In this document: piece after piece, positions 1-64,000 of the stretch
Layout of the letters: the number at the start of each line of letters is the position of its first letter
How positions within the stretch are numbered: the first letter of the stretch is position 1
Assembly (NCBI RefSeq): GCF_012844455.2
Contig: NZ_JABBCQ020000006.1
Location: 1 to 64,000, forward strand
Origin: Comamonas suwonensis
GTDB lineage: Bacteria; Pseudomonadota; Gammaproteobacteria; Burkholderiales; Burkholderiaceae_C
Length of the DNA: 64,000 bases
Direction: 5' to 3'
Position numbers and translations under genes: made by a program
Notes under the pieces: generated by a model
Database searches by the model: none
What the model saw: only the letters and a program-made list of their open reading frames with translations
Told to the model about the DNA's origin: nothing

Positions 1-236
1 CTTTCAGTGTATCACAGTTCTCATCCACTTCGCTGCGACTTTTTTAATCTTGCGAGGCAGTTGTTTGCTGCGATGGGTTGAACTATAGCATAGGTGAAAC
101 CCTAGATAGACCAAAACTGACACAAAAGCTTCACGCCTTAAAGGGGTCTTTGCCGTTGATCCCGCCCTTGCAGAAGATAGAGACAGAGGCCTGACGGCCT
201 CTGTCTCTATCTAAGCGCATAGATAATGCGCGCACG
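1..236. other. Left-edge intergenic region upstream of uup
   Basis: No gene is supported here. Reading the minus strand there is a plausible sigma-70-like promoter: TTGGTC near 110, a 16-base spacer, then TATGCT near 85. It could serve a gene lying left of the window, but this is weak. The right part carries two hairpins listed separately. Confidence 0.4.
176..231 (+). promoter_or_regulatory. Tandem perfect hairpins in the uup leader
   Basis: Two back-to-back inverted repeats precede uup. The first is a perfect 16-bp stem, GATAGAGACAGAGGCC (176-191), loop TGAC, and its complement (196-211). The second is GCGCAT (215-220), loop AGATA, ATGCGC (226-231), ending five bases before the ATG. No T-run follows the first stem, so it is not a classical terminator. 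A leader structure affecting uup expression is the simplest inference. Confidence 0.55.
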
Positions 237-2123
237 ATGGCACTGATTACTTTGTTGGACGCTCAATTGGCGTTCGGGCACGTGGCCCTGCTGGACCACG
301 CCACTTTCTCCCTGGAAACCGGCGAACGCGTCGGTCTGATCGGCCGCAATGGCGCTGGCAAGTCTTCGCTGCTCAAAATTTTGGGCGGCCTGGTAAAAGC
401 CGATGACGGTCAGATCCAGGTCCAAAACGGGGTTCGCATTACTTATGTGGCCCAGGAGCCGGACCTGAATCCGGAGCACACGGTCTTTGAATCCGCATCC
501 GACGGTCTGGCGGCTGTGATTACCGTGCGTGAGCGCTATCTGGCTGGTGGCGAGGGCGAAGATCTGGATGTTTTGCAGACCCAGATTGAGGCATATGACG
601 CCTGGAACTGGGAACAGCGCGTAGAAGAAACGCTGCAGCGTCTGCACTTGGATCCAGCCGCACTGGTGGGTAGCCTGTCTGGCGGTACCCGCAAGCGCGT
701 GGCGCTGGCGCAAGCTTTGGTAGCCCGCCCCGATGTGCTGCTGCTGGATGAGCCCACCAATCACCTGGACTTGGACTCTATTGAGTGGCTGGAAGATTTG
801 CTGATTGCCTTCAAGGGAAGCGTCATCACCATCACCCACGACCGCAGCTTTCTGGACCGCATTGCGACCCGCATTGTGGAACTGGACCGAGGCCACCTGC
901 TCTCCTACCCCGGCAACTTTGCTCAGTACGTGGTGCAAAAAGAAGAACAGCTGGCTCAAGAGGCGGTAATCAACGCCAAGGCAGACAAGCTGCTGGCCCA
1001 AGAAGAAATCTGGATTCGCAAGGGCGTGGAAGCCCGCCGCACCCGCAGCCAGAGCCGCATCACCCGCTTGCAAGAAATGCGTGCCAATCGCTCCGCCCGC
1101 CGGGATGTGCAAGGCAGCGTGAACATGGATATTTCCTCTGGCAAGGGCGATAGCTATCAGGGCAAGATCGTGGCCGAGCTGACCGATGTCAGCAAGACCT
1201 ACGGCGAAAAGAAGATTGTTGAAAAGTTCAGCGGCACGATTTTGCGTGGCGACAAGGTCGGTCTGCTCGGCCCCAATGGCGCTGGCAAGACCACGCTGCT
1301 GAAGATGATCCTGGGCGAGCTGGCACCGGATAGTGGCAATGTGCGCCTGGGCGCCAATATGCAAGTGGCCTACTTTGACCAGATGCGCCACCAAGTCGAT
1401 CTGGACGCAACGCTGGAAGACTTCATCAGCCCCGGCAGCGAGTGGATTGAAATTGGCAACCAGAAGAAGCACGTCAAGAGCTATCTGAGCGACTTCCTGT
1501 TCTCGCCCGCGCGTGCGCATTCTCCCGTGCGTTCTCTGTCGGGTGGCGAGCGCAACCGTTTGCTGCTAGCCCGTTTGTTTGCCCGCCCTGCCAATGTACT
1601 GGTGCTGGACGAGCCGACCAACGACCTCGACATCGAGACGCTGGACATGCTGGAAGACCTGCTGCAAAGCTACGACGGCACCGTCTTCCTGGTCAGCCAT
1701 GACCGCACCTTCCTCGACAACGTCGTCACCAGCACCATTGCCTGGGAAGGCCCTGGCCACTGGCGTGAATACGAAGGCGGTGTGACGGACTGGATGGAGC
1801 AATCTCGCCGCAGCAAGGCGATTGCAGCAGCCGCCCAGCCCAAGAGCACTCACAAGGAAGAGGCCAAGCCTGTGGCAGCGCCCGCCGAAAGCGTGGCCAG
1901 CCCCAAAAAGAAGCTCAGCTACAAAGAGCAGCGTGAGCTGGAAACCCTGCCCGCCCAGATTGCGGCACTGGAAGCCGAACAAAAGCAGATTCAGGAAGTG
2001 CTGGCGAACGGCAATCTGTTCTCCACCGACAACGCCAAGGCCGTTGCCATGCACCAGCGTGATGCGGAAATTGACGAAGCGCTAATGGAAGCACTGGAGC
2101 GCTGGACAGCCCTGTCCGCCTAA
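237..2123 (+). CDS. uup: ABC-F family ATPase Uup
   Basis: This is a soluble, duplicated ABC ATPase of the ABC-F family, which acts on ribosomes or nucleic acids and not as a transporter. The first ABC domain has Walker A GRNGAGKSS, signature LSGGTRKR and Walker B LLLDEPTNHLDL. The second has GPNGAGKTT, LSGGERNR and LVLDEPTNDLDIE. A charged linker joins them, and the C-terminal ~90 residues form the coiled-coil domain typical of Uup (SYKEQRELETLP onward). The 628-residue length fits the family. The start matches the usual Uup N-terminus (ITLLDAQLAFGHVALLDHA), although no Shine-Dalgarno sequence is visible before it. It is monocistronic and ends at a strong hairpin shared with convergent cheB. 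Confidence 0.93.
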   Translation: MALITLLDAQLAFGHVALLDHATFSLETGERVGLIGRNGAGKSSLLKILGGLVKADDGQIQVQNGVRITYVAQEPDLNPEHTVFESASDGLAAVITVRERYLAGGEGEDLDVLQTQIEAYDAWNWEQRVEETLQRLHLDPAALVGSLSGGTRKRVALAQALVARPDVLLLDEPTNHLDLDSIEWLEDLLIAFKGSVITITHDRSFLDRIATRIVELDRGHLLSYPGNFAQYVVQKEEQLAQEAVINAKADKLLAQEEIWIRKGVEARRTRSQSRITRLQEMRANRSARRDVQGSVNMDISSGKGDSYQGKIVAELTDVSKTYGEKKIVEKFSGTILRGDKVGLLGPNGAGKTTLLKMILGELAPDSGNVRLGANMQVAYFDQMRHQVDLDATLEDFISPGSEWIEIGNQKKHVKSYLSDFLFSPARAHSPVRSLSGGERNRLLLARLFARPANVLVLDEPTNDLDIETLDMLEDLLQSYDGTVFLVSHDRTFLDNVVTSTIAWEGPGHWREYEGGVTDWMEQSRRSKAIAAAAQPKSTHKEEAKPVAAPAESVASPKKKLSYKEQRELETLPAQIAALEAEQKQIQEVLANGNLFSTDNAKAVAMHQRDAEIDEALMEALERWTALSA

Positions 2124-2153
2124 GAACAGCAGCAGACCGCTGCAATCAATAGA

Positions 2154-2240
2154 AGAGCGCCTTGCGCTTGTCTATCAAGGACTTTGGCTACTCATATAGC
2201 GAAGACCCTTGAATGACAGGCGCAAGGCGCTCTCTTTTTA
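2154..2240. terminator. Long hairpin terminator between uup and cheB
   Basis: AGAGCGCCTTGCGC (2154-2167) pairs perfectly with 2220-2233. Further pairing of TTGTC with GACAG and of CAAGG with CCTTG inside it makes an arm of roughly 80 bases. CTCTTTTTATTT follows on the plus strand, so it terminates uup. It may also block read-through from convergent cheB. Confidence 0.8.
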
Positions 2241-2248
2241 TTTAGCTT

Positions 2249-3352
2249 TTAGATGCGGTGATGCACTTGATCGGAGCCGCCGCGCAGCTTGATCAGCAGG
2301 GCTTGCGCAATTTGCGGCAGGGGCAGCACCTCGTCAGCCGCGCCACGGGCAATCGCTTCGCGCGGCATACCGAAGACGATGCAGGTGGCTTCGTCTTGCA
2401 CGAGGTTGTAGCTGCCTGCGTCACGCATCTCGCGCATGGCGGCTGCACCATCGGCCCCCATGCCTGTGAGCATGATTCCGTAGGCGTTACGACCCGCATT
2501 GGCCGCCACAGACTTGAACAGTACCTCGACGGAGGGCTTGTGGCGGTTCACCGGCGGCGCATCATCGACCACGGCCACATAGTTGGCACCGCTGCGGCTG
2601 ATAGAGAAATGCTTGCCACCGGGGGCGATATAGGCGTGGCCGGGCAGCAAGCGTTCGCCATGGGTCGCTTCCTTCACCGTCATCTGGCACAGACTGTTAA
2701 GCCGCGCCGCAAAGCTGGTGGTGAAGCCCGGCGGCATATGCTGGGTGATGACGATGGCCGGGCAATCGGCAGGCAAATGGGTCAGCACTTCACGAATCGC
2801 TTCTGTGCCGCCCGTGGATGCGCCAATGGCAATGATTTTCTCGGTGGAAACTCTCCCCAGCAGCGTGGGTACGGCTGACAGGCGGGCCACAGCAGGTTTG
2901 GCACCCGCAGCCACACCATGTGGTGCCACCGGCAGGCGATGCACCTGAGCGACCGCCGCCACACGAATCTTGTCCACGATCTGCGTGGCAAGCTCCTGCA
3001 AACCATTGGCCACCCCCACACGGGGCTTGGCCACAAAGTCAATGGCTCCCAGCTCCAGTGCACGCATGGTGACTTCAGCGCCGCGCTCGGTCAGCGTGGA
3101 GATCATCACCACCGGCATGGGGCGCAGGCGCATGAGACGCCCCAGAAAGTCAATGCCATCCATACGGGGCATTTCCACATCCAGCGTGATGACATCGGGA
3201 TTCAGTTCACGGATCATCTCGCGCGCGATCAGCGGATCATTGGCCGATCCAATGCATTCCATATCGTGCTGACGGTTGATGATCTCGGCCAACAAACTGC
3301 GCACCAGCGCAGAGTCGTCCACCACGATCACCCTGATTTTTGGCTTTAGCAA
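2249..3352 (-). CDS. cheB: Chemotaxis methylesterase/deamidase CheB
   Basis: CheB removes methyl groups from chemoreceptor glutamates after phosphorylation by CheA, giving adaptation. The receiver domain (about 1-125) has the acidic pair in VVDDS and phosphoacceptor Asp58 (ITLD58VEMP). The catalytic domain (about 170-355) shows the Ser-His-Asp triad: Ser179 in AIGAST, His205 in ITQHMPPG and Asp301 in GMGADG. The 367-residue length is normal. It is the last gene of the che operon, 13 bases after cheD, and ends at the hairpin shared with uup. Confidence 0.95.
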
Positions 3353-3365
3353 AGCTCAACCTTCC

Positions 3366-4100
3366 TCAAAACAGATCCACCGAGCCACCCGCCGTGTTGC
3401 GCGCAACGACAGCGGCGCTGCCACGGCTGATTTCCTGCTGCACCAGCGCTTCAGGATGGGCATGGGCCAGTCGTTTGACCATGGCCTTGCCGGTGGATGG
3501 AAAAAAGACCACTTTGCGCGGGTAAATATCCAGCACGTCCTCAGAGACGATAGGAATGCGCTCGGTCTGCAAATACTTTGTCACAAAATCTGTGTTGCGT
3601 TCACCCACATTCATGGTCGTGAAGTTGGCCATGACCTGAGCGCCGCCGAAAACCTTGGCCTGCATGGACTCGCGCCGTGCGCCCATCTTCAGCATCTCGT
3701 TGATCAGCAACTCCATGGCGTAAGAGCCATAACGGCCCGAGACATCTCGGCTGTCACCCTCGGGCAACATGAAGTGATTCATGCCGCCAATGCGCATGAA
3801 TCGGTCCCACAAACAGGCTGCAATGCAGGAACCCAGCACGGTGACGATGGCCATCTCGTCGCGCGAGACAAAATATTCGCCCGGCAGCACCTTGGCGGAA
3901 TTGAGCTGAAAGTGCGGGTCGTAATAAAAGAACGAGGCTTCACCCGGCTGGCGTGGCCTACGCTTGAGCTGCTCCAGCGATGACACCGGCGCTGTTGCTG
4001 CTGGCTCAGAATAGGGCTGCCCCATATAGGCAGGACTGCGCAAAGACCGGCCTGCGGCGCCAGCACCCGGCATATCCGGCGGAGAGCTCAGATTCCTCAT
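3366..4100 (-). CDS. cheD: Chemoreceptor glutamine deamidase CheD
   Basis: CheD deamidates receptor glutamines and in some bacteria interacts with CheC-type phosphatases. The catalytic Cys92 lies in VTVLGSC92IAACLWD and the His109 in GGMNH109FMLP. The motif KVFGGAQVM is also conserved. The N-terminal ~50 residues are a low-complexity extension. The protein ends in GGSVDLF, a tail nearly identical to that of the CheZ-like protein at 8254-8703 of the same operon, which is unexplained. It sits between cheR and cheB. Confidence 0.93.
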   Translation of the reverse strand: MRNLSSPPDMPGAGAAGRSLRSPAYMGQPYSEPAATAPVSSLEQLKRRPRQPGEASFFYYDPHFQLNSAKVLPGEYFVSRDEMAIVTVLGSCIAACLWDRFMRIGGMNHFMLPEGDSRDVSGRYGSYAMELLINEMLKMGARRESMQAKVFGGAQVMANFTTMNVGERNTDFVTKYLQTERIPIVSEDVLDIYPRKVVFFPSTGKAMVKRLAHAHPEALVQQEISRGSAAVVARNTAGGSVDLF

Positions 4101-4124
4101 GATTGGCGACCCTGCCCTTCAGAC

Positions 4125-5039
4125 TCATTGACGCTCATAAACGGTCTTCCCCTTGAGAGCGAACAGATCTCGCGCGTCGCTGAAATTCTCGGCATGGCCC
4201 ACAAACAGCAGCCCGCCGGGTTTCAGCACCTGATGGATACGCTCCAGCACACGGCGCTGAGTCGGCGCATCAAAGTAAATCATCACGTTACGGCAAAAGA
4301 CCACGTCGAATGTCTCGCGAAACGGCCAGTCGCCCGCAATCAGGTTGACGTTGATGAAATCCACCATCTGACGCAGCTCGGGCTTGATGCGAACCATGCC
4401 TGAGTTGCCGGAGCGCCCACGCAAAAAGAAACGGTGCAGCCGCTCGGTGCTGACGCCCTTGACGCTTTCAGCCCGGTACACGCCACGCGATGCCGTCTCC
4501 AGCACGCGGGAATCAATGTCGCTGGCCGTCAGCTGAAAGCTGGTCGATGCACCCAGACTCTCCACCGCCGTCATCAGAATGGAATAAGGCTCCTCGCCCG
4601 TCGATGCCGCGCTGCACCACACCTTCCAGCCATTGCCACCCGGCTTATGGCTACGCAGGTGCTGGGACAGAATTTCAAAATGGTGCTGCTCGCGAAAGAA
4701 CGCCGTCAGATTGGTGGTGAGCGCATTGACGAACTCCTGCCACTCCGGCCCATCGTTAATCGACTCCAGCCAGTCCAGATAGCTGGCAAAGCTCTCATGT
4801 CCTGTCTCGCGCAAGCGACGGGACAGACGGCTGTAGACCATGGCGTGCTTGCCATCATGCAGACTGATGCCGGCATGTTTATAGATCAGTGTCTGAACGC
4901 GGGAAAAGTCACGGTTAGACCAGACAAACTCGCGCCCCTGAGTCAGCGGGCCAGACAAATGGTCTGGCGACGCATCGTCATCCTGCACCAGATGGGCAGG
5001 AGCTTTGTTGGATGAAGCGCTACGCCCCAGATTCAGCAC
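4125..5039 (-). CDS. cheR: Chemotaxis protein methyltransferase CheR
   Basis: CheR uses S-adenosylmethionine to methylate chemoreceptor glutamates. The N-terminal helical domain (about 35-100, IYKHAGISLHDGKHAMVYSRL) and the SAM-binding domain (KVWCSAASTGEEPYSI and FDVVFCRNVMIYF) are clear. The 304 residues include an N-terminal extension of about 35 residues beyond the minimal enzyme. It lies between cheW and cheD in the che operon, with short gaps on both sides. Confidence 0.95.
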   Translation of the reverse strand: MLNLGRSASSNKAPAHLVQDDDASPDHLSGPLTQGREFVWSNRDFSRVQTLIYKHAGISLHDGKHAMVYSRLSRRLRETGHESFASYLDWLESINDGPEWQEFVNALTTNLTAFFREQHHFEILSQHLRSHKPGGNGWKVWCSAASTGEEPYSILMTAVESLGASTSFQLTASDIDSRVLETASRGVYRAESVKGVSTERLHRFFLRGRSGNSGMVRIKPELRQMVDFINVNLIAGDWPFRETFDVVFCRNVMIYFDAPTQRRVLERIHQVLKPGGLLFVGHAENFSDARDLFALKGKTVYERQ

Positions 5040-5056
5040 ACAGGCCTCTGGATCGC

Positions 5057-5545
5057 TCAGGCTTCAGAGGCCACCAGGCCCATGTCGACATTGCCCATGA
5101 GCTTTTCAATGTCCAGCAAGATGAGCATGCGTTCGCCCACCGAACCCAGGCCCAGAATGCAGCCACTGTCGATGGCGCTTTCGATATCGGGTGCGGGGCG
5201 CACGGCATCCGCGGCCAGCTCCATCACATCGCTGACCGAGTCCACCACAATGCCCACCACGCGGCGACCCAGATTCAGAATGATGACCACGGTGAAAGCG
5301 TTGTACTCCACTTCAGAGCAGTTGAAGCGCAGGCGCATGTCCACGATAGGCACGATGGTGCCGCGCAGATTGACCACGCCCTTGATGAATTCGGGCGCAT
5401 TGGCAATGCGTGTGGGCGGCTCGTAGCCACGGATTTCCTGCACCTTCAGAATATCGATGCCGTACTCCTCAGCACCCAGGCGGAAGGTCAGATATTCGCG
5501 TGAGCCCGTGGTCAGGCCTTCGGCAGTCTTGTTGAGGATGTTCAT
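5057..5545 (-). CDS. cheW: Chemotaxis coupling protein CheW
   Basis: CheW is the adaptor that joins chemoreceptors to CheA in the signalling array. The protein is a single CheW domain of 162 residues, with the usual order YLTFRLGAEEYGIDILKVQEI, then NLRGTIVPIVDMR, then VVGIVVDSVSDV and ILLDIEKL. Its gene follows cheA by about 70 bases in the operon. Confidence 0.96.
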   Translation of the reverse strand: MNILNKTAEGLTTGSREYLTFRLGAEEYGIDILKVQEIRGYEPPTRIANAPEFIKGVVNLRGTIVPIVDMRLRFNCSEVEYNAFTVVIILNLGRRVVGIVVDSVSDVMELAADAVRPAPDIESAIDSGCILGLGSVGERMLILLDIEKLMGNVDMGLVASEA

Positions 5546-5614
5546 GTCAGCTCTCTCTGGGTTATTCAGGTTGGTTCAGTCGCGGCGTGGCTTGGCTCAA
5601 GCCAGGCTCAATGG

Positions 5615-7816
5615 TCAATGGCGGGTTCGGCGCACCAGAGCGCCGGTATCCAGAATCAGTGCCACGGATCCATCACCCAGAATGGTGGCGCCCGAGACAT
5701 TGGGCACCTTGCGGTAATTGCTCTCCAGGTTCTTCACCACCACTTGGTGCTGCCCCAGCAGCTCGTCCACCAGCAGGGCGACACGGCTGCCGTCGGCTTC
5801 GACCACCACCATGATGTTGCTGGTCTCGTTCTCATCGGCGCGCGGCACCTGGAAGGTTCGCTCCAGCGCAATCACAGGCATGTATTCATCACGCACCTTG
5901 ACCAGCTGCGTACCGTTGGCCACGGTGTTCACATCATCGCCCTTGACCTGGAAGGACTCCACCACAGAGGACAGGGGGAGGATGTAAACCTCCTCGCCCA
6001 CACCGACCGACATGCCATCCATGATGGCCAGTGTCAGCGGCAGGCGCACCGAAACCTTCATGCCCTGACCGGCGACGGAGTCAATCTCCACCGTTCCGCC
6101 CAGCGAGCTGATGTTTCGCTTGACCACATCCATGCCCACGCCTCGGCCCGACACATCGGTCACCACATCTGCGGTAGAAAAGCCTGGCGCAAAAATCAGC
6201 ATCCAGACTTCGCTGTCAGGCATGCTGTCAGAGACATCCATGCCGCGCTCGCGCGCCTTGCTCAGAATCTTCTCGCGGCTCATGCCCTTGCCGTCGTCAC
6301 GCACCTCAATGACGATGGAGCCTCCCTGATGCGAGGCTGCCAGCGTCAGCGTGCCGTTTTCAGACTTGCCAGCCGCCAGTCGCTCCTCCGGCATTTCAAT
6401 GCCGTGGTCCACGCTGTTGCGCACCAGATGGGTCAGCGGGTCAGTGATCTTTTCGACCAGGCCCTTGTCCAGCTCGGTGGCTTCGCCCAGTGTGATGAAG
6501 TCCACCTTCTTGCCCAGCTTGCCCGCCAGATCACGCAACATGCGCGGGAAGCGACTGAACACGGTGGACATGGGAATCATGCGGATCGACATCACGGACT
6601 CCTGCAAATCCCGCGTGTTGCGATCCAGATCGGCCAGCCCCGCCAGCAGTTGTTGATAAGCCGTAGGGTCCAGACCCTGGCTGTTCTGCGCCAGCATGGC
6701 CTGTGTAATCACCAGCTCGCCGACCAGATTGATGAGCTGGTCCACCTTCTTCACATCCACGCGGATGCTGGTGGACTCCATATGCGCAGCGGCCGCCTTG
6801 GGTGCAGCCTTTTGTGCCCCTGCCGCAGCTGGGTCTTGCGCTGAACGCTCTTGATTCAATAGCGCATCAGGGCTGCCAGGTGCTCCGGCAAAAAAGCCAT
6901 AGGCTTCCTCTGCCGACAGGTGGACGGAAGGCGTAGCCTGCTCATCATCCCCGGCCACAATCGCGTCAGGCTCAGCTACCGCAGCCTCAACCTCAGAGAC
7001 AGGGACTACGAGCTGTTGTGTCAGCTCCTTGATCTGCACCTGCTCTTTGGAGACGTGGAAAACGAACAGATCACGCAATTCGTCATCGGTAGAAACGGTT
7101 CTGACCTCAAACAGGCGGTAATCCGGCTTGCTGCTGACCTGATCCTGAATCGTGCCCAGACCAGGAATATCGCGGAACAGCTCCTTGATGGCATCGCCCA
7201 GCTCCAGCTTGGGCAGTGGGCCAATGTCGATGTGCAGCACGCGTGCACCTTCGGGTGGCTCCGTGCCGATCACGACGCCGGGCGCTGCGACCTGAGCGGG
7301 AACAGAAACTGGCACAGGCGCTACAACAACAGGAGCTGCTTGCGTTTTATCAGCAACGGCTGCAGCACGATTAACCTGTGGAATCTCCGTCAAACCCTGG
7401 GCCAGTGCTTCAATGCGCACCACCAGTTCGGCAGTGGATATCGGCTCGCCCTCATCACCCGACTGGTGACGTGCCAGCAGGCTGCGGCTGGCGTCTGCAG
7501 ACTCCAGCAGTACATCCACCATGGCGGGAATAGGCGTGATTTCATGGCGACGCAGGCGGTCCAGCAAGGACTCCATGCGGTGCGTCAGCTCGGTCACGTC
7601 TGAGAAGCCAAAGGTTGCCGCCCCCCCCTTGATGGAGTGGGCGCAGCGAAAAATGCCGTTGAGTTCTTCGTCATCGGCGGCCGACAAATCCAGGCTGAGC
7701 AGCATCTGCTCCATCTGGTCGAGGTTCTCGCTGGCCTCCTCGAAAAAGATTTGATAGAACTGGCTAAGGTCAAAGTCCGCGCCCGAACCTGTGCCATCCT
7801 GGTGTGTATCCGCCAT
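5615..7816 (-). CDS. cheA: Chemotaxis histidine kinase CheA
   Basis: CheA autophosphorylates and donates phosphate to CheY and CheB. Domain order is: P1 Hpt with phosphorylated His60 (CAH60SIKGGAATFGF); a proline- and alanine-rich linker; a P2-like region around 190-270; P3 dimerisation helices (IRVDVKKVDQLINLVGELV); the P4 ATPase with N-box HLVRNSVDHGIEMP and G-box VRDDGKGMS; and a CheW-like P5. The 733 residues are slightly longer than the E. coli protein. A sigma-28-like promoter overlaps the end of the upstream cheY-like gene, so cheA-W-R-D-B may be transcribed separately as well as by read-through. Confidence 0.96.
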   Translation of the reverse strand: MADTHQDGTGSGADFDLSQFYQIFFEEASENLDQMEQMLLSLDLSAADDEELNGIFRCAHSIKGGAATFGFSDVTELTHRMESLLDRLRRHEITPIPAMVDVLLESADASRSLLARHQSGDEGEPISTAELVVRIEALAQGLTEIPQVNRAAAVADKTQAAPVVVAPVPVSVPAQVAAPGVVIGTEPPEGARVLHIDIGPLPKLELGDAIKELFRDIPGLGTIQDQVSSKPDYRLFEVRTVSTDDELRDLFVFHVSKEQVQIKELTQQLVVPVSEVEAAVAEPDAIVAGDDEQATPSVHLSAEEAYGFFAGAPGSPDALLNQERSAQDPAAAGAQKAAPKAAAAHMESTSIRVDVKKVDQLINLVGELVITQAMLAQNSQGLDPTAYQQLLAGLADLDRNTRDLQESVMSIRMIPMSTVFSRFPRMLRDLAGKLGKKVDFITLGEATELDKGLVEKITDPLTHLVRNSVDHGIEMPEERLAAGKSENGTLTLAASHQGGSIVIEVRDDGKGMSREKILSKARERGMDVSDSMPDSEVWMLIFAPGFSTADVVTDVSGRGVGMDVVKRNISSLGGTVEIDSVAGQGMKVSVRLPLTLAIMDGMSVGVGEEVYILPLSSVVESFQVKGDDVNTVANGTQLVKVRDEYMPVIALERTFQVPRADENETSNIMVVVEADGSRVALLVDELLGQHQVVVKNLESNYRKVPNVSGATILGDGSVALILDTGALVRRTRH

Positions 7817-7840
7817 GGTGTTTCCTGCTGTGATTCGTTG

Positions 7841-7867
7841 TTATCGGCTTAACGGAGGACTTTCTGA
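7841..7867 (-). promoter_or_regulatory. Sigma-28-like promoter before cheA
   Basis: On the minus strand, TCAG (7867-7864) is followed by 15 bases and an exact GCCGATAA (7848-7841), 25 bases upstream of the cheA start. The -10 element is perfect but the -35 is only partial compared with TAAA. It overlaps the stop codon of the cheY-like gene. Confidence 0.5.
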
Positions 7868-8211
7868 ATGACTTCAATCAAACGATTGGGGTCAAAAGGC
7901 TTAACCAGCCAGCCCGTAGCCCCTGCAGCACGGCCTGCCTGCTTCATCAAATCGCTGGATTCCGTCGTCAAAATCAAGATGGGCGTGCCCTTGAACTTGG
8001 GGTCTTCACGCAGCTTGCGGGTGAGGCCAATGCCGTCAAGGCGCGGCATGTTCTGGTCGGCCAGCACCAAATCTATGCTTTCTGCCTGGGCTTTTTCCAG
8101 CGCATCTACACCGTCGACGGCCTCCACCACCTTAAAGCCAGCACTGCTCAATGTGAAAGAAACCATCTTTCGCATCGAGGGGGAATCATCAACAGCCAGA
8201 ATCGATCGCAT
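7849..8211 (-). CDS. CheY-like single-domain response regulator (che operon copy)
   Basis: This is a stand-alone receiver domain of 120 residues. The acidic pocket lies in AVDDSPSMRK, the phosphoacceptor is Asp52 (LVLAD52QNMP), and the conserved Thr and Lys are in ILTTESS and WLVKPFD. I chose the start at MRSILAVDD, not the ORF's first methionine four codons upstream, because it gives the standard N-terminus. It resembles the CheY copies found in cheA-adjacent operons more than the E. coli-like CheY at 23523-23909. It may be the motor-binding regulator, or a phosphate sink that buffers the other CheY. The neighbouring CheZ-like protein suggests a dedicated pair. Confidence 0.9.
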   Translation of the reverse strand: MRSILAVDDSPSMRKMVSFTLSSAGFKVVEAVDGVDALEKAQAESIDLVLADQNMPRLDGIGLTRKLREDPKFKGTPILILTTESSDLMKQAGRAAGATGWLVKPFDPNRLIEVIQKVLR

Positions 8212-8253
8212 GTACAGCTCCAACAGACGGGCAACAGTAAACAGGGTAGAAGG

Positions 8254-8703
8254 TCAAAACAGCTCTACAGAGCCGGCATCCATCTCGCTTTGCGTGACGG
8301 GGTTGGGTTTCTCGGGCAGGCTCGGCAGGCAGACGTCTGTTTCTGCCTCGTCCTCATCCGTACCCATGGCAGCAGCCCCCAGCCTGAAAGCGCAGGCTTG
8401 CAAGGTATGCGCCATGTGAGCAATCAATTGTGAAGACATATCGTGGAACTGCAGCTCGGTGACGGCCAGGCGCAGCGCCTCACGCGCCGAGTCCAGTCCT
8501 GCCGTATTCAGCAGAGCAGGGTGAGACAATTGGCCGTTGGCCTGCTCAAAGCGCTCAAGCAAATTATGCGTGGCATGGTCCAGCAGCCCCTCAAGCCGCT
8601 GCAAGTCACGCAGCGTGACCAGCAAGGCATCTTGCAGCTCCGCAGCCACCATCACCGGCACGGCAACCGCAGGCACACCCGATGGGTTTTGCATTGTCTG
8701 CAT
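8254..8703 (-). CDS. Small CheZ-like protein with DxxxQ phosphatase motif
   Basis: This 149-residue protein is the first gene of the che operon, and the start has GGAG six bases upstream. It is mostly helical. The segment TELQFHD88MSSQ92LIAHM matches the catalytic helix of CheZ; the true CheZ in this window has AQDFHD130LTGQ134VIARV. The Asp and Gln of the CheY-P phosphatase motif DxxxQ are both kept. The N-terminal half has no other recognisable domain. The C-terminus ends AGSVELF, similar to the CheD tail GGSVDLF and unlike the CheY-binding tail of CheZ. A CheY-P phosphatase role, probably on the adjacent CheY-like protein, is inferred and not proven. Confidence 0.6.
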   Translation of the reverse strand: MQTMQNPSGVPAVAVPVMVAAELQDALLVTLRDLQRLEGLLDHATHNLLERFEQANGQLSHPALLNTAGLDSAREALRLAVTELQFHDMSSQLIAHMAHTLQACAFRLGAAAMGTDEDEAETDVCLPSLPEKPNPVTQSEMDAGSVELF

Positions 8704-8819
8704 CGTTACTCCAACTGCGAAAAACCTTCATGACGACCACGCCGCCATGCACCACGAAATAAACAGATCAGAAGCCCTTGCCGCCGCTGGTCAGTCCTGA
8801 CCTGACGACTATTGCTCCA

Positions 8820-9941
8820 ATGTTCCAAAATGTATCCAATGATAGCGTTCTTGGCGATGTGCAATTACAGGATCAGCACGTGAAAATCCTCCATATTGAA
8901 GACTCTGTCGCAGATCAGGCCCTGGCGCGGCTGAGTCTCAAGCGCGGACCGCTGTCCTGCACCCTCACGGCGGTAGACACTCTGCCCGCTATCGAAGACG
9001 CTTTGCAGAAACAGACGTTCGACCTGATTCTGGCGGACTACTACCTGCCCGGCTTCACGGCGCTGGATGTCTGGGAACTGGTTCGCACCCGCGCCGACGC
9101 CCCGCCATTTGTGCTGCTGTCGGGTGCCATTGGCGAATCGGCGGCGGTGGATATCATGCGACTGGGCATCAGCGACTACCTGCTCAAAGACCAGATCAGC
9201 AGCCTGCCCCATGTCATCCAGCGCGCGATGGAAGTGCACGAAGCCCGGCTGGCACGCCGCCGTGCCATGCAGGAGCTGGCCCAATCCGAAAAGCGCCTGG
9301 CCGAACTGACCGAGCACCTGCACACCAGCATTGAGCAAGAGCGGGCCAATATCTCGCGCGAGATTCATGACGATATTGGTGGCTCGCTCACCGCCGTCAA
9401 GTTCGATCTGGCATGGATGAGCCGCAACAGCCCTGAAGGCGCGCTGCGCGAGCACGCCCAGTCGGCACTGGCAATGCTGGAGCACGCACTGGGTGCCAGC
9501 CAGCGCATCATGCAGAACCTGCGTCCGCCAGTGCTTGACCAAGGGCTGGTCGCAGCCGTGCAATGGTTGACTCAGGACTTTGAGCGTCGCACCGGCATCC
9601 CCGCCCAGCTGCACACCAGCCGCGAGCACATGGAGATAGCCCCCGCTCAGCAGGTCGCCGTGTACCGCACGGCGCAAGAATCGTTGACCAATATCAGCAA
9701 ATACGCACAAGCCAGCCGTGTGACGCTGGATTTATCCGATCACGAAGGTTTTTTGACACTGGAAGTAACAGATAACGGGGTAGGCTTGGCCCCAGAAGCC
9801 CGTGAAAAGACCCAATCCTTCGGGCTTCGTGGGTTAAGTGAGCGCGCACGAACAGTCAACGGATGGCTGGATGTGAGTAGCCACCCCGGTCGAGGAACCT
9901 CTATCATCCTCACCATTCCTCTGACTGATACCGACACATGA
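8820..9941 (+). CDS. Soluble REC-histidine kinase (NarX/UhpB-type transmitter)
   Basis: No transmembrane segment is visible, so this kinase is predicted to be cytoplasmic. Counting from the ATG at 8820, an N-terminal receiver domain has acidic residues in HIEDS and phosphoacceptor Asp73 (LILAD73YYLPGF). A coiled linker follows. Then come a HisKA_3 dimerisation/phosphoacceptor region with His183 (REIH183DDIGGSL) and an HATPase domain with VTDNGVGL and FGLRGLSERA. The start is uncertain: TTG 8778, ATG 8820 and GTG 8880 (preceded by AGGA) are all possible. It is divergent from the che operon and 55 bases upstream of its likely partner regulator. The receiver domain could accept phosphate from CheA, but this is speculation. 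Confidence 0.85.
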   Translation: MFQNVSNDSVLGDVQLQDQHVKILHIEDSVADQALARLSLKRGPLSCTLTAVDTLPAIEDALQKQTFDLILADYYLPGFTALDVWELVRTRADAPPFVLLSGAIGESAAVDIMRLGISDYLLKDQISSLPHVIQRAMEVHEARLARRRAMQELAQSEKRLAELTEHLHTSIEQERANISREIHDDIGGSLTAVKFDLAWMSRNSPEGALREHAQSALAMLEHALGASQRIMQNLRPPVLDQGLVAAVQWLTQDFERRTGIPAQLHTSREHMEIAPAQQVAVYRTAQESLTNISKYAQASRVTLDLSDHEGFLTLEVTDNGVGLAPEAREKTQSFGLRGLSERARTVNGWLDVSSHPGRGTSIILTIPLTDTDT

Positions 9942-9996
9942 GCAACGCACTATGGCTAGTTGAGCCTTGGCGAGCTGTTTACCTGGGAGGTGTACC

Positions 9997-10626
9997 TTGA
10001 TTCACGTCGTGCTATGCGATGACCATGCCATTTTGCGACGAGGCATACGCGACACCCTGGCCGAGGCCACGGACATCATCGTCACCGCCGAAGCAGGCTG
10101 CTACGCCGAACTGCGCGAGCAACTGCGCACTGCTACCTGCGATGTGCTGCTGCTGGACATCAACATGCCCGGTCGCAGTGGTCTGGAAGTGCTGGCCAGC
10201 GTGCGCGAAACCCACCCGCACATCCACGTCATCATGGTCTCTATGTACCCCGAGGATCAGTACGCCCTGCGCAGCATCAAGGCCGGCGCGGCGGGCTATG
10301 CCAACAAGGCGGGCGACCCGGTGCAGCTGATCGAAGCCGTGCGTATCGTGCAAAGCGGCCGCAAGTACCTAACCCCCGAAGTGGCCCAGATGCTGGCCGA
10401 AAGCTTGGCACAGCCCGTTGCCCCCGTGCCCCACGAAACCCTGTCCGAGCGTGAAATGCAGACTTTGCTGAAGATTGCCAGCGGGCAGAAGCAGACGGAT
10501 ATTGCGCAGGAGCTGATGCTGAGCCCCAAGACGGTGAGTGTTTATCGGGCCCGAGTGCTGGAGAAGCTGGGGATGAGTAGCAACGCCGAGTTGACGGCTT
10601 ACGCGATCCACAACAAGCTGATCTAG
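9997..10626 (+). CDS. NarL/LuxR-family response regulator
   Basis: The receiver domain (HVVLCDDHAILRRGI, phosphoacceptor in DVLLLDINMPGRSG, Lys in GYANKAG) is followed by a LuxR-type helix-turn-helix (LSEREMQTLLKIASGQKQ, then LSPKTVSVYRARVLEKL). I place the start at TTG 9997 because GGGAGG lies six bases upstream and the protein then begins directly with the receiver strand. A longer ORF opens at 9967. It is the probable output partner of the REC-histidine kinase immediately upstream. Targets are unknown; flagellar or chemotaxis genes are an obvious guess from position only. Confidence 0.92.
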   Translation: MIHVVLCDDHAILRRGIRDTLAEATDIIVTAEAGCYAELREQLRTATCDVLLLDINMPGRSGLEVLASVRETHPHIHVIMVSMYPEDQYALRSIKAGAAGYANKAGDPVQLIEAVRIVQSGRKYLTPEVAQMLAESLAQPVAPVPHETLSEREMQTLLKIASGQKQTDIAQELMLSPKTVSVYRARVLEKLGMSSNAELTAYAIHNKLI

Positions 10627-10640
10627 CCCTGCACTTATCT

Positions 10641-10687
10641 AGCTCTAGTGCTTATGCATCAAGCGGCAGCAGCTATCTTTTTGATAG
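10641..10687 (-). repeat. Dispersed repeat family A, copy 1
   Basis: Read on the minus strand this copy contains AGATAGCTGCTGCCGCTT followed by GATGCATAAGCACTAGAGC. It matches the copy at 22859-22905 closely. It lies in the convergent gap between the response regulator and fliR. I see no gene in the rest of 10627-10774. Confidence 0.7.
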
Positions 10688-10774
10688 ATATGCTACGTGC
10701 TTGCTTTGCCCTGTTACCCATTCCGAGAAACCCGGCTTCTGCAAGCGAATCGGGTATGCAGCCTAACCCGCCCA

Positions 10775-11539
10775 TCAAACCCCAAAAACCGCGACACCCT
10801 TCAGTAACAGCTCCACCATAGGCTGCTCCATCAGCGGCAAAGTCGCCACCAGCCCCACCAGGCCCACGGTCAGCGTGACCGGGAAGCCCACTGCATAAAT
10901 ATTCATCTGCGGCGCAACGCGGGAGATGATGCCCAGCACCAGGTTGACGAACAGCAGCATCGCCACCATAGGCAGCGCAATCCAGAAGGCACTGGCAAAC
11001 ACCGCACTGCCCATCTCGTGAATGCGCATCTGCGAGAGGGCCTGCAAAAAATTGCCATCCACCGGGAAGGCCTCAAAACTCTTGAGCACGGCCATCAGCA
11101 CCAGCAAGTGGCCGTTGATGACAATGAACAACAGCGTCGCAATCTGCACCATGAAGCGCGCCACGGCGCTGAGCTGTGCGTTACTGGTGGGGTCGAAGAA
11201 TGAGGCGAAGTTCAGACCCATTTGCAGACCCACTACTTCACCGGCCACTTCGATAGCGGCCATGACCAGGCGCACGGCAAAACCGACGGATAAGCCGATG
11301 ACCACCTGCTGCACCAATGTGCCCAAAGCTTGCGCCGAGGCGATGCTGACCACTGGCTGCTCGCCCAGCATGGGCTGCGCACACAGCGCGACCAGAAAGG
11401 CCAGCCCGACCTTGAGCCGCATGGGAATGGCTTTTTGAGAAAAAACAGGGGCTGTGGTGAACAGCGCCAGCACGCGCACAAAAGGCCAGATCAGGGGCGA
11501 GAGCCAGGCCGCAATCTGGGCTTCGCTGAAGGTAATCAC
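10775..11539 (-). CDS. fliR: Flagellar export gate protein FliR
   Basis: FliR is a multi-pass inner-membrane component of the flagellar type III export gate with FliP and FliQ. The protein is almost entirely hydrophobic, with the family pattern AQIAAWLSPLIWPFVRVLALF at the start and AGEVVGLQMGLNFASFFDP in the middle. I chose the GTG at 11539 (ITFSEAQ) because GGAG lies eight bases upstream; the longer ATG start at 11572 would add 11 residues unlike the family. It gives about 254 residues, the usual size. It is the last gene of the fliLMNOPQR operon. Confidence 0.95.
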   Translation of the reverse strand: MITFSEAQIAAWLSPLIWPFVRVLALFTTAPVFSQKAIPMRLKVGLAFLVALCAQPMLGEQPVVSIASAQALGTLVQQVVIGLSVGFAVRLVMAAIEVAGEVVGLQMGLNFASFFDPTSNAQLSAVARFMVQIATLLFIVINGHLLVLMAVLKSFEAFPVDGNFLQALSQMRIHEMGSAVFASAFWIALPMVAMLLFVNLVLGIISRVAPQMNIYAVGFPVTLTVGLVGLVATLPLMEQPMVELLLKGVAVFGV

Positions 11540-11599
11540 TTCAGTGACTCCACAGCGCTTGAAATAGCGCACACACTAAGAAACCGCTGCGGCCAAAGC

Positions 11600-11680
11600 A
11601 AGGGATGCCAAGCAAGGGCCGCCCCGCAGCGAAGGCATCGTCCTCCTTCAGTGGGAAGCCGCAAAGCGGCACAGGGAGTC
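11600..11680 (+). repeat. Dispersed repeat family B, copy 1 (fliQ-fliR gap)
   Basis: The segment contains GCAAGGGCCGCCCCGCAGCG, then AAGGCATCGTCC and GCCGCAAAGCGGC, ending at CAGGGAGTCA, where the last bases are the fliQ stop codon. It shares this order of blocks with 20437-20536 and with the reverse complement of 48225-48330. Confidence 0.65.
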
Positions 11681-11948
11681 ATCCCACGGCTCCGGGGATG
11701 CCCTCAATAGTGCGGCGAATGAAATCCACCAGCGTGGACAGCATCCACGGCCCGGCCACGGCGAACACCGCCACGGCGGCCAGCAGCTTGGGCACAAAGG
11801 CCAGTGTGGCTTCATGCACCTGCGTGACGGCTTGAAAAATGCTGACAAGCAGGCCCACACCCATGACCACGCCCAGCACCGGCATGGAAATCATGAGCAG
11901 CAAAGTCAACGCCTCGCGGCCAAAGGTCAATACAAATTGAGAGGTCAT
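11679..11948 (-). CDS. fliQ: Flagellar export gate protein FliQ
   Basis: FliQ is a small two-helix membrane protein of the export gate. The 89 residues show the family pattern TFGREALTLLLMISMPVLGVVMGVGLLVSIFQAVTQVHEATL followed by a second hydrophobic helix. It lies between fliP and fliR; the gap to fliR is enlarged by a dispersed repeat. Confidence 0.96.
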   Translation of the reverse strand: MTSQFVLTFGREALTLLLMISMPVLGVVMGVGLLVSIFQAVTQVHEATLAFVPKLLAAVAVFAVAGPWMLSTLVDFIRRTIEGIPGAVG

Positions 11949-11969
11949 GACGTTCTCTGAAAGAAGCCG

Positions 11970-12719
11970 CTAGACAGCAAAACTGGCGGCCAGCGAACCA
12001 ATGATGAGATTCCAGCCATCGGCCAGCACAAACAGCATGAGCTTGAAGGGCAGCGCCACCAGCACGGGCGACAGCATCATCATGCCCAGCGACATGAGGA
12101 TGGAGGACACCACCATGTCGATGACCAGAAACGGAATAAAGATCATGAAGCCGATCTGGAAGGCGGTCTTCAGCTCGCTGGTCACAAAAGCGGGTACCAG
12201 CACGCGCAGCGGCGCGGTTTCAGCGGTGACGCTGGCATCCAGCTTGGCCAGGCGTTTGAACAGCGAAAAATCGGACTGGCGCGTTTGCTTGAGCATGAAG
12301 CTGCGCATGGGCGCTTCGGCCTTGTCGATGGCCTGCTCGAAGCTGATGCTGTTCTGTGTATAGGGCAGGTAGGCGTCCTGATAGACCTTGTCCAGCGTCG
12401 GGCCCATCACAAACATGGTGAGGAACAGCGACAGACCAATCACCACCTGATTGGGCGGCGCAGACTGCGTACCCAGCGCCTGACGCAGCAGGCTGAGCAC
12501 GATGACGATGCGGGTAAAACCCGTCATCAGCAGCAGGATGGCGGGCAGAAACGACAGTGCCGTAAAAAACAGCAATGTCTGAATAGGCACAGAATAACTG
12601 GCACCACCGGCACCCTGCCCTACCAGCAAGGGCAGGCTTGCAGGTGCGCTCTGCGCGGCGGCCAGCAAGGGCAGCGACAGCAGAGCAGCGGCGGCGGTGC
12701 GAGAGACGAACTTAGTCAT
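11970..12719 (-). CDS. fliP: Flagellar export gate protein FliP
   Basis: FliP forms the core of the export gate. The start at 12719 (MTKFVSR) gives a cleavable-looking signal peptide ending AAAQS, and the ATG overlaps the fliO stop by eight bases (ATGACTAA). Conserved segments are FTRIVIVLSLLRQALGTQSAPPNQV, FLTMFVMGP, and the C-terminal LGMMMLSPVLVALPFKLMLFVLADGW. The length of 249 residues is normal. It is translationally coupled to fliO. Confidence 0.96.
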   Translation of the reverse strand: MTKFVSRTAAAALLSLPLLAAAQSAPASLPLLVGQGAGGASYSVPIQTLLFFTALSFLPAILLLMTGFTRIVIVLSLLRQALGTQSAPPNQVVIGLSLFLTMFVMGPTLDKVYQDAYLPYTQNSISFEQAIDKAEAPMRSFMLKQTRQSDFSLFKRLAKLDASVTAETAPLRVLVPAFVTSELKTAFQIGFMIFIPFLVIDMVVSSILMSLGMMMLSPVLVALPFKLMLFVLADGWNLIIGSLAASFAV

Positions 12720-13155
12720 TTCCAGAATCCCGGGCAGAACCCGCAGCCTGTGCACGCACCAGAGAGTCGGTGAATGAGGGCGGTTTTGCTACATATTCAT
12801 TAGCAGCTTGCGCTTTTCCTGCATGGGTTTGAAGCACATGCAGGCATTGAATCTGCTGCGCGGTGACGCCCAGCACCAGGCGCACGGCTTCATGGCCCTC
12901 GCCCACTTGCACCGTCACCACGCGCTGCTGGGGGCCAATAGAAAGCGAGCCCAGTACCAGCTGCTGCATCGGGGCCGCGCCCCGCGCCATGCCCATGCCG
13001 CGGGGCAGCAAATTTTTGTTCTGCAGGCGGCGCACCAGCCAGGGCAGCGCCAGCATGGCGACGACAAACAAAACGACCAGAATCAGCGTGGGCCACATGG
13101 ATGGAGCGGCTGTCATTGCAGTACCTGTGGCCGCGCTTGCCGCGTTCTCAACCAC
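12712..13155 (-). CDS. fliO: Flagellar biosynthesis protein FliO
   Basis: FliO is a small membrane protein that assists FliP assembly. There is one transmembrane segment near residues 20-40 (MWPTLILVVLFVVAMLALPWLVRRL), then a cytoplasmic domain with GAAPMQQLVLGSLSIGPQQRVVTVQVG, which is typical. The GTG start at 13155 overlaps the fliN stop by eight bases; an alternative ATG lies at 13116. The gene order fliN-fliO-fliP supports the call. Confidence 0.9.
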   Translation of the reverse strand: MVENAASAATGTAMTAAPSMWPTLILVVLFVVAMLALPWLVRRLQNKNLLPRGMGMARGAAPMQQLVLGSLSIGPQQRVVTVQVGEGHEAVRLVLGVTAQQIQCLHVLQTHAGKAQAANEYVAKPPSFTDSLVRAQAAGSARDSGND

Positions 13156-13585
13156 GGCTGACCCGGCGCAGGCGCTCGGAGGGGGTCACCACGTCCGTGA
13201 GGCGAATACCGAACTTGTCGTTCACCACCACCACTTCGCCCTGAGCGATGAGGTAGCCGTTGACCAGCACATCCATGGGTTCGCCAGCCAGTGCATCGAG
13301 TTCGACCACCGAGCCCTGCGCCAGCTGCAGAATGTATTTGATGGGTACCTTGGTGCGACCCAGCTCCACGGAGAGCTGAACCGGAATATCCAGCACCATA
13401 TTGATGTCGTGCACAGGCACATCACCGTAGTTGCTGCGCGATGCATCACCGCTCAGCGGGCCGCCTTGCTCAGAGACATCGGGGCCGCTTGCGGCCTGAT
13501 CGTGCTGACGCTGTTCTTCCAGCGCTTCGGCCCAACCCGAAAAAGGATCATCGCCCGCGGGCTTGTTGTTTTCATCAATTGCCAT
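13148..13585 (-). CDS. fliN: Flagellar C-ring protein FliN
   Basis: FliN forms the lower C-ring with FliM and takes part in switching and in export docking. The C-terminal SpoA domain is clear: MVLDIPVQLSVELGRTKVPIKYILQLAQGSVVELD and VNDKFGIRLTDVV. I chose ATG 13585 (MAIDENNKPAG) since GGGAGAG precedes it at good spacing and it overlaps the fliM stop by 11 bases. The 145 residues include an acidic N-terminal extension. Confidence 0.96.
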   Translation of the reverse strand: MAIDENNKPAGDDPFSGWAEALEEQRQHDQAASGPDVSEQGGPLSGDASRSNYGDVPVHDINMVLDIPVQLSVELGRTKVPIKYILQLAQGSVVELDALAGEPMDVLVNGYLIAQGEVVVVNDKFGIRLTDVVTPSERLRRVSRG

Positions 13586-14579
13586 GCTTCTCTCCCATCC
13601 AGCCTGCATCGCCGCCGCGCAGGCTGCGCTCCACGCGGATTGCATATTTGTCGTTGTGCGTGCCGTACTGGCACTCGAAAACTGGCACCCCACCAATGGA
13701 GGCACGAATCAGTGGCTCGCGGTCCAGCTCAATAAAGTCGCCGGGGCGCATGGCCAGCAGTTGCTCCACCGTCGCATCGGCGCGGGCCAGCTCGGCCACC
13801 AGCGTCACCTCGGCAGATTGAATCTCACGGGTCAGCACCTTGACCCAGCGGCGATCGACCTCGATCGCATCACCCTGCGTGGATGAATACAGCACATCGC
13901 GAATCGGCTCCAGTGCGGCATAGGGCATGCAGACATGGATGGAGCCGGAGATATCGCCAATCTCCAGCTGAAACGCGGTGGAGACCACGATTTCGCTGGG
14001 TGTAGCGATATTGGCGAACTGGGGCTGCATTTCCGAGCGCTGATAGGCCAGCTCCAGCGGGTAAATGCCGTGCCAGGCTTTTTTGTATTCCTCGCAGATC
14101 ACGTTGACCAGACGGTTGATCACGCGCTGCTCGGTGGTCGAAAAATCGCGACCTTCGATACGGGTCTGCAGACGGCCTGTGCCGCCATACAGGGTGTCGA
14201 TCACGCCAAAAATCAGCGAAGGTTCGCAGACGATCAGGCCATTTCCGCGCAGCGGGCGAATGGCCATGATGTTGAAATTGGTGGGAACGGCCAGTTCGCG
14301 CAAAAAGGCGCTGTAGCGCTGCACGGTCACCGTGCCGACAGAAACCTCGGGGCTGCGGCGGATGAAGTTGAACAGGCCGATGCGGAAATTGCGGGCAAAG
14401 CGCTCGTTGACAATTTCCATGGTGGGCATGCGCCCACGCACGATGCGTTCCTGACTGGAGATGTCGTAGTTGCGGATCTGGCCGTCATCGACCTCCACCA
14501 CTTCGGAACGCTGGCTTTCGCCGGTAACGCCTTCAAGAAGGGCGTCAACCTCTTCCTGGGAGAGAAAAGAATCGCTCAT
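13575..14579 (-). CDS. fliM: Flagellar switch protein FliM
   Basis: FliM binds phosphorylated CheY and transmits the switch signal in the C-ring. The N-terminal CheY-binding segment is present (FLSQEEVDALLEGV). Then follow the middle domain (INERF-type EIVNERFARNFRIGLF, RPLRGNGLIVCEPSLIF) and a C-terminal SpoA domain. The 334-residue length is standard. It lies 15 bases downstream of fliL and overlaps fliN. Confidence 0.96.
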   Translation of the reverse strand: MSDSFLSQEEVDALLEGVTGESQRSEVVEVDDGQIRNYDISSQERIVRGRMPTMEIVNERFARNFRIGLFNFIRRSPEVSVGTVTVQRYSAFLRELAVPTNFNIMAIRPLRGNGLIVCEPSLIFGVIDTLYGGTGRLQTRIEGRDFSTTEQRVINRLVNVICEEYKKAWHGIYPLELAYQRSEMQPQFANIATPSEIVVSTAFQLEIGDISGSIHVCMPYAALEPIRDVLYSSTQGDAIEVDRRWVKVLTREIQSAEVTLVAELARADATVEQLLAMRPGDFIELDREPLIRASIGGVPVFECQYGTHNDKYAIRVERSLRGGDAGWMGEKHGN

Positions 14580-14594
14580 TCACTTCCTCTCTGC

Positions 14595-15146
14595 TTACTG
14601 AATGATGAAGCTGGAAAACAGCACGCGGCGCACGGGGCTCTTGCGGCTGGTGCGCGAGCTGTCTTCGTCCGCGTCTTCATCGCGTGAGCGCTTCTTGGCA
14701 TTGGCGCCATAGCCCAGCGGTGCGGAGACCTCTTCCAGTATGTCGGCGGCCAGTTTTTCCTTGCCTTCACGGGCCAGCAGCTCATCGGCCGTGCGCTGAG
14801 ACACCAGCAGCAAAATGCCGTTGCGAATGCTGGGCAGGTATTGTTTGACGGTGGAAGCGGTCTTCTCGTCGTTCAGCTCGAGCGTAATGCCCAGTTGCAC
14901 AAAACGATCACCACCGGGGTCCGACAGATTGGCTACCATATTTTCCAGCGGCAGAAAAGTGGGCACCGAGGTCTTGGCGCTGACTTCTTCATCGCCCTCG
15001 CCACTGCTGTGCTGGCGTTGCATCATCAGCACATAGGCGGCAGCCGCCACAATGGCCAGCACGGCAACGATGGCCACGATGACGATCAGCTTCTTGCTTT
15101 TTGCAGGAGCAGGTGCAACAGGGGCGGCATTGGGATTGGCTGACAC
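14595..15146 (-). CDS. fliL: Flagellar basal body-associated protein FliL
   Basis: FliL is a single-pass inner-membrane protein that supports the stator at high load. The transmembrane helix is KKLIVIVAIVAVLAIVAAAAYVLM, near residues 17-40, followed by a periplasmic domain with FLPLENMVANL and VQLGITLELNDEKTA. I chose GTG 15146 (SANPNAAPVAP) because GAGGAAA lies seven bases upstream; the longer ORF would add 19 unlikely residues. It is the first gene of the fliLMNOPQR operon. Confidence 0.93.
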   Translation of the reverse strand: MSANPNAAPVAPAPAKSKKLIVIVAIVAVLAIVAAAAYVLMMQRQHSSGEGDEEVSAKTSVPTFLPLENMVANLSDPGGDRFVQLGITLELNDEKTASTVKQYLPSIRNGILLLVSQRTADELLAREGKEKLAADILEEVSAPLGYGANAKKRSRDEDADEDSSRTSRKSPVRRVLFSSFIIQ

Positions 15147-15253
15147 GGCGGGTTTCCTCAAGAGTGGGGGATGGCATCCACCCCGCAGCCATTGCCACGA
15201 CACGGAAGATCCACGCCTGAATTATTCGCCGCCCACCACCCCGACCATTGCCG

Positions 15254-15291
15254 GAATAAAAGCGCGAAACCCGGTTTGATCCGGGTTTCGC
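15254..15291 (-). terminator. Terminator after fliK
   Basis: GCGAAACCCGG (15264-15274) pairs perfectly with 15281-15291 around the loop TTTGAT. On the minus strand it is followed by a TTTTATT stretch. It ends the fliF-fliK transcript and isolates the fliL operon. Confidence 0.8.
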
Positions 15292-15338
15292 TATCGCATT
15301 AACAGAGCGCGCAGGCTGTAAGAAACGCTACTTCCGCC

Positions 15339-16655
15339 TCAGACAAACAGGTCCACGCCCGTCTGCGCTGCTCGTGAGACCTGGCGTGTATTCAGCGCAT
15401 CCACCGGCAGATCAGCCGCATTCACCGCCACCCGGGCGCTTCTGGCCTGCGCGCGCTGGCCATCATCCGACTGCCCGCCAGCGCCTTGCTGATGGGCGCC
15501 GCCGGCATCCACGCTCACGCCACTCAGGTTCAGACCCTGCGCTTCCAGCAGCTCACGCAGCTGAGACTGGCCATCCGCCAGCAGCTGGCGGGCCTGCTCA
15601 TCATCCGCTGCGAAGCGCACATGCGCCTCCTGGCCGTTCAATTGCACCTGAACCTGAATCGGCTTTCCTTCATGCTGAATCGACAGCGAAGCGTTCTGCA
15701 CCTTCTGGTGCACCCAGAAGGCCACTTGCTCGGACACTTCCTGCTCGCGCTCGGCAGGCGCCGACTCTTGACCGCTCAGGCTCTGCCCCAGATCCGATGC
15801 GTTCTGGCCGCCTCCCTGCATGCCAGCACCCGCTGCGCCCATGGCAGCGCCAATAGCGACAGCAGCGCCCGTTAAATCGTGCGATCCACTGCTGGAACCC
15901 GGCTTGCCTGCTACCCCACCCTCGTCCAACGACGCTGGGCGCGCAGCGCGCAGCAAGTCCTTGAGTCCTTCCAGGGTCTGTGGCTGCACGGCCGTCATGC
16001 CTTGCAGGCTGACGCCCTGATGGCCTGCCGCCTGCAGCTTCTGCGCAGCCTGCTCGGCACGCGCAGCCACGGGCTCATCAGCCGCCGCAAGCAAGGCGCT
16101 CTGGCTTTGCTCACTGTGATCGGCTTTGACGGGCAAGGCAGCATCATCAAAATTAGTAGCTACTTGCGCCTGTATTGATTGGGCTTGAGGCTGATTTGAC
16201 TGCAAATCCTTACCCATAAAGGCCGCATGCGCGCCACCAGCACCCACATCGCCAGTCTGCAAGGCTTGGCGATGCGCCAGTTGCGTGACATTGCTGCGGC
16301 CCGAGAGAAAGTCGGTGGCCGCGCCCTGACGCATATCATCATCCCCTTGCGTATCCAGCCGTGCCGTCTGGCCCACCAGACTCATCCACGGCGCATGGCC
16401 TTGGGCAACAAGCAAAGTATCTTGCTCGGCAAGCCCAGGCAAGGTGGTTTTTTCTTCCTGTGCATCACCGGGCGGCAAGGCGACCTGCGGCAGGCCGGTG
16501 GCAGCAAAACTATCCAGCGCCGCCAGCAGCGATGAAAAAGCAGGGGCTTCATCACCCGCCGCCAGCGTGCTTTTGACCGAGGTCATGGCCTGAGCTGTGG
16601 TCTTGGCCACACGCGACTCAGCGCTGCGCGGGGTATCAATTCTGGTTTCCGCCAT
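15339..16655 (-). CDS. fliK: Flagellar hook-length control protein FliK
   Basis: FliK measures hook length and switches export specificity by acting on FlhB. The N-terminal two thirds are low-complexity and rich in Gln, Ala and Gly. The conserved C-terminal hook domain is visible (SLSIQHEGKPIQVQVQLNG, VRFAADDEQARQLLADG, LRELLEAQGLNLSGVSVD). The start ATG 16655 has AGGAGG seven bases upstream. The middle region (16149-16191) contains a copy of a dispersed repeat that is translated as AQSIQAQVATNF. The gene follows fliJ by two bases. Confidence 0.92.
   Translation of the reverse strand: MAETRIDTPRSAESRVAKTTAQAMTSVKSTLAAGDEAPAFSSLLAALDSFAATGLPQVALPPGDAQEEKTTLPGLAEQDTLLVAQGHAPWMSLVGQTARLDTQGDDDMRQGAATDFLSGRSNVTQLAHRQALQTGDVGAGGAHAAFMGKDLQSNQPQAQSIQAQVATNFDDAALPVKADHSEQSQSALLAAADEPVAARAEQAAQKLQAAGHQGVSLQGMTAVQPQTLEGLKDLLRAARPASLDEGGVAGKPGSSSGSHDLTGAAVAIGAAMGAAGAGMQGGGQNASDLGQSLSGQESAPAEREQEVSEQVAFWVHQKVQNASLSIQHEGKPIQVQVQLNGQEAHVRFAADDEQARQLLADGQSQLRELLEAQGLNLSGVSVDAGGAHQQGAGGQSDDGQRAQARSARVAVNAADLPVDALNTRQVSRAAQTGVDLFV
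16149..16191 (+). repeat. Dispersed repeat family A, copy inside fliK
   Basis: The segment AAAATTAGTAGCTACTTGCG, followed by CCTGTATTGATTGGGCTTGAGG, matches the family pattern TTTGATAGCTGCTTGCGCTT. It lies within the variable middle of fliK and keeps the reading frame open. Confidence 0.55.
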
Positions 16656-16657
16656 CG

Positions 16658-17122
16658 TCAAGCCTCCTGGAGCTGCAAGCCAAAGCTGCGCCGAAAAAAA
16701 GCCATGGCGGCGCGCTCATCGGTGTCTTTTTGCTCGCGGCGCATCTGCACCAGCGCCATGTCGCGCTTGCGCACCTGCACCACTTTTTGCAGGCTTGTCA
16801 CGCGCAGTTCGGTGGCCAGCAAGGCCTGGCGGGCGGTTTCAAGGCGAATATCCTGATCGGCCACCATTCGGGTCTGCAGGCCAATGGCGTGCTGCAGCCG
16901 CTCCATGAACTGGTACTGGTGGTGCATGACCTCGGGTTGCACGGCCAGTCCTTCCTGCGCGCCCCAGCGGCCCTGCATCTCCTGCACATAGCCCTGCAAC
17001 TGGTCCATCTGGGCCTGCGCCGCCTGCTGGGCGCGCTGGCGCTCCTGCATGGCGGTGCGGGCCGCGTCACGTTTGCGCTCTGCAGCTTCAATGGCGACAT
17101 TCAATGCATTCAAGGACGACAT
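16658..17122 (-). CDS. fliJ: Flagellar export chaperone FliJ
   Basis: FliJ is a coiled-coil protein that associates with the FliI ATPase and FlhA. The 154 residues are almost wholly helical and rich in Gln, Arg and Ala (AIEAAERKRDAARTAMQERQ, RMVADQDIRLETARQALL). Identification rests on coiled-coil character, length and position between fliI and fliK. Confidence 0.9.
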   Translation of the reverse strand: MSSLNALNVAIEAAERKRDAARTAMQERQRAQQAAQAQMDQLQGYVQEMQGRWGAQEGLAVQPEVMHHQYQFMERLQHAIGLQTRMVADQDIRLETARQALLATELRVTSLQKVVQVRKRDMALVQMRREQKDTDERAAMAFFRRSFGLQLQEA

Positions 17123-17155
17123 CTAGGACAACTCCTTCACTCAACCGTTGCGGAC

Positions 17156-18550
17156 TCAACCCTGTTGCATGGCCTGCGCCATGCCGCTCAGGCTTTGCTC
17201 CATGCTGGAGCTTTCAAACATGCTTTGCTGCAGAAAACCGGTCATGGCCGGTTGCAGCGCAATCGCTTCATCCAACTGCGGATCAGAGCCGGGCACATAA
17301 GCGCCCACCTGCACCAGATCGCGCCCCTTCTGGTAGCGCGAATACACGGCGCGAAAGCGGCGAGCCAGCTCGAAATGCTCACGCGAGACTACGTTGTGCA
17401 TGACGCGCGAGGCCGACTGCTCAATGTCGATGGCCGGGTAGTGCCCGGTCTCGGCCAGTGCCCGCGAGAGCACGACGTGACCGTCCAGAATGGCGCGGGC
17501 CGCATCGGCAATCGGGTCCTGCTGGTCGTCTCCCTCAGACAGCACGGTGTAGAAAGCAGTGATGGAGCCCACACCATGCAATCCATTGCCGCTGCGCTCG
17601 ACCAGCGCAGGCAGCTTGGCAAAGCACGATGGCGGGTAGCCCTTGGTGGCCGGGGGCTCGCCAATGGCCAGAGCGATTTCGCGCTGGGCCATGGCATAGC
17701 GGGTCAGCGAATCCATGAGCAACAGCACATGCTTGCCCTTGTCGCGGAAATGTTCGGCAATCGCCGTGGCGTAGCTGGCACCCTGCATGCGCAGCAGTGG
17801 CGGTGCATCGGCCGGGGCAGCCACCACCACGGCACGACTACGATCCTGCGCCCCCAGAATGTCTTCGACGAATTCCTTGACCTCGCGGCCACGCTCGCCA
17901 ATCAGCCCCACCACAATCACATCGGCCTGGGTGTAGCGCGCCATCATGCCCAGCAGCACGGACTTGCCCACGCCCGAGCCGGCAAACAGGCCCAGACGCT
18001 GGCCGCGCCCCACGGTCAGCAGCGAATTCAGCGCCTTGACACCGGTATCGAGCGACTCGCGCACCGGGTCGCGGTCCATGGCGTTGATGGGGTTGCGGTC
18101 CAGCACCTCGGGCACCACGCCCTCCAGCGCGGGGCCACGGTCCAGCGGAATGCCTTGCGAATCGACCACGCGGCCCAGCAGACCATCCCCCATGGGCAGG
18201 CGCAACACGCCCACGGTCTGGCTGACGTCCTCGGCCGCCTCCACGCCCAGCTGGGGCACGGGAATAAAGGGCGCAGCGGGCACGACCATGGCCCCGCTGG
18301 ACAAGCCCTGAATATCGCCGGCAGGCATCAGAAACGCGCGCTCGCCAGCAAAACCAACGACTTCGGCCAGCACGGGCTCCTGTCCTGGTTGATGGATATG
18401 GCATTGCGCGCCCACGGGCACGCGCAGGCCTGAAGCCTCCAGCACCATGCCCGTTAGCTTGGTCAGGCGGCCCCGGCATTCCAGCGGCACAGGCTGGGCA
18501 TAGCGCGCCCGCGCCTCGCTCATGAATTGCTGCCAGGAGTTGTCACTCAT
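17156..18550 (-). CDS. fliI: Flagellar export ATPase FliI
   Basis: FliI is the F1-beta-like ATPase of the flagellar export apparatus. Walker A AGSGVGKS is at residues 190-197, with [18 protein letters not shown] and Walker [19 protein letters not shown] following. The 464-residue length is normal. Its ATG overlaps the fliH stop by four bases (ATGA), showing translational coupling. Confidence 0.97.
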
Positions 18551-19368
18551 GCCTTGTCTCCCTCGTACCAGGTGGAGACCAGGCCCAGCGCAGCCACAGC
18601 ACGGCGCCAGCGCTTTTCCAGACCACCATCAATCTCGGCACCGCCAGACTCCACCTTCACATCGCCCGCAGCAATAGAGGCATCGCCCACCCACTGAATG
18701 CGGCTGTGCGCGCCATGCTCGGCACGCAGGGGCTCATCGAGCACCTCAAAGTCAGCAGGATTGAGGCGCACGGTCACCGGGCGGCTTTCTTCGACCAGCA
18801 TGTCCAGCGCTTCGCGAATCACGGGCAGCAAGGCCTGTGGCTGGCTGCGCAGCTCCTGGCGCACCACCTGCCGGGCAATGTCGCAGGCCAGGTTCAGCAG
18901 CTCTTGCGCCGTGGCGCTCTGCATCTGCTTGAAGTTGTCTTCCAGCCCCTGCAGCACGCTGTTGACCCGGCGCACACTTTCACGGCCTTCACCGCTGATA
19001 TGGTCATCCATGCGCTGCTGCCATTGCTGCTGTGCCTGTGCGCGACCTTCGGCCAGGCCTTGGGCATGACCTTCTTCGCGGGCCTGCTCCAGCAATTGCT
19101 GCAACTGCTCTTCATCAATGGCCGGCTCTGCAGGCGGCTGCTCCACCACTTCGGCCTCAGGCTGGGCTTGGGGCTGGTGCGTGATCGAAGGCGAAAACCC
19201 GTTGAACTGGGGAGAGCCGGCAGGGATGAAGGCCGCGGCCTGCATGGGCTTGAAGGCATCGCCCGGCGCATCCACCGCACCAAAGCGCCACCGCACCACG
19301 GTGCTGTTGTCAATTTCTTCCTGCGGAATAAAGCGCGAATTGGAGCGTGGAGGCTGGCCGTTAGACAT
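18547..19368 (-). CDS. fliH: Flagellar export protein FliH
   Basis: FliH is the regulatory stalk partner of FliI. It has the expected proline- and glutamine-rich N-terminus, then a long helical region ([26 protein letters not shown]) and a C-terminal domain ([55 protein letters not shown]). It overlaps fliG by eight bases and fliI by four. Confidence 0.94.
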
Positions 19369-20362
19369 AACTGTCCTCCGCGCTATTGCCGATAGTCACC
19401 TGCCCTTCTTCGACCAGACGACGAACGACCTTGAGAATTTCCTTCTGCTGCGCTTCCACTTCGGACAGGCGCATGGGTCCACGTCCGTCCAGATCTTCGC
19501 GCAGCGACTCGGCCGCACGCATGGACATATTGGCCAGAATCTTGTCGCGCACCTCCATGGAGCCGCCCTTGAGCGCCACGATCAGCGTCTCGGACACCAC
19601 TTCGCGCAGCACCATCTGCACCGAGCGGTCGTCCAGCTTGACCAGATCGTCGAAGACAAACATCTTGTCCATGATCTTCTGCGCCAGCTCGGGGTCGTAG
19701 TTACGGATGGTGTCCAGCACAGCCACATCGGCATTACCGGCCATCTGGTTGAGCATTTCAGCCGCCGTCTTGACGCCGCCCAGCGAGGTTTTGCGAATCT
19801 TGTCGCCACCAGCCAGCACCTTGAACAGCACCTCGTTCAGATCCTTGAGTGCCGTGGGCTGAATGCCCTCCAGCGTGGCCACGCGCAGCATGACTTCGCT
19901 GCGAAAGCGCTCAGGCAGCTGCATCAGCACGGCGGCGGCCTGCTCAAACTCCAGGTGCACCAAAATGGCCGCCACGATCTGCGGATGCTCACCGCGCAGC
20001 AACTCGGCCACGGACAGCGGGTCCATCCACTTCAGACTTTCAATGCCCGAAATATCACCGCCCTGCATGATGCGGTCGATCAGCAGCGCGGCCTTGTCAT
20101 CGCCCAGCGCGCGCTTCAGTACCGAGCGCACATAGTCGCTGGCATCGTCTACCAACAAGCTCTGCGAGGCGGCATCGCTGGTGAAGCGCTCAATCACAAA
20201 ATCAACCTTCTCCCGCGTCACACCACGCATGCGGGCGATGGTCTCGCCCAGCTTCTGCACTTCCTTGGGCGAGAGATGTTTGAACACCTCAGCCGCCTCT
20301 TCCTCACCGAGGGAGACCAGCAAGATGGCAGCGTCGTTCAGACCTCTATCGTCCATATTCAA
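19361..20362 (-). CDS. fliG: Flagellar motor switch protein FliG
   Basis: FliG forms the upper C-ring and contacts the MotA stator. The N-terminal domain (AAILLVSLGEEEAAEVFKHLSP), middle domain with the EHPQ motif (RGEHPQIVAAILVHL), and C-terminal torque helix with charged residues (VFDDLVKLDDRSVQMVLREV, DILANMSMRAAESLREDL-like) are present. The length is 333 residues. A 172-base gap holding a dispersed repeat separates it from fliF. Confidence 0.97.
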   Translation of the reverse strand: MNMDDRGLNDAAILLVSLGEEEAAEVFKHLSPKEVQKLGETIARMRGVTREKVDFVIERFTSDAASQSLLVDDASDYVRSVLKRALGDDKAALLIDRIMQGGDISGIESLKWMDPLSVAELLRGEHPQIVAAILVHLEFEQAAAVLMQLPERFRSEVMLRVATLEGIQPTALKDLNEVLFKVLAGGDKIRKTSLGGVKTAAEMLNQMAGNADVAVLDTIRNYDPELAQKIMDKMFVFDDLVKLDDRSVQMVLREVVSETLIVALKGGSMEVRDKILANMSMRAAESLREDLDGRGPMRLSEVEAQQKEILKVVRRLVEEGQVTIGNSAEDSYV

Positions 20363-20436
20363 ACTCTCTGTGTATTCAGTTCTCTATGACGCTTGGCGTC
20401 ACTCACATGCTCTGCACAGGCACACCCAAGTCAGTG

Positions 20437-20536
20437 ACACCGAGCAAGAGCCGCCTCGCAGCGAAGGTGTTGTCCCCATTCCATAGCGCGAAGCGCGTAG
20501 AGAAAGGGGGAAGGCGCTTCAGCGCCTCAGAGGGTT
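20437..20536 (+). repeat. Dispersed repeat family B, copy 2 (fliF-fliG gap)
   Basis: Blocks GCAAGAGCCGCCTCGCAGCG, AAGGTGTTGTCC and GGGGGAAGGCGCTTCAGCGC, then CTCAGAGGG, match copies at 11600-11680 and 48225-48330. GGCGC TTCA GCGCC can form a small hairpin. Its right end runs into the fliF stop codon, as copy 1 does with fliQ. Confidence 0.65.
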
Positions 20537-22232
20537 AGCTCTCACCATTTATCCATGTCTTCACAATGTTCGCCACCGCAATCGGGTTCTGTTTGGCCAG
20601 GCTGCGCGCCTGATCCATGCGTTCCTGCTCCTTGGTCGGCGACAGATCCGTCACCGGGCCAGCCAAGGCTGGGCGATCCAGCGCATCGCCTTCAATCGCG
20701 TTGAGCTGACCACCGGGCGCCGTCTTGCTCGCCTTGAGCAAGGGACGAACCAGCCCCAGCAGCACCAGTGCGCCAAACAGCGCCAGCGCAATCGGCACGC
20801 CAAGGCTCTTGGCCATGGCCTGAATTTCAGGGTCTTTCCACATGGGCAGCTCGACCGGTGCAGCACTGCTATCCATGAATGGCGCACTGACCAGATTGAC
20901 CGAGTCGCCGCGATCCGCGCTGTAGCCCACGGTCTCGCGCACCAGCATCAGCAATTGCTCTTGCTGCTGGGCCGAAAGCGGTCGCATACCCGAGCTGACT
21001 GCCGCTGCAGCCGCCGCCGTACTGGCATCACCCGCAGCCACCGCCAGCGGTGCGTTGACAACCACTGCCGCTGTCAGGCGCTTGATGTTGCCGGTGCTTC
21101 CGCGTGTGACCTTGACGGTCTTGTCCACTTCGTAATTCGTAATCGACTCTCGCTTGCCGCTGCCCTGCGCGCCACGCCCCTGACCCCCATCAGCAGCCTG
21201 AGGCGCTGGGTTGGCACCGTTGATGGGCGCTGTGGAGTTGGTCGGTGGCTGGTTGCTGGTGGCGCCGGGGACACCGGTGGGCGGGGTCGCCTTGGCTTCG
21301 CCCCCCGTCTCCATCACCTGCTGGCTGCGCACCGCACCACTGTCACCTGCCTGGTTGGGGCGGTGCTGCTCAGAGGTTGATTCGGTCTGGCTGAAGTCCA
21401 GATCTGCCGAAACCTGGGCCTTCACATTGTTCTTGCCGACGACGGGCTCCAGAATGTCCAGAATGCGGCGCACATACTGCTGCTCGACCTGCTGGGTGTA
21501 GAGGAACTGCTGCATGTCCACGCTGCCAGCGCTGCCGTCTGGCGACTGCGACAGCAGCTTGCCCGTATCGTCGAGCACGCTGACGGCGCCGGGCTCCATC
21601 TCAGGCACGCTCGACGCCACCAGATGCACGATGCCGGCAATCTGCGCGCGATCCAGCACGCGGCCGGGGTGAACGCTCAACAGCACAGAGGCCGAAGGCT
21701 TTTGCTGCTCGCGGAAAAATCCGTTTTGGTTGGGCAGTGCCAGATGCACGCGTGCGCTTTGCACGGCGTTGAGCGCGAGGATGGAGCGGGTCAGCTCGCC
21801 CTCCAGCCCGCGCTGGAAATTCAGACGCTCCTGAAACTGGGTGATGCCGAATTTGCTGTTTTCCATCAGCTCAAAGCCAGTCACCGAGCCTTTGGGCAAG
21901 CCCTGCGTGGCCAGCTTCAGGCGCACATCGTGCACGCGGTCTGCAGGGATCAGGATGGAGCCGCCGCCTTCGCTGTACTTGTAAGGCACGTTCATCTGCG
22001 TCAGCTGCGCCACGATGGCACCGCCATCCTTGTCGCCGACATTGGAGAACAGCATCTTGTAATCAGGCTGGCGGTAGAACACCGCCGCGGCCACGATACC
22101 GACGGCGACCAGCGCAGCCAGTGCACCCCAGCGAAGACGCTGACCTCGATCGAGCGCATTCCAGCGCTGCGTCATCGCAGGGCGGGAAACAGGCACAGCA
22201 TTGGGGACAGGTACTTCAGCTACAGCAGACAT
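20535..22232 (-). CDS. fliF: Flagellar MS-ring protein FliF
   Basis: FliF is the membrane ring on which the basal body is built. It has an N-terminal transmembrane helix (WGALAALVAVGIVAAAVFY), two ring-building motifs (YKMLFSNVGDKDGGAIVAQL, then LEGELTRSILALNAVQSARVHLALP), a periplasmic insertion rich in Gly, Gln and Pro, a second transmembrane helix (ALALFGALVLLGLVRPLL) and a C-terminal FliG-binding segment (ANIVKTWINGES). The length is 565 residues. It is the first gene of the fliFGHIJK operon and is divergent from fliE. Confidence 0.97.
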   Translation of the reverse strand: MSAVAEVPVPNAVPVSRPAMTQRWNALDRGQRLRWGALAALVAVGIVAAAVFYRQPDYKMLFSNVGDKDGGAIVAQLTQMNVPYKYSEGGGSILIPADRVHDVRLKLATQGLPKGSVTGFELMENSKFGITQFQERLNFQRGLEGELTRSILALNAVQSARVHLALPNQNGFFREQQKPSASVLLSVHPGRVLDRAQIAGIVHLVASSVPEMEPGAVSVLDDTGKLLSQSPDGSAGSVDMQQFLYTQQVEQQYVRRILDILEPVVGKNNVKAQVSADLDFSQTESTSEQHRPNQAGDSGAVRSQQVMETGGEAKATPPTGVPGATSNQPPTNSTAPINGANPAPQAADGGQGRGAQGSGKRESITNYEVDKTVKVTRGSTGNIKRLTAAVVVNAPLAVAAGDASTAAAAAAVSSGMRPLSAQQQEQLLMLVRETVGYSADRGDSVNLVSAPFMDSSAAPVELPMWKDPEIQAMAKSLGVPIALALFGALVLLGLVRPLLKASKTAPGGQLNAIEGDALDRPALAGPVTDLSPTKEQERMDQARSLAKQNPIAVANIVKTWINGES

Positions 22233-22249
22233 CTTGGTTCCATGGTGTC

Positions 22250-22267
22250 AGACCCCACACGGGGTCT
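22250..22267 (-). promoter_or_regulatory. Perfect hairpin in the fliF leader
   Basis: AGACCCC (22250-22256), loop ACAC, GGGGTCT (22261-22267) lies about 18 bases upstream of the fliF start in the divergent fliF-fliE region. It may be a leader hairpin or a regulator site. I find no recognisable sigma-28 site for either gene in 22233-22405. Confidence 0.4.
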
Positions 22268-22405
22268 AGCGTCCAGTGGATTATTCGGACTCACGGCTAT
22301 CGCGTTCCCTCGATAAGAGCGCCGATTCACCCATTTATTACCCGTCTGCCATCTGCTGAAAAAACTACGATCACCTCCAACTCATCAAGCCTGTTGGATA
22401 TTGAT

Positions 22406-22714
22406 ATGGACCTGAAGATCCCTGCCCTCTCCCCCGCCCAACTGGGCACCCAGCTCACCAAAGTCGGCGGCGCCGGCACTGCGCCCGTGGCTGGCGGATT
22501 TGGTCAAGCCCTTCAAAGCGCGCTGCAATCGGTCAGCTCTGCGCAAAACCACTCCAGCCAGCTGCAGCGCGAAGTGCAGCTGGAAAACCCGGCCGTAAGC
22601 CTTGAGCAGACCATGCTCGCCATGCAAAAGGCGCAAATCGGCTTTCAGGCCACGCTGCAGGTACGCAACCGTCTGGTACAGGCTTACTCAGATGTGATGA
22701 ATATGCAGGTGTGA
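22406..22714 (+). CDS. fliE: Flagellar basal-body MS ring-rod junction protein FliE
   Basis: FliE joins the MS-ring to the proximal rod and is an early export substrate. The 102-residue protein starts MDLKIPALS and carries the conserved C-terminus VSLEQTMLAMQKAQIGFQATLQVRNRLVQAYSDVMNMQV. The reading frame is open much further upstream, but that stretch overlaps fliF in antisense and is unlike FliE. It is a single-gene unit ending at a strong terminator. Confidence 0.96.
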   Translation: MDLKIPALSPAQLGTQLTKVGGAGTAPVAGGFGQALQSALQSVSSAQNHSSQLQREVQLENPAVSLEQTMLAMQKAQIGFQATLQVRNRLVQAYSDVMNMQV

Positions 22715-22755
22715 CTCCCGCACCTCAGACACGGCAGATTGCCCTCCAAGGCTTG

Positions 22756-22786
22756 CCCGCATGTTCTAGTGACATGCGGGTTTTTT
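22756..22786 (+). terminator. Terminator after fliE
   Basis: CCCGCATG (22756-22763) pairs with CATGCGGG (22773-22780) around a nine-base loop, followed by six T residues. This is a textbook intrinsic terminator. Confidence 0.9.
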
Positions 22787-22816
22787 GTCGCCTGCGCCCG
22801 GCAACAAGCCATCCCC

Positions 22817-22861
22817 AAAAAAACAGCCTGAGTCTCAGAGAGACCAGACTGTTTTCAGGCT
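22817..22861 (-). terminator. Terminator after cheZ
   Basis: On the minus strand AGCCTGA (22861-22855) pairs with TCAGGCT (22831-22825), with further inner pairing, followed by GTTTTTTTGG (22824-22815). A family A repeat lies between this stem and the cheZ stop. Confidence 0.75.
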
Positions 22862-22905
22862 CTAGTGCTTATGTATCAAGCGCAGGCAGCTATTCTTTTT
22901 AAAAA
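22859..22905 (-). repeat. Dispersed repeat family A, copy at the cheZ 3' end
   Basis: On the minus strand it reads AATAGCTGCCTGCGCTTGAT followed by ACATAAGCACTAGAGCC, nearly the same as the 10641-10687 copy. It overlaps the cheZ stop codon and abuts the cheZ terminator. Confidence 0.7.
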
Positions 22906-23519
22906 CCCAGACTCGCCAGCAGATCATCCACCTGCGTTTGCGATGTCACCACATCCACCGTGTTTTCCGGATCCACCACAGGACCGGCGAGCTTGGGCTG
23001 CGCGGCTTCGACAGGCGCCAGAGCTGGTGCCTGCGCGGCTTCGGGCGAGGTCTGAATCAGCAGCTCCAGCAGCTGCGATTCCAGATCTGCCGCCAATGAC
23101 ACCACGCGGGCAATGACCTGGCCGGTCAGGTCGTGAAAGTCCTGCGCCATCATGATTTCGGTCAGGTGGCTGCCCGTCTGCTGCGTGCTTTCTTCCACAT
23201 CCTGCAGATAGTTCATCACGCCGCCCTTGGCCACAGCGGCCACGGGGTCCTTGATGAGTTCTGCGCGCATGGAGCCGGTGCGCTCGGCCAGCGAATCCTG
23301 CTGGCTCTGCATCACCTCGACCTGGCCCAGCACCTTGTCCGCCGCCTCACCCGTCAGGCGGGCGATATAGGACAGGCGGCTTTGCGCATCGGGCAACTCA
23401 CCCATGCTGCCGCGCAAGCGATCCGCATAGCCCAGCTCATTGAGAGAGTTATGCAACTGGCGTGTGAGCACGCCAATCTTGTAATGGACGTTGACAGAAG
23501 CCCCGGGGTCGCTGCTCAT
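22899..23519 (-). CDS. cheZ: CheY-P phosphatase CheZ
   Basis: CheZ dephosphorylates CheY-P. The catalytic helix reads MMAQDFHD130LTGQ134VIARV, with the Asp and Gln of the DxxxQ motif (Asp143 and Gln147 in E. coli). The C-terminal CheY-binding peptide TQVDDLLASLGF is perfect. The 206 residues match the family. It is four bases downstream of cheY and last in the motA-motB-cheY-cheZ unit. Confidence 0.97.
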   Translation of the reverse strand: MSSDPGASVNVHYKIGVLTRQLHNSLNELGYADRLRGSMGELPDAQSRLSYIARLTGEAADKVLGQVEVMQSQQDSLAERTGSMRAELIKDPVAAVAKGGVMNYLQDVEESTQQTGSHLTEIMMAQDFHDLTGQVIARVVSLAADLESQLLELLIQTSPEAAQAPALAPVEAAQPKLAGPVVDPENTVDVVTSQTQVDDLLASLGF

Positions 23520-23522
23520 GGC

Positions 23523-23909
23523 TTAGAGGTCGAGTTTCTTGATGATGAGGTTGACCTTCTCTTCCAGCGTGGCCTTGGTGAAGGGCTTGACGATATAGCC
23601 AGCCGCGCCGCCCTGTGCTGCAGCGACGATGTCTTCCTTGCGGGCCTCGGCCGTCACCATCAGCACAGGCAGATGCTTGAGCTTCTCGTCCTGCTTGATC
23701 TCGGTCAGCAACTGAAAGCCGTTCATGTTCGGCATGTTGATGTCGGTCACCACAAAATCAAACTTGCTGGCACGCAGCTTGTTGATGGCAACCATGCCAT
23801 CTTCGGCCTCATCGGCATCGGCAAAGCCACTCTCCTTGAGCAGGTTGCGCACGATACGGCGCATGGTGGAGAAGTCGTCAACAATCAAAAATCGCAGGGC
23901 ATTAGCCAC
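23523..23909 (-). CDS. cheY: Chemotaxis response regulator CheY
   Basis: This is the E. coli-type CheY of 128 residues: acidic pair in [13 protein letters not shown], phosphoacceptor Asp56 (FVVTD56INMPNMNG), Thr in VTAEA and Lys in YIVKPFT. It carries the motor switch signal to FliM. The start is GTG with AAAGGG a few bases upstream. Pairing with cheZ makes it the likely principal CheY. Confidence 0.96.
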
Positions 23910-23980
23910 GAGAGGCCCTTTCGGTCGGAATAGGTGCGTGGGAACAAATCTTCAGCCGTGATAGTAACAATTTGTCAACT

Positions 23981-25042
23981 TCATGGCGATGGGCGTGCAT
24001 TGTCAGGCTTTTCGACAGCCTCCGGGGCAACTTCAGGGCTTGTTACAACAAACTCTTCCTTGGGCCCCAAAGACTGCTGGGCGACCGAGCTGGGCGCAGC
24101 AGGTCTTGGCTTGGTCTTGTTGATGGTGCTGGCAGCCTCTTCGGCGCTGGTTACCTGCTCCGTGTTGCGGTCCTTGTCTTGACCCAGCATACGGCGCTCG
24201 GCTTCCTTGGTCAGCACAGTAATCGTGATGCGGCGGTTCTGCGCGGCGCGCGTTTCCTCGGGCAGCAAGGGGTCGCTGCTGGCCATGCCCACCACGCGCG
24301 CCAGCTTGTCCATCGGCATGCCGGCGGCCACCAGCTCGCGGCGCGACGCATTGGCCCGGTCGGCGGACAGCTCCCAGTTGCTATAGCCCCGATCGGCATT
24401 GCCATAGGGCGCTGCATCGGTGTGGCCAGAGAGACTGATGCTGTTCTCCGCACTGCCCATGGCTGCGCCAATTTCCCGAAGAATGTCGCGCATATATGGT
24501 TTGACCAAGGCGCTGCCGCTGTCGAACATGGGGCGGTTTTGCTCGTCGACGATCTGGATCATCAGCCCGTCCTGGGTGATCTCGGTGCGAATCTGCGAGC
24601 GGTATTCGTTGAGCTTGGAGTTGCTGGCGATCATCGCTTCCACCTTGGCCTTGAGCGCATGCAGGCGCTGAGCGTCCCGCTTGGACTCATCAGCGCGCCC
24701 CATGGCCTGGCTGGAGCGACGGTTGGCGTTGTCATCCGCTTCCGAGCGGCGCACCTGGCCGTGAACCTTGGATAAGTCGTTGCCACCGCCGGGCACGATA
24801 CTGGAGCTATTGCCCGCACCGCTGCCACCCGACATTGCCACCTTCAGGGGGGAGTTGAAATACGCGGCAATGCCTTGCAGTTCGCCCTGGGCAGTCGATC
24901 CCAGCAGCCACATCAGCAAGAAGAACGCCATCATCGCCGTCACAAAGTCGGCATAGGCAATCTTCCAGGCACCGCCATGGTGGACATGGGCCGCCTTTTT
25001 TACGCGCTTGATGATGATGGGCTGCAGCTTCTTGTCAGCCAT
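23981..25042 (-). CDS. motB: Flagellar stator protein MotB
   Basis: MotB anchors the stator to peptidoglycan and carries the proton-binding aspartate. Asp32 lies in IAYAD32FVTAMMAFFLLMWLLGS, the single transmembrane helix. The OmpA-like domain is clear (PYMRDILREIGAAM, LSGHTDAAPYGN, WELSADRANASRRELV). The 353 residues include a longer linker and an extended Pro/Ala-rich tail. It follows motA by 42 bases. Confidence 0.97.
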   Translation of the reverse strand: MADKKLQPIIIKRVKKAAHVHHGGAWKIAYADFVTAMMAFFLLMWLLGSTAQGELQGIAAYFNSPLKVAMSGGSGAGNSSSIVPGGGNDLSKVHGQVRRSEADDNANRRSSQAMGRADESKRDAQRLHALKAKVEAMIASNSKLNEYRSQIRTEITQDGLMIQIVDEQNRPMFDSGSALVKPYMRDILREIGAAMGSAENSISLSGHTDAAPYGNADRGYSNWELSADRANASRRELVAAGMPMDKLARVVGMASSDPLLPEETRAAQNRRITITVLTKEAERRMLGQDKDRNTEQVTSAEEAASTINKTKPRPAAPSSVAQQSLGPKEEFVVTSPEVAPEAVEKPDNARPSP

Positions 25043-25084
25043 GGAGTCGCTCCAGATCAGACTCGCAATGCAAGTGACCGCTCA

Positions 25085-25945
25085 TCATTTCTTGCCCTTG
25101 ACGTGGTTTTCCAGCTCCAAAAAGCTGGGGCGCTCGGTAGAGAACAGCACCTTGCGGCCAAACTCAATAGCCGTGCCCGGGTTATAGCCCTGCATGCTGG
25201 CCAGCAATGTGGCCTTGATGCACTCAAACTCCTTGGCCGCATCCTGCACGCGCTGCTCCAGCAGGGCTGCCATGGGCTCCACCAGCCCATAGGCCAGCAA
25301 AATACCCAGAAAGGTCCCCACCAGTGCCGAGGCAATCATGCCGCCCAGCACTGCGGGAGGTTGACCCACAAAGGCCATGGTGTTCACCACCCCCAGCACG
25401 GCCGCAATAATGCCGAAGGCTGGCAGCGCACCCGCCAGGCGGTTCAGCGCCATCACCGGACCATGGGCCTCGGCGTGATGGGCTTCAATTTCGCTGTCCA
25501 TCAGCGCTTCGATCTCGTGGGAATTGAGGTTGCCCGAAACCATCATGCGCAGATAGTCGGTCAGGAACTCCATCACATGGTGATCTGCCATCAGCTGCGG
25601 ATAGTTCTGAAATACGGTCGACGACTGCGGATCTTCCACATCGGCCTCAATGGACATCAGCCCCTCTTTTCGGGCCTTCTGCAGCAACTCATACAAGAGC
25701 GCCATGATCTCCATATACCGCGCCTTGGTGAAGCGCGAAGGCTTGAGTGCAGCCGGTATGGCCTTGAGCGTAGCCTTGAGCACCTTGGGCTGATTGCTCA
25801 CGATGAATGCGCCCAGCGCGCCGCCGCCAATGGTCACCATCTCGAATGGCAGTGCCTTGACAAGAACACCCACGCTACCGCCATGCAGCACATACATGCC
25901 AAAGATGCAGCCGAAGGCGACGATATAACCGATGAGAACAAGCAT
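25085..25945 (-). CDS. motA: Flagellar stator protein MotA
   Basis: MotA forms the proton channel with MotB. Four hydrophobic segments are visible, beginning MLVLIGYIVAFGCIFGMYVLHGG and ending with ALPAFGIIAAVLGVVNTMAFV and GTFLGILLAYGLVEP. The start is ATG 25945, giving 287 residues as expected. The ORF is open for 86 more codons upstream, but that part overlaps the flagellin promoter region and does not resemble MotA. A weak sigma-28-like site lies 65 bases upstream. Confidence 0.97.
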   Translation of the reverse strand: MLVLIGYIVAFGCIFGMYVLHGGSVGVLVKALPFEMVTIGGGALGAFIVSNQPKVLKATLKAIPAALKPSRFTKARYMEIMALLYELLQKARKEGLMSIEADVEDPQSSTVFQNYPQLMADHHVMEFLTDYLRMMVSGNLNSHEIEALMDSEIEAHHAEAHGPVMALNRLAGALPAFGIIAAVLGVVNTMAFVGQPPAVLGGMIASALVGTFLGILLAYGLVEPMAALLEQRVQDAAKEFECIKATLLASMQGYNPGTAIEFGRKVLFSTERPSFLELENHVKGKK

Positions 25946-26009
25946 AGGTGCCGATTGTGGAGTTGCTGGCCCGCCGCCATAGGCGCAAAAAGCTGGGCGT
26001 TTGGGCGAT

Positions 26010-26036
26010 AGATCGGCAGCTAGCGCGAGATATGTA
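26010..26036 (-). promoter_or_regulatory. Possible sigma-28 promoter for motA
   Basis: On the minus strand, TACA (26036-26033), 15 bases, then GCCGATCT (26017-26010). Spacing is right and the GCCGAT core is intact, but both elements deviate from TAAA and GCCGATAA. Confidence 0.4.
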
Positions 26037-26133
26037 GGGAAAGTCTGACATGCGCACTCACGGGCGCGCAGCGACGCGCCGAGACTCAAAACGCTGAATC
26101 CGTTACATCCAGAAAAATATTTGCAGAACTCTC

Positions 26134-26161
26134 TAAAGTTTTGGGGGGATGGCTCCGATAA
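26134..26161 (+). promoter_or_regulatory. Sigma-28 promoter of the first flagellin gene
   Basis: An exact TAAAGTTT (26134-26141) is followed by TCCGATAA (26154-26161); the spacer from TAAA is 16 bases. This is close to the FliA consensus TAAA-N15-GCCGATAA. Confidence 0.88.
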
Positions 26162-26251
26162 CAACATCAACAGGGAAACAAAGCCCTGTAACCAGCGAGC
26201 CACAGCAGCAAATAAACAGGAACTGCAGGCTGGGGTGCTGGATTGGGCTGC

Positions 26252-26298
26252 CGCCGCCGCCCACCCTGAAAAGTTTCAGGTCACTGTGGCGGCGTCGT
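26252..26298 (+). promoter_or_regulatory. Nested stem-loop in the first flagellin 5' leader
   Basis: An inner palindrome CCTGAAA-AG-TTTCAGG (26265-26280) is enclosed by CGCCGCCCAC on the left and GTGGCGGCG on the right, which pair with one bulged C. It ends shortly before the AAGGAG ribosome-binding site, so it could affect translation or stability of the flagellin message. Confidence 0.5.
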
Positions 26299-26324
26299 TT
26301 TGATCGCATCAAGGAGTTCGCACC

Positions 26325-27854
26325 ATGGCAATGACCATCAACACCAATATCCAGTCGCTCAACGCTCAGCGCAATCTGGGCACCTCGCAATCTTCGCTGT
26401 CCACCTCCATGCAGCGCCTGTCTTCGGGTCTGCGCATCAATAGCGCCAAGGATGATGCGGCTGGCCTGGCCATTGCCGAGCGCATGAGCGCTCAGGTTCG
26501 CGGCCTGAACCAGGCTCAGCGCAATGCCAATGACGGTGTTTCTTTGGCCCAGACGGCTGAAGGCGCACTGGGCACCATTGGTGGCAACCTGCAGCGTATT
26601 CGTGAGTTGGCTGTTCAGTCTCGCAATGCCACAAACTCTACGGAAGACCGAGCCGCACTGCAAAAAGAAGTAGCGCAGCTGACGAGCGAAATTGATCGTG
26701 TGGCCAGCACGACTTCTTTCAACGGCACTAAGCTGCTGGATGGCTCCTTCACCAGCCAAGCTTTTCAGGTGGGCGCCAATCAAGGCCAAACAATTGATAT
26801 CGCTTCGATTCAGAATTCGAGCGTTTCTCAGTTGGGTGACTGGAATAGCGTGGTTCAGGGTGCAAAGACCACAAGCGGCGCAGTACAGGCCGATGCGACA
26901 TCGACGCCCGTCACGACCACAGCTGCATTTGATTTTTCGGCGCTAGAGGCTGCCACAGGCTTTGCTGGCGGCGACGTCACCATCGGTGATAAGACAGTTA
27001 CCCTGAGCGCGATCCCTCTTGACGCCGCCAAGACGGCCCCATCTGATGATGCTGCGATGCAAAAAGCCATTGCAGACCAGATCTACAACGGCTTCAAAGA
27101 TCAACTGCCCGCCGGTGTTTCCATCGCCTACGATGGTGCTGGAAAAATAGATCTGACAAACGCCTCGTTGGACGACACAATCAAGATCGCTAAAACGGGT
27201 ACTGAAATCACTGCAGCTAATGCAACCGCAGCTGCTGGTACCGGCGCATTCTCCGCCTTGACGGGAGACAACTTCAAGATCAATGGCGTTGGAATTGAGG
27301 TCAAGGGTCAGTACAGCAGTGATCCTAATGCTCGTCGCCAGCAGCTGGTTGATGCAATCAATGGCTATACATCGCAAACCAATGTCACAGCTTCGGTTCA
27401 AGGCGACAAGGTGGTGCTGAATAGCAAGACTGGCGATATCAAGATTGAGACCGATAAGGTCGATCTTCTGGCAGCGAACGGTTTCAAGGCAGTTGATACT
27501 GCGGGCACTGTCGACGGTTACAAGGCTGCTGAAACTAAAAAAGGCTTTCAAGGCATTGATGTCTCGACCGTTGAAGGTTCTGACAACGCCATCCTGGCCA
27601 TGGACGCAGCACTGAAGTCGGTCAACTCCGCACGTGCTGACCTGGGTGCCATCCAGAACCGCTTTGAATCGGTAGTCTCCAATCTGAGCGTGAATAGCGA
27701 AAATCTCTCGGCTTCCAAGAGCCGTATCATGGACGCTGACTTTGCTTCGGAAACCGCCAATCTGAGCCGCTCGCAGATTCTGCAGCAGGCCGGTACGGCT
27801 ATGGTGGCCCAGGCCAATCAGCTGCCACAAGGCGTGCTGTCCCTGCTGCGCTAA
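26325..27854 (+). CDS. fliC: Flagellin, first copy
   Basis: This is the filament subunit. The N-terminal D0/D1 region ([38 protein letters not shown]) and the C-terminal region ([33 protein letters not shown]) are typical. The central domain (about 180-400) is variable and holds a flagellin-IN-like segment (NFKINGVGIEVKG). The length is 509 residues. AAGGAG precedes the ATG. It has its own sigma-28 promoter and terminator, so it is monocistronic. The second flagellin (28163-29761) shares the ends but not the centre. Confidence 0.96.
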   Translation: MAMTINTNIQSLNAQRNLGTSQSSLSTSMQRLSSGLRINSAKDDAAGLAIAERMSAQVRGLNQAQRNANDGVSLAQTAEGALGTIGGNLQRIRELAVQSRNATNSTEDRAALQKEVAQLTSEIDRVASTTSFNGTKLLDGSFTSQAFQVGANQGQTIDIASIQNSSVSQLGDWNSVVQGAKTTSGAVQADATSTPVTTTAAFDFSALEAATGFAGGDVTIGDKTVTLSAIPLDAAKTAPSDDAAMQKAIADQIYNGFKDQLPAGVSIAYDGAGKIDLTNASLDDTIKIAKTGTEITAANATAAAGTGAFSALTGDNFKINGVGIEVKGQYSSDPNARRQQLVDAINGYTSQTNVTASVQGDKVVLNSKTGDIKIETDKVDLLAANGFKAVDTAGTVDGYKAAETKKGFQGIDVSTVEGSDNAILAMDAALKSVNSARADLGAIQNRFESVVSNLSVNSENLSASKSRIMDADFASETANLSRSQILQQAGTAMVAQANQLPQGVLSLLR

Positions 27855-27894
27855 GCGCGAAATTCTCCCTGGCAGTGCTCTGCCAACGGTTTTC

Positions 27895-27921
27895 AAAAAG
27901 GTCTCTTCGGAGACCTTTTTT
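27895..27921 (+). terminator. Terminator after the first flagellin
   Basis: AAAAAGGTCTC (27895-27905), loop TTCG, GAGACCTTTTT (27910-27920): an 11-bp perfect stem with a UUCG tetraloop running straight into a T tract. Confidence 0.95.
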
Positions 27922-28088
27922 GCGTCTGGAGCTTTGAACTACTGTGCTCTGGGCGCTTTTCCGCGGACGGCTCAATCCCACAAATAGCGGGACTTTGGGC
28001 TGCTTTTCGGTCTTATGCATGGACTGGCTTGCCTCAACAATCTTCGTACCCGGAATACCAGACTTTTGTCGACGTTTCCGGTCACGTG

Positions 28089-28109
28089 GGCCAGCGCCGT
28101 TCGCTGGCC
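28089..28109 (+). promoter_or_regulatory. Hairpin in the leader of the second flagellin
   Basis: GGCCAGCG (28089-28096), loop CCGTT, CGCTGGCC (28102-28109) is a perfect 8-bp stem about 54 bases before the start codon. A second imperfect stem (AAACGGC with GCCGGTTT) follows it. There is no T tract, so a leader or operator role is more likely than termination. Confidence 0.45.
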
Positions 28110-28162
28110 GTGAAAACGGCTAGTACGTCGCCGGTTTACTGGCTTGAAACAGGAGCACATGC

Positions 28163-29761
28163 ATGGCAGCCATCATCAATACCAATATCCAGTCACTCAA
28201 TGCACAGCGCAGTCTGAGCTCATCCCAAAGTCAGCTGGCGACCTCCATGCAACGCCTGTCATCGGGCCTGCGCATCAATAGCGCCAAGGATGATGCCGCA
28301 GGCCTGGCCATTTCTGAGCGCATGACGACCCAGGTGCGCGGTTTGACCGTTGCGATGCGCAATGCCAACGATGGCATTTCGCTGGCGCAGACCGCTGAAG
28401 GTGCCTTGGGTTCGCTGGGTAACAACCTGCAGCGCATTCGAGAATTGGCGGTACAAGCCCGCAATGCGACAAATTCCCTGGAAGACCGTGCAGCGCTGGA
28501 TGCGGAAGTACAGCAGCTCAAAGCTGAAGTGACGCGCGTGGCACAGCAGACCAGCTTTAACGGGACCAAGCTGCTGGATGGATCCTTCACCAATATGGCA
28601 TTTCAGGTGGGCGCTAATCAGGGGCAGACCATCGATATTTCCGCAATTGTGAATGCCAATGTGGATACCCTGGGTAGTTGGGAGAGCGTGGCTGTTCCAT
28701 CAAAACTGACGGGTTCTGCAATTGCTGGCAGTAACGCAGTCGTGACCGTCCCTGCCAAAACCAGCTGGAACATTGCCGATCCGGCTGTAGATGGCTCCTA
28801 TGGCCCATCTACTCTGTCGATCAATGGCGGAACGGCCGTGAATGTCGCTGCAGTCACTGCGGTTGGAACACCGCCTGCGACCGCCGTTCAAATAGCGACT
28901 GCCAAAGACACTTTGGCAACGAATATTCAGACTGCGCTGAATGCAGCCGTTCCGAACGGGCTAGGTGCAGGTGCAGTTTCTGTGAGTGTGGTGAATGGCA
29001 AGATTGAGATCGTCAACAACACAACGAGCAGTGCGGTTGTCGCTCCGTCTGCCGGGTCCCCTCTCGGTAACACTACTCTGAGCGTGAACGCGGCAAAGAG
29101 TGTGACCTCGGGTGGCATGCCTGCAGCAAGCGTGCAAATCAATGGCGTGACACTGAATTTGCCTGCGCAGGAAAGCGCTAGCAATCGGATCAATGATTTG
29201 GTAACCCAAATCAATTCAGCAAGCACTACTCCTAAGGTGCAAGCATCCATTGTGAATGGCGCACTTTCACTAACGTCCGCATCCGGTGATGTGGTTGTCG
29301 GTTTACCCGCCCCACAAACGATCCCTGTTACCGATAACGACGTTATTGCTGCAGCGACGGGTTTGTCAGTAGGAACAACCAATGAGTCGAGCCCCCAGCG
29401 CGTCCCTGGAACTAGAGGCTTCGTAGGTGCTGAGGCTGACAAGAAAGGCTTTGCAGACCTTAATGTGCTGGATGCCGAATTTGCAGACAACGCAATTTTG
29501 GCCATGGACGCTGCACTGACTGCGGTCAATGGAGCCCGTGCCACACTGGGTGCGGTACAGAGCCGGTTTGAGACCACCGTCAGCAATCTAAGTGTCAATG
29601 CCGAAAACCTTTCCGCATCTCGCAGTCGCATCATGGATGCTGACTTTGCAGCTGAAACCGCCAATCTGAGCCGCACGCAGATCCTGCAACAGGCGGGAAC
29701 GGCCATGGTGGCTCAGGCGAATCAGCTGCCCCAGCAAGTGCTCAAGCTGCTCCAGGGTTAA
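28163..29761 (+). CDS. Flagellin, second copy
   Basis: This second flagellin of 532 residues has the same D0/D1 ends as fliC ([71 protein letters not shown]). The centre (about 180-440) differs, with two flagellin-IN-like segments ([11 protein letters not shown] and [11 protein letters not shown]). GGAG lies seven bases before the ATG. Unlike the first copy, no sigma-28 promoter is visible. It may form a minor or differently timed filament segment; a redundant copy is also possible. Confidence 0.94.
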
Positions 29762-29788
29762 TTCAGGTAACCGAGCGAAGTTCTGCAC

Positions 29789-29815
29789 TCAAGTGGCTTG
29801 GCTTTTTGCCGATAA
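29789..29815 (+). promoter_or_regulatory. Sigma-28 promoter of fliD
   Basis: TCAA (29789-29792), 15 bases, then a perfect GCCGATAA (29808-29815), starting 28 bases after the second flagellin stop. Confidence 0.85.
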
Positions 29816-29926
29816 ACCGTGTGCAGTACTGTCCACAGGTGGCAGGCTGAGTATGTCAGCCCACCGATTCAATGACGCAAACCATGTGTGCTGCGCGCGT
29901 GCGCGTTTGCGGCTAGGGAGATTTGT

Positions 29927-31369
29927 ATGGGTATCAATTCGGTGGGTATTGGCAGTGGACTGAATGTGGAGTCCATCGTCTCGCAGCTGGTGGCGCTGGA
30001 GTCCAAGCCTCTGGCCACGCTGCAGACCAAGGCCACAGGCATCAATACGCAAATTTCGGCATTCAGTCAGCTCAAATCTCAGATTGCCAATTTGCAGGAG
30101 CAGGCCGCCAAACTCACCAAGAAAGATACCTGGCTGGGCAATACCTTGACTTCGTCCAATTCGGCTGCCGTCAGCGGTACAGCCACGTCGGCTGCGGTGC
30201 AAGCCACTTATGACTTGATGGTTTCGCAAATGGCCGCAGGCCAGACGGTGGGCTCGGGTCTGGTGACCAATGGCTCAGCTTTGGGGACCGGCAAGCTGAC
30301 CATCACCATGGGGCAATGGGACAGTACCGATAAAGCGGGTGTGTCTAGCGGTTTCAAGCCCAATGACAAGGACGGCAAGGAAGTCAGCTTCACCGTGGAT
30401 ATCACGGCCGAAGATGATTCCCTGGCCAAGATTGCAGCAAAGATCAATGCCGCCAAGGGCGATGTCAGCGCTACCGTTCTCAAGGATCACACAGGCGAGC
30501 GCCTGGTGCTGCAGTCCAAGACCACGGGTGTCAATTCGGCTTTCAAGGTGGAGGCAGAGGGCGCGGGCTTGCAGCAGCTTGCGTATGACGGCGGAAATAC
30601 CGCTGGCAGCATGAGCCGATCTGTGCAGGCGCAAGACACACTCGCCACCATCAATGGCATTCAGATGGCGTCGCACACCTCCACCTTCACGGACGTGGCG
30701 GAAGGTGTGACGCTGACGGTTTCGCAAAAGTCAGTCAAAGACGCTGAGCCCGTGCGCATCACCATTGCCAATGACAGCGCAGCAGGGAAGACGGCGCTCA
30801 AGAATTTGGTGGAGTCGTACAACGCTTTGAGCAGTGCGCTCAAAACGATGACGGCTTACGACAAGGACAGCAAGACTGCCGGTACCTTGCAAGGTGACTC
30901 CACTGCGGTGAACCTGCAATCGGCTCTGCGCCGTATCGTGTCCGGCCCTGGCGGTTCAGACAGTGCGTTTGGCAGTTTGTCGCAGATCGGTCTTGCCTTT
31001 CAGGCAGATGGCACGCTCAAGATAGATGACACCAAGCTGGACAAGGCACTCAAGGACCCGGAGAGTCTGTCTCAATTTTTTGCTGTAGATGTGGAAGATG
31101 CCAACGAGGATGGTCTCGCGATTCGCTTGAAAGATTTCACGACCGGATTGCTGGCGACGGATGGAATGTTTAGTACCAAGGACACCTCACTCAAGGAGTC
31201 TTTGAAGCGCAATTCGTCGGACCAGTCTCGCCAGAGTTCGCGCATTGCGGCTTATGAAACACGGCTGCGCGCCCAGTACTCGCGGCTGGATACACAGATG
31301 GCGAGCTTGTCCGCGCTGGATACCTATATCACCCAGCAGGTCGCTTCCTGGAACAAGTCCAGCAGCTGA
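29927..31369 (+). CDS. fliD: Flagellar cap protein FliD
   Basis: FliD (HAP2) caps the filament and helps flagellin polymerise. The N-terminus GINSVGIGSGLNVESIVSQL and the C-terminus YSRLDTQMASLSALDTYITQQVASW are classical. The start is ATG 29927 with GGGAG before it. The length of 480 residues is normal. It is transcribed from its own sigma-28 promoter. Confidence 0.96.
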   Translation: MGINSVGIGSGLNVESIVSQLVALESKPLATLQTKATGINTQISAFSQLKSQIANLQEQAAKLTKKDTWLGNTLTSSNSAAVSGTATSAAVQATYDLMVSQMAAGQTVGSGLVTNGSALGTGKLTITMGQWDSTDKAGVSSGFKPNDKDGKEVSFTVDITAEDDSLAKIAAKINAAKGDVSATVLKDHTGERLVLQSKTTGVNSAFKVEAEGAGLQQLAYDGGNTAGSMSRSVQAQDTLATINGIQMASHTSTFTDVAEGVTLTVSQKSVKDAEPVRITIANDSAAGKTALKNLVESYNALSSALKTMTAYDKDSKTAGTLQGDSTAVNLQSALRRIVSGPGGSDSAFGSLSQIGLAFQADGTLKIDDTKLDKALKDPESLSQFFAVDVEDANEDGLAIRLKDFTTGLLATDGMFSTKDTSLKESLKRNSSDQSRQSSRIAAYETRLRAQYSRLDTQMASLSALDTYITQQVASWNKSSS

Positions 31370-31393
31370 ACTATCAAGCGCTGAAGATAGGAC

Positions 31394-31420
31394 TTAATTC
31401 CCCTTTGAGTCTGCCGATAA
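31394..31420 (+). promoter_or_regulatory. Sigma-28 promoter of fliS-fliT
   Basis: TTAA (31394-31397), 15 bases, then a perfect GCCGATAA (31413-31420), about 40 bases before fliS. Confidence 0.82.
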
Positions 31421-31462
31421 CAAAAGCAGTAATTTGAGAAACTGCATCTAAGGAGTGTCGTG

Positions 31463-31876
31463 ATGTTTTCCCCTGCTAATGCGCGCGCAATGTCGGCTTA
31501 CCGTCAGGTGGGTGTGCAATCCATGGTGGACAGCGCATCACCTCAGCAGTTGATCAAGATGCTGTTTGATGGCCTGCTGGCGTCTATCAATGCCGCTCGT
31601 GGCGCAATTGAGCGCGGCGATATCAGCGAGAAAGTGCGCCATATCAGCAAGGCCATACGCATTCTGCAAGAAGGTCTGCTGGGCGCTCTTGATCAGGAAA
31701 AAGGCGGTGAGCTGGCCGGCAATCTGGCCTCTCTTTATGAGTACTGCACGACACAGCTGACATTAGCCAATGCCCGCAACGATGCGCGCATGGTGGATGA
31801 AGTAGCAAACCTTGTGGGGACCGTGGCACAGGGCTGGACTGAAATAACAAATGCACCGGCTCCTGCCAGTGCTTAA
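31463..31876 (+). CDS. fliS: Flagellin chaperone FliS
   Basis: FliS binds the C-terminal helices of flagellin in the cytoplasm. Conserved segments are AYRQVGVQSMVDSASPQQLIKMLFDGLL and LYEYCTTQLTLANARND. AAGGAG lies seven bases before ATG 31463; the adjacent GTG at 31460 is too close to it. The protein has 137 residues. fliT follows after four bases. Confidence 0.95.
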   Translation: MFSPANARAMSAYRQVGVQSMVDSASPQQLIKMLFDGLLASINAARGAIERGDISEKVRHISKAIRILQEGLLGALDQEKGGELAGNLASLYEYCTTQLTLANARNDARMVDEVANLVGTVAQGWTEITNAPAPASA

Positions 31877-31880
31877 AAAT

Positions 31881-32180
31881 ATGGAGCACACATTGATCGA
31901 CTTCTACCGCGCCATTGAGGAGAGCAGTGCCAAGATGCTGCAAGCCGCTCAGGAAAAAGACTGGGACGGTGTTGCGCGCTATGAAGGCACTTGTGCCGTG
32001 CTGATTGAGCAACTGCGCTTTCGCTCTCGTGATGAAAAGCTGGCCCCCGATCTGCGCAAGGAAAAGGCACGCATCATGCAGCGCATCTTGCGCAACGATG
32101 CCCAGATTCGCGTACTGGCCGAGCCCTGGCTGGCCACTTTTGAGCACATGTTTGACGGCCAGCCGCATGTGATGCACTGA
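31881..32180 (+). CDS. fliT: FliD chaperone FliT (probable)
   Basis: This small helical protein of 99 residues (MEHTLIDFYRAIEESSAKML, then RKEKARIMQRILRNDAQIRVL) has the size, helical character and position downstream of fliS expected of FliT, the chaperone that binds FliD. Sequence conservation in this family is low, so position carries much of the weight. It is the last gene before a terminator. Confidence 0.82.
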   Translation: MEHTLIDFYRAIEESSAKMLQAAQEKDWDGVARYEGTCAVLIEQLRFRSRDEKLAPDLRKEKARIMQRILRNDAQIRVLAEPWLATFEHMFDGQPHVMH

Positions 32181-32198
32181 TCACAAAACTTCCACAAA

Positions 32199-32230
32199 AA
32201 AGCCCTGCTGCAGCAATGCAATAGGGCTTT
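32199..32230 (+). terminator. Terminator after fliT
   Basis: AAAGCCCT (32199-32206) pairs with AGGGCTTT (32223-32230), with a 16-base loop and A residues on the left and T residues on the right. It may work on both strands. Confidence 0.75.
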
Positions 32231-32264
32231 CTCTTTGGGTCTTTATTCAGATGAATATTTGGCT

Positions 32265-32310
32265 TCAAGTGCAATACCATCAATCGATAGAGTGCTATCA
32301 AATTAAAAGT
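32265..32310 (-). repeat. Dispersed repeat family A, degenerate copy between fliT and fliA
   Basis: On the minus strand TTTGATAGC, a diverged middle, TTGATGG and GCACTTGAAGCC line up with the start and end of the family pattern. The match is weak in the centre. Nothing else is supported in 32231-32404. Confidence 0.4.
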
Positions 32311-32404
32311 GCCGACCAAAGAGAAGCCGCCTGGTTCACAGATCCATATCTGCAACCACAGCGGCTGGTTTCTGAAGAGGTTCGCCAACAGCGAACCACG
32401 GCAA

Positions 32405-33124
32405 TCAATGTGCGCGCATCTTGGTGCGCAGGCGGGCAATAGCCTGGCTATGCAGCTGGCAGACACGGGATTCGGTCACGCCCAGCACAGCGGCGATTTC
32501 CTTGAGATTCATGTCGTGCTCGTAGTACATGCCCATGACGTACTGCTCGCGCTCTGGCAGGTTTTTGATGGCATCGACCAGAGCCAGGCGCAAACGCTGA
32601 TCGCGCAGCAGCGCGAAGGGATCGGCACCCGCGTCGGCGACATGGCGATCCAGATAGTCGTCACTGCCGTCAGCGTCGCTACCACCCATGTCTTCCAGGT
32701 AGACGAGCTGGGTGCCGCGTACCTTGCCCAGCAGGGACTGGTAATCGTCCAGCGCCATGCCTAGCTCGGCAGCAATTTCTGACTCCTGAGGCGAGCGACC
32801 AAGGCGCTGCTCCAGACGGTTCAGCGCATGCTCGATGTCCTTCTGACTTTTACGAGAGCTGCGGCTCATCCAGTCGCCTTCGCGTAGCTCATCAAGCATG
32901 GCACCGCGAATTCGCTGGCTGGCGAAAGTATCGAATTGCACGCCTTGCTCGCTCTCGAATCGTGACAGCGCTTCGGCCAGGCCGATCATTCCGACCTGGA
33001 TCAAGTCATCCAGCTCCACATTCGGTGGCAGTTTGGCGATCATGTGCAGGGCAATCCGACGCACAAGCGGTACATGCTGACGAATCAGCGCATCGCGGTC
33101 GAGTTGGCCTTTGGCGGTGTACAT
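32405..33124 (-). CDS. fliA: Flagellar sigma factor FliA (sigma-28)
   Basis: FliA directs transcription of late flagellar and chemotaxis genes and is held by FlgM until the hook is complete. Region 2 (HVPLVRRIALHMIAKLPPNVELDDLIQVGMIGL, FDTFASQRIRGAMLDELR) and region 4 (LPEREQYVMGMYYEHDMNLKEIAAVLGVTESRVCQLHSQAI) are clear. I prefer ATG 33124 to the TTG at 33133, which lies only three bases after GGAG. It is last in the flhB-A-F-flhG-like-fliA unit. Confidence 0.97.
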   Translation of the reverse strand: MYTAKGQLDRDALIRQHVPLVRRIALHMIAKLPPNVELDDLIQVGMIGLAEALSRFESEQGVQFDTFASQRIRGAMLDELREGDWMSRSSRKSQKDIEHALNRLEQRLGRSPQESEIAAELGMALDDYQSLLGKVRGTQLVYLEDMGGSDADGSDDYLDRHVADAGADPFALLRDQRLRLALVDAIKNLPEREQYVMGMYYEHDMNLKEIAAVLGVTESRVCQLHSQAIARLRTKMRAH

Positions 33125-33129
33125 GGCAG

Positions 33130-33987
33130 TCAATGGCTCCAGACAAGAGATTCAGGCGCAGCAGCCGCTGCGGGCTGGGTGTGCATGGGCAGGATACAGG
33201 CCGTCTTGAGCATGTGCAGTGTGAGCTGATGCAGGTCACTGGCTTGACGCCAGCGCAAACGCATGAGCACCGGTGCATCGCCCAAGTGGCGCTGCGAACA
33301 CTGTAGCAAAGCATTCAGACGCTGTAAGCGTGTCTGAGCATTTTGCTTGGCTGTGAGCACGCTGCTTTGCTGGCGACTCCAGTCGTATTTTTGCGGACCG
33401 CTTTCGGCAAGAGGAGACTCAAGCGCGGCAATCGTGCACTCCACGCCCGCAAACACGGCAAGGTGCTTGAGCTGCCGATAGCTGTCAATCAAATGCTCTG
33501 CATCGGGCGGCACGACCAGCAGCGGTTGTAGACCCTGGCCTTGCAGCAGAGGCGTCAACGCCTCACTGCTCGCATAGATGATGACCGTGGTGTAGCCGCG
33601 CACATAGGCTTGCAGCGCCGTCAACAAATCCATGCCCATTTCATCGGCCGTGGCCTTGAGCTGTTTAAGCCCTTGGCGTGCTGGCAGGCTGGCTACGGAC
33701 TGGGTATCACTGACGGTAGAGCGCAGCCCGGCCTGCGCCTGCCATGCGTGCTGCACCAGCAGCTGTGCAAGGCCAGGCGTGTGCAGGGATTCTGTCTGGC
33801 TGCCATCCAGCACCAGTACTTTTTGCCCAAGGCGTTGCAACTGGGCGCACAGCGGCCAGAGCACGGCCTGCTCTGCCGCCGCACCCGAGGCGCTTTGCAG
33901 CATGGCCAGCACGCGCAGACCAGCGGTACTCGCATCGCTGACATGCAGGGCCATGCCCTGATGCATGGGGGAGCGACGCTCAAGCAT
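33130..33987 (-). CDS. FlhG/FleN-position protein lacking the P-loop
   Basis: This gene sits exactly where flhG is expected, between flhF and fliA. Its ATG overlaps the flhF stop by eight bases (ATGCTTGA). Residues 25-62 follow the pattern of a MinD/ParA N-terminus: a strand (LRVLAMLQ), a loop, a helix, and GQKVLVLDGSQ in place of the usual VLLLDAD. Where the Walker A KGGVGKT should be, it reads SASGAAAEQ, without the glycines and lysines that bind ATP. The N-terminal DQAxxLR motif that activates FlhF is also absent. It is probably a degenerate FlhG paralogue of 285 residues. Its function is not known; a nucleotide-independent scaffold or a decaying gene are both possible, though the intact frame and coupling argue for use. 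Confidence 0.7.
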   Translation of the reverse strand: MLERRSPMHQGMALHVSDASTAGLRVLAMLQSASGAAAEQAVLWPLCAQLQRLGQKVLVLDGSQTESLHTPGLAQLLVQHAWQAQAGLRSTVSDTQSVASLPARQGLKQLKATADEMGMDLLTALQAYVRGYTTVIIYASSEALTPLLQGQGLQPLLVVPPDAEHLIDSYRQLKHLAVFAGVECTIAALESPLAESGPQKYDWSRQQSSVLTAKQNAQTRLQRLNALLQCSQRHLGDAPVLMRLRWRQASDLHQLTLHMLKTACILPMHTQPAAAAAPESLVWSH

Positions 33988-35593
33988 GGGCGGCCTCGAT
34001 GCCGTTGGCAGACGAGGGGGTGAAGAAGAAATCCAGATCCAGCGACTGCGGATCAAATGCGGATTTGACCGCTGATCGCATGGAGGCCGACACCAGCAAC
34101 TGGGCACTAGCGCGCTCCCAGTCTTCAGGCACGCGCTGGCCGTTGGTCACGCCGCGCAGCTGAATCTGGTGGCGAATCAGGGTGTCGACCGATGGACCGA
34201 TCTTCACGGCTTCATCGACCTTGGTGAGGATGGCCTGGTGCGAGCCACGGGCCTTGAAGGCCTGCATGACGTCGTCCTGCGCATCGCCTTGCGCCGCTGC
34301 GTTGACGGCCAGCAGTTGCTGCACGCCGTCGATAGCCAGCACATCCATGATTTCGTCTTTACGGGGGTCGCGCGGGGCCACACCTGTGGTGTCGATGATC
34401 ACCATTTTCTTGCTTTGCAGCAGACCCAGCAGGTCTTGCAACGCAGCCTTGTCATGGGCTTGGTGGGCCACCATGCCCAGCATGCGTGCATAGGTGCGCA
34501 GCTGGTCATGACCGCCGATGCGGTAGGTGTCCAGCGTGATCAGGCCCACAGAGGCAGGACCGTGCTTGGCGGCGCACAGCGCGGCCAGCTTGGCCGTGGT
34601 CGTGGTCTTGCCCACACCGGTTGACCCCACCAGCGCGAACACGCCACCCTGGTCGTAAATAGCGGGCTGGGCAGCATCGGTGCGCAGATTGCGCTCAAGC
34701 ACCTGCATGAGCCAGCGCACGGCGTCGCCCGCAGACAATGATGCAGGCAGGCGCTCAATCAGCGCACGCGAGAGTGTGGGTGAGTAGCCAGCGCGGATGA
34801 GCTTGTGCATCAGACTGGATTGAATGGGGTTCTGGCGCGTCTGACCCAGCCAGGTCAGGGTGTTGAAGCGCTCTTCAATCAAGTCCTTCATGGACTGCAT
34901 CTCAGCCATAAAGTTCTGAGGAGCCGCTGCGGGCGCAGCCTTGGCGATGCTTTCCTTGGTCTGAATCGGCTCGGGGCGCATCGGGTTATGGCGTGCCACC
35001 CCCGCATTGGCAGCAGCGGCCTTGGTAGCCATCGCAGGGCGTTCGCTGTTGCGATCCTGCACCCTCTGGGCGAAAGTGGGTAGGGCATCACTGCTCTCCA
35101 GCGAGGATTCGTGGCGGCGGCGCAGCATGCGTTCGCGCACATAGTCCTGGAAGGTCAGCGTGCTCATGGAGAGCTCTTCTACATCGTCCTGCACGGAGTG
35201 CTGGGCCAGTTCCTTGATGGGCTTGACTTGCGCGGCCTGGCTCTGCACCTGGCTTTTCATTTCTCGTGCCTGCTCTTCCTTGGCAGTCTGGCGGGCCAGC
35301 ACATGGTCTAGCGTGCTCATGCCTTCGCTGCGGCTTTCGGCGCGCTTGGGCGCACGTTCTTTGCGCAAGCCCATGCTTTCATCAGCGGCACGGCGCTCCA
35401 GTGCTTGCTGCAGGGGAGAGCTGGTTTCAAGACCAGCGTCCATATCCTTCAGCGTTTCTTCAGCCGTCGCCATGACTTCCACGCCATCAGGCGTCTGACG
35501 GTTGGAGAGAATCAGGGTGCCGTCGCCAAAAACCATGCGCGCCTTGGCCAGTGCCTCACGGGCGGTCGGGGCGTAAAAGCGTTTGATGTTCAT
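33980..35593 (-). CDS. flhF: Flagellar placement GTPase FlhF
   Basis: FlhF is an SRP-type GTPase that sets the site and number of polar flagella. The GTPase P-loop GSTGVGKT is at residues 323-330, with LITLDTYRIGGHDQL and MVIIDTTGVAPRD (G3 region) and ILTKVDEA (G4) following. The N-terminal B domain of about 230 residues is long and charged. The length is 537 residues. It overlaps flhA by four bases. Its presence suggests polar flagellation. Confidence 0.96.
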   Translation of the reverse strand: MNIKRFYAPTAREALAKARMVFGDGTLILSNRQTPDGVEVMATAEETLKDMDAGLETSSPLQQALERRAADESMGLRKERAPKRAESRSEGMSTLDHVLARQTAKEEQAREMKSQVQSQAAQVKPIKELAQHSVQDDVEELSMSTLTFQDYVRERMLRRRHESSLESSDALPTFAQRVQDRNSERPAMATKAAAANAGVARHNPMRPEPIQTKESIAKAAPAAAPQNFMAEMQSMKDLIEERFNTLTWLGQTRQNPIQSSLMHKLIRAGYSPTLSRALIERLPASLSAGDAVRWLMQVLERNLRTDAAQPAIYDQGGVFALVGSTGVGKTTTTAKLAALCAAKHGPASVGLITLDTYRIGGHDQLRTYARMLGMVAHQAHDKAALQDLLGLLQSKKMVIIDTTGVAPRDPRKDEIMDVLAIDGVQQLLAVNAAAQGDAQDDVMQAFKARGSHQAILTKVDEAVKIGPSVDTLIRHQIQLRGVTNGQRVPEDWERASAQLLVSASMRSAVKSAFDPQSLDLDFFFTPSSANGIEAAHA

Positions 35594-37692
35594 GCGGATG
35601 CACCTTTAAGAATCGGGCCGATGCGTATGGTGTGCGTCTCGGGAATCTCGCTGTGCGCGAGCACCTGCAGACGCGGCGCCACACGGCGCAGCAGCTTGGA
35701 AAGAGAGTTGCGGATCGCGTCTGGCACCAGCAGGCAGGCGGGCAGGCCCAGCTCTTCCTGTTGGTTGGCGACATCGACCGCTTTTTGTGTGAGGATTTCC
35801 GCCACGCCGGGGTCCAGCGATGGGGCATTGGGATTCGACAGTGCCTGCACCAGCAGGCGCTCCAGGCCGGGCTCGATGGCAATCACATTGAGCTCGCGGG
35901 TGGGGCCATAGATCTGCTGCACGATGGCTGGCGACAGCGCAATGCGCACGCGACGCGCCAGCTCCACCGGGTCGCTCGTCTGCGTGGCGTTTTCGGCCAG
36001 CGTCTCGATGATGGTGCGGATATCACGAATGTGCACAGAGTCCTCCAGCAGCAGCTGGAGCACTTTCTGGAACGTTGTGATGGGCACCATTTTCGGGATG
36101 ACTTCTTCAATGAGTTTGGGAGCGAGCTTGGCCACGTGGTCAACCAGTTGCTGTGTCTCGGTACGGGACAGCAGCTTGGCCGCGTGCACTTGCATCAAGT
36201 GTGACAAATGCGTGGCCATCACAGTTTCCGAATCAACGACGGTAAAACCGGCCATTTGTGCCGCTTCCTTTTGCCGTTCATCGATCCAGTGGGCTGGCAA
36301 GCCGAATGCCGGGTCGGTCGTGGCGGTGCCAATCAGCGGCGTGGTGATGCCACCGGGGTTGATCGCCAGAAACATGCCGGGAAAGGCCTCGCCCTCGCCC
36401 ACCATCACGCCGCGCAACGTCATGCGATAAGCGCTGGGCTTGAGTTCCAGGTTGTCACGCACATGGACAGCGGGTGGCAAAAATCCCACTTCCTGCGCAA
36501 ACTTGCGGCGCACCCCCTTGATACGGGTCAGCAGATCGCCCTGGCGGCTCTTGTCCACCAGCGCAATCAGGCGGTAACCCAGCTCCAGTCCCAGCAGGTC
36601 CACGGGCTGCAGATCGTCCCAGGTGGCCTCGCCATCGGCCTGCGCCTGTTGCTGCTGCGGCGCAGGGGCGCTGCTTTGCTCAGCCACACGGGCTTTCTCT
36701 TTTTTATCGAGCGACCACGCGCCCCAGCCCAGCAAAGCGCCCATGAGCAGAAATACCGTGTGCGGCATGCCGGGGATCAGGCCCAGCATGATCATCACGC
36801 CTGCCGTAATGCCCAGCACCTTGGGCGACATGAACAGCTGCTGCACGATCTGGCGGCCCATGTCAGCATCTTTGCCCACGCGCGAGATCACCATGGCCGA
36901 CGCCACCGAAATCAGCAGACCCGGAATCTGCGCCACCAGCGCATCACCCACGGCCAGCAGAATGTAGCTGTCTGCCGCCTGCCCGGCGGACAGGCCGTGC
37001 TGCACCATGCCGATGATCAGGCCGCCAATCACGTTGATCACCAGAATCAAGATGCCGGCAATCGCATCGCCGCGCACAAACTTGCTGGCACCGTCCATGG
37101 AGCCAAAGAAATTGGCTTCCTCACCCACCTCGGCACGGCGGCGCTTGGCCTCTTTTTCGTCGATCAGACCCGCATTCAGGTCGGCATCCACGGCCATCTG
37201 CTTGCCGGGCATGGCGTCCAGCGTAAAGCGGGCAGACACTTCGGCAATACGCTCGGCGCCCTTGGTAATCACCACAAAGTTGATCACCACCAGAATACTG
37301 AACACGATCAGACCCACGGCAAAGTTGCCGCCAATCAGAAAGTGACCAAACGCCTCAATCACCGCACCCGCAGCGCCGGGGCCGGTGTGGCCCTCCATCA
37401 GCACCACGCGGGTGGAGGCCACGTTCAGCGACAGGCGCATCAGCGTCGTCAGCAGCAGCACCGAGGGGAAGGCCGCAAAGTCCAGCGGCTTGATCATGTA
37501 GGCTGCCACCATCATCACCATCAGCGCCACGGCGATGTTCAGGGTAAAGAAGGTGTCCAGCATCCACGGGGGAACCGGCAGCACCATCAGGCCGAGGATG
37601 GCCACCACCAGAAGAGGAGCCGTCAGCCCTTGCAGAGCGCCGGCATTGCTGCCAGACCATTTCTGAAAAATTTGCAGAGGATTGGACTTCAT
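35590..37692 (-). CDS. flhA: Flagellar export protein FlhA
   Basis: FlhA is the large export-gate subunit that docks substrates and chaperones. The N-terminal half has about eight transmembrane helices with the FHIPEP-type region (FAAFPSVLLLTTLMRLSLNVASTRVVL, MPGKQMAVDADLNAG). The C-terminal half is cytoplasmic (RVRIALSPAIVQQIYG). I use ATG 37692, which overlaps the flhB stop by one base (TGATG); a GTG one codon earlier is possible. The length is 700 residues. Confidence 0.97.
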   Translation of the reverse strand: MKSNPLQIFQKWSGSNAGALQGLTAPLLVVAILGLMVLPVPPWMLDTFFTLNIAVALMVMMVAAYMIKPLDFAAFPSVLLLTTLMRLSLNVASTRVVLMEGHTGPGAAGAVIEAFGHFLIGGNFAVGLIVFSILVVINFVVITKGAERIAEVSARFTLDAMPGKQMAVDADLNAGLIDEKEAKRRRAEVGEEANFFGSMDGASKFVRGDAIAGILILVINVIGGLIIGMVQHGLSAGQAADSYILLAVGDALVAQIPGLLISVASAMVISRVGKDADMGRQIVQQLFMSPKVLGITAGVMIMLGLIPGMPHTVFLLMGALLGWGAWSLDKKEKARVAEQSSAPAPQQQQAQADGEATWDDLQPVDLLGLELGYRLIALVDKSRQGDLLTRIKGVRRKFAQEVGFLPPAVHVRDNLELKPSAYRMTLRGVMVGEGEAFPGMFLAINPGGITTPLIGTATTDPAFGLPAHWIDERQKEAAQMAGFTVVDSETVMATHLSHLMQVHAAKLLSRTETQQLVDHVAKLAPKLIEEVIPKMVPITTFQKVLQLLLEDSVHIRDIRTIIETLAENATQTSDPVELARRVRIALSPAIVQQIYGPTRELNVIAIEPGLERLLVQALSNPNAPSLDPGVAEILTQKAVDVANQQEELGLPACLLVPDAIRNSLSKLLRRVAPRLQVLAHSEIPETHTIRIGPILKGASA

Positions 37693-38873
37693 CACACATT
37701 ACCTTCTTGCTGCGCAGCGGCATCTGCCTCTGCGGTCTGGGTTCGACCGCGCTGCGGATCCAGCTCCACCGGCACCGGGGGCTCGCCCAACTCTTCAGGC
37801 ATGGGGCCTTGACCGCTCAATGCGGCCTTGAGGCGATAAACATAGGCCAGCACTTGGGCCACCGCCGTGTAGAGACCGGAGGGAATGGCCTGATCCAGAT
37901 CGGCATGGGCATAGAGCGCACGCGCCAGCATGGGCGACTCCAGCACGGGAATCTTGTGCGCACCGGCAATTTCACGAATCTTGAGCGCTACCAGGTCTGT
38001 GCCCTTGGCAATCACCTGCGGGGCGGCCATGGTGGCGTCGTCATAGCGCAGTGCCACGGCATAGTGCGTGGGATTGGTCACCACAAAGTCCGCACGAGGC
38101 ACGGCGGAAACACTGGCACGATCGGCAATCTCGCGCTGCTTCTGGCGCAGCTTGCCCTTGAGCTGAGGGTTACCATCAGATTCCTTGTGCTCCTGCTTGA
38201 CTTCCTCGTGGCTCATCTTCAGGCGCGACTTGAACAGAAAAGCCTGCAGTGGCACGTCGATCACCGCCACCAGCAGCACCACAACCAGCAGCAGCGTGAC
38301 GCCGGTGCTGAGCCAGGATCCGACCATGGACAGCGCCATGGGCGATGGCTGGGCCGACACCGAGGCGATCTCGGCAATGTTCGCACTCATGTACTTCCAG
38401 GCCACAAAGCTCAGAACAATGGTCATCAGCACCATCTTGACCACGGTGGTCATCTGCTGCTTGGAAAACAGGTTTTTGAGGCCCGACAGGGGGCTGAGCT
38501 TGCTGAATTTGGGCTCAATGGTCTTAAAGCTGAAGATCCAGCCGCCCGCAGCCACACCCGACAGCACCGAGGCGCCAGTGGTCACCAATGCAAAGATGAC
38601 CGCCACGCTCAGGCCCAGCACCAGCATGGGCTGTACCCGCTCCAGCATCATGGCGGGCGTCTTCGCGGCTGCAGCGTTGAACACCAGTTGCTGGGCCATG
38701 GCTTCGCGCATGTAATTGATCAGGGGCTGCGTGCCCATCAGCATCAGCAATGCACCAGACCCCAGAATCGCCAGATGCGAGAGATCGCGCGAACGCGCAC
38801 CCTGACCGTCTTCTCGCGTTTTCTGCAGCTTGCGCTCGGTAGCGGGTAGATTTTTGTCTTGGGATTCGGACAT
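37692..38873 (-). CDS. flhB: Flagellar export switch protein FlhB
   Basis: FlhB changes export specificity after self-cleavage. Four hydrophobic segments are followed by the cytoplasmic domain with the cleavage motif NPTH at residues 267-270 (VVTNPTHYAVALRYD). The start is ATG 38873 (MSESQDKNLPATERKL), the usual FlhB beginning; the ORF is open 16 codons further upstream. It heads the flhB-A-F operon and has an extra acidic, Gln-rich tail. Confidence 0.97.
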   Translation of the reverse strand: MSESQDKNLPATERKLQKTREDGQGARSRDLSHLAILGSGALLMLMGTQPLINYMREAMAQQLVFNAAAAKTPAMMLERVQPMLVLGLSVAVIFALVTTGASVLSGVAAGGWIFSFKTIEPKFSKLSPLSGLKNLFSKQQMTTVVKMVLMTIVLSFVAWKYMSANIAEIASVSAQPSPMALSMVGSWLSTGVTLLLVVVLLVAVIDVPLQAFLFKSRLKMSHEEVKQEHKESDGNPQLKGKLRQKQREIADRASVSAVPRADFVVTNPTHYAVALRYDDATMAAPQVIAKGTDLVALKIREIAGAHKIPVLESPMLARALYAHADLDQAIPSGLYTAVAQVLAYVYRLKAALSGQGPMPEELGEPPVPVELDPQRGRTQTAEADAAAQQEGNV

Positions 38874-38987
38874 GACGCACGGACGGATGGGATAGCCAGA
38901 TTGTCCGAATCTGGCGCCCATGCAATGCGCGGATAAGCGGCAGCCAAGCCCTGTTTATGCGCGACTAAAGCGCAAGTGAAACCATCG

Positions 38988-39029
38988 TTTTTGATAGCTG
39001 CTTGCGCTTATTCATTAAAGGCTAAAGCC
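38988..39029 (+). repeat. Dispersed repeat family A, copy upstream of flhB
   Basis: TTTTTGATAGCTGCTTGCGC followed by TTATTCATTAAAGGCTAAAGCC is the best plus-strand example of the family. It lies between the HDOD gene stop and flhB start. I see no other feature in 38874-39051. Confidence 0.7.
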
Positions 39030-39051
39030 TTCTTTTATGCAGAATTTTTGC

Positions 39052-40335
39052 TTAAGACTGAAGTTGCGGCATACCCAGCTTCAGCGCGCTAAGCATGCGC
39101 AGCAGCGTGCGATTGAGGTCTTCCGCCTCCCAGCCTTCTTGCTCGCGCAGCTGGCGAATAGGGGCCGGGTCGCACCCCTCCAGCGCCTGACTCATCTGCA
39201 GCACGGCGGCATAAGGACCAGAGCGCGTGACGATGGCATCAAAAATGCGTTCGTTCAGCGGGGTGCGACGCAGGATGTTGGCAACCGGCTCGTGCAGCAT
39301 CAAATCCAGCTGCGAGAACAGGCTGCACAGATACATCTCACGCTGCAGGTCCAGACTCACCCCGGCTTCAATCAGCTCCTCGGCCAGCTTGGCACGCAAC
39401 ACCACCTGGGTGCGCAGCGGCACCAGGTCTTGCTCAACGCAGGCATGGGGTAACTGGTCTGCCAGCCAGCGCTCCAGCGTGCCCAGCCCCAGCATGACCA
39501 GCCCGCGACGCAGCGAATCCACGCCACGGCGCAGACCCAGAGCGGCCGAGTTGGTATAGAGCAAGAAGCGATAGGCCAGCACCGGGTCTGAGCCCAGAAT
39601 TTCCTCCATCACATCCAGCGACTGCTCTTTGTCGATGGCTTTCATCAGCCTGAACAGCGCATCGCGCGACGGCTGTGGCTGCTGCAGGCGATAGGCCTGT
39701 ATGGTGTCCGCCACAGGCCAGCCCGCCACGGCCGCGGCTTCATAGTCATCCAGGCAGGCTTGCGCCAGCGCCAGACTCTGCAGCCCCTCATACATCTGGC
39801 CATTGAGCAGATTCAGCGGTGGACTCGCAAAAAAGTGGGCCGCTTGCGGCTTGTCTGCGGCTTTCACGGCCAGCGATACCTTGACTTCACCCGATCTCAC
39901 GCTATTGGCAATGCCGCTGGCACCCTCCGGCGGCAGGCTCAGCAAGCTGCTGGCAAAGCAGCGGGCTGCATCGGCATCAGGCACATCGGCCAACCCGCCA
40001 GCCCAGACCAGCATCAGCCCGCGGGCCTTGGCTTTTTGCACCAGCGCGTAAATGCCTTCATCTTGCGCCAGCCAGTCGCCGCGCACCTCAATCCACGGAC
40101 TGCCTTGCGGCGCATGCTCCAGCAGATTGCACAACACCTGGCGGGACTGAGGCGAGACCAGTAGCGGCGGCGCTTGCCGGCTCCAGATTTCATCCACGCT
40201 GCGCAGAAAGTGCGCCAGATCGGCGCTGGTGCCGGGGTCTTCATGCACATAGAGCTGAATCCCCGCCAGACGCCGCGCACGGCCCCAGAGTGGCCGGTAG
40301 CCAAGTGTCAAAGAACTGAGAGCAGACTGAACCAT
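39052..40335 (-). CDS. HDOD-domain signalling protein
   Basis: This 427-residue protein has an N-terminal ~190 residues that loosely resemble a degenerate EAL domain but lack an EAL motif. The C-terminal half is an HDOD domain (LMKAIDKEQSLDVMEEILGSDPVLAYRFLLYTNSAALGLRRGVDSLRRGLVMLGL). HDOD proteins are signalling or regulatory modules, and some EAL-HDOD proteins act as c-di-GMP-linked adaptors without enzyme activity. Catalytic HD residues are absent, as is normal for HDOD. It lies between flgL and flhB on the same strand, 55 bases after flgL, so it may be co-transcribed with late flagellar genes. Confidence 0.8.
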   Translation of the reverse strand: MVQSALSSLTLGYRPLWGRARRLAGIQLYVHEDPGTSADLAHFLRSVDEIWSRQAPPLLVSPQSRQVLCNLLEHAPQGSPWIEVRGDWLAQDEGIYALVQKAKARGLMLVWAGGLADVPDADAARCFASSLLSLPPEGASGIANSVRSGEVKVSLAVKAADKPQAAHFFASPPLNLLNGQMYEGLQSLALAQACLDDYEAAAVAGWPVADTIQAYRLQQPQPSRDALFRLMKAIDKEQSLDVMEEILGSDPVLAYRFLLYTNSAALGLRRGVDSLRRGLVMLGLGTLERWLADQLPHACVEQDLVPLRTQVVLRAKLAEELIEAGVSLDLQREMYLCSLFSQLDLMLHEPVANILRRTPLNERIFDAIVTRSGPYAAVLQMSQALEGCDPAPIRQLREQEGWEAEDLNRTLLRMLSALKLGMPQLQS

Positions 40336-40390
40336 GAAACGCGTAGGCTGGTGACATGCAAGCCATCAAGACGGGCCAGGCCCGCCGCGA

Positions 40391-41593
40391 TCAGCTGATG
40401 TAGTTGAAAAGAGAGAGCTTCTGCATCTGCGCATAAGACTGCAAGGCGGCTTGCAAACCCACCTTTTGCGTCTCCACATCCGACAGCGCAGTGATCATAT
40501 CGATATCTTCTGCACGTGAGCGCGCTCCTTCTTGCGTCAGCGACTGATCTTTCATATCCGACTCAAGTCGATCCGCACGATTGAGCTGATCGCCCGCATA
40601 GCTGCGAACAGCCTGCACCCGGTTCATGCCAGAGTCCAGCTCGCTCATGGCGCGCCCCAGTCCCTGCTGCAGCGCTGCAGATCCGTTGGTGCCGCTCTTG
40701 ACGGTGCTGATAGCCTGATCAAGCACCGTGAAGATATCGGTGCGCTTGCTGGGTGCCATGGTGAAGCTGTCGCCATTGGCTGGCTCACCCTTGATGACGA
40801 TTTGCTGACCATTGATGGTGATCGCCTCACCCGCTTTATAGGTGGCCGAAGGTGTCGACGTACCAGCGCTGGAGTTGATCACATAGCTGACCGCTCCAGA
40901 CGCGGGATCCTTGGAAAACACCAGCGTATAGCTGTCGCCTGTCACCTTGCTTGGGTCCGTGATCGATCCCGTATCCGCCCAGGCCTTGCCAGAGTTGGAT
41001 ACGCCGCTACCGACTTCAAAAACGCCGTTGCCCGTAGGTACGTTGAGCCATGCAGCATGCCCGTCCAGCGAGATAGGAAGGCCATTGTCACTGCCCGTGT
41101 TCTGTCCGGGGTTGAGCGAGCTTTGTGCGCCCGGTGGAACGCTTTGCAAAGGCGTATCGGAGCTACCCAGCCCACGGAAGATGGGCAAACCATTGGAGTC
41201 CTTGGCGTTGGCGTAGCCCAGAATCTGATCGCGCAGACTTTCCATTTGCTTCACCAGCGCATCACGGGCCACTTGGTCGTAAGAGCCGTTACCGGCTTGA
41301 ACCAACAGATCCCGAAAATCCTGCAAGGCACCATGGGCCTTGCCCAGCTCAGATTCCCCCTGCGCAATCACGTCACGCTGAGCACCCAGCACACGCTGCT
41401 CGTTTTCAGAGCGGGTGATGCGCGTGCGTGCACGCTCGGCCTGCGCTGCGGCAACAGGGTCATCGCTGGCGCGCAGCACGCGCTTGCCTGCGGTAGTCTT
41501 TTCCATCAGCTCAACCAGACTGCTCTGACGCGAGCCCAGGTTGGAGATGGTGCTGTCATACATATTGGCCGTGCCAATGCGGTTAATGCTCAT
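40391..41593 (-). CDS. flgL: Hook-filament junction protein FlgL
   Basis: FlgL (HAP3) links hook and filament. The N-terminus RIGTANMYDSTISNLGSRQSSLVELMEKTTAGKRV and C-terminus ALSDVETQKVGLQAALQSYAQMQKLSLFNYI are typical. GGAG precedes the ATG. The length is 400 residues. It follows flgK by 23 bases. Confidence 0.95.
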   Translation of the reverse strand: MSINRIGTANMYDSTISNLGSRQSSLVELMEKTTAGKRVLRASDDPVAAAQAERARTRITRSENEQRVLGAQRDVIAQGESELGKAHGALQDFRDLLVQAGNGSYDQVARDALVKQMESLRDQILGYANAKDSNGLPIFRGLGSSDTPLQSVPPGAQSSLNPGQNTGSDNGLPISLDGHAAWLNVPTGNGVFEVGSGVSNSGKAWADTGSITDPSKVTGDSYTLVFSKDPASGAVSYVINSSAGTSTPSATYKAGEAITINGQQIVIKGEPANGDSFTMAPSKRTDIFTVLDQAISTVKSGTNGSAALQQGLGRAMSELDSGMNRVQAVRSYAGDQLNRADRLESDMKDQSLTQEGARSRAEDIDMITALSDVETQKVGLQAALQSYAQMQKLSLFNYIS

Positions 41594-41616
41594 GCCTGTT
41601 CTCCGGCGGTCATGGG

Positions 41617-43563
41617 TTAGCGGCCAACGGCCTGGATCACGCTGTCAAAAATACCTTGAGCCACTTGCAGCATCTTGGCCGAGGCCTGATAGGCCTGCTG
41701 AAACTGCAGCAGCTTGGCGGCCTCTTCATCGAGATTGACGCCCGACACCGCGGTTCGGTCGCCTTCCAGATTTTTGGCAATGGTTTCCGACAGCTTGGCG
41801 GCATAGGCTGCGCTTTGCGTGCGCGTTCCAATCTGCGCCATGGTGGTCGAGAAGCCATCGCTGAGCGTAGTGGCTCCATCAAAAATCACGGCATCGCGCA
41901 AGGACAGGAAAGAGCTGGCGTTACCCGTGTCCGAGCTGTAGAAGGTATTGGGCGCAAAACTCACGCTGTCGCTGTTCGTACCGTCGATGGCCGGTGTTCC
42001 GCTCAGCGTGACCTTGAGGCCCGGCGCCAGCGCAATCGCCTGACCCGACACATAAGTGCCAGTGGCAGCGACACCTGTCGGCGCTGGATTGATGGTGTAC
42101 GTGACTGAGCCATTGGCACCAGGGGAGAAAGACAGGGTCGTGCCTGCCGGCAGCGCGCCAGAGAAGCCTTTTTCTACCGTCAGGCTGGACATGCGCAAAG
42201 CGGCATCGCCCAGCGAATTGATCTTGGCCGACACGGGGTTGGCTGCTGCCAGGTCGTTGCCTGAGTGCACTACCGACTGAATATCATGCGCAGCCTTTGC
42301 CATCGGACTGAAAAGCACGGACTGGCCCGCCTGACCTTCATTCTTGAGGTCAAACTGCAAACCATCAACAATCACGTTGTCGCGCAGGTCTGCCAGGTCA
42401 TTGAATGGGGTAGCCTTGCCATCCGACAGGCGCACAACCTGCCCCTTGGGCGCATCGACACCAAACACAATCTTGTAATCAGACGCCTTGAGCTGGCTGG
42501 AATCCTTGACCGTGACCGTAGGCGTATCGGGCTGCGCCCATTGAGCACCCGTGGTGGAGCCTGTCGTCGTCATCGGAATATTGAACAGCGCCCCGCCCGG
42601 CTTGCCAGACAAGGTCAAACCCAGCTGATTCTGCGTATTGAGCGTGTCGCCAATCGCAATCGCCATGCGACCCAGCAGGTTGCGACCCTCGGCCAGATCG
42701 TTGTTCTGGAACTGCAGCAGACCCGCAATTTCACCGCCACCGGTCATGGCAGGCGTCAGCTCTACCGGCTGGCCGCCCTGCTGCTGAAAGTACAAGCTCA
42801 TCTTGCCGCTGCCCGGGTACTGGGTCGATTCCTGCATGCTGAGCTTGGCAGAATCCAGCCCCAGCACCAGCGGCTGGCTGCCGCCCACAAACAGGCTGAT
42901 GGAGCCATCTCCCGCATCGACCTGCGAGGTCTGCACATATTTGTTGATATCGCGCACCAGCTGGTCGCGTTGGTCCAGCAAGTCGTTGGGCGTGTGGCCT
43001 GTGGCCATGGCACGACTGATCTGCCCGTTGAGTGCGGCCACCTGCTCGGACAGGCTGTTGACCACATTCACGTCATTGCTCATCTGCTGGCGCGTGCTGT
43101 AGTCCATCTCATCGAGCTGACCCGATGCCGAGCGAAAACGTGCGGCCAGCTCGTTCATGCGTGTCAGCACGACCTGGCGTGCCGATGAATCGGTGGGTGC
43201 GCTGCTCACATCGGCAAACGCATTCATCATGCCGTTAATCGCTGCGCCCAGACCATTGCTACCGCCCGAGAACACTTCCTGCAACTGGTTAAGCGACTGC
43301 GAACGCGCCGCATCGGCAGCGCCTGCCGCCTTGGCGGCCGTGGCCTGACGATTCAGCAGCTCGCTGAAGTTGCGCATGACGGTGGCTACATCGGCACCAT
43401 TGCCGATATAGCCATTGCCCATGTTCTGCCCGACCGAGGTCTGAAATGCCACCGTCTGGCGCGAGTAGCCTGCGGTGTTGACGTTGGCAATGTTGTTCCC
43501 TGCCGTCTGCAGGGCAAGCTGGTTGGCCATCAGGGCGCGCGCGCCCACGTTCAGAAGACTCAT
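41617..43563 (-). CDS. flgK: Hook-filament junction protein FlgK
   Basis: FlgK (HAP1) is the first junction protein. The N-terminus MSLLNVGARALMANQLALQTAGNNIANVNTAGYSRQ and the C-terminus VNLDEEAAKLLQFQQAYQASAKMLQVAQGIFDSVIQAV are classical. The length of 648 residues includes a large central variable part. It overlaps flgJ by four bases. Confidence 0.97.
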   Translation of the reverse strand: MSLLNVGARALMANQLALQTAGNNIANVNTAGYSRQTVAFQTSVGQNMGNGYIGNGADVATVMRNFSELLNRQATAAKAAGAADAARSQSLNQLQEVFSGGSNGLGAAINGMMNAFADVSSAPTDSSARQVVLTRMNELAARFRSASGQLDEMDYSTRQQMSNDVNVVNSLSEQVAALNGQISRAMATGHTPNDLLDQRDQLVRDINKYVQTSQVDAGDGSISLFVGGSQPLVLGLDSAKLSMQESTQYPGSGKMSLYFQQQGGQPVELTPAMTGGGEIAGLLQFQNNDLAEGRNLLGRMAIAIGDTLNTQNQLGLTLSGKPGGALFNIPMTTTGSTTGAQWAQPDTPTVTVKDSSQLKASDYKIVFGVDAPKGQVVRLSDGKATPFNDLADLRDNVIVDGLQFDLKNEGQAGQSVLFSPMAKAAHDIQSVVHSGNDLAAANPVSAKINSLGDAALRMSSLTVEKGFSGALPAGTTLSFSPGANGSVTYTINPAPTGVAATGTYVSGQAIALAPGLKVTLSGTPAIDGTNSDSVSFAPNTFYSSDTGNASSFLSLRDAVIFDGATTLSDGFSTTMAQIGTRTQSAAYAAKLSETIAKNLEGDRTAVSGVNLDEEAAKLLQFQQAYQASAKMLQVAQGIFDSVIQAVGR

Positions 43564-44612
43564 GACTGGTTCTCGTTGATCTTGTTGATCGGAGCAGCGC
43601 GATTGCCGCCAATAGCGACGCCCCCCATAGCGCGGCTGGCAACCTGGGCTGCGCTGTTCACGTTGTGATTGGCTGCAGCGACATTGACCTGCTGCACGCT
43701 CTGAATGGCGCGGCTGAGCTTTTGTGCGTAAGCCGGGTCGGTGGCGTAGCCGGCTTTTTGCAACTCGCTGGCGTAGGCCTGTGCAGAGCCCGTCTGAGCC
43801 ATGGCTTTTTCATAGCGCGGGCTGCTGCCGATCAGGCGTGCGTAGTCGCGGAACGACTCTTCAAACGAGTCATAGGCGCGAAACTTGGCCGTGATTTTTT
43901 TGGGCGCACCGTTGATGTATTCAGTCGTCGTAACCTCGGCCACCTTGCCCGTCCAGCTGCCACCGGCCTTGATGCCGAACAGGTTGAAGGAGTTGCTGCC
44001 GTCCTTGTTACGGATTTCGCTCTTGCCCCAACCGGTTTCATGTCCGGCCTGACCAATCATGTAATGGGCAGGAATACCGCTTTCACTGGCAATGCGCTGA
44101 GCGGCGCTGTTGTGCGCCGTCACAAAGTTATCGCGCCCCTTGGGCGCTGGTGCATAGGCGTTCACGGACTGCGTGGCCTGTGCGCGACTGCCGCTCCATG
44201 CGCCGTTACTGCCCACATTGCGCCAGGCACTGCGACTCATGCTCAGGGTAGAGGGGACCGCGATTTCTGCATCATCCGCAGCCTCTACACCCATGGTGCG
44301 CGCCAGCTGTTTGCTGATCGCGTCCGTCAGCCCCCCGGGCTGGCCGGCCATGGCCACGGAGAGCTGTTGGTCGAGCAGGTCGGTGCTGAGGTTGCCCTGC
44401 GCGCTGTCGAGCAGGCCGGACTTCATGGTCGCCTCGCGCATGCTCTTGATCATCTCGCGCATGAACAGCGATTCAAGCTGCTTGGCCGTCTCGCGTACGG
44501 CCTGCGGATTGTTCTCGCCTGCTGCGGTTTTCAGAGCATTGAGCGATCGTGCATCAACGGCGAGCGCATTATTCGCCGCCAAAGATGAGGATTGAGATAA
44601 AGACGTGCTCAT
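43560..44612 (-). CDS. flgJ: Flagellar rod assembly protein/muramidase FlgJ
   Basis: FlgJ is bifunctional. The N-terminal rod-cap domain (about 25-115: VRETAKQLESLFMREMIKSMREATMKSGLLDS) is followed by a glucosaminidase-type muramidase domain (AQRIASESGIPAHYMIGQAGHETGWGKSEIRN, SFNLFGIKAG) with the catalytic Glu in HETGWG. It lets the rod cross peptidoglycan. The length is 350 residues. It overlaps flgI and flgK by four bases each. Confidence 0.96.
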   Translation of the reverse strand: MSTSLSQSSSLAANNALAVDARSLNALKTAAGENNPQAVRETAKQLESLFMREMIKSMREATMKSGLLDSAQGNLSTDLLDQQLSVAMAGQPGGLTDAISKQLARTMGVEAADDAEIAVPSTLSMSRSAWRNVGSNGAWSGSRAQATQSVNAYAPAPKGRDNFVTAHNSAAQRIASESGIPAHYMIGQAGHETGWGKSEIRNKDGSNSFNLFGIKAGGSWTGKVAEVTTTEYINGAPKKITAKFRAYDSFEESFRDYARLIGSSPRYEKAMAQTGSAQAYASELQKAGYATDPAYAQKLSRAIQSVQQVNVAAANHNVNSAAQVASRAMGGVAIGGNRAAPINKINENQS

Positions 44613-45766
44613 ATCACCTCCAGCTCGGCATCCATGGCACCTGCAGCCTTGATGGCTTGCAAAATGGCCAACAAATCCTGGGGCGTAGCGCCCAGAGAAT
44701 TCAGCGCCCGCACCACATCCGTCAGTTGGGGAGAGTTAGGCATGCTGATGACCTGGCCAGGCTCTTGTTTGACCTGAATGTCAGACCTCTGCGCTACCAC
44801 GGTCTGCCCTTGCGAGAACGGTGCTGGCTGGCTGATAACCGGCGTGGTACTGATGGTGATGGACAGATTGCCGTGCGCAATCGCGCAGGGGCCCAGCGTC
44901 ACGGCCTGATTGAGCACGATGGAGCCGGTGCGCGCATTGATGACGACCTTGGCTGCGGGCTTGGATACCTCAATGGGCATTTCCTGAATTTCGGCAATCA
45001 TGCGCACGCGCGAGCCGGGATCTGCCGGTGCATTGACCTGTACCGTACGCCCATCCAGCGCCGTCGCCGTGCCCGATCCCATTCGCTGATTAATGGCGCG
45101 AACGACCTTGTCAGCCGTCTGGAAATCCGTTTGATTGAGCCCCAGTGTGATGCTGTTGCCTTCATTGATGGGGCTGGGTACCGAACGTTCGACCTGCGCG
45201 CCCTTTGGCACGCGGCCCGCACTCAGGTGATTGACCTGAACCTTGGAGCCCCCGGCTGCAGCGCCTGCGCCGCCAACCACCACATTGCCCTGTGCCAGTG
45301 CGTAAATCTCACCATCCGCACCGCGCAATGGCGTGGCCACCAAAGTACCGCCCTTGAGCGACTTGGCATTGCCCATGGATGAAACATTGATGTCAATTGA
45401 CTGGCCTGGCTGGGCAAAGGCAGGTAGCTCGCCAGTGATGATGACCGCCGCAACGTTCTTCAGCTGCAGCTGCGCCGCATTGCCGGAAGCAGGCAGCGAG
45501 ATGCCCATTTGTTCGAGATAGTTAGCCAGCGCCTGCTTGGTATAGGGCATCTGCGTGGTCTGGTCGCCCGTGCCATCAAGACCAACGACCAAGCCATAGC
45601 CCGTCAACTGGTTGCTGCGCACCCCCTGGATGGCTGCAACCTCTTTGATGCGTGTGGCATGTGCAGGCAGGGTGAGCCCGCAAGCGCCAAGGGCGGCGAC
45701 CACCATCAGGGTGGTGCGTGCCGAGCGCAATGGCAGGAGCGTGGACAGTACTTTCATACTGCCCAT
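44609..45766 (-). CDS. flgI: Flagellar P-ring protein FlgI
   Basis: FlgI forms the periplasmic P-ring. A signal peptide ends near PAHATRIKEVA, followed by GVRSNQLTGYGLVVGLDGTGDQT and, at the C-terminus, LTDVVRALNSLGATPQDLLAILQAIKAAGAMDAELEVI. The length is 385 residues. Either ATG 45766 or ATG 45757 could be the start. flgH lies 11 bases upstream. Confidence 0.96.
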   Translation of the reverse strand: MGSMKVLSTLLPLRSARTTLMVVAALGACGLTLPAHATRIKEVAAIQGVRSNQLTGYGLVVGLDGTGDQTTQMPYTKQALANYLEQMGISLPASGNAAQLQLKNVAAVIITGELPAFAQPGQSIDINVSSMGNAKSLKGGTLVATPLRGADGEIYALAQGNVVVGGAGAAAGGSKVQVNHLSAGRVPKGAQVERSVPSPINEGNSITLGLNQTDFQTADKVVRAINQRMGSGTATALDGRTVQVNAPADPGSRVRMIAEIQEMPIEVSKPAAKVVINARTGSIVLNQAVTLGPCAIAHGNLSITISTTPVISQPAPFSQGQTVVAQRSDIQVKQEPGQVISMPNSPQLTDVVRALNSLGATPQDLLAILQAIKAAGAMDAELEVI

Positions 45767-45777
45767 TCTCGGAAGAA

Positions 45778-46497
45778 TCAGAACGGCATAACGTTCAAAA
45801 AGAACCGTGACAACCAGCCAATTGACTGGGCTTCGCTTCCCTGTCCACGACCACGCGATTCCACGCGCACATTGGCCACTTGGGTCGATGCCACGGTGCT
45901 ACCGGGGCGCAACGAGCGCGGATCCACCGTACCGGTAAAGCGCAGCACATCGACGTTCTGATTCACGCCCACCTGCTTTTCACCAGAGACCACCAAATGC
46001 CCATTGGGCAACACCTCAACCACGGTGGTGCTGATCGCTCCGATGAAGGTATTGACGTTGCTGGTGGACCCCTTGCCCGAGAAGTCAGATTTGCTACTCA
46101 ACTCTGCATTGAGGCTATCTTTGATGGTCTGGGTCGCTCCGCCCGTGAAGAAGGGGAGTGCCGTGACACCCGCACCCAAGCTATTCTTGCGCGTCACACC
46201 GGAGTCTTGATTTTGGCGTGCCGTCACATTCTCTTGAATCTGCACGGTGACCAGGTCACCCACCATGCGCGCGCGGCGATCTTCAAACGCCGGGCGATAG
46301 CGCGATGCGTTGAAAAGGCTGCCAGAAGGCGTCTGCGCCACCTGCTCAAGCGGCTGCAGCACGGGCGGCGTGGTGGCAACAGGCATATCCACGGGCGGCG
46401 GTGCGTTGGGAGAGAGTGCACAACCAGACACCAGCAAAGCCGCTGCGATAGCGCTGCTGATGGCGCTGGAGCGATGGGAAACAATGACCTTGAACAT
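45778..46497 (-). CDS. flgH: Flagellar L-ring lipoprotein FlgH
   Basis: FlgH forms the outer-membrane L-ring. The lipobox LVSGC26 marks a lipoprotein signal peptide. The family core is present (SLFNASRYRPAFEDRRARMVGDLVTVQIQENV, VEVLPNGHLVVSGEKQVGVN, RFTGTVDPRSLRPGSTVAS). The length is 239 residues. A 171-base gap with a degenerate family A repeat separates it from flgG. Confidence 0.96.
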   Translation of the reverse strand: MFKVIVSHRSSAISSAIAAALLVSGCALSPNAPPPVDMPVATTPPVLQPLEQVAQTPSGSLFNASRYRPAFEDRRARMVGDLVTVQIQENVTARQNQDSGVTRKNSLGAGVTALPFFTGGATQTIKDSLNAELSSKSDFSGKGSTSNVNTFIGAISTTVVEVLPNGHLVVSGEKQVGVNQNVDVLRFTGTVDPRSLRPGSTVASTQVANVRVESRGRGQGSEAQSIGWLSRFFLNVMPF

Positions 46498-46566
46498 GGC
46501 GGCAAATCCTTGGCAGTCTGGTACTTGGACCCTGATGCCTTTGGCGTGCGCGATGCACGCTATTGA

Positions 46567-46600
46567 AAGCAGAGCTACTAGCGCTTATCTTTAATGAGTT
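46567..46600 (+). repeat. Dispersed repeat family A, partial copy between flgG and flgH
   Basis: AGAGCTACTAGCGCTTATC followed by TTTAATGAGTTTGAA is a diverged, short match to the family. It is near the copy at 38988 in its downstream half. Confidence 0.4.
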
Positions 46601-46668
46601 TGAATAATGATTTCATTCAGAAAACAAACACAGCAAGCGCAATCAGCTCCTTAATACATAGTGATCAA

Positions 46669-47451
46669 TCAGAGCTGCGCCAACTTGGCCAGCATCTGGT
46701 CGGAGGTCTGAATGGCCTTGGAATTCATCTCGTAGGCGCGCTGGGTCTGGATCATGGTCACCAGCTCCTGCACCACGTTCACGTTCGATGCTTCCAGATA
46801 GCCTTGCTGAATCGTGCCCAGACCGTTGGTGCCAGGCGTGCCCTGCTGGGGCTGACCCGAAGCCGCCGTTTCCACATACAGGTTCTGGCCTCGCGGCTCC
46901 AGACCGGCTGCATTGATGAACTGACTCATCGCAATATTGCCCACCTGCTGCGGCGCGGCCTGACCCGCCAAAGTGGCGCTGACCACGCCGTCATGGCTGA
47001 TCGAGATCTTGGTAGCGCCTTGCGGGATGGTGATGCCATTGGCCACAGGCAGGCCGCTGGAAGTCACCAGCTGGCCCTGCGCATCGACCTCGAAAGAGCC
47101 GTCGCGGGTATAGGCAATCGTGCCGTCGGGCATATTGACTTCAAAGAAGCCGTTACCGTTAATCGCCACATCCAGCGCATTGCTGGACTGCTGCAGACTG
47201 CCCTGCAAAAAATTGCGCGAGGTCGCCACCGTGCGCACACCCAGACCCAGATGCAGGCCCGTGGGCAGCTGGTTTTGCTCCGTGGTCTGCGAGCCGACCT
47301 GGCGCAGGTTTTGATAGATCAAATCCTCAAACACCGCGTTGGCACGCTTGTAGCCCGTGGTCGAGACGTTGGCCAGGTTGTGCGAGATAACGTCCAGCTG
47401 GGTCTGCTGGGCTTCCATGCCGGTCTTGGCGATGAACAGCGAATTAATCAT
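46669..47451 (-). CDS. flgG: Flagellar distal rod protein FlgG
   Basis: FlgG builds the distal rod. The N-terminus [35 protein letters not shown] and C-terminus [35 protein letters not shown] are diagnostic. The 260-residue length is exact for the family. AAGGA precedes the ATG. Confidence 0.97.
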
Positions 47452-47469
47452 GGTGAATTCCTTTGACTA

Positions 47470-48210
47470 TCAACCGTTCAGGCTGAGAAGTTGGCTTGCT
47501 GATTTGTCGTTGGTTTCAGCGGTCTGTAGCAGCTTCATCTGCTGCTCGAACTGGCGCGAGGCGGCGATCATGCCAACCATGGTTTCGACGGTGTTCACGT
47601 TCGATCCTTCAATCGATCCCGACAGCAGTCGCGCCGTTTCGTCATTGGGCAAAGCGTCACCTTGCGCGGCTCGAAAGAACCCGTCATCACCACGCACCAG
47701 CGGCTCATCGACCGGTGGCGTCACCAGTTTGAGACGCGCCACCGCCACAGGCATTTGATTGCCGCTCTTGGCCGTCAGCGTGCCGTCCGAGCCCAGCGAA
47801 ATAGAAGACTCTGGCGGAATGTCGATCGGTGCACCACCATCGGACAGCACGGCCTGACCATTGCTGTTCACCAGTTGCCCTTCAGGCGAGACTTCGAAGA
47901 TGCCGTTGCGGGTATAGGCCTCCTGGCCATCCATGCCCTGCACAGCAAACCAGGCCCGCCCCATGGCCATGGCATCCAGCGCGCGGCCGGTACGCTGTGC
48001 GGGGCCGGGCGTATCTTGATAGCCTGAAGTCGCTTCCAGCGCAAACACGCGCGTACTCGCACCACTGCCCTGTACAGGGACTGAGCGAAAGGTAGACATC
48101 TCGGCACGAAAACCATTGGTGCCCGCATTGGCCAGGTTGTGCGCCAGCACAGCCTGGCGCTGCGCTGCGGCGTTGGCACCGGTCATCGAGGTGTAAATGA
48201 TTTTGTCCAT
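47470..48210 (-). CDS. flgF: Flagellar proximal rod protein FlgF
   Basis: FlgF is a proximal rod protein. It starts MDKIIYTSMTGANAAAQRQAVLAHNLANAGTNGFRAE and ends VETMVGMIAASRQFEQQMKLLQTAETNDKSASQLLSL. ATG 48210 has AAGGAA upstream; the ORF extends further but that part lies in a dispersed repeat. The ribosome-binding region GGGGGAGGAAGGA is continuous with the end of that repeat. The length is 246 residues. Confidence 0.96.
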   Translation of the reverse strand: MDKIIYTSMTGANAAAQRQAVLAHNLANAGTNGFRAEMSTFRSVPVQGSGASTRVFALEATSGYQDTPGPAQRTGRALDAMAMGRAWFAVQGMDGQEAYTRNGIFEVSPEGQLVNSNGQAVLSDGGAPIDIPPESSISLGSDGTLTAKSGNQMPVAVARLKLVTPPVDEPLVRGDDGFFRAAQGDALPNDETARLLSGSIEGSNVNTVETMVGMIAASRQFEQQMKLLQTAETNDKSASQLLSLNG

Positions 48211-48224
48211 GATGGATTCCTTCC

Positions 48225-48330
48225 TCCCCCTGAGTCGCTTTGCGCCTCCCCTCTCTCTTCGGGAGAAGGACGACATCCTTGCTGCGGGGCAGCCCTTGCT
48301 TGATGTCTCTCGCTTGGCTTCGCGCCCTAT
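48225..48330 (-). repeat. Dispersed repeat family B, copy 3 (flgE-flgF gap)
   Basis: On the minus strand it reads AGCAAGGGCTGCCCCGCAGC, AAGGATGTCGTCC, GGGGAGGCGCAAAGCGACTC, then AGGGGGA. This matches copies 1 and 2 read on the plus strand. Its end runs into the flgF ribosome-binding site. Confidence 0.65.
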
Positions 48331-48366
48331 TTCAGAGAAATTGCGTTGCTAAAAAGGTTGTATTGA

Positions 48367-49620
48367 TCAGCGCAGATTGACGAGCGTGGAAAACACTTGA
48401 TCCTGCGTCTTGATAGTCTGTGCATTGGCCTGATAAGAGCGCTGCGCCGTCATCATGTTGACCAGCTCTGCGGTCAGATCGACGTTGGACTCTTCCAGCG
48501 CACCGGCCTGAAGCGAGCCAAAGGTTCCAGTCTGGGCCGAGCCATTGAGTGCAGGGCCAGAATCGGCGGTCTGCACCCATTTGTTGTTGCCAATCGAGCC
48601 AAGACCCTGTGTATTGGTAAAGGCGGCCAGTGCAATCTGTCCTTCGGTTCGCGTGACACCGTTGGAGTAAGCGGCAACGATAGAGCCATCGCGCCCCACA
48701 TTGATGCCCGTCAGAGCGCCGGAGGTGTAACCATCTTGCTTGAGGCTGCTGACTGCAAACTTGGCACCGAACTGGGTCAGGCCACCGAAGTCAAATGCCA
48801 CATCAAATGCGGGCAATCCGTTGGGATTGGCTGTGCCGCCGTTAATACTCAGATTCAGCGAAGTGCCGGTTCCAGGCGTGACGCCCGTGAGTTTTCCGCT
48901 GGCATCGAACGTCGCCTGACCGATGGGGGTGGCAGTCGCATCAAGTGAGTTGTAGATGTTCCACGTATTGCCCGTGGCATCCTTTTCAAAGTACAGGTTC
49001 ACGGGGATGGCTGTTCCCTGTGTGTCATAGACATTGAGCGAAGTGCCGTAAGTGGCACGCGGTGTGGCGGCAATAGGTGGCGTCGCAGTCGCATCACCTG
49101 CAGCCAGCGTGGCGCGTGAATCCAGATTCAGCTCCACGCCCACTTTCGATGTCTGCTTGGCAGGAATAGGCTGGCCCGTAGGAAAACTCAGCGGCACAGG
49201 CGTAGCGCCCGACTGGATCTTTCCTGTCGCCGGATCCACCATATAACCCATGACATTGTCGTTATCGACAGTCTTGAGGTTGCCCTCTTTGTCGAGACCG
49301 AAGTTGCCTGCGCGGGTGTATGCTGTGCTGCCATCCGCCTGCTTGACCACAAAGAAGCCGTTGCCGTTGATGGCAATATCGAGGCTGTTGCCAGTAGAGG
49401 TAATGGAGCCCTGACGGAACTGCTGAGACACAGCAGCCACATTCACGCCAATACCGCTGCTCTGGCCGCTGGCCGAACCGATGGCGCTGGCCACCATTTC
49501 TGCGAAATCCGCACGCGATGACTTGAAGCCTGTGGTGTTGGAGTTGGCAATGTTGTGGCCGATCACATCCAGATTTTTGCTGGCTGCGTTCAGACCCGAG
49601 AGGCCTTGTTGGAAACCCAT
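48367..49620 (-). CDS. flgE: Flagellar hook protein FlgE
   Basis: FlgE is the hook subunit. The N-terminus GFQQGLSGLNAASKNLDVIGHNIANSNTTGFKSSRADFAE and C-terminus VDLTAELVNMMTAQRSYQANAQTIKTQDQVFSTLVNLR are typical. The length is 417 residues. GGAG precedes the ATG. A repeat-filled gap separates it from flgF. Confidence 0.97.
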   Translation of the reverse strand: MGFQQGLSGLNAASKNLDVIGHNIANSNTTGFKSSRADFAEMVASAIGSASGQSSGIGVNVAAVSQQFRQGSITSTGNSLDIAINGNGFFVVKQADGSTAYTRAGNFGLDKEGNLKTVDNDNVMGYMVDPATGKIQSGATPVPLSFPTGQPIPAKQTSKVGVELNLDSRATLAAGDATATPPIAATPRATYGTSLNVYDTQGTAIPVNLYFEKDATGNTWNIYNSLDATATPIGQATFDASGKLTGVTPGTGTSLNLSINGGTANPNGLPAFDVAFDFGGLTQFGAKFAVSSLKQDGYTSGALTGINVGRDGSIVAAYSNGVTRTEGQIALAAFTNTQGLGSIGNNKWVQTADSGPALNGSAQTGTFGSLQAGALEESNVDLTAELVNMMTAQRSYQANAQTIKTQDQVFSTLVNLR

Positions 49621-49669
49621 GGTTGTTCTCCTGCGGGGCGGTTAATCGGTAAAAGAGCGGGACGGCGAC

Positions 49670-50332
49670 TTAGTAAACAGCCTTGACACCCGTGTAGGCG
49701 ATGGCTTCGCCGTTATCGAGCTCAAGCATCAGGCTGCCACTGCCGGCACTGGCCGCAATCACGGCGTGCGGGGCCAGCGGCGTCGATGCCACGGCAGCGG
49801 TGCCATTGGTGGCCTGCACGGAGTAGCGCAGCTGGGATTTATCGCCGCTGTACTTGTCAGCCGCGTCCCAGGTGAAGTAGTTGCGACCTGCGGCGCCTGC
49901 GCCCAGGTCGATGGTGTCCACCAACTCGCCGGTGGCGGTGGTGATCTGAATCTTGACGTTGGCCGCCTGGCCTTCCAGGTCAAAGGCAGCGGTGTGCGTT
50001 CCATCGGCAGCAGTGCCCAGCGTGTTGCCCTCGGTCAGCACAGTACGGCCGATCATGGAGGTGCCCTGCAGCATCTGCATTCCGGTGAACTGGCTGGACA
50101 TGGACTGCATGGTCTGGTTCAGCTGCTGAATCCCGGTCACGGTGTTGATCTGCGCCATCTGCGAGGTCATCTGCGCATTGTCCATGGGGTTCATGGGATC
50201 TTGGTTGTTCAGCTGCGCCACTAGCAGCTTGAGAAAACGGTCCTGCGCTTCATTGGCATCAGATACCGAATTCTTGGTGTTACCGGTGGAGGTAGTCGTG
50301 GTGCCGTCCACACCGCTTGTGCCGTAGATCAT
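49670..50332 (-). CDS. flgD: Hook-capping protein FlgD
   Basis: FlgD is the scaffold for hook assembly. The N-terminal motif DRFLKLLVAQLNNQDPMNPMDNAQMTSQMAQINTVTGIQQLN is characteristic, followed by an Ig-like C-terminal part (GRNYFTWDAADKYSG, YSVQATNG). The length is 220 residues. It lies between flgC and flgE. Confidence 0.95.
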   Translation of the reverse strand: MIYGTSGVDGTTTTSTGNTKNSVSDANEAQDRFLKLLVAQLNNQDPMNPMDNAQMTSQMAQINTVTGIQQLNQTMQSMSSQFTGMQMLQGTSMIGRTVLTEGNTLGTAADGTHTAAFDLEGQAANVKIQITTATGELVDTIDLGAGAAGRNYFTWDAADKYSGDKSQLRYSVQATNGTAAVASTPLAPHAVIAASAGSGSLMLELDNGEAIAYTGVKAVY

Positions 50333-50348
50333 GTGTGTGTTCCCGGGC

Positions 50349-50753
50349 TTACTGGCCCATTTGCAGAGTCTTGAGCAGCAGCGACTTGGCTGTGTTCATG
50401 ACTTCCACGTTGTTCTGGTAGGAGCGCGAGGCCGAGATCATGTTGACCATCTCGTCCACAGCGCTCACGTTGGAATGGGTGACATAACCCTCACCGTCGG
50501 CCAGCGGATGGCTGGGGTCGTGAATGCGGCGACCGGGCGTGCTGTCTTCGCTGATGGCGTTGACTTTGACGCCAGCGCTGCCATCCCCTCCCATGGGTAC
50601 GGTCTGAAACACCACTTGGCGCGCTTTGTAGACGCTGCCGTCAGGACCGGCCACGGCATCAACGTTGGCCAGATTCGAGGCCACGACGTTCAGTCGCTGC
50701 GACTGGGCGCTGACCGCGCTGCCCGAGATATTGAAGATGGAGAACATCGACAT
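50349..50753 (-). CDS. flgC: Flagellar proximal rod protein FlgC
   Basis: FlgC is a proximal rod protein of 134 residues. It begins MSMFSIFNISGSAVSAQSQRLNVVASNLANVDAV and ends VDEMVNMISASRSYQNNVEVMNTAKSLLLKTLQMGQ. ATG 50753 follows AGGAGCC; the ORF extends upstream into flgB in another frame and that part is not real. Confidence 0.96.
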   Translation of the reverse strand: MSMFSIFNISGSAVSAQSQRLNVVASNLANVDAVAGPDGSVYKARQVVFQTVPMGGDGSAGVKVNAISEDSTPGRRIHDPSHPLADGEGYVTHSNVSAVDEMVNMISASRSYQNNVEVMNTAKSLLLKTLQMGQ

Positions 50754-50769
50754 GGTTTGGCTCCTGGGC

Positions 50770-51183
50770 TTACTGGCCTTGAATGGCGCTGAGCATGGTC
50801 TTGGACTGACCGTTGATGAAGCGCAGCGTCGCTTCGTAGCGCACGGCGTTGTCCACAAAACTGGCGCGCTCGCGGTCCAGATCCACGGTGTTGTTGTCCA
50901 GACTGGGCTGGGAGTTGACCGAGTACCCCAGCTTGGCTTTGAGCGCCTCATCCGAGGTCTGAGCCTGCAAGGGGATATGCCCGGAAGCCGTGGTACTGGC
51001 CTGTGTCAAAGGCTTGGGGCCACTGGTGGCGGCCATCAAGGCTTCACGGAAATTGAAGTCGCGCGCCGCATAGCCGGGGGTGTCGGCATTGGCGATGTTG
51101 CTGGCAATGGCTCGCTGGCGCTCGGCGCGCAGCAGCAGCGCCTCGCTCTGGAAGTCCAGTCGTTCAGTCATTTTGTTCAGCAT
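50770..51183 (-). CDS. flgB: Flagellar proximal rod protein FlgB
   Basis: FlgB is the most proximal rod protein, 137 residues. Diagnostic segments are LDFQSEALLLRAERQRAIASNIANADTPGYAARDFNF and VDLDRERASFVDNAVRYEATLRFINGQSKTMLSAIQGQ. It heads the flgBCDEFGHIJKL run and is divergent from flgA. Confidence 0.96.
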   Translation of the reverse strand: MLNKMTERLDFQSEALLLRAERQRAIASNIANADTPGYAARDFNFREALMAATSGPKPLTQASTTASGHIPLQAQTSDEALKAKLGYSVNSQPSLDNNTVDLDRERASFVDNAVRYEATLRFINGQSKTMLSAIQGQ

Positions 51184-51389
51184 TGCGGCCTCGCTTTCAA
51201 AAATTCAATGCGCCGTAGTCGCACAGACTGCGGCATGCGAGGATTATGAAAATCACACCGCAAAACTAAAGCGTGAAGAAAGCGGTATTGCACTTCTACT
51301 TCGGCCCATTGCCAAAGCACGCCTACACCTATATTTGCGACCAAGGTCTGCAGCTCTTGTGTCTGCAGCTTGCCCCCAAGGATTGATGC
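51184..51389. other. Divergent flgB-flgA intergenic region
   Basis: No gene is supported. It must hold the promoters of both directions. I could not identify a confident sigma-54, sigma-28 or FlhDC site by eye. Confidence 0.5.
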
Positions 51390-52148
51390 ATGCCTGCCCG
51401 CCTCGCCCAACACCTCACACTTAGCCCCATGCAAGGCGTGGCTGCGGCATGGGGCCTGGGCGCTTTGCTGCTGGCTACGGGCGTGCAGGCGCAGGATGGC
51501 GCTGCCCAGCTCAGCCAGATCGGGCAGCGGTTTATAGACAGTGCACTGCACCAGCCCGCCGCTGACGCGCCTCAAGCCAGCAACGGCAGCCCCTTGCGCA
51601 TGGAAGTGCAGATGGGCCAGTTGGACTCACGTCTGCGCCTGGCTGCCTGTGCGCGGGTCGAGCCTTATCTGCCTGCGGGCAGTCGCCTCTGGGGTCGCAC
51701 CCGGCTGGGCCTGCGCTGCGTGCAAGGCAGCGTGCCATGGAATGTGTTTCTGCCCATCACCGTGCGTGCCTATGGCCAGGCCTGGGTGGCACAGGGCAAT
51801 ATTCCCGCAGGCAAAACCTTGAGCGCTGAAGATGCAGCCCCCGCCGAAGTGGACTGGGCCGAAGACAGCGCCCCGGTCATTGCCAATGCGCAAGACTTTA
51901 TTGGCATGGTGACAGTCCGCCAATTGGCCTCCGGCCAGGCGCTGCGCCAGAACATGGTGCGCCCGCCTTCGCTGTTCAGTGCCGGCTCACCCGTGCAGGT
52001 CATGGTCAACGGCGGCGGCTTCAGTGTTTCCTCGTCAGGCAAGGCCATGGCCGCTGCCGGGGAAGGCCAGCAAGTTCGGGTTCGCATGGATAATGGCCGT
52101 CTTGTGACAGGCACGGTCAATGCCAATGGCGTGGTTTACGTTCAGTAA
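51390..52148 (+). CDS. flgA: Flagellar P-ring chaperone FlgA
   Basis: FlgA is a periplasmic chaperone for P-ring assembly. A signal peptide (AAAWGLGALLLATGVQAQDG) precedes the SAF-type domain with DSRLRLAACARVEPYLPAGSRLWGRTRLGLRC and a C-terminal part (GSPVQVMVNGGGFSVSSSGKAMAAAGEGQQVRVRMDNGRLVTGTVNANGVVYV). The length is 252 residues. It is divergent from flgB and upstream of flgM. Confidence 0.95.
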   Translation: MPARLAQHLTLSPMQGVAAAWGLGALLLATGVQAQDGAAQLSQIGQRFIDSALHQPAADAPQASNGSPLRMEVQMGQLDSRLRLAACARVEPYLPAGSRLWGRTRLGLRCVQGSVPWNVFLPITVRAYGQAWVAQGNIPAGKTLSAEDAAPAEVDWAEDSAPVIANAQDFIGMVTVRQLASGQALRQNMVRPPSLFSAGSPVQVMVNGGGFSVSSSGKAMAAAGEGQQVRVRMDNGRLVTGTVNANGVVYVQ

Positions 52149-52219
52149 ATTGAGAGCAATGACTCACATTTCTGAATCCATGTCAAAAATTCCTCAAGTT
52201 TCACGCGCCCTTGTCGAAA

Positions 52220-52247
52220 GCAAGGCTACAGCGCCCTACGCCGATAC
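52220..52247 (+). promoter_or_regulatory. Sigma-28-like promoter of flgM-flgN
   Basis: GCAA (52220-52223), 16 bases, then GCCGATAC (52240-52247), some 20 bases before the flgM start. One mismatch in each element. A FliA-dependent flgM promoter is known in enteric bacteria. Confidence 0.65.
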
Positions 52248-52267
52248 AGGGCGATTGGAGAACCAGC

Positions 52268-52579
52268 ATGAAGATAGGTAACAAGCCGGAGCTGCCGCAA
52301 GCTGCCGCAGCCAAGCAGACGCCCAAGTCCGCAACCACGGTGGCCGCCGAAGAATCGACCAAGGGTCTTCCCGAGCGCGCCGCCGGTGTGCCCGTGTCCT
52401 TCTCGTCCTCGGCCCGTGCCCTGGACAGCCAGAACCGCACCAACACCGACTTTGATGCCGATCGCGTCAAGTCCATGCGCGAAGCCATTTCAAATGGCAG
52501 CTTTCGCATCAACGCCGATGCCATTGCAGACAAGCTGCTGAGCAACGCAGAAGAATTTCTGGTTCACGCCCGCGCCTGA
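52268..52579 (+). CDS. flgM: Anti-sigma-28 factor FlgM
   Basis: FlgM holds FliA inactive until it is exported through the finished hook. It is a 103-residue protein with a disordered, Ala- and Lys-rich N-terminus. The conserved C-terminal sigma-binding part is RTNTDFDADRVKSMREAISNGSFRINADAIADKLLSNAEEFL. The start is ATG 52268; the ORF opens earlier, inside the promoter. flgN follows after 23 bases. Confidence 0.95.
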   Translation: MKIGNKPELPQAAAAKQTPKSATTVAAEESTKGLPERAAGVPVSFSSSARALDSQNRTNTDFDADRVKSMREAISNGSFRINADAIADKLLSNAEEFLVHARA

Positions 52580-52602
52580 GCGACTGAACTAAGGTTGACA
52601 CA

Positions 52603-52965
52603 ATGACTTTGCAGGAAATGCTCGATTCGCTGGATGCGGTGGTTCAGACCGTATCGGCATCACTGCAATCTTCAGATGCTTCTGCGCTGGAGCAATCCAG
52701 CAACCGACTACGGGACGCCATGGTGGCCGTTTCCCAACTCGTCAAACGTTTCTCCCCTGAAGACTGGACGCCCGCGATGCTCGACCGCGCCCAGCACCTG
52801 AACGCTGAAATTACGCTCATGCGCGATCAGTTGGCACGTCTGACCGTACTCAACCAGCGCCGCGCGCAAGCGCTGGTTCCCACAGCCGATGACAGCACTT
52901 ATGTAAGCAGCCTGCGTGGAGCCTCCCAGTCTGGCCGTGCACGCATTTATCACGCGGCCAGCTGA
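52603..52965 (+). CDS. flgN: FlgK/FlgL export chaperone FlgN (probable)
   Basis: This 120-residue helical protein (LQEMLDSLDAVVQTVSASLQ, AITLMRDQLARL-like segment, then a basic C-terminus) follows flgM and has the expected length and helical character for FlgN, the chaperone of the junction proteins. The family is poorly conserved, so position matters. It ends at a strong terminator. Confidence 0.88.
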   Translation: MTLQEMLDSLDAVVQTVSASLQSSDASALEQSSNRLRDAMVAVSQLVKRFSPEDWTPAMLDRAQHLNAEITLMRDQLARLTVLNQRRAQALVPTADDSTYVSSLRGASQSGRARIYHAAS

Positions 52966-52994
52966 ACGCGATCAAACAATCCTCGGCACCCATA

Positions 52995-53024
52995 AAAAGG
53001 CGGACCTTCAAGTCCGCTTTTTTG
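52995..53024. terminator. Bidirectional terminator between flgN and the ArnT-like gene
   Basis: GCGGAC (53001-53006) pairs with GTCCGC (53013-53018); AAAAAG flanks on the left and six T residues on the right, so it can act for both convergent genes. Confidence 0.85.
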
Positions 53025-53039
53025 TTCCAGTCCCAGGTT

Positions 53040-54521
53040 TCAGTACTCGCCTGACTTGATCTTCACCGGACGCCACGACCAGCGCTCATAGGCACGTACA
53101 GCACCTTCGGGCAGCGGATCTGCATCGACAAACACCTCAATGATTCGGGCTGATGCCAGCTCTTCCTTGTGAATCCATGGGCTGTACTGCAGATTGCGCT
53201 CCACAAACACGCGCGGTCGCTCCGGCAGCGCCATGGAAATGCGGCCAGCCAGCGCCTGCGGACCAATGATGATGTCGATAGGTCCGCCCACCGCCTTGTG
53301 CGCCGCAGGAGCCAGCCCCTCCACAATCTTGCCCACAGGGATATGGTTCTGGTGGCTGCTCTTGTAGCCCGACAAACCTATGGGCGATGCCAGCCAGAAT
53401 TGCGCCAGCAGCAGGGCCTGCACAACACCGAACGTCACCCACGCAGCACGCAATCGGGCAGAGCTGCTCCACTGGCTCGCCGGTGACTTCACCAGCTCCA
53501 TCGCTGCAGGCACGCACAGGAACATGAAGGCGGTACCCCACTGCAAGTGCAGATAGGAACCCGTAAACAGGCATAGCGCCAGGATGGACAGCAGCGGAAC
53601 CAGTCCCCAAAGCAGCCAGAATTCACGCAGCATTTTGTCTTCAGTCGTGAGCTCATTCTCATGCGTCTCCTTCGATTCGGCCTTGCCTGTACGGCGTCGC
53701 CCCCACCAAAGGGCTGCACCGAGCACGACCCATGCAGGCATGCAACGATTGAAGATCCAGTCCACCGCAAACCTCCAGGACATCTGCATACGAGCTGCCG
53801 TATCCAGATGCAGACCTAAAGAAGTGCGCTCCGCATAACGCATGGGCATCCAGTCATGGGTGGTCAGCCAGTACAGATGCGGTGCCAGCGTCAGCAGGCC
53901 CGTCACCGTGGCCAGCAATGCACCCTTGACATGCACCGGATTACGCCAGGCGCCAATGCGCAGCCACCACAGGCCAATCACCCCCAGCGCCAGCACATAC
54001 TGGTATTTGCTCAGCATGGCCAGACCCGAGACCACGCCCAGCAGCGCCCAGCCAGCCAGCGACGGCTTCAGCGTCACATGCCAGGTCAGGGCTACGGCGA
54101 TGGAAATCCACAGCATCATCACCACGTTATGGTTGTAGTAGTACAGCCGCCCGCAATAGAAAGTGATGCACAAAGCGGCCAGCAGTGCCACCGTGGCATA
54201 AGCCTTGCCGCGCATGCTGCACAGCAGTCGCCAGAAAATTGCCAGTGAGCCCAGCGTGACAACGCCGCCCAGGACATAAGTCAGCCCAATGGATGGCCCG
54301 ACAACAGCCGCTGCAGCCGCCGTAATCCAGGTAGGCATAGGCGGGTGCTTGAAGTACCCCAGCTCCAGCGAGCGAATCCAGATCAGCTGCTCCACGTTAT
54401 CGCCGGGGGCAGCCAATGCCGTGACCCAGTGAATGCCAAGCCAGATCACGCCATAAATAAACAGCAAAATGGTCACGGTTCGGCCAGAGAGGACAGAATA
54501 TTCGCGTTGCGCAGCGGTCAT
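53040..54521 (-). CDS. ArnT/GT83-like polyprenyl-phosphate sugar transferase
   Basis: This integral membrane protein of about 493 residues has roughly 11-12 hydrophobic segments. The N-terminal periplasmic loop reads APGDNVEQLIWIRSLELGYFKHPPMPTW, the acidic and HPP pattern of the ArnT/dolichyl-phosphate-sugar transferase superfamily. Such enzymes move a sugar from a polyprenyl phosphate to lipid A or another acceptor in the periplasm. I chose ATG 54521 (MTAAQREYSV); the longer TTG-start ORF adds an unlikely ten residues. It is divergent from a GT2, GtrA-like and YdjC-like gene set that would supply its donor. The acceptor is not shown by sequence. Confidence 0.82.
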   Translation of the reverse strand: MTAAQREYSVLSGRTVTILLFIYGVIWLGIHWVTALAAPGDNVEQLIWIRSLELGYFKHPPMPTWITAAAAAVVGPSIGLTYVLGGVVTLGSLAIFWRLLCSMRGKAYATVALLAALCITFYCGRLYYYNHNVVMMLWISIAVALTWHVTLKPSLAGWALLGVVSGLAMLSKYQYVLALGVIGLWWLRIGAWRNPVHVKGALLATVTGLLTLAPHLYWLTTHDWMPMRYAERTSLGLHLDTAARMQMSWRFAVDWIFNRCMPAWVVLGAALWWGRRRTGKAESKETHENELTTEDKMLREFWLLWGLVPLLSILALCLFTGSYLHLQWGTAFMFLCVPAAMELVKSPASQWSSSARLRAAWVTFGVVQALLLAQFWLASPIGLSGYKSSHQNHIPVGKIVEGLAPAAHKAVGGPIDIIIGPQALAGRISMALPERPRVFVERNLQYSPWIHKEELASARIIEVFVDADPLPEGAVRAYERWSWRPVKIKSGEY

Positions 54522-54658
54522 CAGGCAGTCACAAAAGAAAAGAAAAAGCAAAATTGCGGATCACATGATCAGGGCCGTGAGTATAGCGACGGGGTTTTTT
54601 GTGCAACACAAACCATTACCAGCCCAAGAACCTGCAGAAGAATGGCGAGAATCAGCCC

Positions 54659-55663
54659 ATGACCGACTTTCACGCCGAATACGCACCAGCAGCCCCTTCC
54701 GCCCAGTTGCCGCGCCAGCCCCTGCGGCTGAGCTGCGTAGTGCCGGCCTATAACGAGCAAGCCAATATCGAAGGATTCCTGCACGCTCTGGCTCAGACCG
54801 TGCAGACCCTGACCCCAGATTTCGAAATTGTCGTCGTCAACGACGGCAGCCGTGACAGCACGCACGAGCTGTCCATGCGCATGTCGCAGGAGCTGCCACT
54901 GCGCTATCTGGCCCTGTCGCGCAACTTTGGCAAAGAAGCCGCTTTATCTGCCGGCATCGACCACGCACGCGGCAATGCTGTGCTGCTGATTGATGCCGAC
55001 TTTCAGCACCCGCTTGAGATGCTGAGCGAGATGCACGCGCTATGGCAATCCGGCTACGAGATGGTCTATGGCGTCATTACCGATCGTGGCGCAGAAAGTG
55101 GTGCCAAGCGCATGGGCACCAATCTGTTCTATCGCGTCATGAACTCGGGCAGCGCGGTCAAGCTGCCGCCCAATGCGGGCGACTTCCGCTGGATGGACCG
55201 CAAGGTGGTCGATGCCCTCCAGGCCTTGCCTGAAAACAACCGCTTCATGAAAGGTCTGTACGCCTGGGTCGGCTTTAAGACGGTGGCCCTGCCTTTTGTG
55301 CCTAAAGACCGTGTCGCTGGCAATTCCAGCTTCAATCTGCGCCGCCTTGGCTCGCTGGCCTTGCTGGGGCTGACCTCGTTCACCACCCTGCCCCTGCGCA
55401 TCTGGAGCATGGTGGGAGCGGGCATTTCGCTGCTGGCACTGGCCTATGGCATGTGGATTGCTGTAGAGGCACTGTTCTTTGGCAACCCTTTAAGGGGCTG
55501 GCCCACGCTGGCCGCCAGCATCATGCTGTTCTCAGGCGTGCAGTTGCTGTCTATCGGCATTCTGGGCGAATACATAGGGCGGATCTATGAAGAGGTCAAA
55601 CGCCGTCCCATCTATCTGGTGGCTCACGATGAAGACTGCAGCCCGCTGCGCGAAAAGCCCTGA
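54659..55663 (+). CDS. GT2 polyprenyl-phosphate glycosyltransferase (ArnC/GtrB/DPMS type)
   Basis: This family makes an undecaprenyl-phosphate sugar from a nucleotide sugar at the inner membrane. The GT2 catalytic domain is clear: LSCVVPAYNEQANIEGFL, FEIVVVNDGSRDST, LSRNFGKEAALSAGIDHARGNAVLLIDADFQHP (DxD-like DAD). Two C-terminal transmembrane helices follow (SMVGAGISLLALAYGMWI, LAASIMLFSGVQLLSIGILGEYIGR). I chose ATG 54659. The length is 334 residues. The stop overlaps the next start (TGATG). Confidence 0.9.
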   Translation: MTDFHAEYAPAAPSAQLPRQPLRLSCVVPAYNEQANIEGFLHALAQTVQTLTPDFEIVVVNDGSRDSTHELSMRMSQELPLRYLALSRNFGKEAALSAGIDHARGNAVLLIDADFQHPLEMLSEMHALWQSGYEMVYGVITDRGAESGAKRMGTNLFYRVMNSGSAVKLPPNAGDFRWMDRKVVDALQALPENNRFMKGLYAWVGFKTVALPFVPKDRVAGNSSFNLRRLGSLALLGLTSFTTLPLRIWSMVGAGISLLALAYGMWIAVEALFFGNPLRGWPTLAASIMLFSGVQLLSIGILGEYIGRIYEEVKRRPIYLVAHDEDCSPLREKP

Positions 55664-56076
55664 TGAAAGCTTTGTTCCAGAGGCTGCGCGGCCTGCCGCA
55701 GCTGATTCAGTTTGTACTGGTGGGCGGCGCAGCGGCAGCCACGCATCTGGCCGTGGTCGGCTTGCTTGTTACGTTCGCAGGGTTGGCTCCGCTGCATGCC
55801 AATGTGCTGGCCTTTCTGATTGCCTTTGTGGTCAGCTACAACGGCCACGCTCTGCTCACTTTTTCATCAGTACAAGCAAGGGGCTGGGCGGTCATGGCAA
55901 AGTTTTTTGCCGTGGCCTGCCTGTCTTTTGCCGCCAATGAGTTGCTCTACTACATCGCCCTGCAGTGGCTGCACTGGCATTACTTCTGGAGTCTGGCTGG
56001 CGTGCTGGTACTGGTCGCCATCGGTACGTTTGTGATGAGTAAATTCTGGGCCTTCCGGGCACACCGCAGCACATGA
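55663..56076 (+). CDS. GtrA-family membrane protein
   Basis: GtrA-like proteins of this size are proposed flippases for polyprenyl-phosphate sugars. The protein has four hydrophobic helices in 137 residues, with the family pattern LIQFVLVGGAAAATHLAVV, LAFLIAFVVSYNGHALLTF and a terminal FVMSKFWAFR. It is coupled to the upstream GT2 gene by a one-base overlap and to the next gene by a four-base overlap. Confidence 0.9.
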   Translation: MKALFQRLRGLPQLIQFVLVGGAAAATHLAVVGLLVTFAGLAPLHANVLAFLIAFVVSYNGHALLTFSSVQARGWAVMAKFFAVACLSFAANELLYYIALQWLHWHYFWSLAGVLVLVAIGTFVMSKFWAFRAHRST

Positions 56077-56903
56077 GCCACATACCTTCTATCTCTCGCG
56101 CCATCTTGCTATGCGCGGATGATTACGCCTTGCACCCGCTGGTTGATGACGCCGTGCAGCAACTGGCCCGCGCGGGCCGCCTGTCTGCCACCAGTTGCAT
56201 GACCACATCACCGCAATGGCGTCAGGCCGCTCCGGCCTTGAAGCCCCTGCGCCCTTTGCTCTCTGTCGGTCTGCACTTCAACCTCACTGAGAGCCATGGC
56301 GACCAGCACACGGCACAGACGCTGGGCCAGGTCATCCGCCAAGCTTATTGCCATCAAATGTCATCCGTGCAAATGCGTACCGCATGGCGCGACCAGCTGG
56401 ATGCCTTTGAGCAAGCCATGGGCACGCCGCCAGATTTTATCGACGGCCACCAGCATGTGCACCAGTTGCCGGGCCTGCGCACTGCCATGCTTGAAGAAAT
56501 GCAGTCCCGCTACGCCGCACATGAGATGCCATGGGTGCGCTCCACCGCGCCCGCAGCCGGACTGTGGCGCAGCCCCAAAGCCGCCATCATTGCGCTGCTG
56601 GGCGGCTGGGCGGCTGGGCGGCGGCTACGCAAGGCTGGCATTCCCATCAACAAAGGTTTTGGCGGCGTGTATGGCTTTGACGCCCCCGATGCCTCCACCT
56701 ATGGCGCGCAAATGGCAAGCTGGCTTCCGCACATGGCCGAAGGCGGTTTGCTGATGTGCCACCCGGCCAGCGGAATCGTCGCAGGCGATGCCATTGGCCA
56801 ACAACGCCCCGTGGAGTTTGAATACCTGATGTCTGACACCTTTGACGCGCTGCTGCAGCGCAATGGCTGCCGTATTCACCAAGGTCCAATGAAAGCGCTT
56901 TAA
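56073..56903 (+). CDS. YdjC/ChbG/HpnK-family carbohydrate deacetylase
   Basis: Members remove acyl groups from amino sugars. The metal-binding motifs are present: LCADDYALHPLVDDAV, VGLHFNLTESH and FIDGHQHVHQLPG. The length is 276 residues. In Francisella (NaxD) and Bordetella (LgmC) related deacetylases act on undecaprenyl-phosphate N-acetyl sugars before an ArnT-like enzyme adds the hexosamine to lipid A. The operon with GT2 and GtrA and the nearby ArnT-like gene support that role by analogy. Confidence 0.86.
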   Translation: MSHIPSISRAILLCADDYALHPLVDDAVQQLARAGRLSATSCMTTSPQWRQAAPALKPLRPLLSVGLHFNLTESHGDQHTAQTLGQVIRQAYCHQMSSVQMRTAWRDQLDAFEQAMGTPPDFIDGHQHVHQLPGLRTAMLEEMQSRYAAHEMPWVRSTAPAAGLWRSPKAAIIALLGGWAAGRRLRKAGIPINKGFGGVYGFDAPDASTYGAQMASWLPHMAEGGLLMCHPASGIVAGDAIGQQRPVEFEYLMSDTFDALLQRNGCRIHQGPMKAL

Positions 56904-56910
56904 AAGCGTT

Positions 56911-58377
56911 TTACGCCTGCATGCGCATCCTTGCCACCACTCTCTCAAACACCCGCCAGAAGGCGGCGTCCTGCGTGGTCGCAAAATTGATGCGCATGCA
57001 GGTGCTTGACCGTCGGCTGGCATGGAACATGGCGCCCGGCGCAATCATGTATCCCTCATCCAGCAGGTGCTGGGTCAGCACTTCCGTGTCCACACCGGTA
57101 TCGACCCAGCCAAACATGCCAGCGGGCTCGGCCACAAAGCGGCAGCCTGCGGCTTGGGCCAGCGCTACGCTGCGGGTGCGGGCCTTGGCCAGATGCTGGC
57201 GCAGCCGCTCGGCATGGCGGCGCAGCTGGCCTTGCTCCATGCACAGGGCCAGTGCTTGCTCCATGGGGGTAGGAGTCGATAAGGTGGAGAGCAGCTTGGT
57301 ATCCAGCAACCGCTCCACCAGATCAGGCGGCGCAGCCAGATAGCCCAGACGCCAGTTGGGAACCAGCACCTTGGCAAAACCGCTGATGTAGATGCTGCGC
57401 TGCAGGCGGTCCAGCACCGTCACACGCGGGGCGTGATCTGGGGCAATGTGGCAGTAGCTATCGTCTTCCACCACATAAAAACCGTAGCGCTGGGCCATCT
57501 GCAGCACCTCATGGGCGCTGGCAGCGCTCAGGCTGTAGCCCGTGGGGTTGTGCAGCACGCTGACGCTGACATAGAGCTTGGGGGCCATGGTTTCGCAATA
57601 ACGCTGCATCACCGCCATATCCGGCCCCTCCGGGCCACGCGGCACGGGAAGCACGCGCATGCCCATGGCCGCCAGTCGCGCATATTCCACCGCCCAACCG
57701 GGTTCTTCCACCATCACCGGGTCGCCCGGCTGCAGCAGGGCACGGCTGACAATATCAAGCGCCTGGGTCGCCCCCATGGTGGTGATGATCTGACTGGGCA
57801 CCGCCGCAATGCCGATGCGCTGCAGGCGGCGCGCCAGCGCTTCGCGCAGACTGCTGTCACCCATAGGCTCACCGTAGCGCACCAGCGATTCGCGCAGCGC
57901 TTGTCCGCTGGTGACTTTGCGCATGGCGGCCACCAGAAAGCCCGCGTCCAGCCATTCGGCCGGCAGCACGCCTGCACCGGGCTGGGGTTTGCCGGCCACG
58001 CTTTCCACAAACATGCCGCGTATCAGCATGGATGCATTGATGCGCGAGCCCGGTGCCAGCCCCTGCGGCGCCTCTTGCGTACTATCAACTTTGATAGCTG
58101 CTTGCGCTTTCTTTTCCTGCGCTGGAAGCGGATTCTGCACAAAATCACGCACAAAGAATCCACGCTGCGGCCTAGCCTCCACCAGCCCTTGCGCCTGCAG
58201 CAGGTCATAAGCCGCAACCACGGTATAGGGGCTCACACCCTGCTGGCGCGCGCACTCGCGCACCGATGGCAGGCGGGCACCCGCAGGCAGCAGCCGGGTG
58301 TGTATGCGCTCGGCCAGACGCTCGGCCAGTTGCTGGGTCAGCGTCAGTGCCGCTTGGCGGGACAGGGAAATGGACAT
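56911..58377 (-). CDS. MocR/PdxR-type transcriptional regulator
   Basis: An N-terminal GntR-type winged helix (AERIHTRLLPAGARLPSVRECARQQGVSPYTVVAAYDLLQAQGLVEARPQRGFFV) is fused to a fold-type I aminotransferase domain that binds PLP (ITTMGATQALDIVSRALLQPGDPVMVEEPG; Lys in SGFAKVLVPNWRLGY). I chose ATG 58377 (MSISLSRQA). The linker between domains contains a copy of the family A dispersed repeat, translated as LPAQEKKAQAAIKV. It is divergent from an aminotransferase gene, its likely target, and CTGTA-type sites lie in its own upstream region. The effector is unknown. Confidence 0.9.
   Translation of the reverse strand: MSISLSRQAALTLTQQLAERLAERIHTRLLPAGARLPSVRECARQQGVSPYTVVAAYDLLQAQGLVEARPQRGFFVRDFVQNPLPAQEKKAQAAIKVDSTQEAPQGLAPGSRINASMLIRGMFVESVAGKPQPGAGVLPAEWLDAGFLVAAMRKVTSGQALRESLVRYGEPMGDSSLREALARRLQRIGIAAVPSQIITTMGATQALDIVSRALLQPGDPVMVEEPGWAVEYARLAAMGMRVLPVPRGPEGPDMAVMQRYCETMAPKLYVSVSVLHNPTGYSLSAASAHEVLQMAQRYGFYVVEDDSYCHIAPDHAPRVTVLDRLQRSIYISGFAKVLVPNWRLGYLAAPPDLVERLLDTKLLSTLSTPTPMEQALALCMEQGQLRRHAERLRQHLAKARTRSVALAQAAGCRFVAEPAGMFGWVDTGVDTEVLTQHLLDEGYMIAPGAMFHASRRSSTCMRINFATTQDAAFWRVFERVVARMRMQA
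58088..58129 (+). repeat. Dispersed repeat family A, copy inside the MocR gene
   Basis: ACTTTGATAGCTGCTTGCGC followed by TTTCTTTTCCTGCGCTGGAAGC is a full-length match. It falls in the interdomain linker of the regulator gene without breaking the frame. Confidence 0.68.
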
Positions 58378-58734
58378 GGTTTTTGAGGCAGCAGACTGTA
58401 TTGATGCAGACACCAATACAGAAGCCAAAATTGTAAGACTGTCTGTATAGGCTCTGTAATGGTCTCAGGCGTATATTGATTTCATCCCTCCTTGCTTGGC
58501 CACCCACCACACAGGGCCATGGCCAGCTTGTCGCAATTGCCCGCCACGCCCACACAGGCAAACGAAGCGCGACACAATAAGACCATCTGCTGGAGCGCAG
58601 TGACCGTGCTATCCGCACCGCCGCTGTTGCGCAAAAAGCAATGCACTTTTGCCAGCGCATGCCCTACAACGGCGTGAGACCGCACATTGGCCAGCCCCGT
58701 CGGGACTGGCGACGTAGAGATCGAGACCTGTTTT
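58378..58734. other. Divergent region between MocR gene and aminotransferase
   Basis: No gene is supported. It holds the CTGTA-type sites near the MocR start and a hairpin GCCAG/CTGGC with an inner CCC/GGG (58690-58710), 24 bases before the aminotransferase ATG. A 61-codon ORF inside it has no recognisable features. Confidence 0.6.
58396..58461. promoter_or_regulatory. Array of four CTGTA-type sites, probable MocR operator
   Basis: CTGTATTG (58396-58403) and CAATACAG (58414-58421) form a perfect 8-bp inverted repeat. CTGTATAG (58443-58450) and CTGTAATG (58454-58461) are direct copies 11 bp apart, one helical turn. MocR-family regulators commonly bind such direct and inverted repeats near their own promoter. 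Confidence 0.6.
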
Positions 58735-59913
58735 ATGACAACCTGGAAACTGGCAGAGCGTGCTGCCAAGATGAATTCCTCCGCCATCCGCGAAATCCTC
58801 AAGCTGACCGACCGCCCCGGCATCATCAGCATGGCTGGCGGACTGCCCTCCCCCAAGGCTTTCCCTCTGGATGCATTCAGCGAAGCCTGCCAGACCGTGA
58901 TGCAGCGTGACGGAGCTGCGGCTTTGCAGTACTCCACCACCGAAGGCTTTGCCCCGCTGCGTCAGGCGATTGCCGACTTCCTGCCCTGGAATGTGGACCC
59001 CGAGCAAGTACTGATCACCACTGGCAGCCAGCAGGCGCTGGACCTGATCGGCAAGGTTTTTCTGGACAAGGGCAGCCGTCTGCTGGTCGAAAAGCCCACC
59101 TATCTGGGCGCGCTGCAGGCCTTCACCCCCATGGAACCCGTGGCCGTGGGCGTGGACAGCGACGACGAAGGCATGCTGATTGCCGATTTCGAAAAGCAAG
59201 TGGGCACCGGCGCCGACAAGGCCCGCCTGGCCTATGTGCTGCCCAACTTCCAGAACCCCACCGGCCGAACCATGAGCGATGCGCGCCGCCAGGCCCTGGT
59301 GGAAACGGCCAGGGAGCTGGACATTCCGCTGATCGAGGACAACCCCTACGGCGACCTCTGGTACGAGCAAGAGCCGCACCTGCCGCTGGCGGCGCGCAAC
59401 CCCGAGGGCGTGATCTATATGGGCTCGTTCTCCAAGGTGCTGGCACCCGGCCTGCGCATTGGTTTCATCGTGGCTCCCAAGTCGGTGTACGGCAAGCTGA
59501 CCCAGGCCAAGCAGGCCGCCGATCTGCACACTCCCAGCTTCAACCAACGCGTGGTGGCCGAAGTCATCAAGGACGGCTTCCTGGACCGCCATGTTCCCAC
59601 CATTCGCGCCATGTACAAGGTTCAGCGCGATGTGATGCTGATGGCGCTGGAGCGCGAGATGGCCGGTCTGGATGTGCAATGGACGCGCCCCGTCGGCGGT
59701 ATGTTCCTGTGGGTCAAGCTGCCCGAGGGCATGGACGCCCAGGCCCTGCTAGCCAAGGCCGTGGAGCGCAATATGGCGTTTGTGCCCGGCGCACCTTTCT
59801 ATGCGGGCGAACCACAGAACAATACGCTGCGCCTGTCGTATGTGACCGTGTCTGCCGAACAGATCAATATTGGCATTGCGGCTCTGGCTGACGCCATCAA
59901 GGCCAGCCTGTAA
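58735..59913 (+). CDS. PLP-dependent aminotransferase (2-aminoadipate/LysN-like)
   Basis: This is a fold-type I aminotransferase of 392 residues. Recognisable segments are ILKLTDRPGIISMAGGLPSPKAFP, LITTGSQQALDLIGKVFLD, YVLPNFQNPTGRTMS, LIEDNPYGDLWYE and the PLP lysine in GSFSKVLAPGLRIGF. It resembles LysN, 2-aminoadipate or aromatic aminotransferases; substrate cannot be fixed from sequence. The start ATG 58735 (MTTWKLAERAAKMNSSAIREIL) matches the family; the ORF opens earlier. It is probably controlled by the divergent MocR regulator. Confidence 0.88.
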   Translation: MTTWKLAERAAKMNSSAIREILKLTDRPGIISMAGGLPSPKAFPLDAFSEACQTVMQRDGAAALQYSTTEGFAPLRQAIADFLPWNVDPEQVLITTGSQQALDLIGKVFLDKGSRLLVEKPTYLGALQAFTPMEPVAVGVDSDDEGMLIADFEKQVGTGADKARLAYVLPNFQNPTGRTMSDARRQALVETARELDIPLIEDNPYGDLWYEQEPHLPLAARNPEGVIYMGSFSKVLAPGLRIGFIVAPKSVYGKLTQAKQAADLHTPSFNQRVVAEVIKDGFLDRHVPTIRAMYKVQRDVMLMALEREMAGLDVQWTRPVGGMFLWVKLPEGMDAQALLAKAVERNMAFVPGAPFYAGEPQNNTLRLSYVTVSAEQINIGIAALADAIKASL

Positions 59914-59920
59914 TCAACCC

Positions 59921-59945
59921 GGAGGCGCTGATGCGCCTCCCTTCT
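59921..59945 (+). terminator. Hairpin after the aminotransferase gene
   Basis: GGAGGCGC (59921-59928), loop TGAT, GCGCCTCC (59933-59940), followed by CTTCT. A strong stem but a poor T tract. Confidence 0.6.
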
Positions 59946-60000
59946 ATGCCGGGCGCAGCAGTCATAGAAAAATTCACACCCCTGGCTGACCCAAGAGTGC

Positions 60001-61035
60001 TCAGGGTCGCCCCCAATCGATGCCTTCGATTTCGAGTTTCTTTTCTTCGACGTGATTGAAGATAAAAGTAATTGCCTCCGAAATATCGTCGCTTTGCACA
60101 GCGATATAGATATGGGCACAACCGTCAACGACGTATGGAGCCATCGCATACGCAGTCTCCATGGGGGTTTCTGAATATGAAGTCATCTCTTCATACTCCG
60201 CTTTCATGTCCTGCAATGACAAGTCTGATTTGAATGAAGCGCCAAAGCGTTTCCTGGCTTCTTCGTAATGGCCATCCACGATCAGATACGCAGTCTCCAC
60301 GCCGAACTGGGCAATCTTCAATTGCTGATCCAGAGGCAGAAATGGGCCTGCCTCTACGACCTCATCATCGACAGCCTCTTCGAAACGCTCCTGCAACAGG
60401 TCATTGGCACGAGCCATGGTTTGAAGCTCTTCATCACTGATGTCCATGCCGGTGATCGCCTTGACGCTGGCACGGATGGAATTGAGCAAAGCATCGGCGT
60501 CCTGCCCAGATTCATTCTTGCTCGTACTGGGCTGCGCCGCGCTCAAGGACTGCATCTGAAACACCTGATAGATGTCTTTGCCACCGGAGATTTCACTCGC
60601 TTTGCCAAATGAATCCGCTGCAGCCTGATGATCGCCAAGCTCATTCAAGAGAAGGCCACGCCAGTGCATCCAGGTCTGGTTCTCGTTGATGTCATTGGCA
60701 TACTCAAATAGCCGTGCCGCCAAGACCAGGCCATTGCGATAGTCCGGATCAGCACCACCAAGACCGCGATAGTGATCCTGGTAAATCTCAGCTTTAGACG
60801 CGATGGCATCCGCCATATGACTCTTGCAAAGTGGTGTCAGATCAGCAAACGCGGTTTCGGGATGAATAGAAAGCCTTTCATTGACGATGCCGAGTCCTGC
60901 CACCAACTCGTCAAGCTTTGCTTTTTTATCTGCTGACACGCCCCTTTTTTGCCGCTCAGTGTGAAGCAGTAACAGGTTCTGGATCGTGCCCGCAGCAACT
61001 GCAGCAGCAGAAATATGAGATTCAGGTTTTGTCAT
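60001..61035 (-). CDS. Unrecognised protein with a possible TPR-like region
   Basis: I do not recognise this protein. With the start MTKPESHISA (61035) it has 344 residues, without signal peptide or membrane segment. A central stretch (RLFEYANDINENQTWMHWRGLLLNELGDHQAAADSFGKA) looks like one or two tetratricopeptide-type helices. The C-terminal third is acidic (EEAVDDEVVEAG) and ends EIEGIDWGRP. An earlier in-frame start would add up to 43 residues. Codon use looks less GC-rich than the flagellar genes. It is convergent with the aminotransferase and divergent from the PhzF gene. Confidence 0.65.
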   Translation of the reverse strand: MTKPESHISAAAVAAGTIQNLLLLHTERQKRGVSADKKAKLDELVAGLGIVNERLSIHPETAFADLTPLCKSHMADAIASKAEIYQDHYRGLGGADPDYRNGLVLAARLFEYANDINENQTWMHWRGLLLNELGDHQAAADSFGKASEISGGKDIYQVFQMQSLSAAQPSTSKNESGQDADALLNSIRASVKAITGMDISDEELQTMARANDLLQERFEEAVDDEVVEAGPFLPLDQQLKIAQFGVETAYLIVDGHYEEARKRFGASFKSDLSLQDMKAEYEEMTSYSETPMETAYAMAPYVVDGCAHIYIAVQSDDISEAITFIFNHVEEKKLEIEGIDWGRP

Positions 61036-61141
61036 TGAAACGCAATCAAAACAAAGGGGCAGAGTTGATGCCATTTTGAAGATTGTCAGCTCGATCAACC
61101 AGCTCTGCGCCGGTTTTTCTTTTTGCCGACAATCGCTGTCC

Positions 61142-62110
61142 ATGTCTGCCACTGCTTCCCACACCGCTTATTCCTGTCCCTATATGACTGTGGACGTGTT
61201 CACGCAAACCGCGCTGCTCGGCAACCCTGTGGCCGTGGTGCTGAATGCCGATGGACTGAGCGATGCGCAGATGCAGGCTTTTGCACGCTGGACCAACCTG
61301 TCGGAAACCACATTTGTCATGCAGCCCAGTGCCGAGGGCGAGGCCGCAGGTGCCGACTATCTGCTGCGCATCTTCACGCCAGCGGGAGAACTAGCCTTTG
61401 CTGGCCACCCCACGCTGGGCAGCTGCCACGCCTGGCTGGCCCAGGGCGGGCAGCCACACAACCCAGACCAAGTGCTGCAGGAATGCAAAAAAGGCCTTGT
61501 ACCGATTACTGCAAAAGGACATGGCTCTCTGTTTTTTGAAGCACCGTCACTGGAATCAAACGAAGTCTCTGAAGCCGAGATTGCACCCGTGCTGCAAGCG
61601 CTAGGCCTTGAGCGCGAGCAGTTGCTGATGATCCGCAGCCTCTATAACGGCTCACCCTGGCTGGGTCTGCTGCTAGACCACCCTGATACGGTGCTGGGCG
61701 CGGAGCCTGACTTTGCCGCGCTCAAAAAACTGGGGGCCAAAGCCGGTCTGGCCGCGATCTACGAAGCGGAAGACGATGCTCCGCTGATTGGCCGCTCCAG
61801 CCGCGAAGCCCGCGCCTTTGCCAAGCAGGCCGAAGAAGCTACTCAAGAGAAAGTAACTTCTACGCAGCCACGTCTTGAAGTGCGTGCCCTGGTCGGCGAA
61901 ACCAGCAGTGAAGATCCTGTCACTGGCAGCTTGAACGCCGCGCTGGCCCAGTGGCTCACGGGCGAAGGCCTGCTGCAAGCGCCCTATATCGCCGCCCAGG
62001 GCGTGTGCGTGGGGCGCGATGGGCAAGTTCATATACAGACCGGCAGCAACGGCAAGCTCTGGGTGGGCGGCCACACCGTCACCGTGGTCAGCGGCTCGGT
62101 GCTGCTCTGA
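61142..62110 (+). CDS. PhzF-family isomerase/epimerase-like protein
   Basis: PhzF-fold proteins include isomerases related to diaminopimelate epimerase; most chromosomal members have unknown substrates. Conserved segments are VDVFTQTALLGNPVAVVL, the catalytic Glu in NLSETTFVM, RIFTPAGELAFAGHPTLGS and EDPVTGSLNAALAQWL. I chose ATG 61142 (MSATASHTAY). The length is 322 residues. A short Gln/Thr-rich stretch (EEATQEKVTSTQPR) interrupts the second half. Confidence 0.88.
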   Translation: MSATASHTAYSCPYMTVDVFTQTALLGNPVAVVLNADGLSDAQMQAFARWTNLSETTFVMQPSAEGEAAGADYLLRIFTPAGELAFAGHPTLGSCHAWLAQGGQPHNPDQVLQECKKGLVPITAKGHGSLFFEAPSLESNEVSEAEIAPVLQALGLEREQLLMIRSLYNGSPWLGLLLDHPDTVLGAEPDFAALKKLGAKAGLAAIYEAEDDAPLIGRSSREARAFAKQAEEATQEKVTSTQPRLEVRALVGETSSEDPVTGSLNAALAQWLTGEGLLQAPYIAAQGVCVGRDGQVHIQTGSNGKLWVGGHTVTVVSGSVLL

Positions 62111-62128
62111 GATCAGCACTCGTCAAAG

Positions 62129-62166
62129 AAAAAGGCCAGACACCTATTCGGGTGCCTGGCCTTTTT
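62129..62166. terminator. Bidirectional terminator between PhzF-family gene and ilvE
   Basis: AAAAAGGCCAG (62129-62139) pairs with CTGGCCTTTTT (62156-62166), continuing through CACC/GGTG around the loop TATTCG. It can terminate both convergent genes. Confidence 0.9.
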
Positions 62167-62180
62167 GAATCCGAACCCTA

Positions 62181-63281
62181 TCAGGCGTCCAGGCGCACCA
62201 GCCAGCCGTGGCGGTCTGCGGCGCGGCCGTACTGGATGTCGGTCAGTTCCTTGCGCAGCGCCAGGGTGACTTCGCCAGCAGGCGCATTCAGGTCACCCAC
62301 GGAGAAATCCTTGCCCTTGAGCTGGCCGATGGGAGTGATGACGGCAGCCGTGCCGCAGGCAAACACTTCGGTGATGTCGCCGCTGGCCACGCCTTGCTTC
62401 CACTCATCGGCAGACACCTTGCGCTCTTCCACAGTCATGCCACGGTCGCGTGCCAGTTGCAGGATGGAGTCACGTGTGATGCCCTCCAGAATGCTGCCCG
62501 ACAGCGCGGGGGTCACCAGCTTGTTTTCCTTGCCGTAGACCAGGAACACATTCATGCCGCCCAGCTCTTCCAGGTACTTGCCTTCGGCAGGATCCAGGAA
62601 CAGCACCTGCGAGCAGCCGTTTTCATAGGCTTGCTCCTGGGGCAGCAAGGAAGCGGCATAGTTGCCACCGCACTTGGCTGCGCCTGTGCCGCCCTTGGCA
62701 GCACGGGCAAAGTCGGTCGACAACCAGATCGCCACGGGAGCCACGCCCTTGGCAAAGTAGGGACCTGCAGGGCTGGCGATCACGTAGTAGCTGGCCTTGT
62801 GCGCGCTGCGTACGCCCAGAAAGACTTCGTCGCCAATAATGAAGGGGCGCAGGTACAGGCTGGCTTCTTCACCGCCGGGCACCCAGTCCTTATCCACCGC
62901 AATGATTTGCTTGAGCGATTCCACAAAGATGTCAACCGGCAGCTCGGGCAAGGCCAGGCGCTTGGCAGAGCGCTGCATGCGCTGGGCATTGGCCGTGGGG
63001 CGGAAGGTCCAGATCGAGCCGTCGGAGTGGCGGTATGCCTTGATGCCTTCAAAAATTTCCTGGCCGTAGTGCAGCACGGCAGCGGCGGGGTCCAGCGAGA
63101 TGGGGCCATAGGGCATCACTTCGGCGTCATGCCAGCCGGCTTCCTTTTCCCATCGCACCGCAACCATGTGGTCGGTAAAGTGCAGGCCAAAACCCGGCTT
63201 CTCAAGAATCTTGTCGCGCGCTTCGGCGCTGCGTGGGTGGCTCGAAGCAGTCAGCTTGAACTTGGTGGCAGAGGTAGACAC
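62181..63281 (-). CDS. ilvE: Branched-chain amino acid aminotransferase IlvE
   Basis: This is a fold-type IV, PLP-dependent enzyme for the last step of Leu, Ile and Val synthesis. Diagnostic segments are YGQEIFEGIKAYRHSDGSIWTFRP, LYLRPFIIGDE, AKCGGNYAASLLPQEQA and LGGMNVFLVY. I chose GTG 63281 because GGAAGGAA lies upstream and the N-terminus (STSATKFKLTASSHPRS) is typical of long bacterial BCATs. The longer ORF adds 67 unlikely residues. The length is 366 residues. Confidence 0.93.
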   Translation of the reverse strand: MSTSATKFKLTASSHPRSAEARDKILEKPGFGLHFTDHMVAVRWEKEAGWHDAEVMPYGPISLDPAAAVLHYGQEIFEGIKAYRHSDGSIWTFRPTANAQRMQRSAKRLALPELPVDIFVESLKQIIAVDKDWVPGGEEASLYLRPFIIGDEVFLGVRSAHKASYYVIASPAGPYFAKGVAPVAIWLSTDFARAAKGGTGAAKCGGNYAASLLPQEQAYENGCSQVLFLDPAEGKYLEELGGMNVFLVYGKENKLVTPALSGSILEGITRDSILQLARDRGMTVEERKVSADEWKQGVASGDITEVFACGTAAVITPIGQLKGKDFSVGDLNAPAGEVTLALRKELTDIQYGRAADRHGWLVRLDA

Positions 63282-63498
63282 GGGACGATTCCTTCCAGAA
63301 GGCATGAGGGCAATGCACCGGCACCGGCAGGGCGCCATGGCAGTTTGTAAGGGCACCGCACAGCGAAGCCGCGCAGCAAGGCCGACAGCGTAGCATGGCA
63401 TTTTTTGGTTCTTTACAGAATCGCGTGGATACCGGAGCAAGTGTGGCGAACTTTCCCCCAGTGCAGCCCAGTACGTGTCCACTCAGCAGAAGTATTTG

Positions 63499-64000
63499 CT
63501 AACTTTTCGCAAACGGCGTCATGTGACAAATCTGATCGGCCATGGTTTCGGCCTCTTGCGCGTTGTGCGTGACCAGAATGGCGGTCTGGCCTGCGGCACG
63601 CAGAATGTCGCGCACTTCCAGCGTCAGACGCTCGCGCGTGGCGGCATCCAGATTGGAGAACGGCTCATCGAGCAGCAGCAAGGCGGGGGACGGAGCCAGC
63701 GCCCGCGCCAGCGCAATGCGCTGCTGCTGCCCGCCGGACAACTCATGCGGGAACTTGGCCCCGGCATCGCCCAGCCCCACCACGGCCAGAAGCTCATTCA
63801 CACGCTTTTCGCGCTCGGCCTTGCTGCTGTGGCGCAGGCCAAAACCCACGTTCTGCACGGCGCTCAAGTGAGGGAACAGGCCGTACTCCTGAAACATCAT
63901 GCCCACATGGCGCTGCTCGGGCGGCAGATGGGTTCCGGGGCCTGACAGCAGCCGCTCGCCCAAATGGATGCTGCCCGCACGCACGGGTTCAAACCCCGCA
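63499..64000 (-). CDS. ABC transporter ATP-binding protein, 5' end cut by window
   Basis: The frame continues past the right edge (AGFEPVRAG at the edge), so the Walker A region lies outside. What remains contains the Q-loop (VGMMFQEYGLFPHLSAVQNVGFGL), signature LSGGQQQRIALARALA, Walker B ALLLLDEPFSNLD and the H-loop ILVTHNAQEA. It resembles ATPases of iron(III)/thiamine/spermidine-type importers (FbpC/PotA-like). Substrate cannot be told from this part. Confidence 0.88.
   Translation of the reverse strand, partial: AGFEPVRAGSIHLGERLLSGPGTHLPPEQRHVGMMFQEYGLFPHLSAVQNVGFGLRHSSKAEREKRVNELLAVVGLGDAGAKFPHELSGGQQQRIALARALAPSPALLLLDEPFSNLDAATRERLTLEVRDILRAAGQTAILVTHNAQEAETMADQICHMTPFAKS

Follow-up and report, generated by a model that had tools for sequence, protein, structure and literature searches.

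A small DxxxQ protein heading a Comamonas chemotaxis operon resembles the ends of McpA-like receptors and is a candidate CheY1-P phosphatase

Results

A small gene heads the che operon

The window that we analysed, a 64,000-nucleotide stretch of Comamonas suwonensis DNA, carries a chemotaxis operon with the order small gene, cheY1, cheA, cheW, cheR, cheD, cheB (Table 1). A sequence-only reading of the window had placed a short CheZ-like gene at the head of this operon with cheY1 next to it, and the gene order bears this placement out. The 149-residue open reading frame is a real gene. The window is related to C. testosteroni, the protein being 90 percent identical in the closest named records among the best 80 of 230 loci, and residues D52 of CheY1 and D56 of CheY2 carry the same numbers as D52 and D56 of the C. 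testosteroni proteins. The small protein has no Pfam or NCBIfam name, its sole matches lying far below the cut-offs; a sequence search of the PDB gave no match (best E 0.2), and no match to the gene was found among plasmid records.

Table 1. Positions of the small gene, its parts and the chemotaxis genes in the window
Feature	Position	Strand	Basis
Small protein gene, 149 aa	8254..8703	-	ORF; match in 123/200 sampled family genomes
Helix 1, residues 17-59	8527..8655	-	AlphaFold2 DSSP; matched in 12/13 module-bearing receptors
Helix 2, residues 70-113, carries the DxxxQ motif	8365..8496	-	AlphaFold2 DSSP; matched in 13/13 receptors
D88-x-x-x-Q92 motif	8428..8442	-	Invariant in 95/95 and 111/111 sequences
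C-terminal tail, residues 133-149	8257..8307	-	Most conserved stretch; matched in 13/13 receptors
cheY1, proposed substrate	7849..8211	-	ORF, Response_reg; ATG start (ORF caller: TTG at 8223)
cheA	5615..7816	-	ORF; named by reading the sequence; 3' of cheY1 in 169/170 loci
cheW, cheR, cheD, cheB, rest of operon	2249..5545	-	ORFs; CheD by PF03975, others by reading
cheZ, canonical	22899..23519	-	PF04344, E 8.5e-60
cheY2, motor CheY	23523..23909	-	ORF

Divergently from the small gene, window positions 8778-10626 (plus strand) hold what, by reading of the sequence, are a receiver-histidine kinase gene and a gene for a NarL-type regulator. The kinase gene was present at that place in 50 of 60 loci by reading (49 by a script, in which one start was overextended), so that it may be part of the same control circuit as the small gene. 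Elsewhere on the plus strand, two tandem ORFs (26325-27854 and 28163-29761) read as flagellins. The accessible text of a 2019 review mentions an unpublished gene, CtCNB_4786, with low identity to CheZ (PMC6600141). This is probably not the small gene: we counted 18 genes between cheY2 (0455) and cheY1 (0474), so that the small gene would be CtCNB1_0473 if the tags run in order; CtCNB_4786 itself was looked for and not found.

According to the accessible text of work on C. testosteroni CNB-1, CheY2 is essential, deletion of CheY1 reduces chemotaxis partly, and CheY1-P, which decays fast in vitro, has been suggested to serve as a phosphate sink (PMC6391922). The literature that we searched, a body of text in which subscription papers are mostly outside coverage, yielded no description of this small protein or of an McpA phosphatase.

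The small gene is widespread, conserved and tied to cheY1

Among 200 sampled genomes of the family, we found the small gene in 123 (E up to 0.001), a CheZ match in 134 and FliM in 147. The small gene and CheZ occurred together in 117 genomes, the small gene only in 6, CheZ only in 17 and neither in 60; within the 147 genomes that contain FliM, 117 held the small gene.

Conservation was determined over 95 unique sequences (110 loci plus the window). Neither D88 nor Q92 varied in any of the 95, or in any of 111 sequences of a wider set, and the most conserved part of the protein was its tail, where residues 133-138, 140-141, 144-145 and 148-149 were identical in 95 of 95 (consensus NPVTQ-EMD-GS-[VI]-[ED]-LF). 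When more distant members were included, a 75-row alignment with a mean column identity of 36 percent retained L27, L48, Q85, F86, D88, Q92, Q138, G144 and F149 as invariant, with some selection for likeness built in, as the relatives were gathered by similarity to the query. Two loci (L170 and L171) carry an insertion of ~25 residues in the linker between hairpin and tail, both ends of the protein being conserved. A linker that tolerates insertions in this way is as expected of a tethered docking peptide, which the tail putatively is.

Across 170 family loci (30, 80 and 60 with longer flanks, a set that includes repeated and nearly identical genomes), the small gene and the start of cheY1 are at most 108 bases apart in every instance, counting two (L157 and L158) where BLAST missed the small gene and it was placed from the position of an earlier match. 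cheA then follows in 169 of the 170, the exception (L167) being a locus that ends before cheA. Outside the family, all eight stand-alone relatives lie by CheY1 and seven of them also by CheA. The order in two loci (L148 and L208) is cheY2, cheZ, small gene, cheY1, cheA, each CheY adjoining its own proposed phosphatase.

We then considered the six genomes that have the small gene but gave no match to CheZ (G018, G147, G188, G057, G045 and G142), in all of which the small gene, CheY1 and CheA stand together. The window CheZ, used as a direct query, found nothing convincing in these six genomes (one match at E 0.5). Their best CheY2 match had 35 to 39 percent identity in five and 86 percent in G142, and the FliM search gave no match in G018, G147, G188 and G057, assemblies that comprise 2 contigs (100 percent complete), 1 contig (99 percent), about 80 contigs (99 percent) and about 330 contigs (only 90 percent), respectively. 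The pair of small protein and CheY1 thus seems able to persist where CheZ, the motor CheY and the flagellar switch are lacking. Gene order, together with the genomes that keep only this pair, lends good support to the dedicated second pair that the sequence-only reading had proposed, as a pair of CheY and putative phosphatase.

The motif helix is in register with that of CheZ

AlphaFold2, supplied with 75 sequences, predicted two long helices (17-59 and 70-113) that form a hairpin, followed by a short one at 138-142, with a mean pLDDT of 81.6 and low values at both ends. D88 and Q92, four residues apart, both fall in predicted helix 2 rather than on different helices. Searching the PDB with Foldseek, we found nothing at E up to 0.001, and the best 50 of 240 matches did not include CheZ; as a helical hairpin resembles many proteins, this fold search was uninformative.

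An alignment of FHD88MSSQ92LI in the small protein with FHD130LTGQ134VI in the window CheZ had been put forward from the letters alone. Both segments are present, and profile comparison sets D88-Q92 exactly on D130-Q134, residues that are invariant in 35 CheZ sequences. Using hhalign, the 75 small proteins compared with the 35 CheZ sequences gave E 0.0041 with a probability of only 8 percent, and a score of 25.2 against 13.3, 14.7 and 18.7 for controls. With 36 further module sequences, none of which was dropped for want of the motif, these values became E 0.00047, probability 33 percent and score 28.2. None of 100 column-shuffled CheZ alignments reached this score (mean 12.4, maximum 20.6), while reversed CheZ scored 18.7 and control receptors 13.1 (reversed, 16.7); the reversed controls matter because column shuffling loses helix periodicity. 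The Pfam model PF04344 found no CheZ match in the small protein at E up to 1; of its 75 homologues, 3 matched with E no higher than 0.1, the best of them at 0.0022 and short of the Pfam cut-off. The small-protein HMM matched the CheZ of L208 (E 4.5e-5). The likeness of the DxxxQ helix to that of CheZ appears real but remote, and may reflect convergence.

We also compared the small-protein tail with that of CheZ and rejected their equivalence (P = 0.40 against the CheZ consensus and P = 0.15 against the window CheZ, 5000 shuffles each). The sequence-only reading had described the protein as lacking the CheY-binding tail of CheZ. In this respect it was mistaken, for a conserved C-terminal tail does exist, one that is not significantly like that of CheZ. 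The name CheZ-like is apt for the catalytic helix; the protein itself falls outside CheZ as Pfam and NCBIfam define it, and its closest relatives found, judging by sequence, are McpA-like receptors. What that reading had observed is partly confirmed, and its interpretation partly supported.

The same module lies at the ends of McpA-like receptors

Profile searches at the level of the order (250 genomes) and of the phylum (299 genomes) gave matches in 124 and 87, respectively, many of them weak, and revealed the module at the ends of larger proteins. Many of the weaker order-level matches cover the DxxxQ helix without the tail, and 15 of the 36 added proteins were neither stand-alone nor matched by the receptor tip pattern, one of these (L240) having an MCPsignal domain. 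The module is varied among its relatives.

We picked 75 receptor-like ORFs by pattern in the fetched loci, 13 with DxxxQ and 62 without. In the 13, the signalling core is bracketed by helix 1, helix 2 and the tail, in that order. At E below 0.01, helix 1 matched in 12 of them (the remaining one at 0.04) and helix 2 and the tail in all 13 (E 1e-3 to 7e-16 and 9e-4 to 2e-7, respectively), compared with none of the 62 control receptors without the motif (best 0.02, for helix 2); the helix 2 and tail matches are partly due to selection, the 13 having been fetched by profile, helix 1 is mostly outside this effect, and some of the 13 are closely related to each other. Of six proteins scanned with Pfam, four (L223, L212, L209 and L240) contain MCPsignal and two (L221 and L228) gave no match to it; no match to this domain was found in the 149-residue protein. 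Eleven of the 13 receptors lie upstream of a CheY1-like CheY (52 to 65 percent) and then CheA, with a gap of ~0.9 kb in the arrangement at L210; L214 and L233 differ.

Frames of 328-364 residues without the receptor tip pattern were also seen (L220-L222, L226, L227, L229, L230, L232 and L234-L239); at their C-terminal end they carry this DxxxQ helix together with a tail resembling NPVSQESMDEGDIDLF. cheB lies near all five of those tested, and L221 has no MCPsignal match. A 357-residue ORF near cheR-cheD-cheB at L289 (about 4019-5089), which contains MQFQDRATQ, is a possible DxxxQ carrier.

As far as the accessible text goes, McpA-like receptors (PA0180, VCA1088) have a strikingly conserved C-terminus with an important yet unclear role, that of P. 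aeruginosa McpA is without the CheR pentapeptide and shows no interaction with any of the four CheRs, and mcpA is lost in stage 3 F7 systems (PMC7184735). PA0180 heads the che2 cluster PA0180-PA0173, as given in the accessible portion of another report (PMC2714965). In make-up and place our 13 receptors match this published McpA-like F7 group, to which they probably belong, and the CheA-CheY beside the small gene is probably F7-type. From its sequence, the small protein looks like an McpA-like receptor without the core. In a CheY1 tree (36 CheY1 and one CheY2) there were three changes between the free and the receptor form, and none of 200 bootstrap trees had one change; the well supported branches force no more than one.

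CheT candidates do not align at the catalytic residues

The S. meliloti protein CheT, whose target CheY is reportedly CheY1, is encoded by a gene that presumably follows cheD, and we picked candidates on this basis. Seven of 15 cheD loci from other genomes had a DxxxQ ORF after cheD, and six of these were taken as CheT candidates; the ORF at L288 was left out, its motif being present and its end motif missing. All six read Q-x-x-D-x-x-x-Q, sharing with the small protein a Q three positions ahead of the Asp, and end in G-D-F-D-F-F, G-D-F-E-L-L or G-D-C-D-F-F, four being near relatives and the ends having been part of the selection. The tail pattern, chosen after the candidates had been seen, occurs in 67 of 4263 background ORFs. 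The candidates scored 17.5 against the small proteins (hhalign E 0.041, 1 of 60 decoys as high), 19.2 against the combined set (E 0.0085, 0 of 60 decoys) and 17.0 against CheZ (3 of 60 decoys as high), with the catalytic residues unaligned. A widened search matched in 3 of 190 genomes, one of which was the source of a query row and two of which were unconvincing. By analogy, CheT may be like the small protein in its working; it is not a demonstrated relative.

Discussion

We propose that the small protein acts on CheY1-P as a free-standing phosphatase module, composed of the helices and tail of an F7 McpA-like receptor without its signalling core, and give this reading a probability of roughly 0.6. 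What the analysis shows is conservation with an invariant D88 and Q92 on one predicted helix, a constant gene order with cheY1, the CheZ register of that helix, and a likeness of the module to the two receptor ends. Also in favour are the four genomes (G018, G147, G188 and G057) that keep the small gene with CheY1 and CheA where searches gave no CheZ, close CheY2 or FliM, the suggested sink role of C. testosteroni CheY1, and the example of S. meliloti CheT. D143 and Q147 of E. coli CheZ position water at the CheY-P active site. For the small protein we infer activity, substrate, tail docking and direction of evolution as follows. Its two helices would pair. Helix 2 presents D88 and Q92 one turn apart, and these would enter the active site of CheY1-P and position water as those two residues do, while the GSVELF tail would dock on CheY1. 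Faster emptying of CheY1-P would then strengthen the phosphate drain from CheA. As to origin, the receptor core would have been lost and the N-terminal and C-terminal helices kept together with the tail. One point against this proposal is that CheY1-P already decays fast in vitro, so a helper may be needless, as judged from the accessible text of that study (PMC6391922). The Pfam CheZ scores below cut-off, the low hhalign probabilities, the fold search, the tail that is not significantly CheZ-like and the CheT candidates that are not clearly homologous also weigh against it.

Ends shared with McpA-like receptors would also suit a receptor remnant that is not an enzyme, one that serves as an adaptor or localiser by binding CheY1 or CheA, or whose tail tethers CheR or CheB, and CheT is indeed described in the accessible text as binding CheR (PMC12654446). 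We consider this unlikely, given that the DxxxQ pair stays constant while several surrounding positions vary and that the P. aeruginosa McpA C-terminus is reported, in the text accessible, to have neither the CheR pentapeptide nor an interaction with CheR (PMC7184735). It is decidedly doubtful that the protein acts as a second phosphatase for motor CheY2-P, adding to CheZ. Such a role would fit the 117 of 123 carriers that also have a CheZ match and the two loci, L148 and L208, in which the small gene adjoins cheZ; however, five of the six CheZ-less carriers are without a close CheY2 (the sixth, G142, having one at 86 percent), and the constant neighbour of the small gene is cheY1. These same two loci, where cheY2-cheZ directly precedes the small gene and cheY1, would be expected of a CheZ paralogue descended from a duplicated and shortened cheZ, as would a DxxxQ helix in register with CheZ, but a likeness to McpA-like receptor ends far stronger than that to CheZ, and a tail that differs from the CheZ tail, make this origin highly improbable.

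If the small protein is a CheY1-P phosphatase module of receptor origin, it may represent a broader family of modules serving F7-type CheYs, some built into McpA-type receptors as their two ends and others occurring as free proteins. The McpA C-terminus would then be a phosphatase with its docking peptide, receptors would switch CheY off directly, and Comamonas and relatives would have lost the core and kept the enzyme. We offer this extension tentatively, at slightly worse than even odds. For a gene that stands first in the chemotaxis operon of many members of a large family, the proposal offers a probable role, and it turns the question of why the McpA C-terminus is conserved into one for a direct enzyme assay. 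If true, it would also call for a change to the published account in which later F7 systems simply lost mcpA, as the ends of the receptor may live on as a protein of their own.

Among known systems, CheZ (PF04344) shares with the small protein the mid-helix DxxxQ in exact register, the F two residues before the Asp and the possession of a conserved C-terminal peptide. It differs in length (206 residues versus 149), in the sequence of that peptide (VDDLLxSLGF in CheZ; the small-protein tail is not LLxSLGF) and in its neighbour, which for the small gene is cheY1 and not cheY2. CheC, CheX and FliY are likewise auxiliary CheY-P phosphatases, but their fold and motif differ from those of the small protein, whose model is all helix. 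CheT is, like the small protein, a small DxxxQ protein of a che operon in a two-CheY system, whereas its gene stands after cheD and the small gene before cheY. In the accessible text, CheT has a DXXXQ motif and a predicted CheZ-like structure without significant sequence homology to CheZ, and enhances dephosphorylation of one of the two CheYs (PMC12654446). McpA-like F7 receptors of the PA0180 type share helix 1, the DxxxQ helix and the Gx[VI][ED]LF tail with the small protein and occupy the same place upstream of cheY-cheA, but contain the MCPsignal core that is absent from the small protein.
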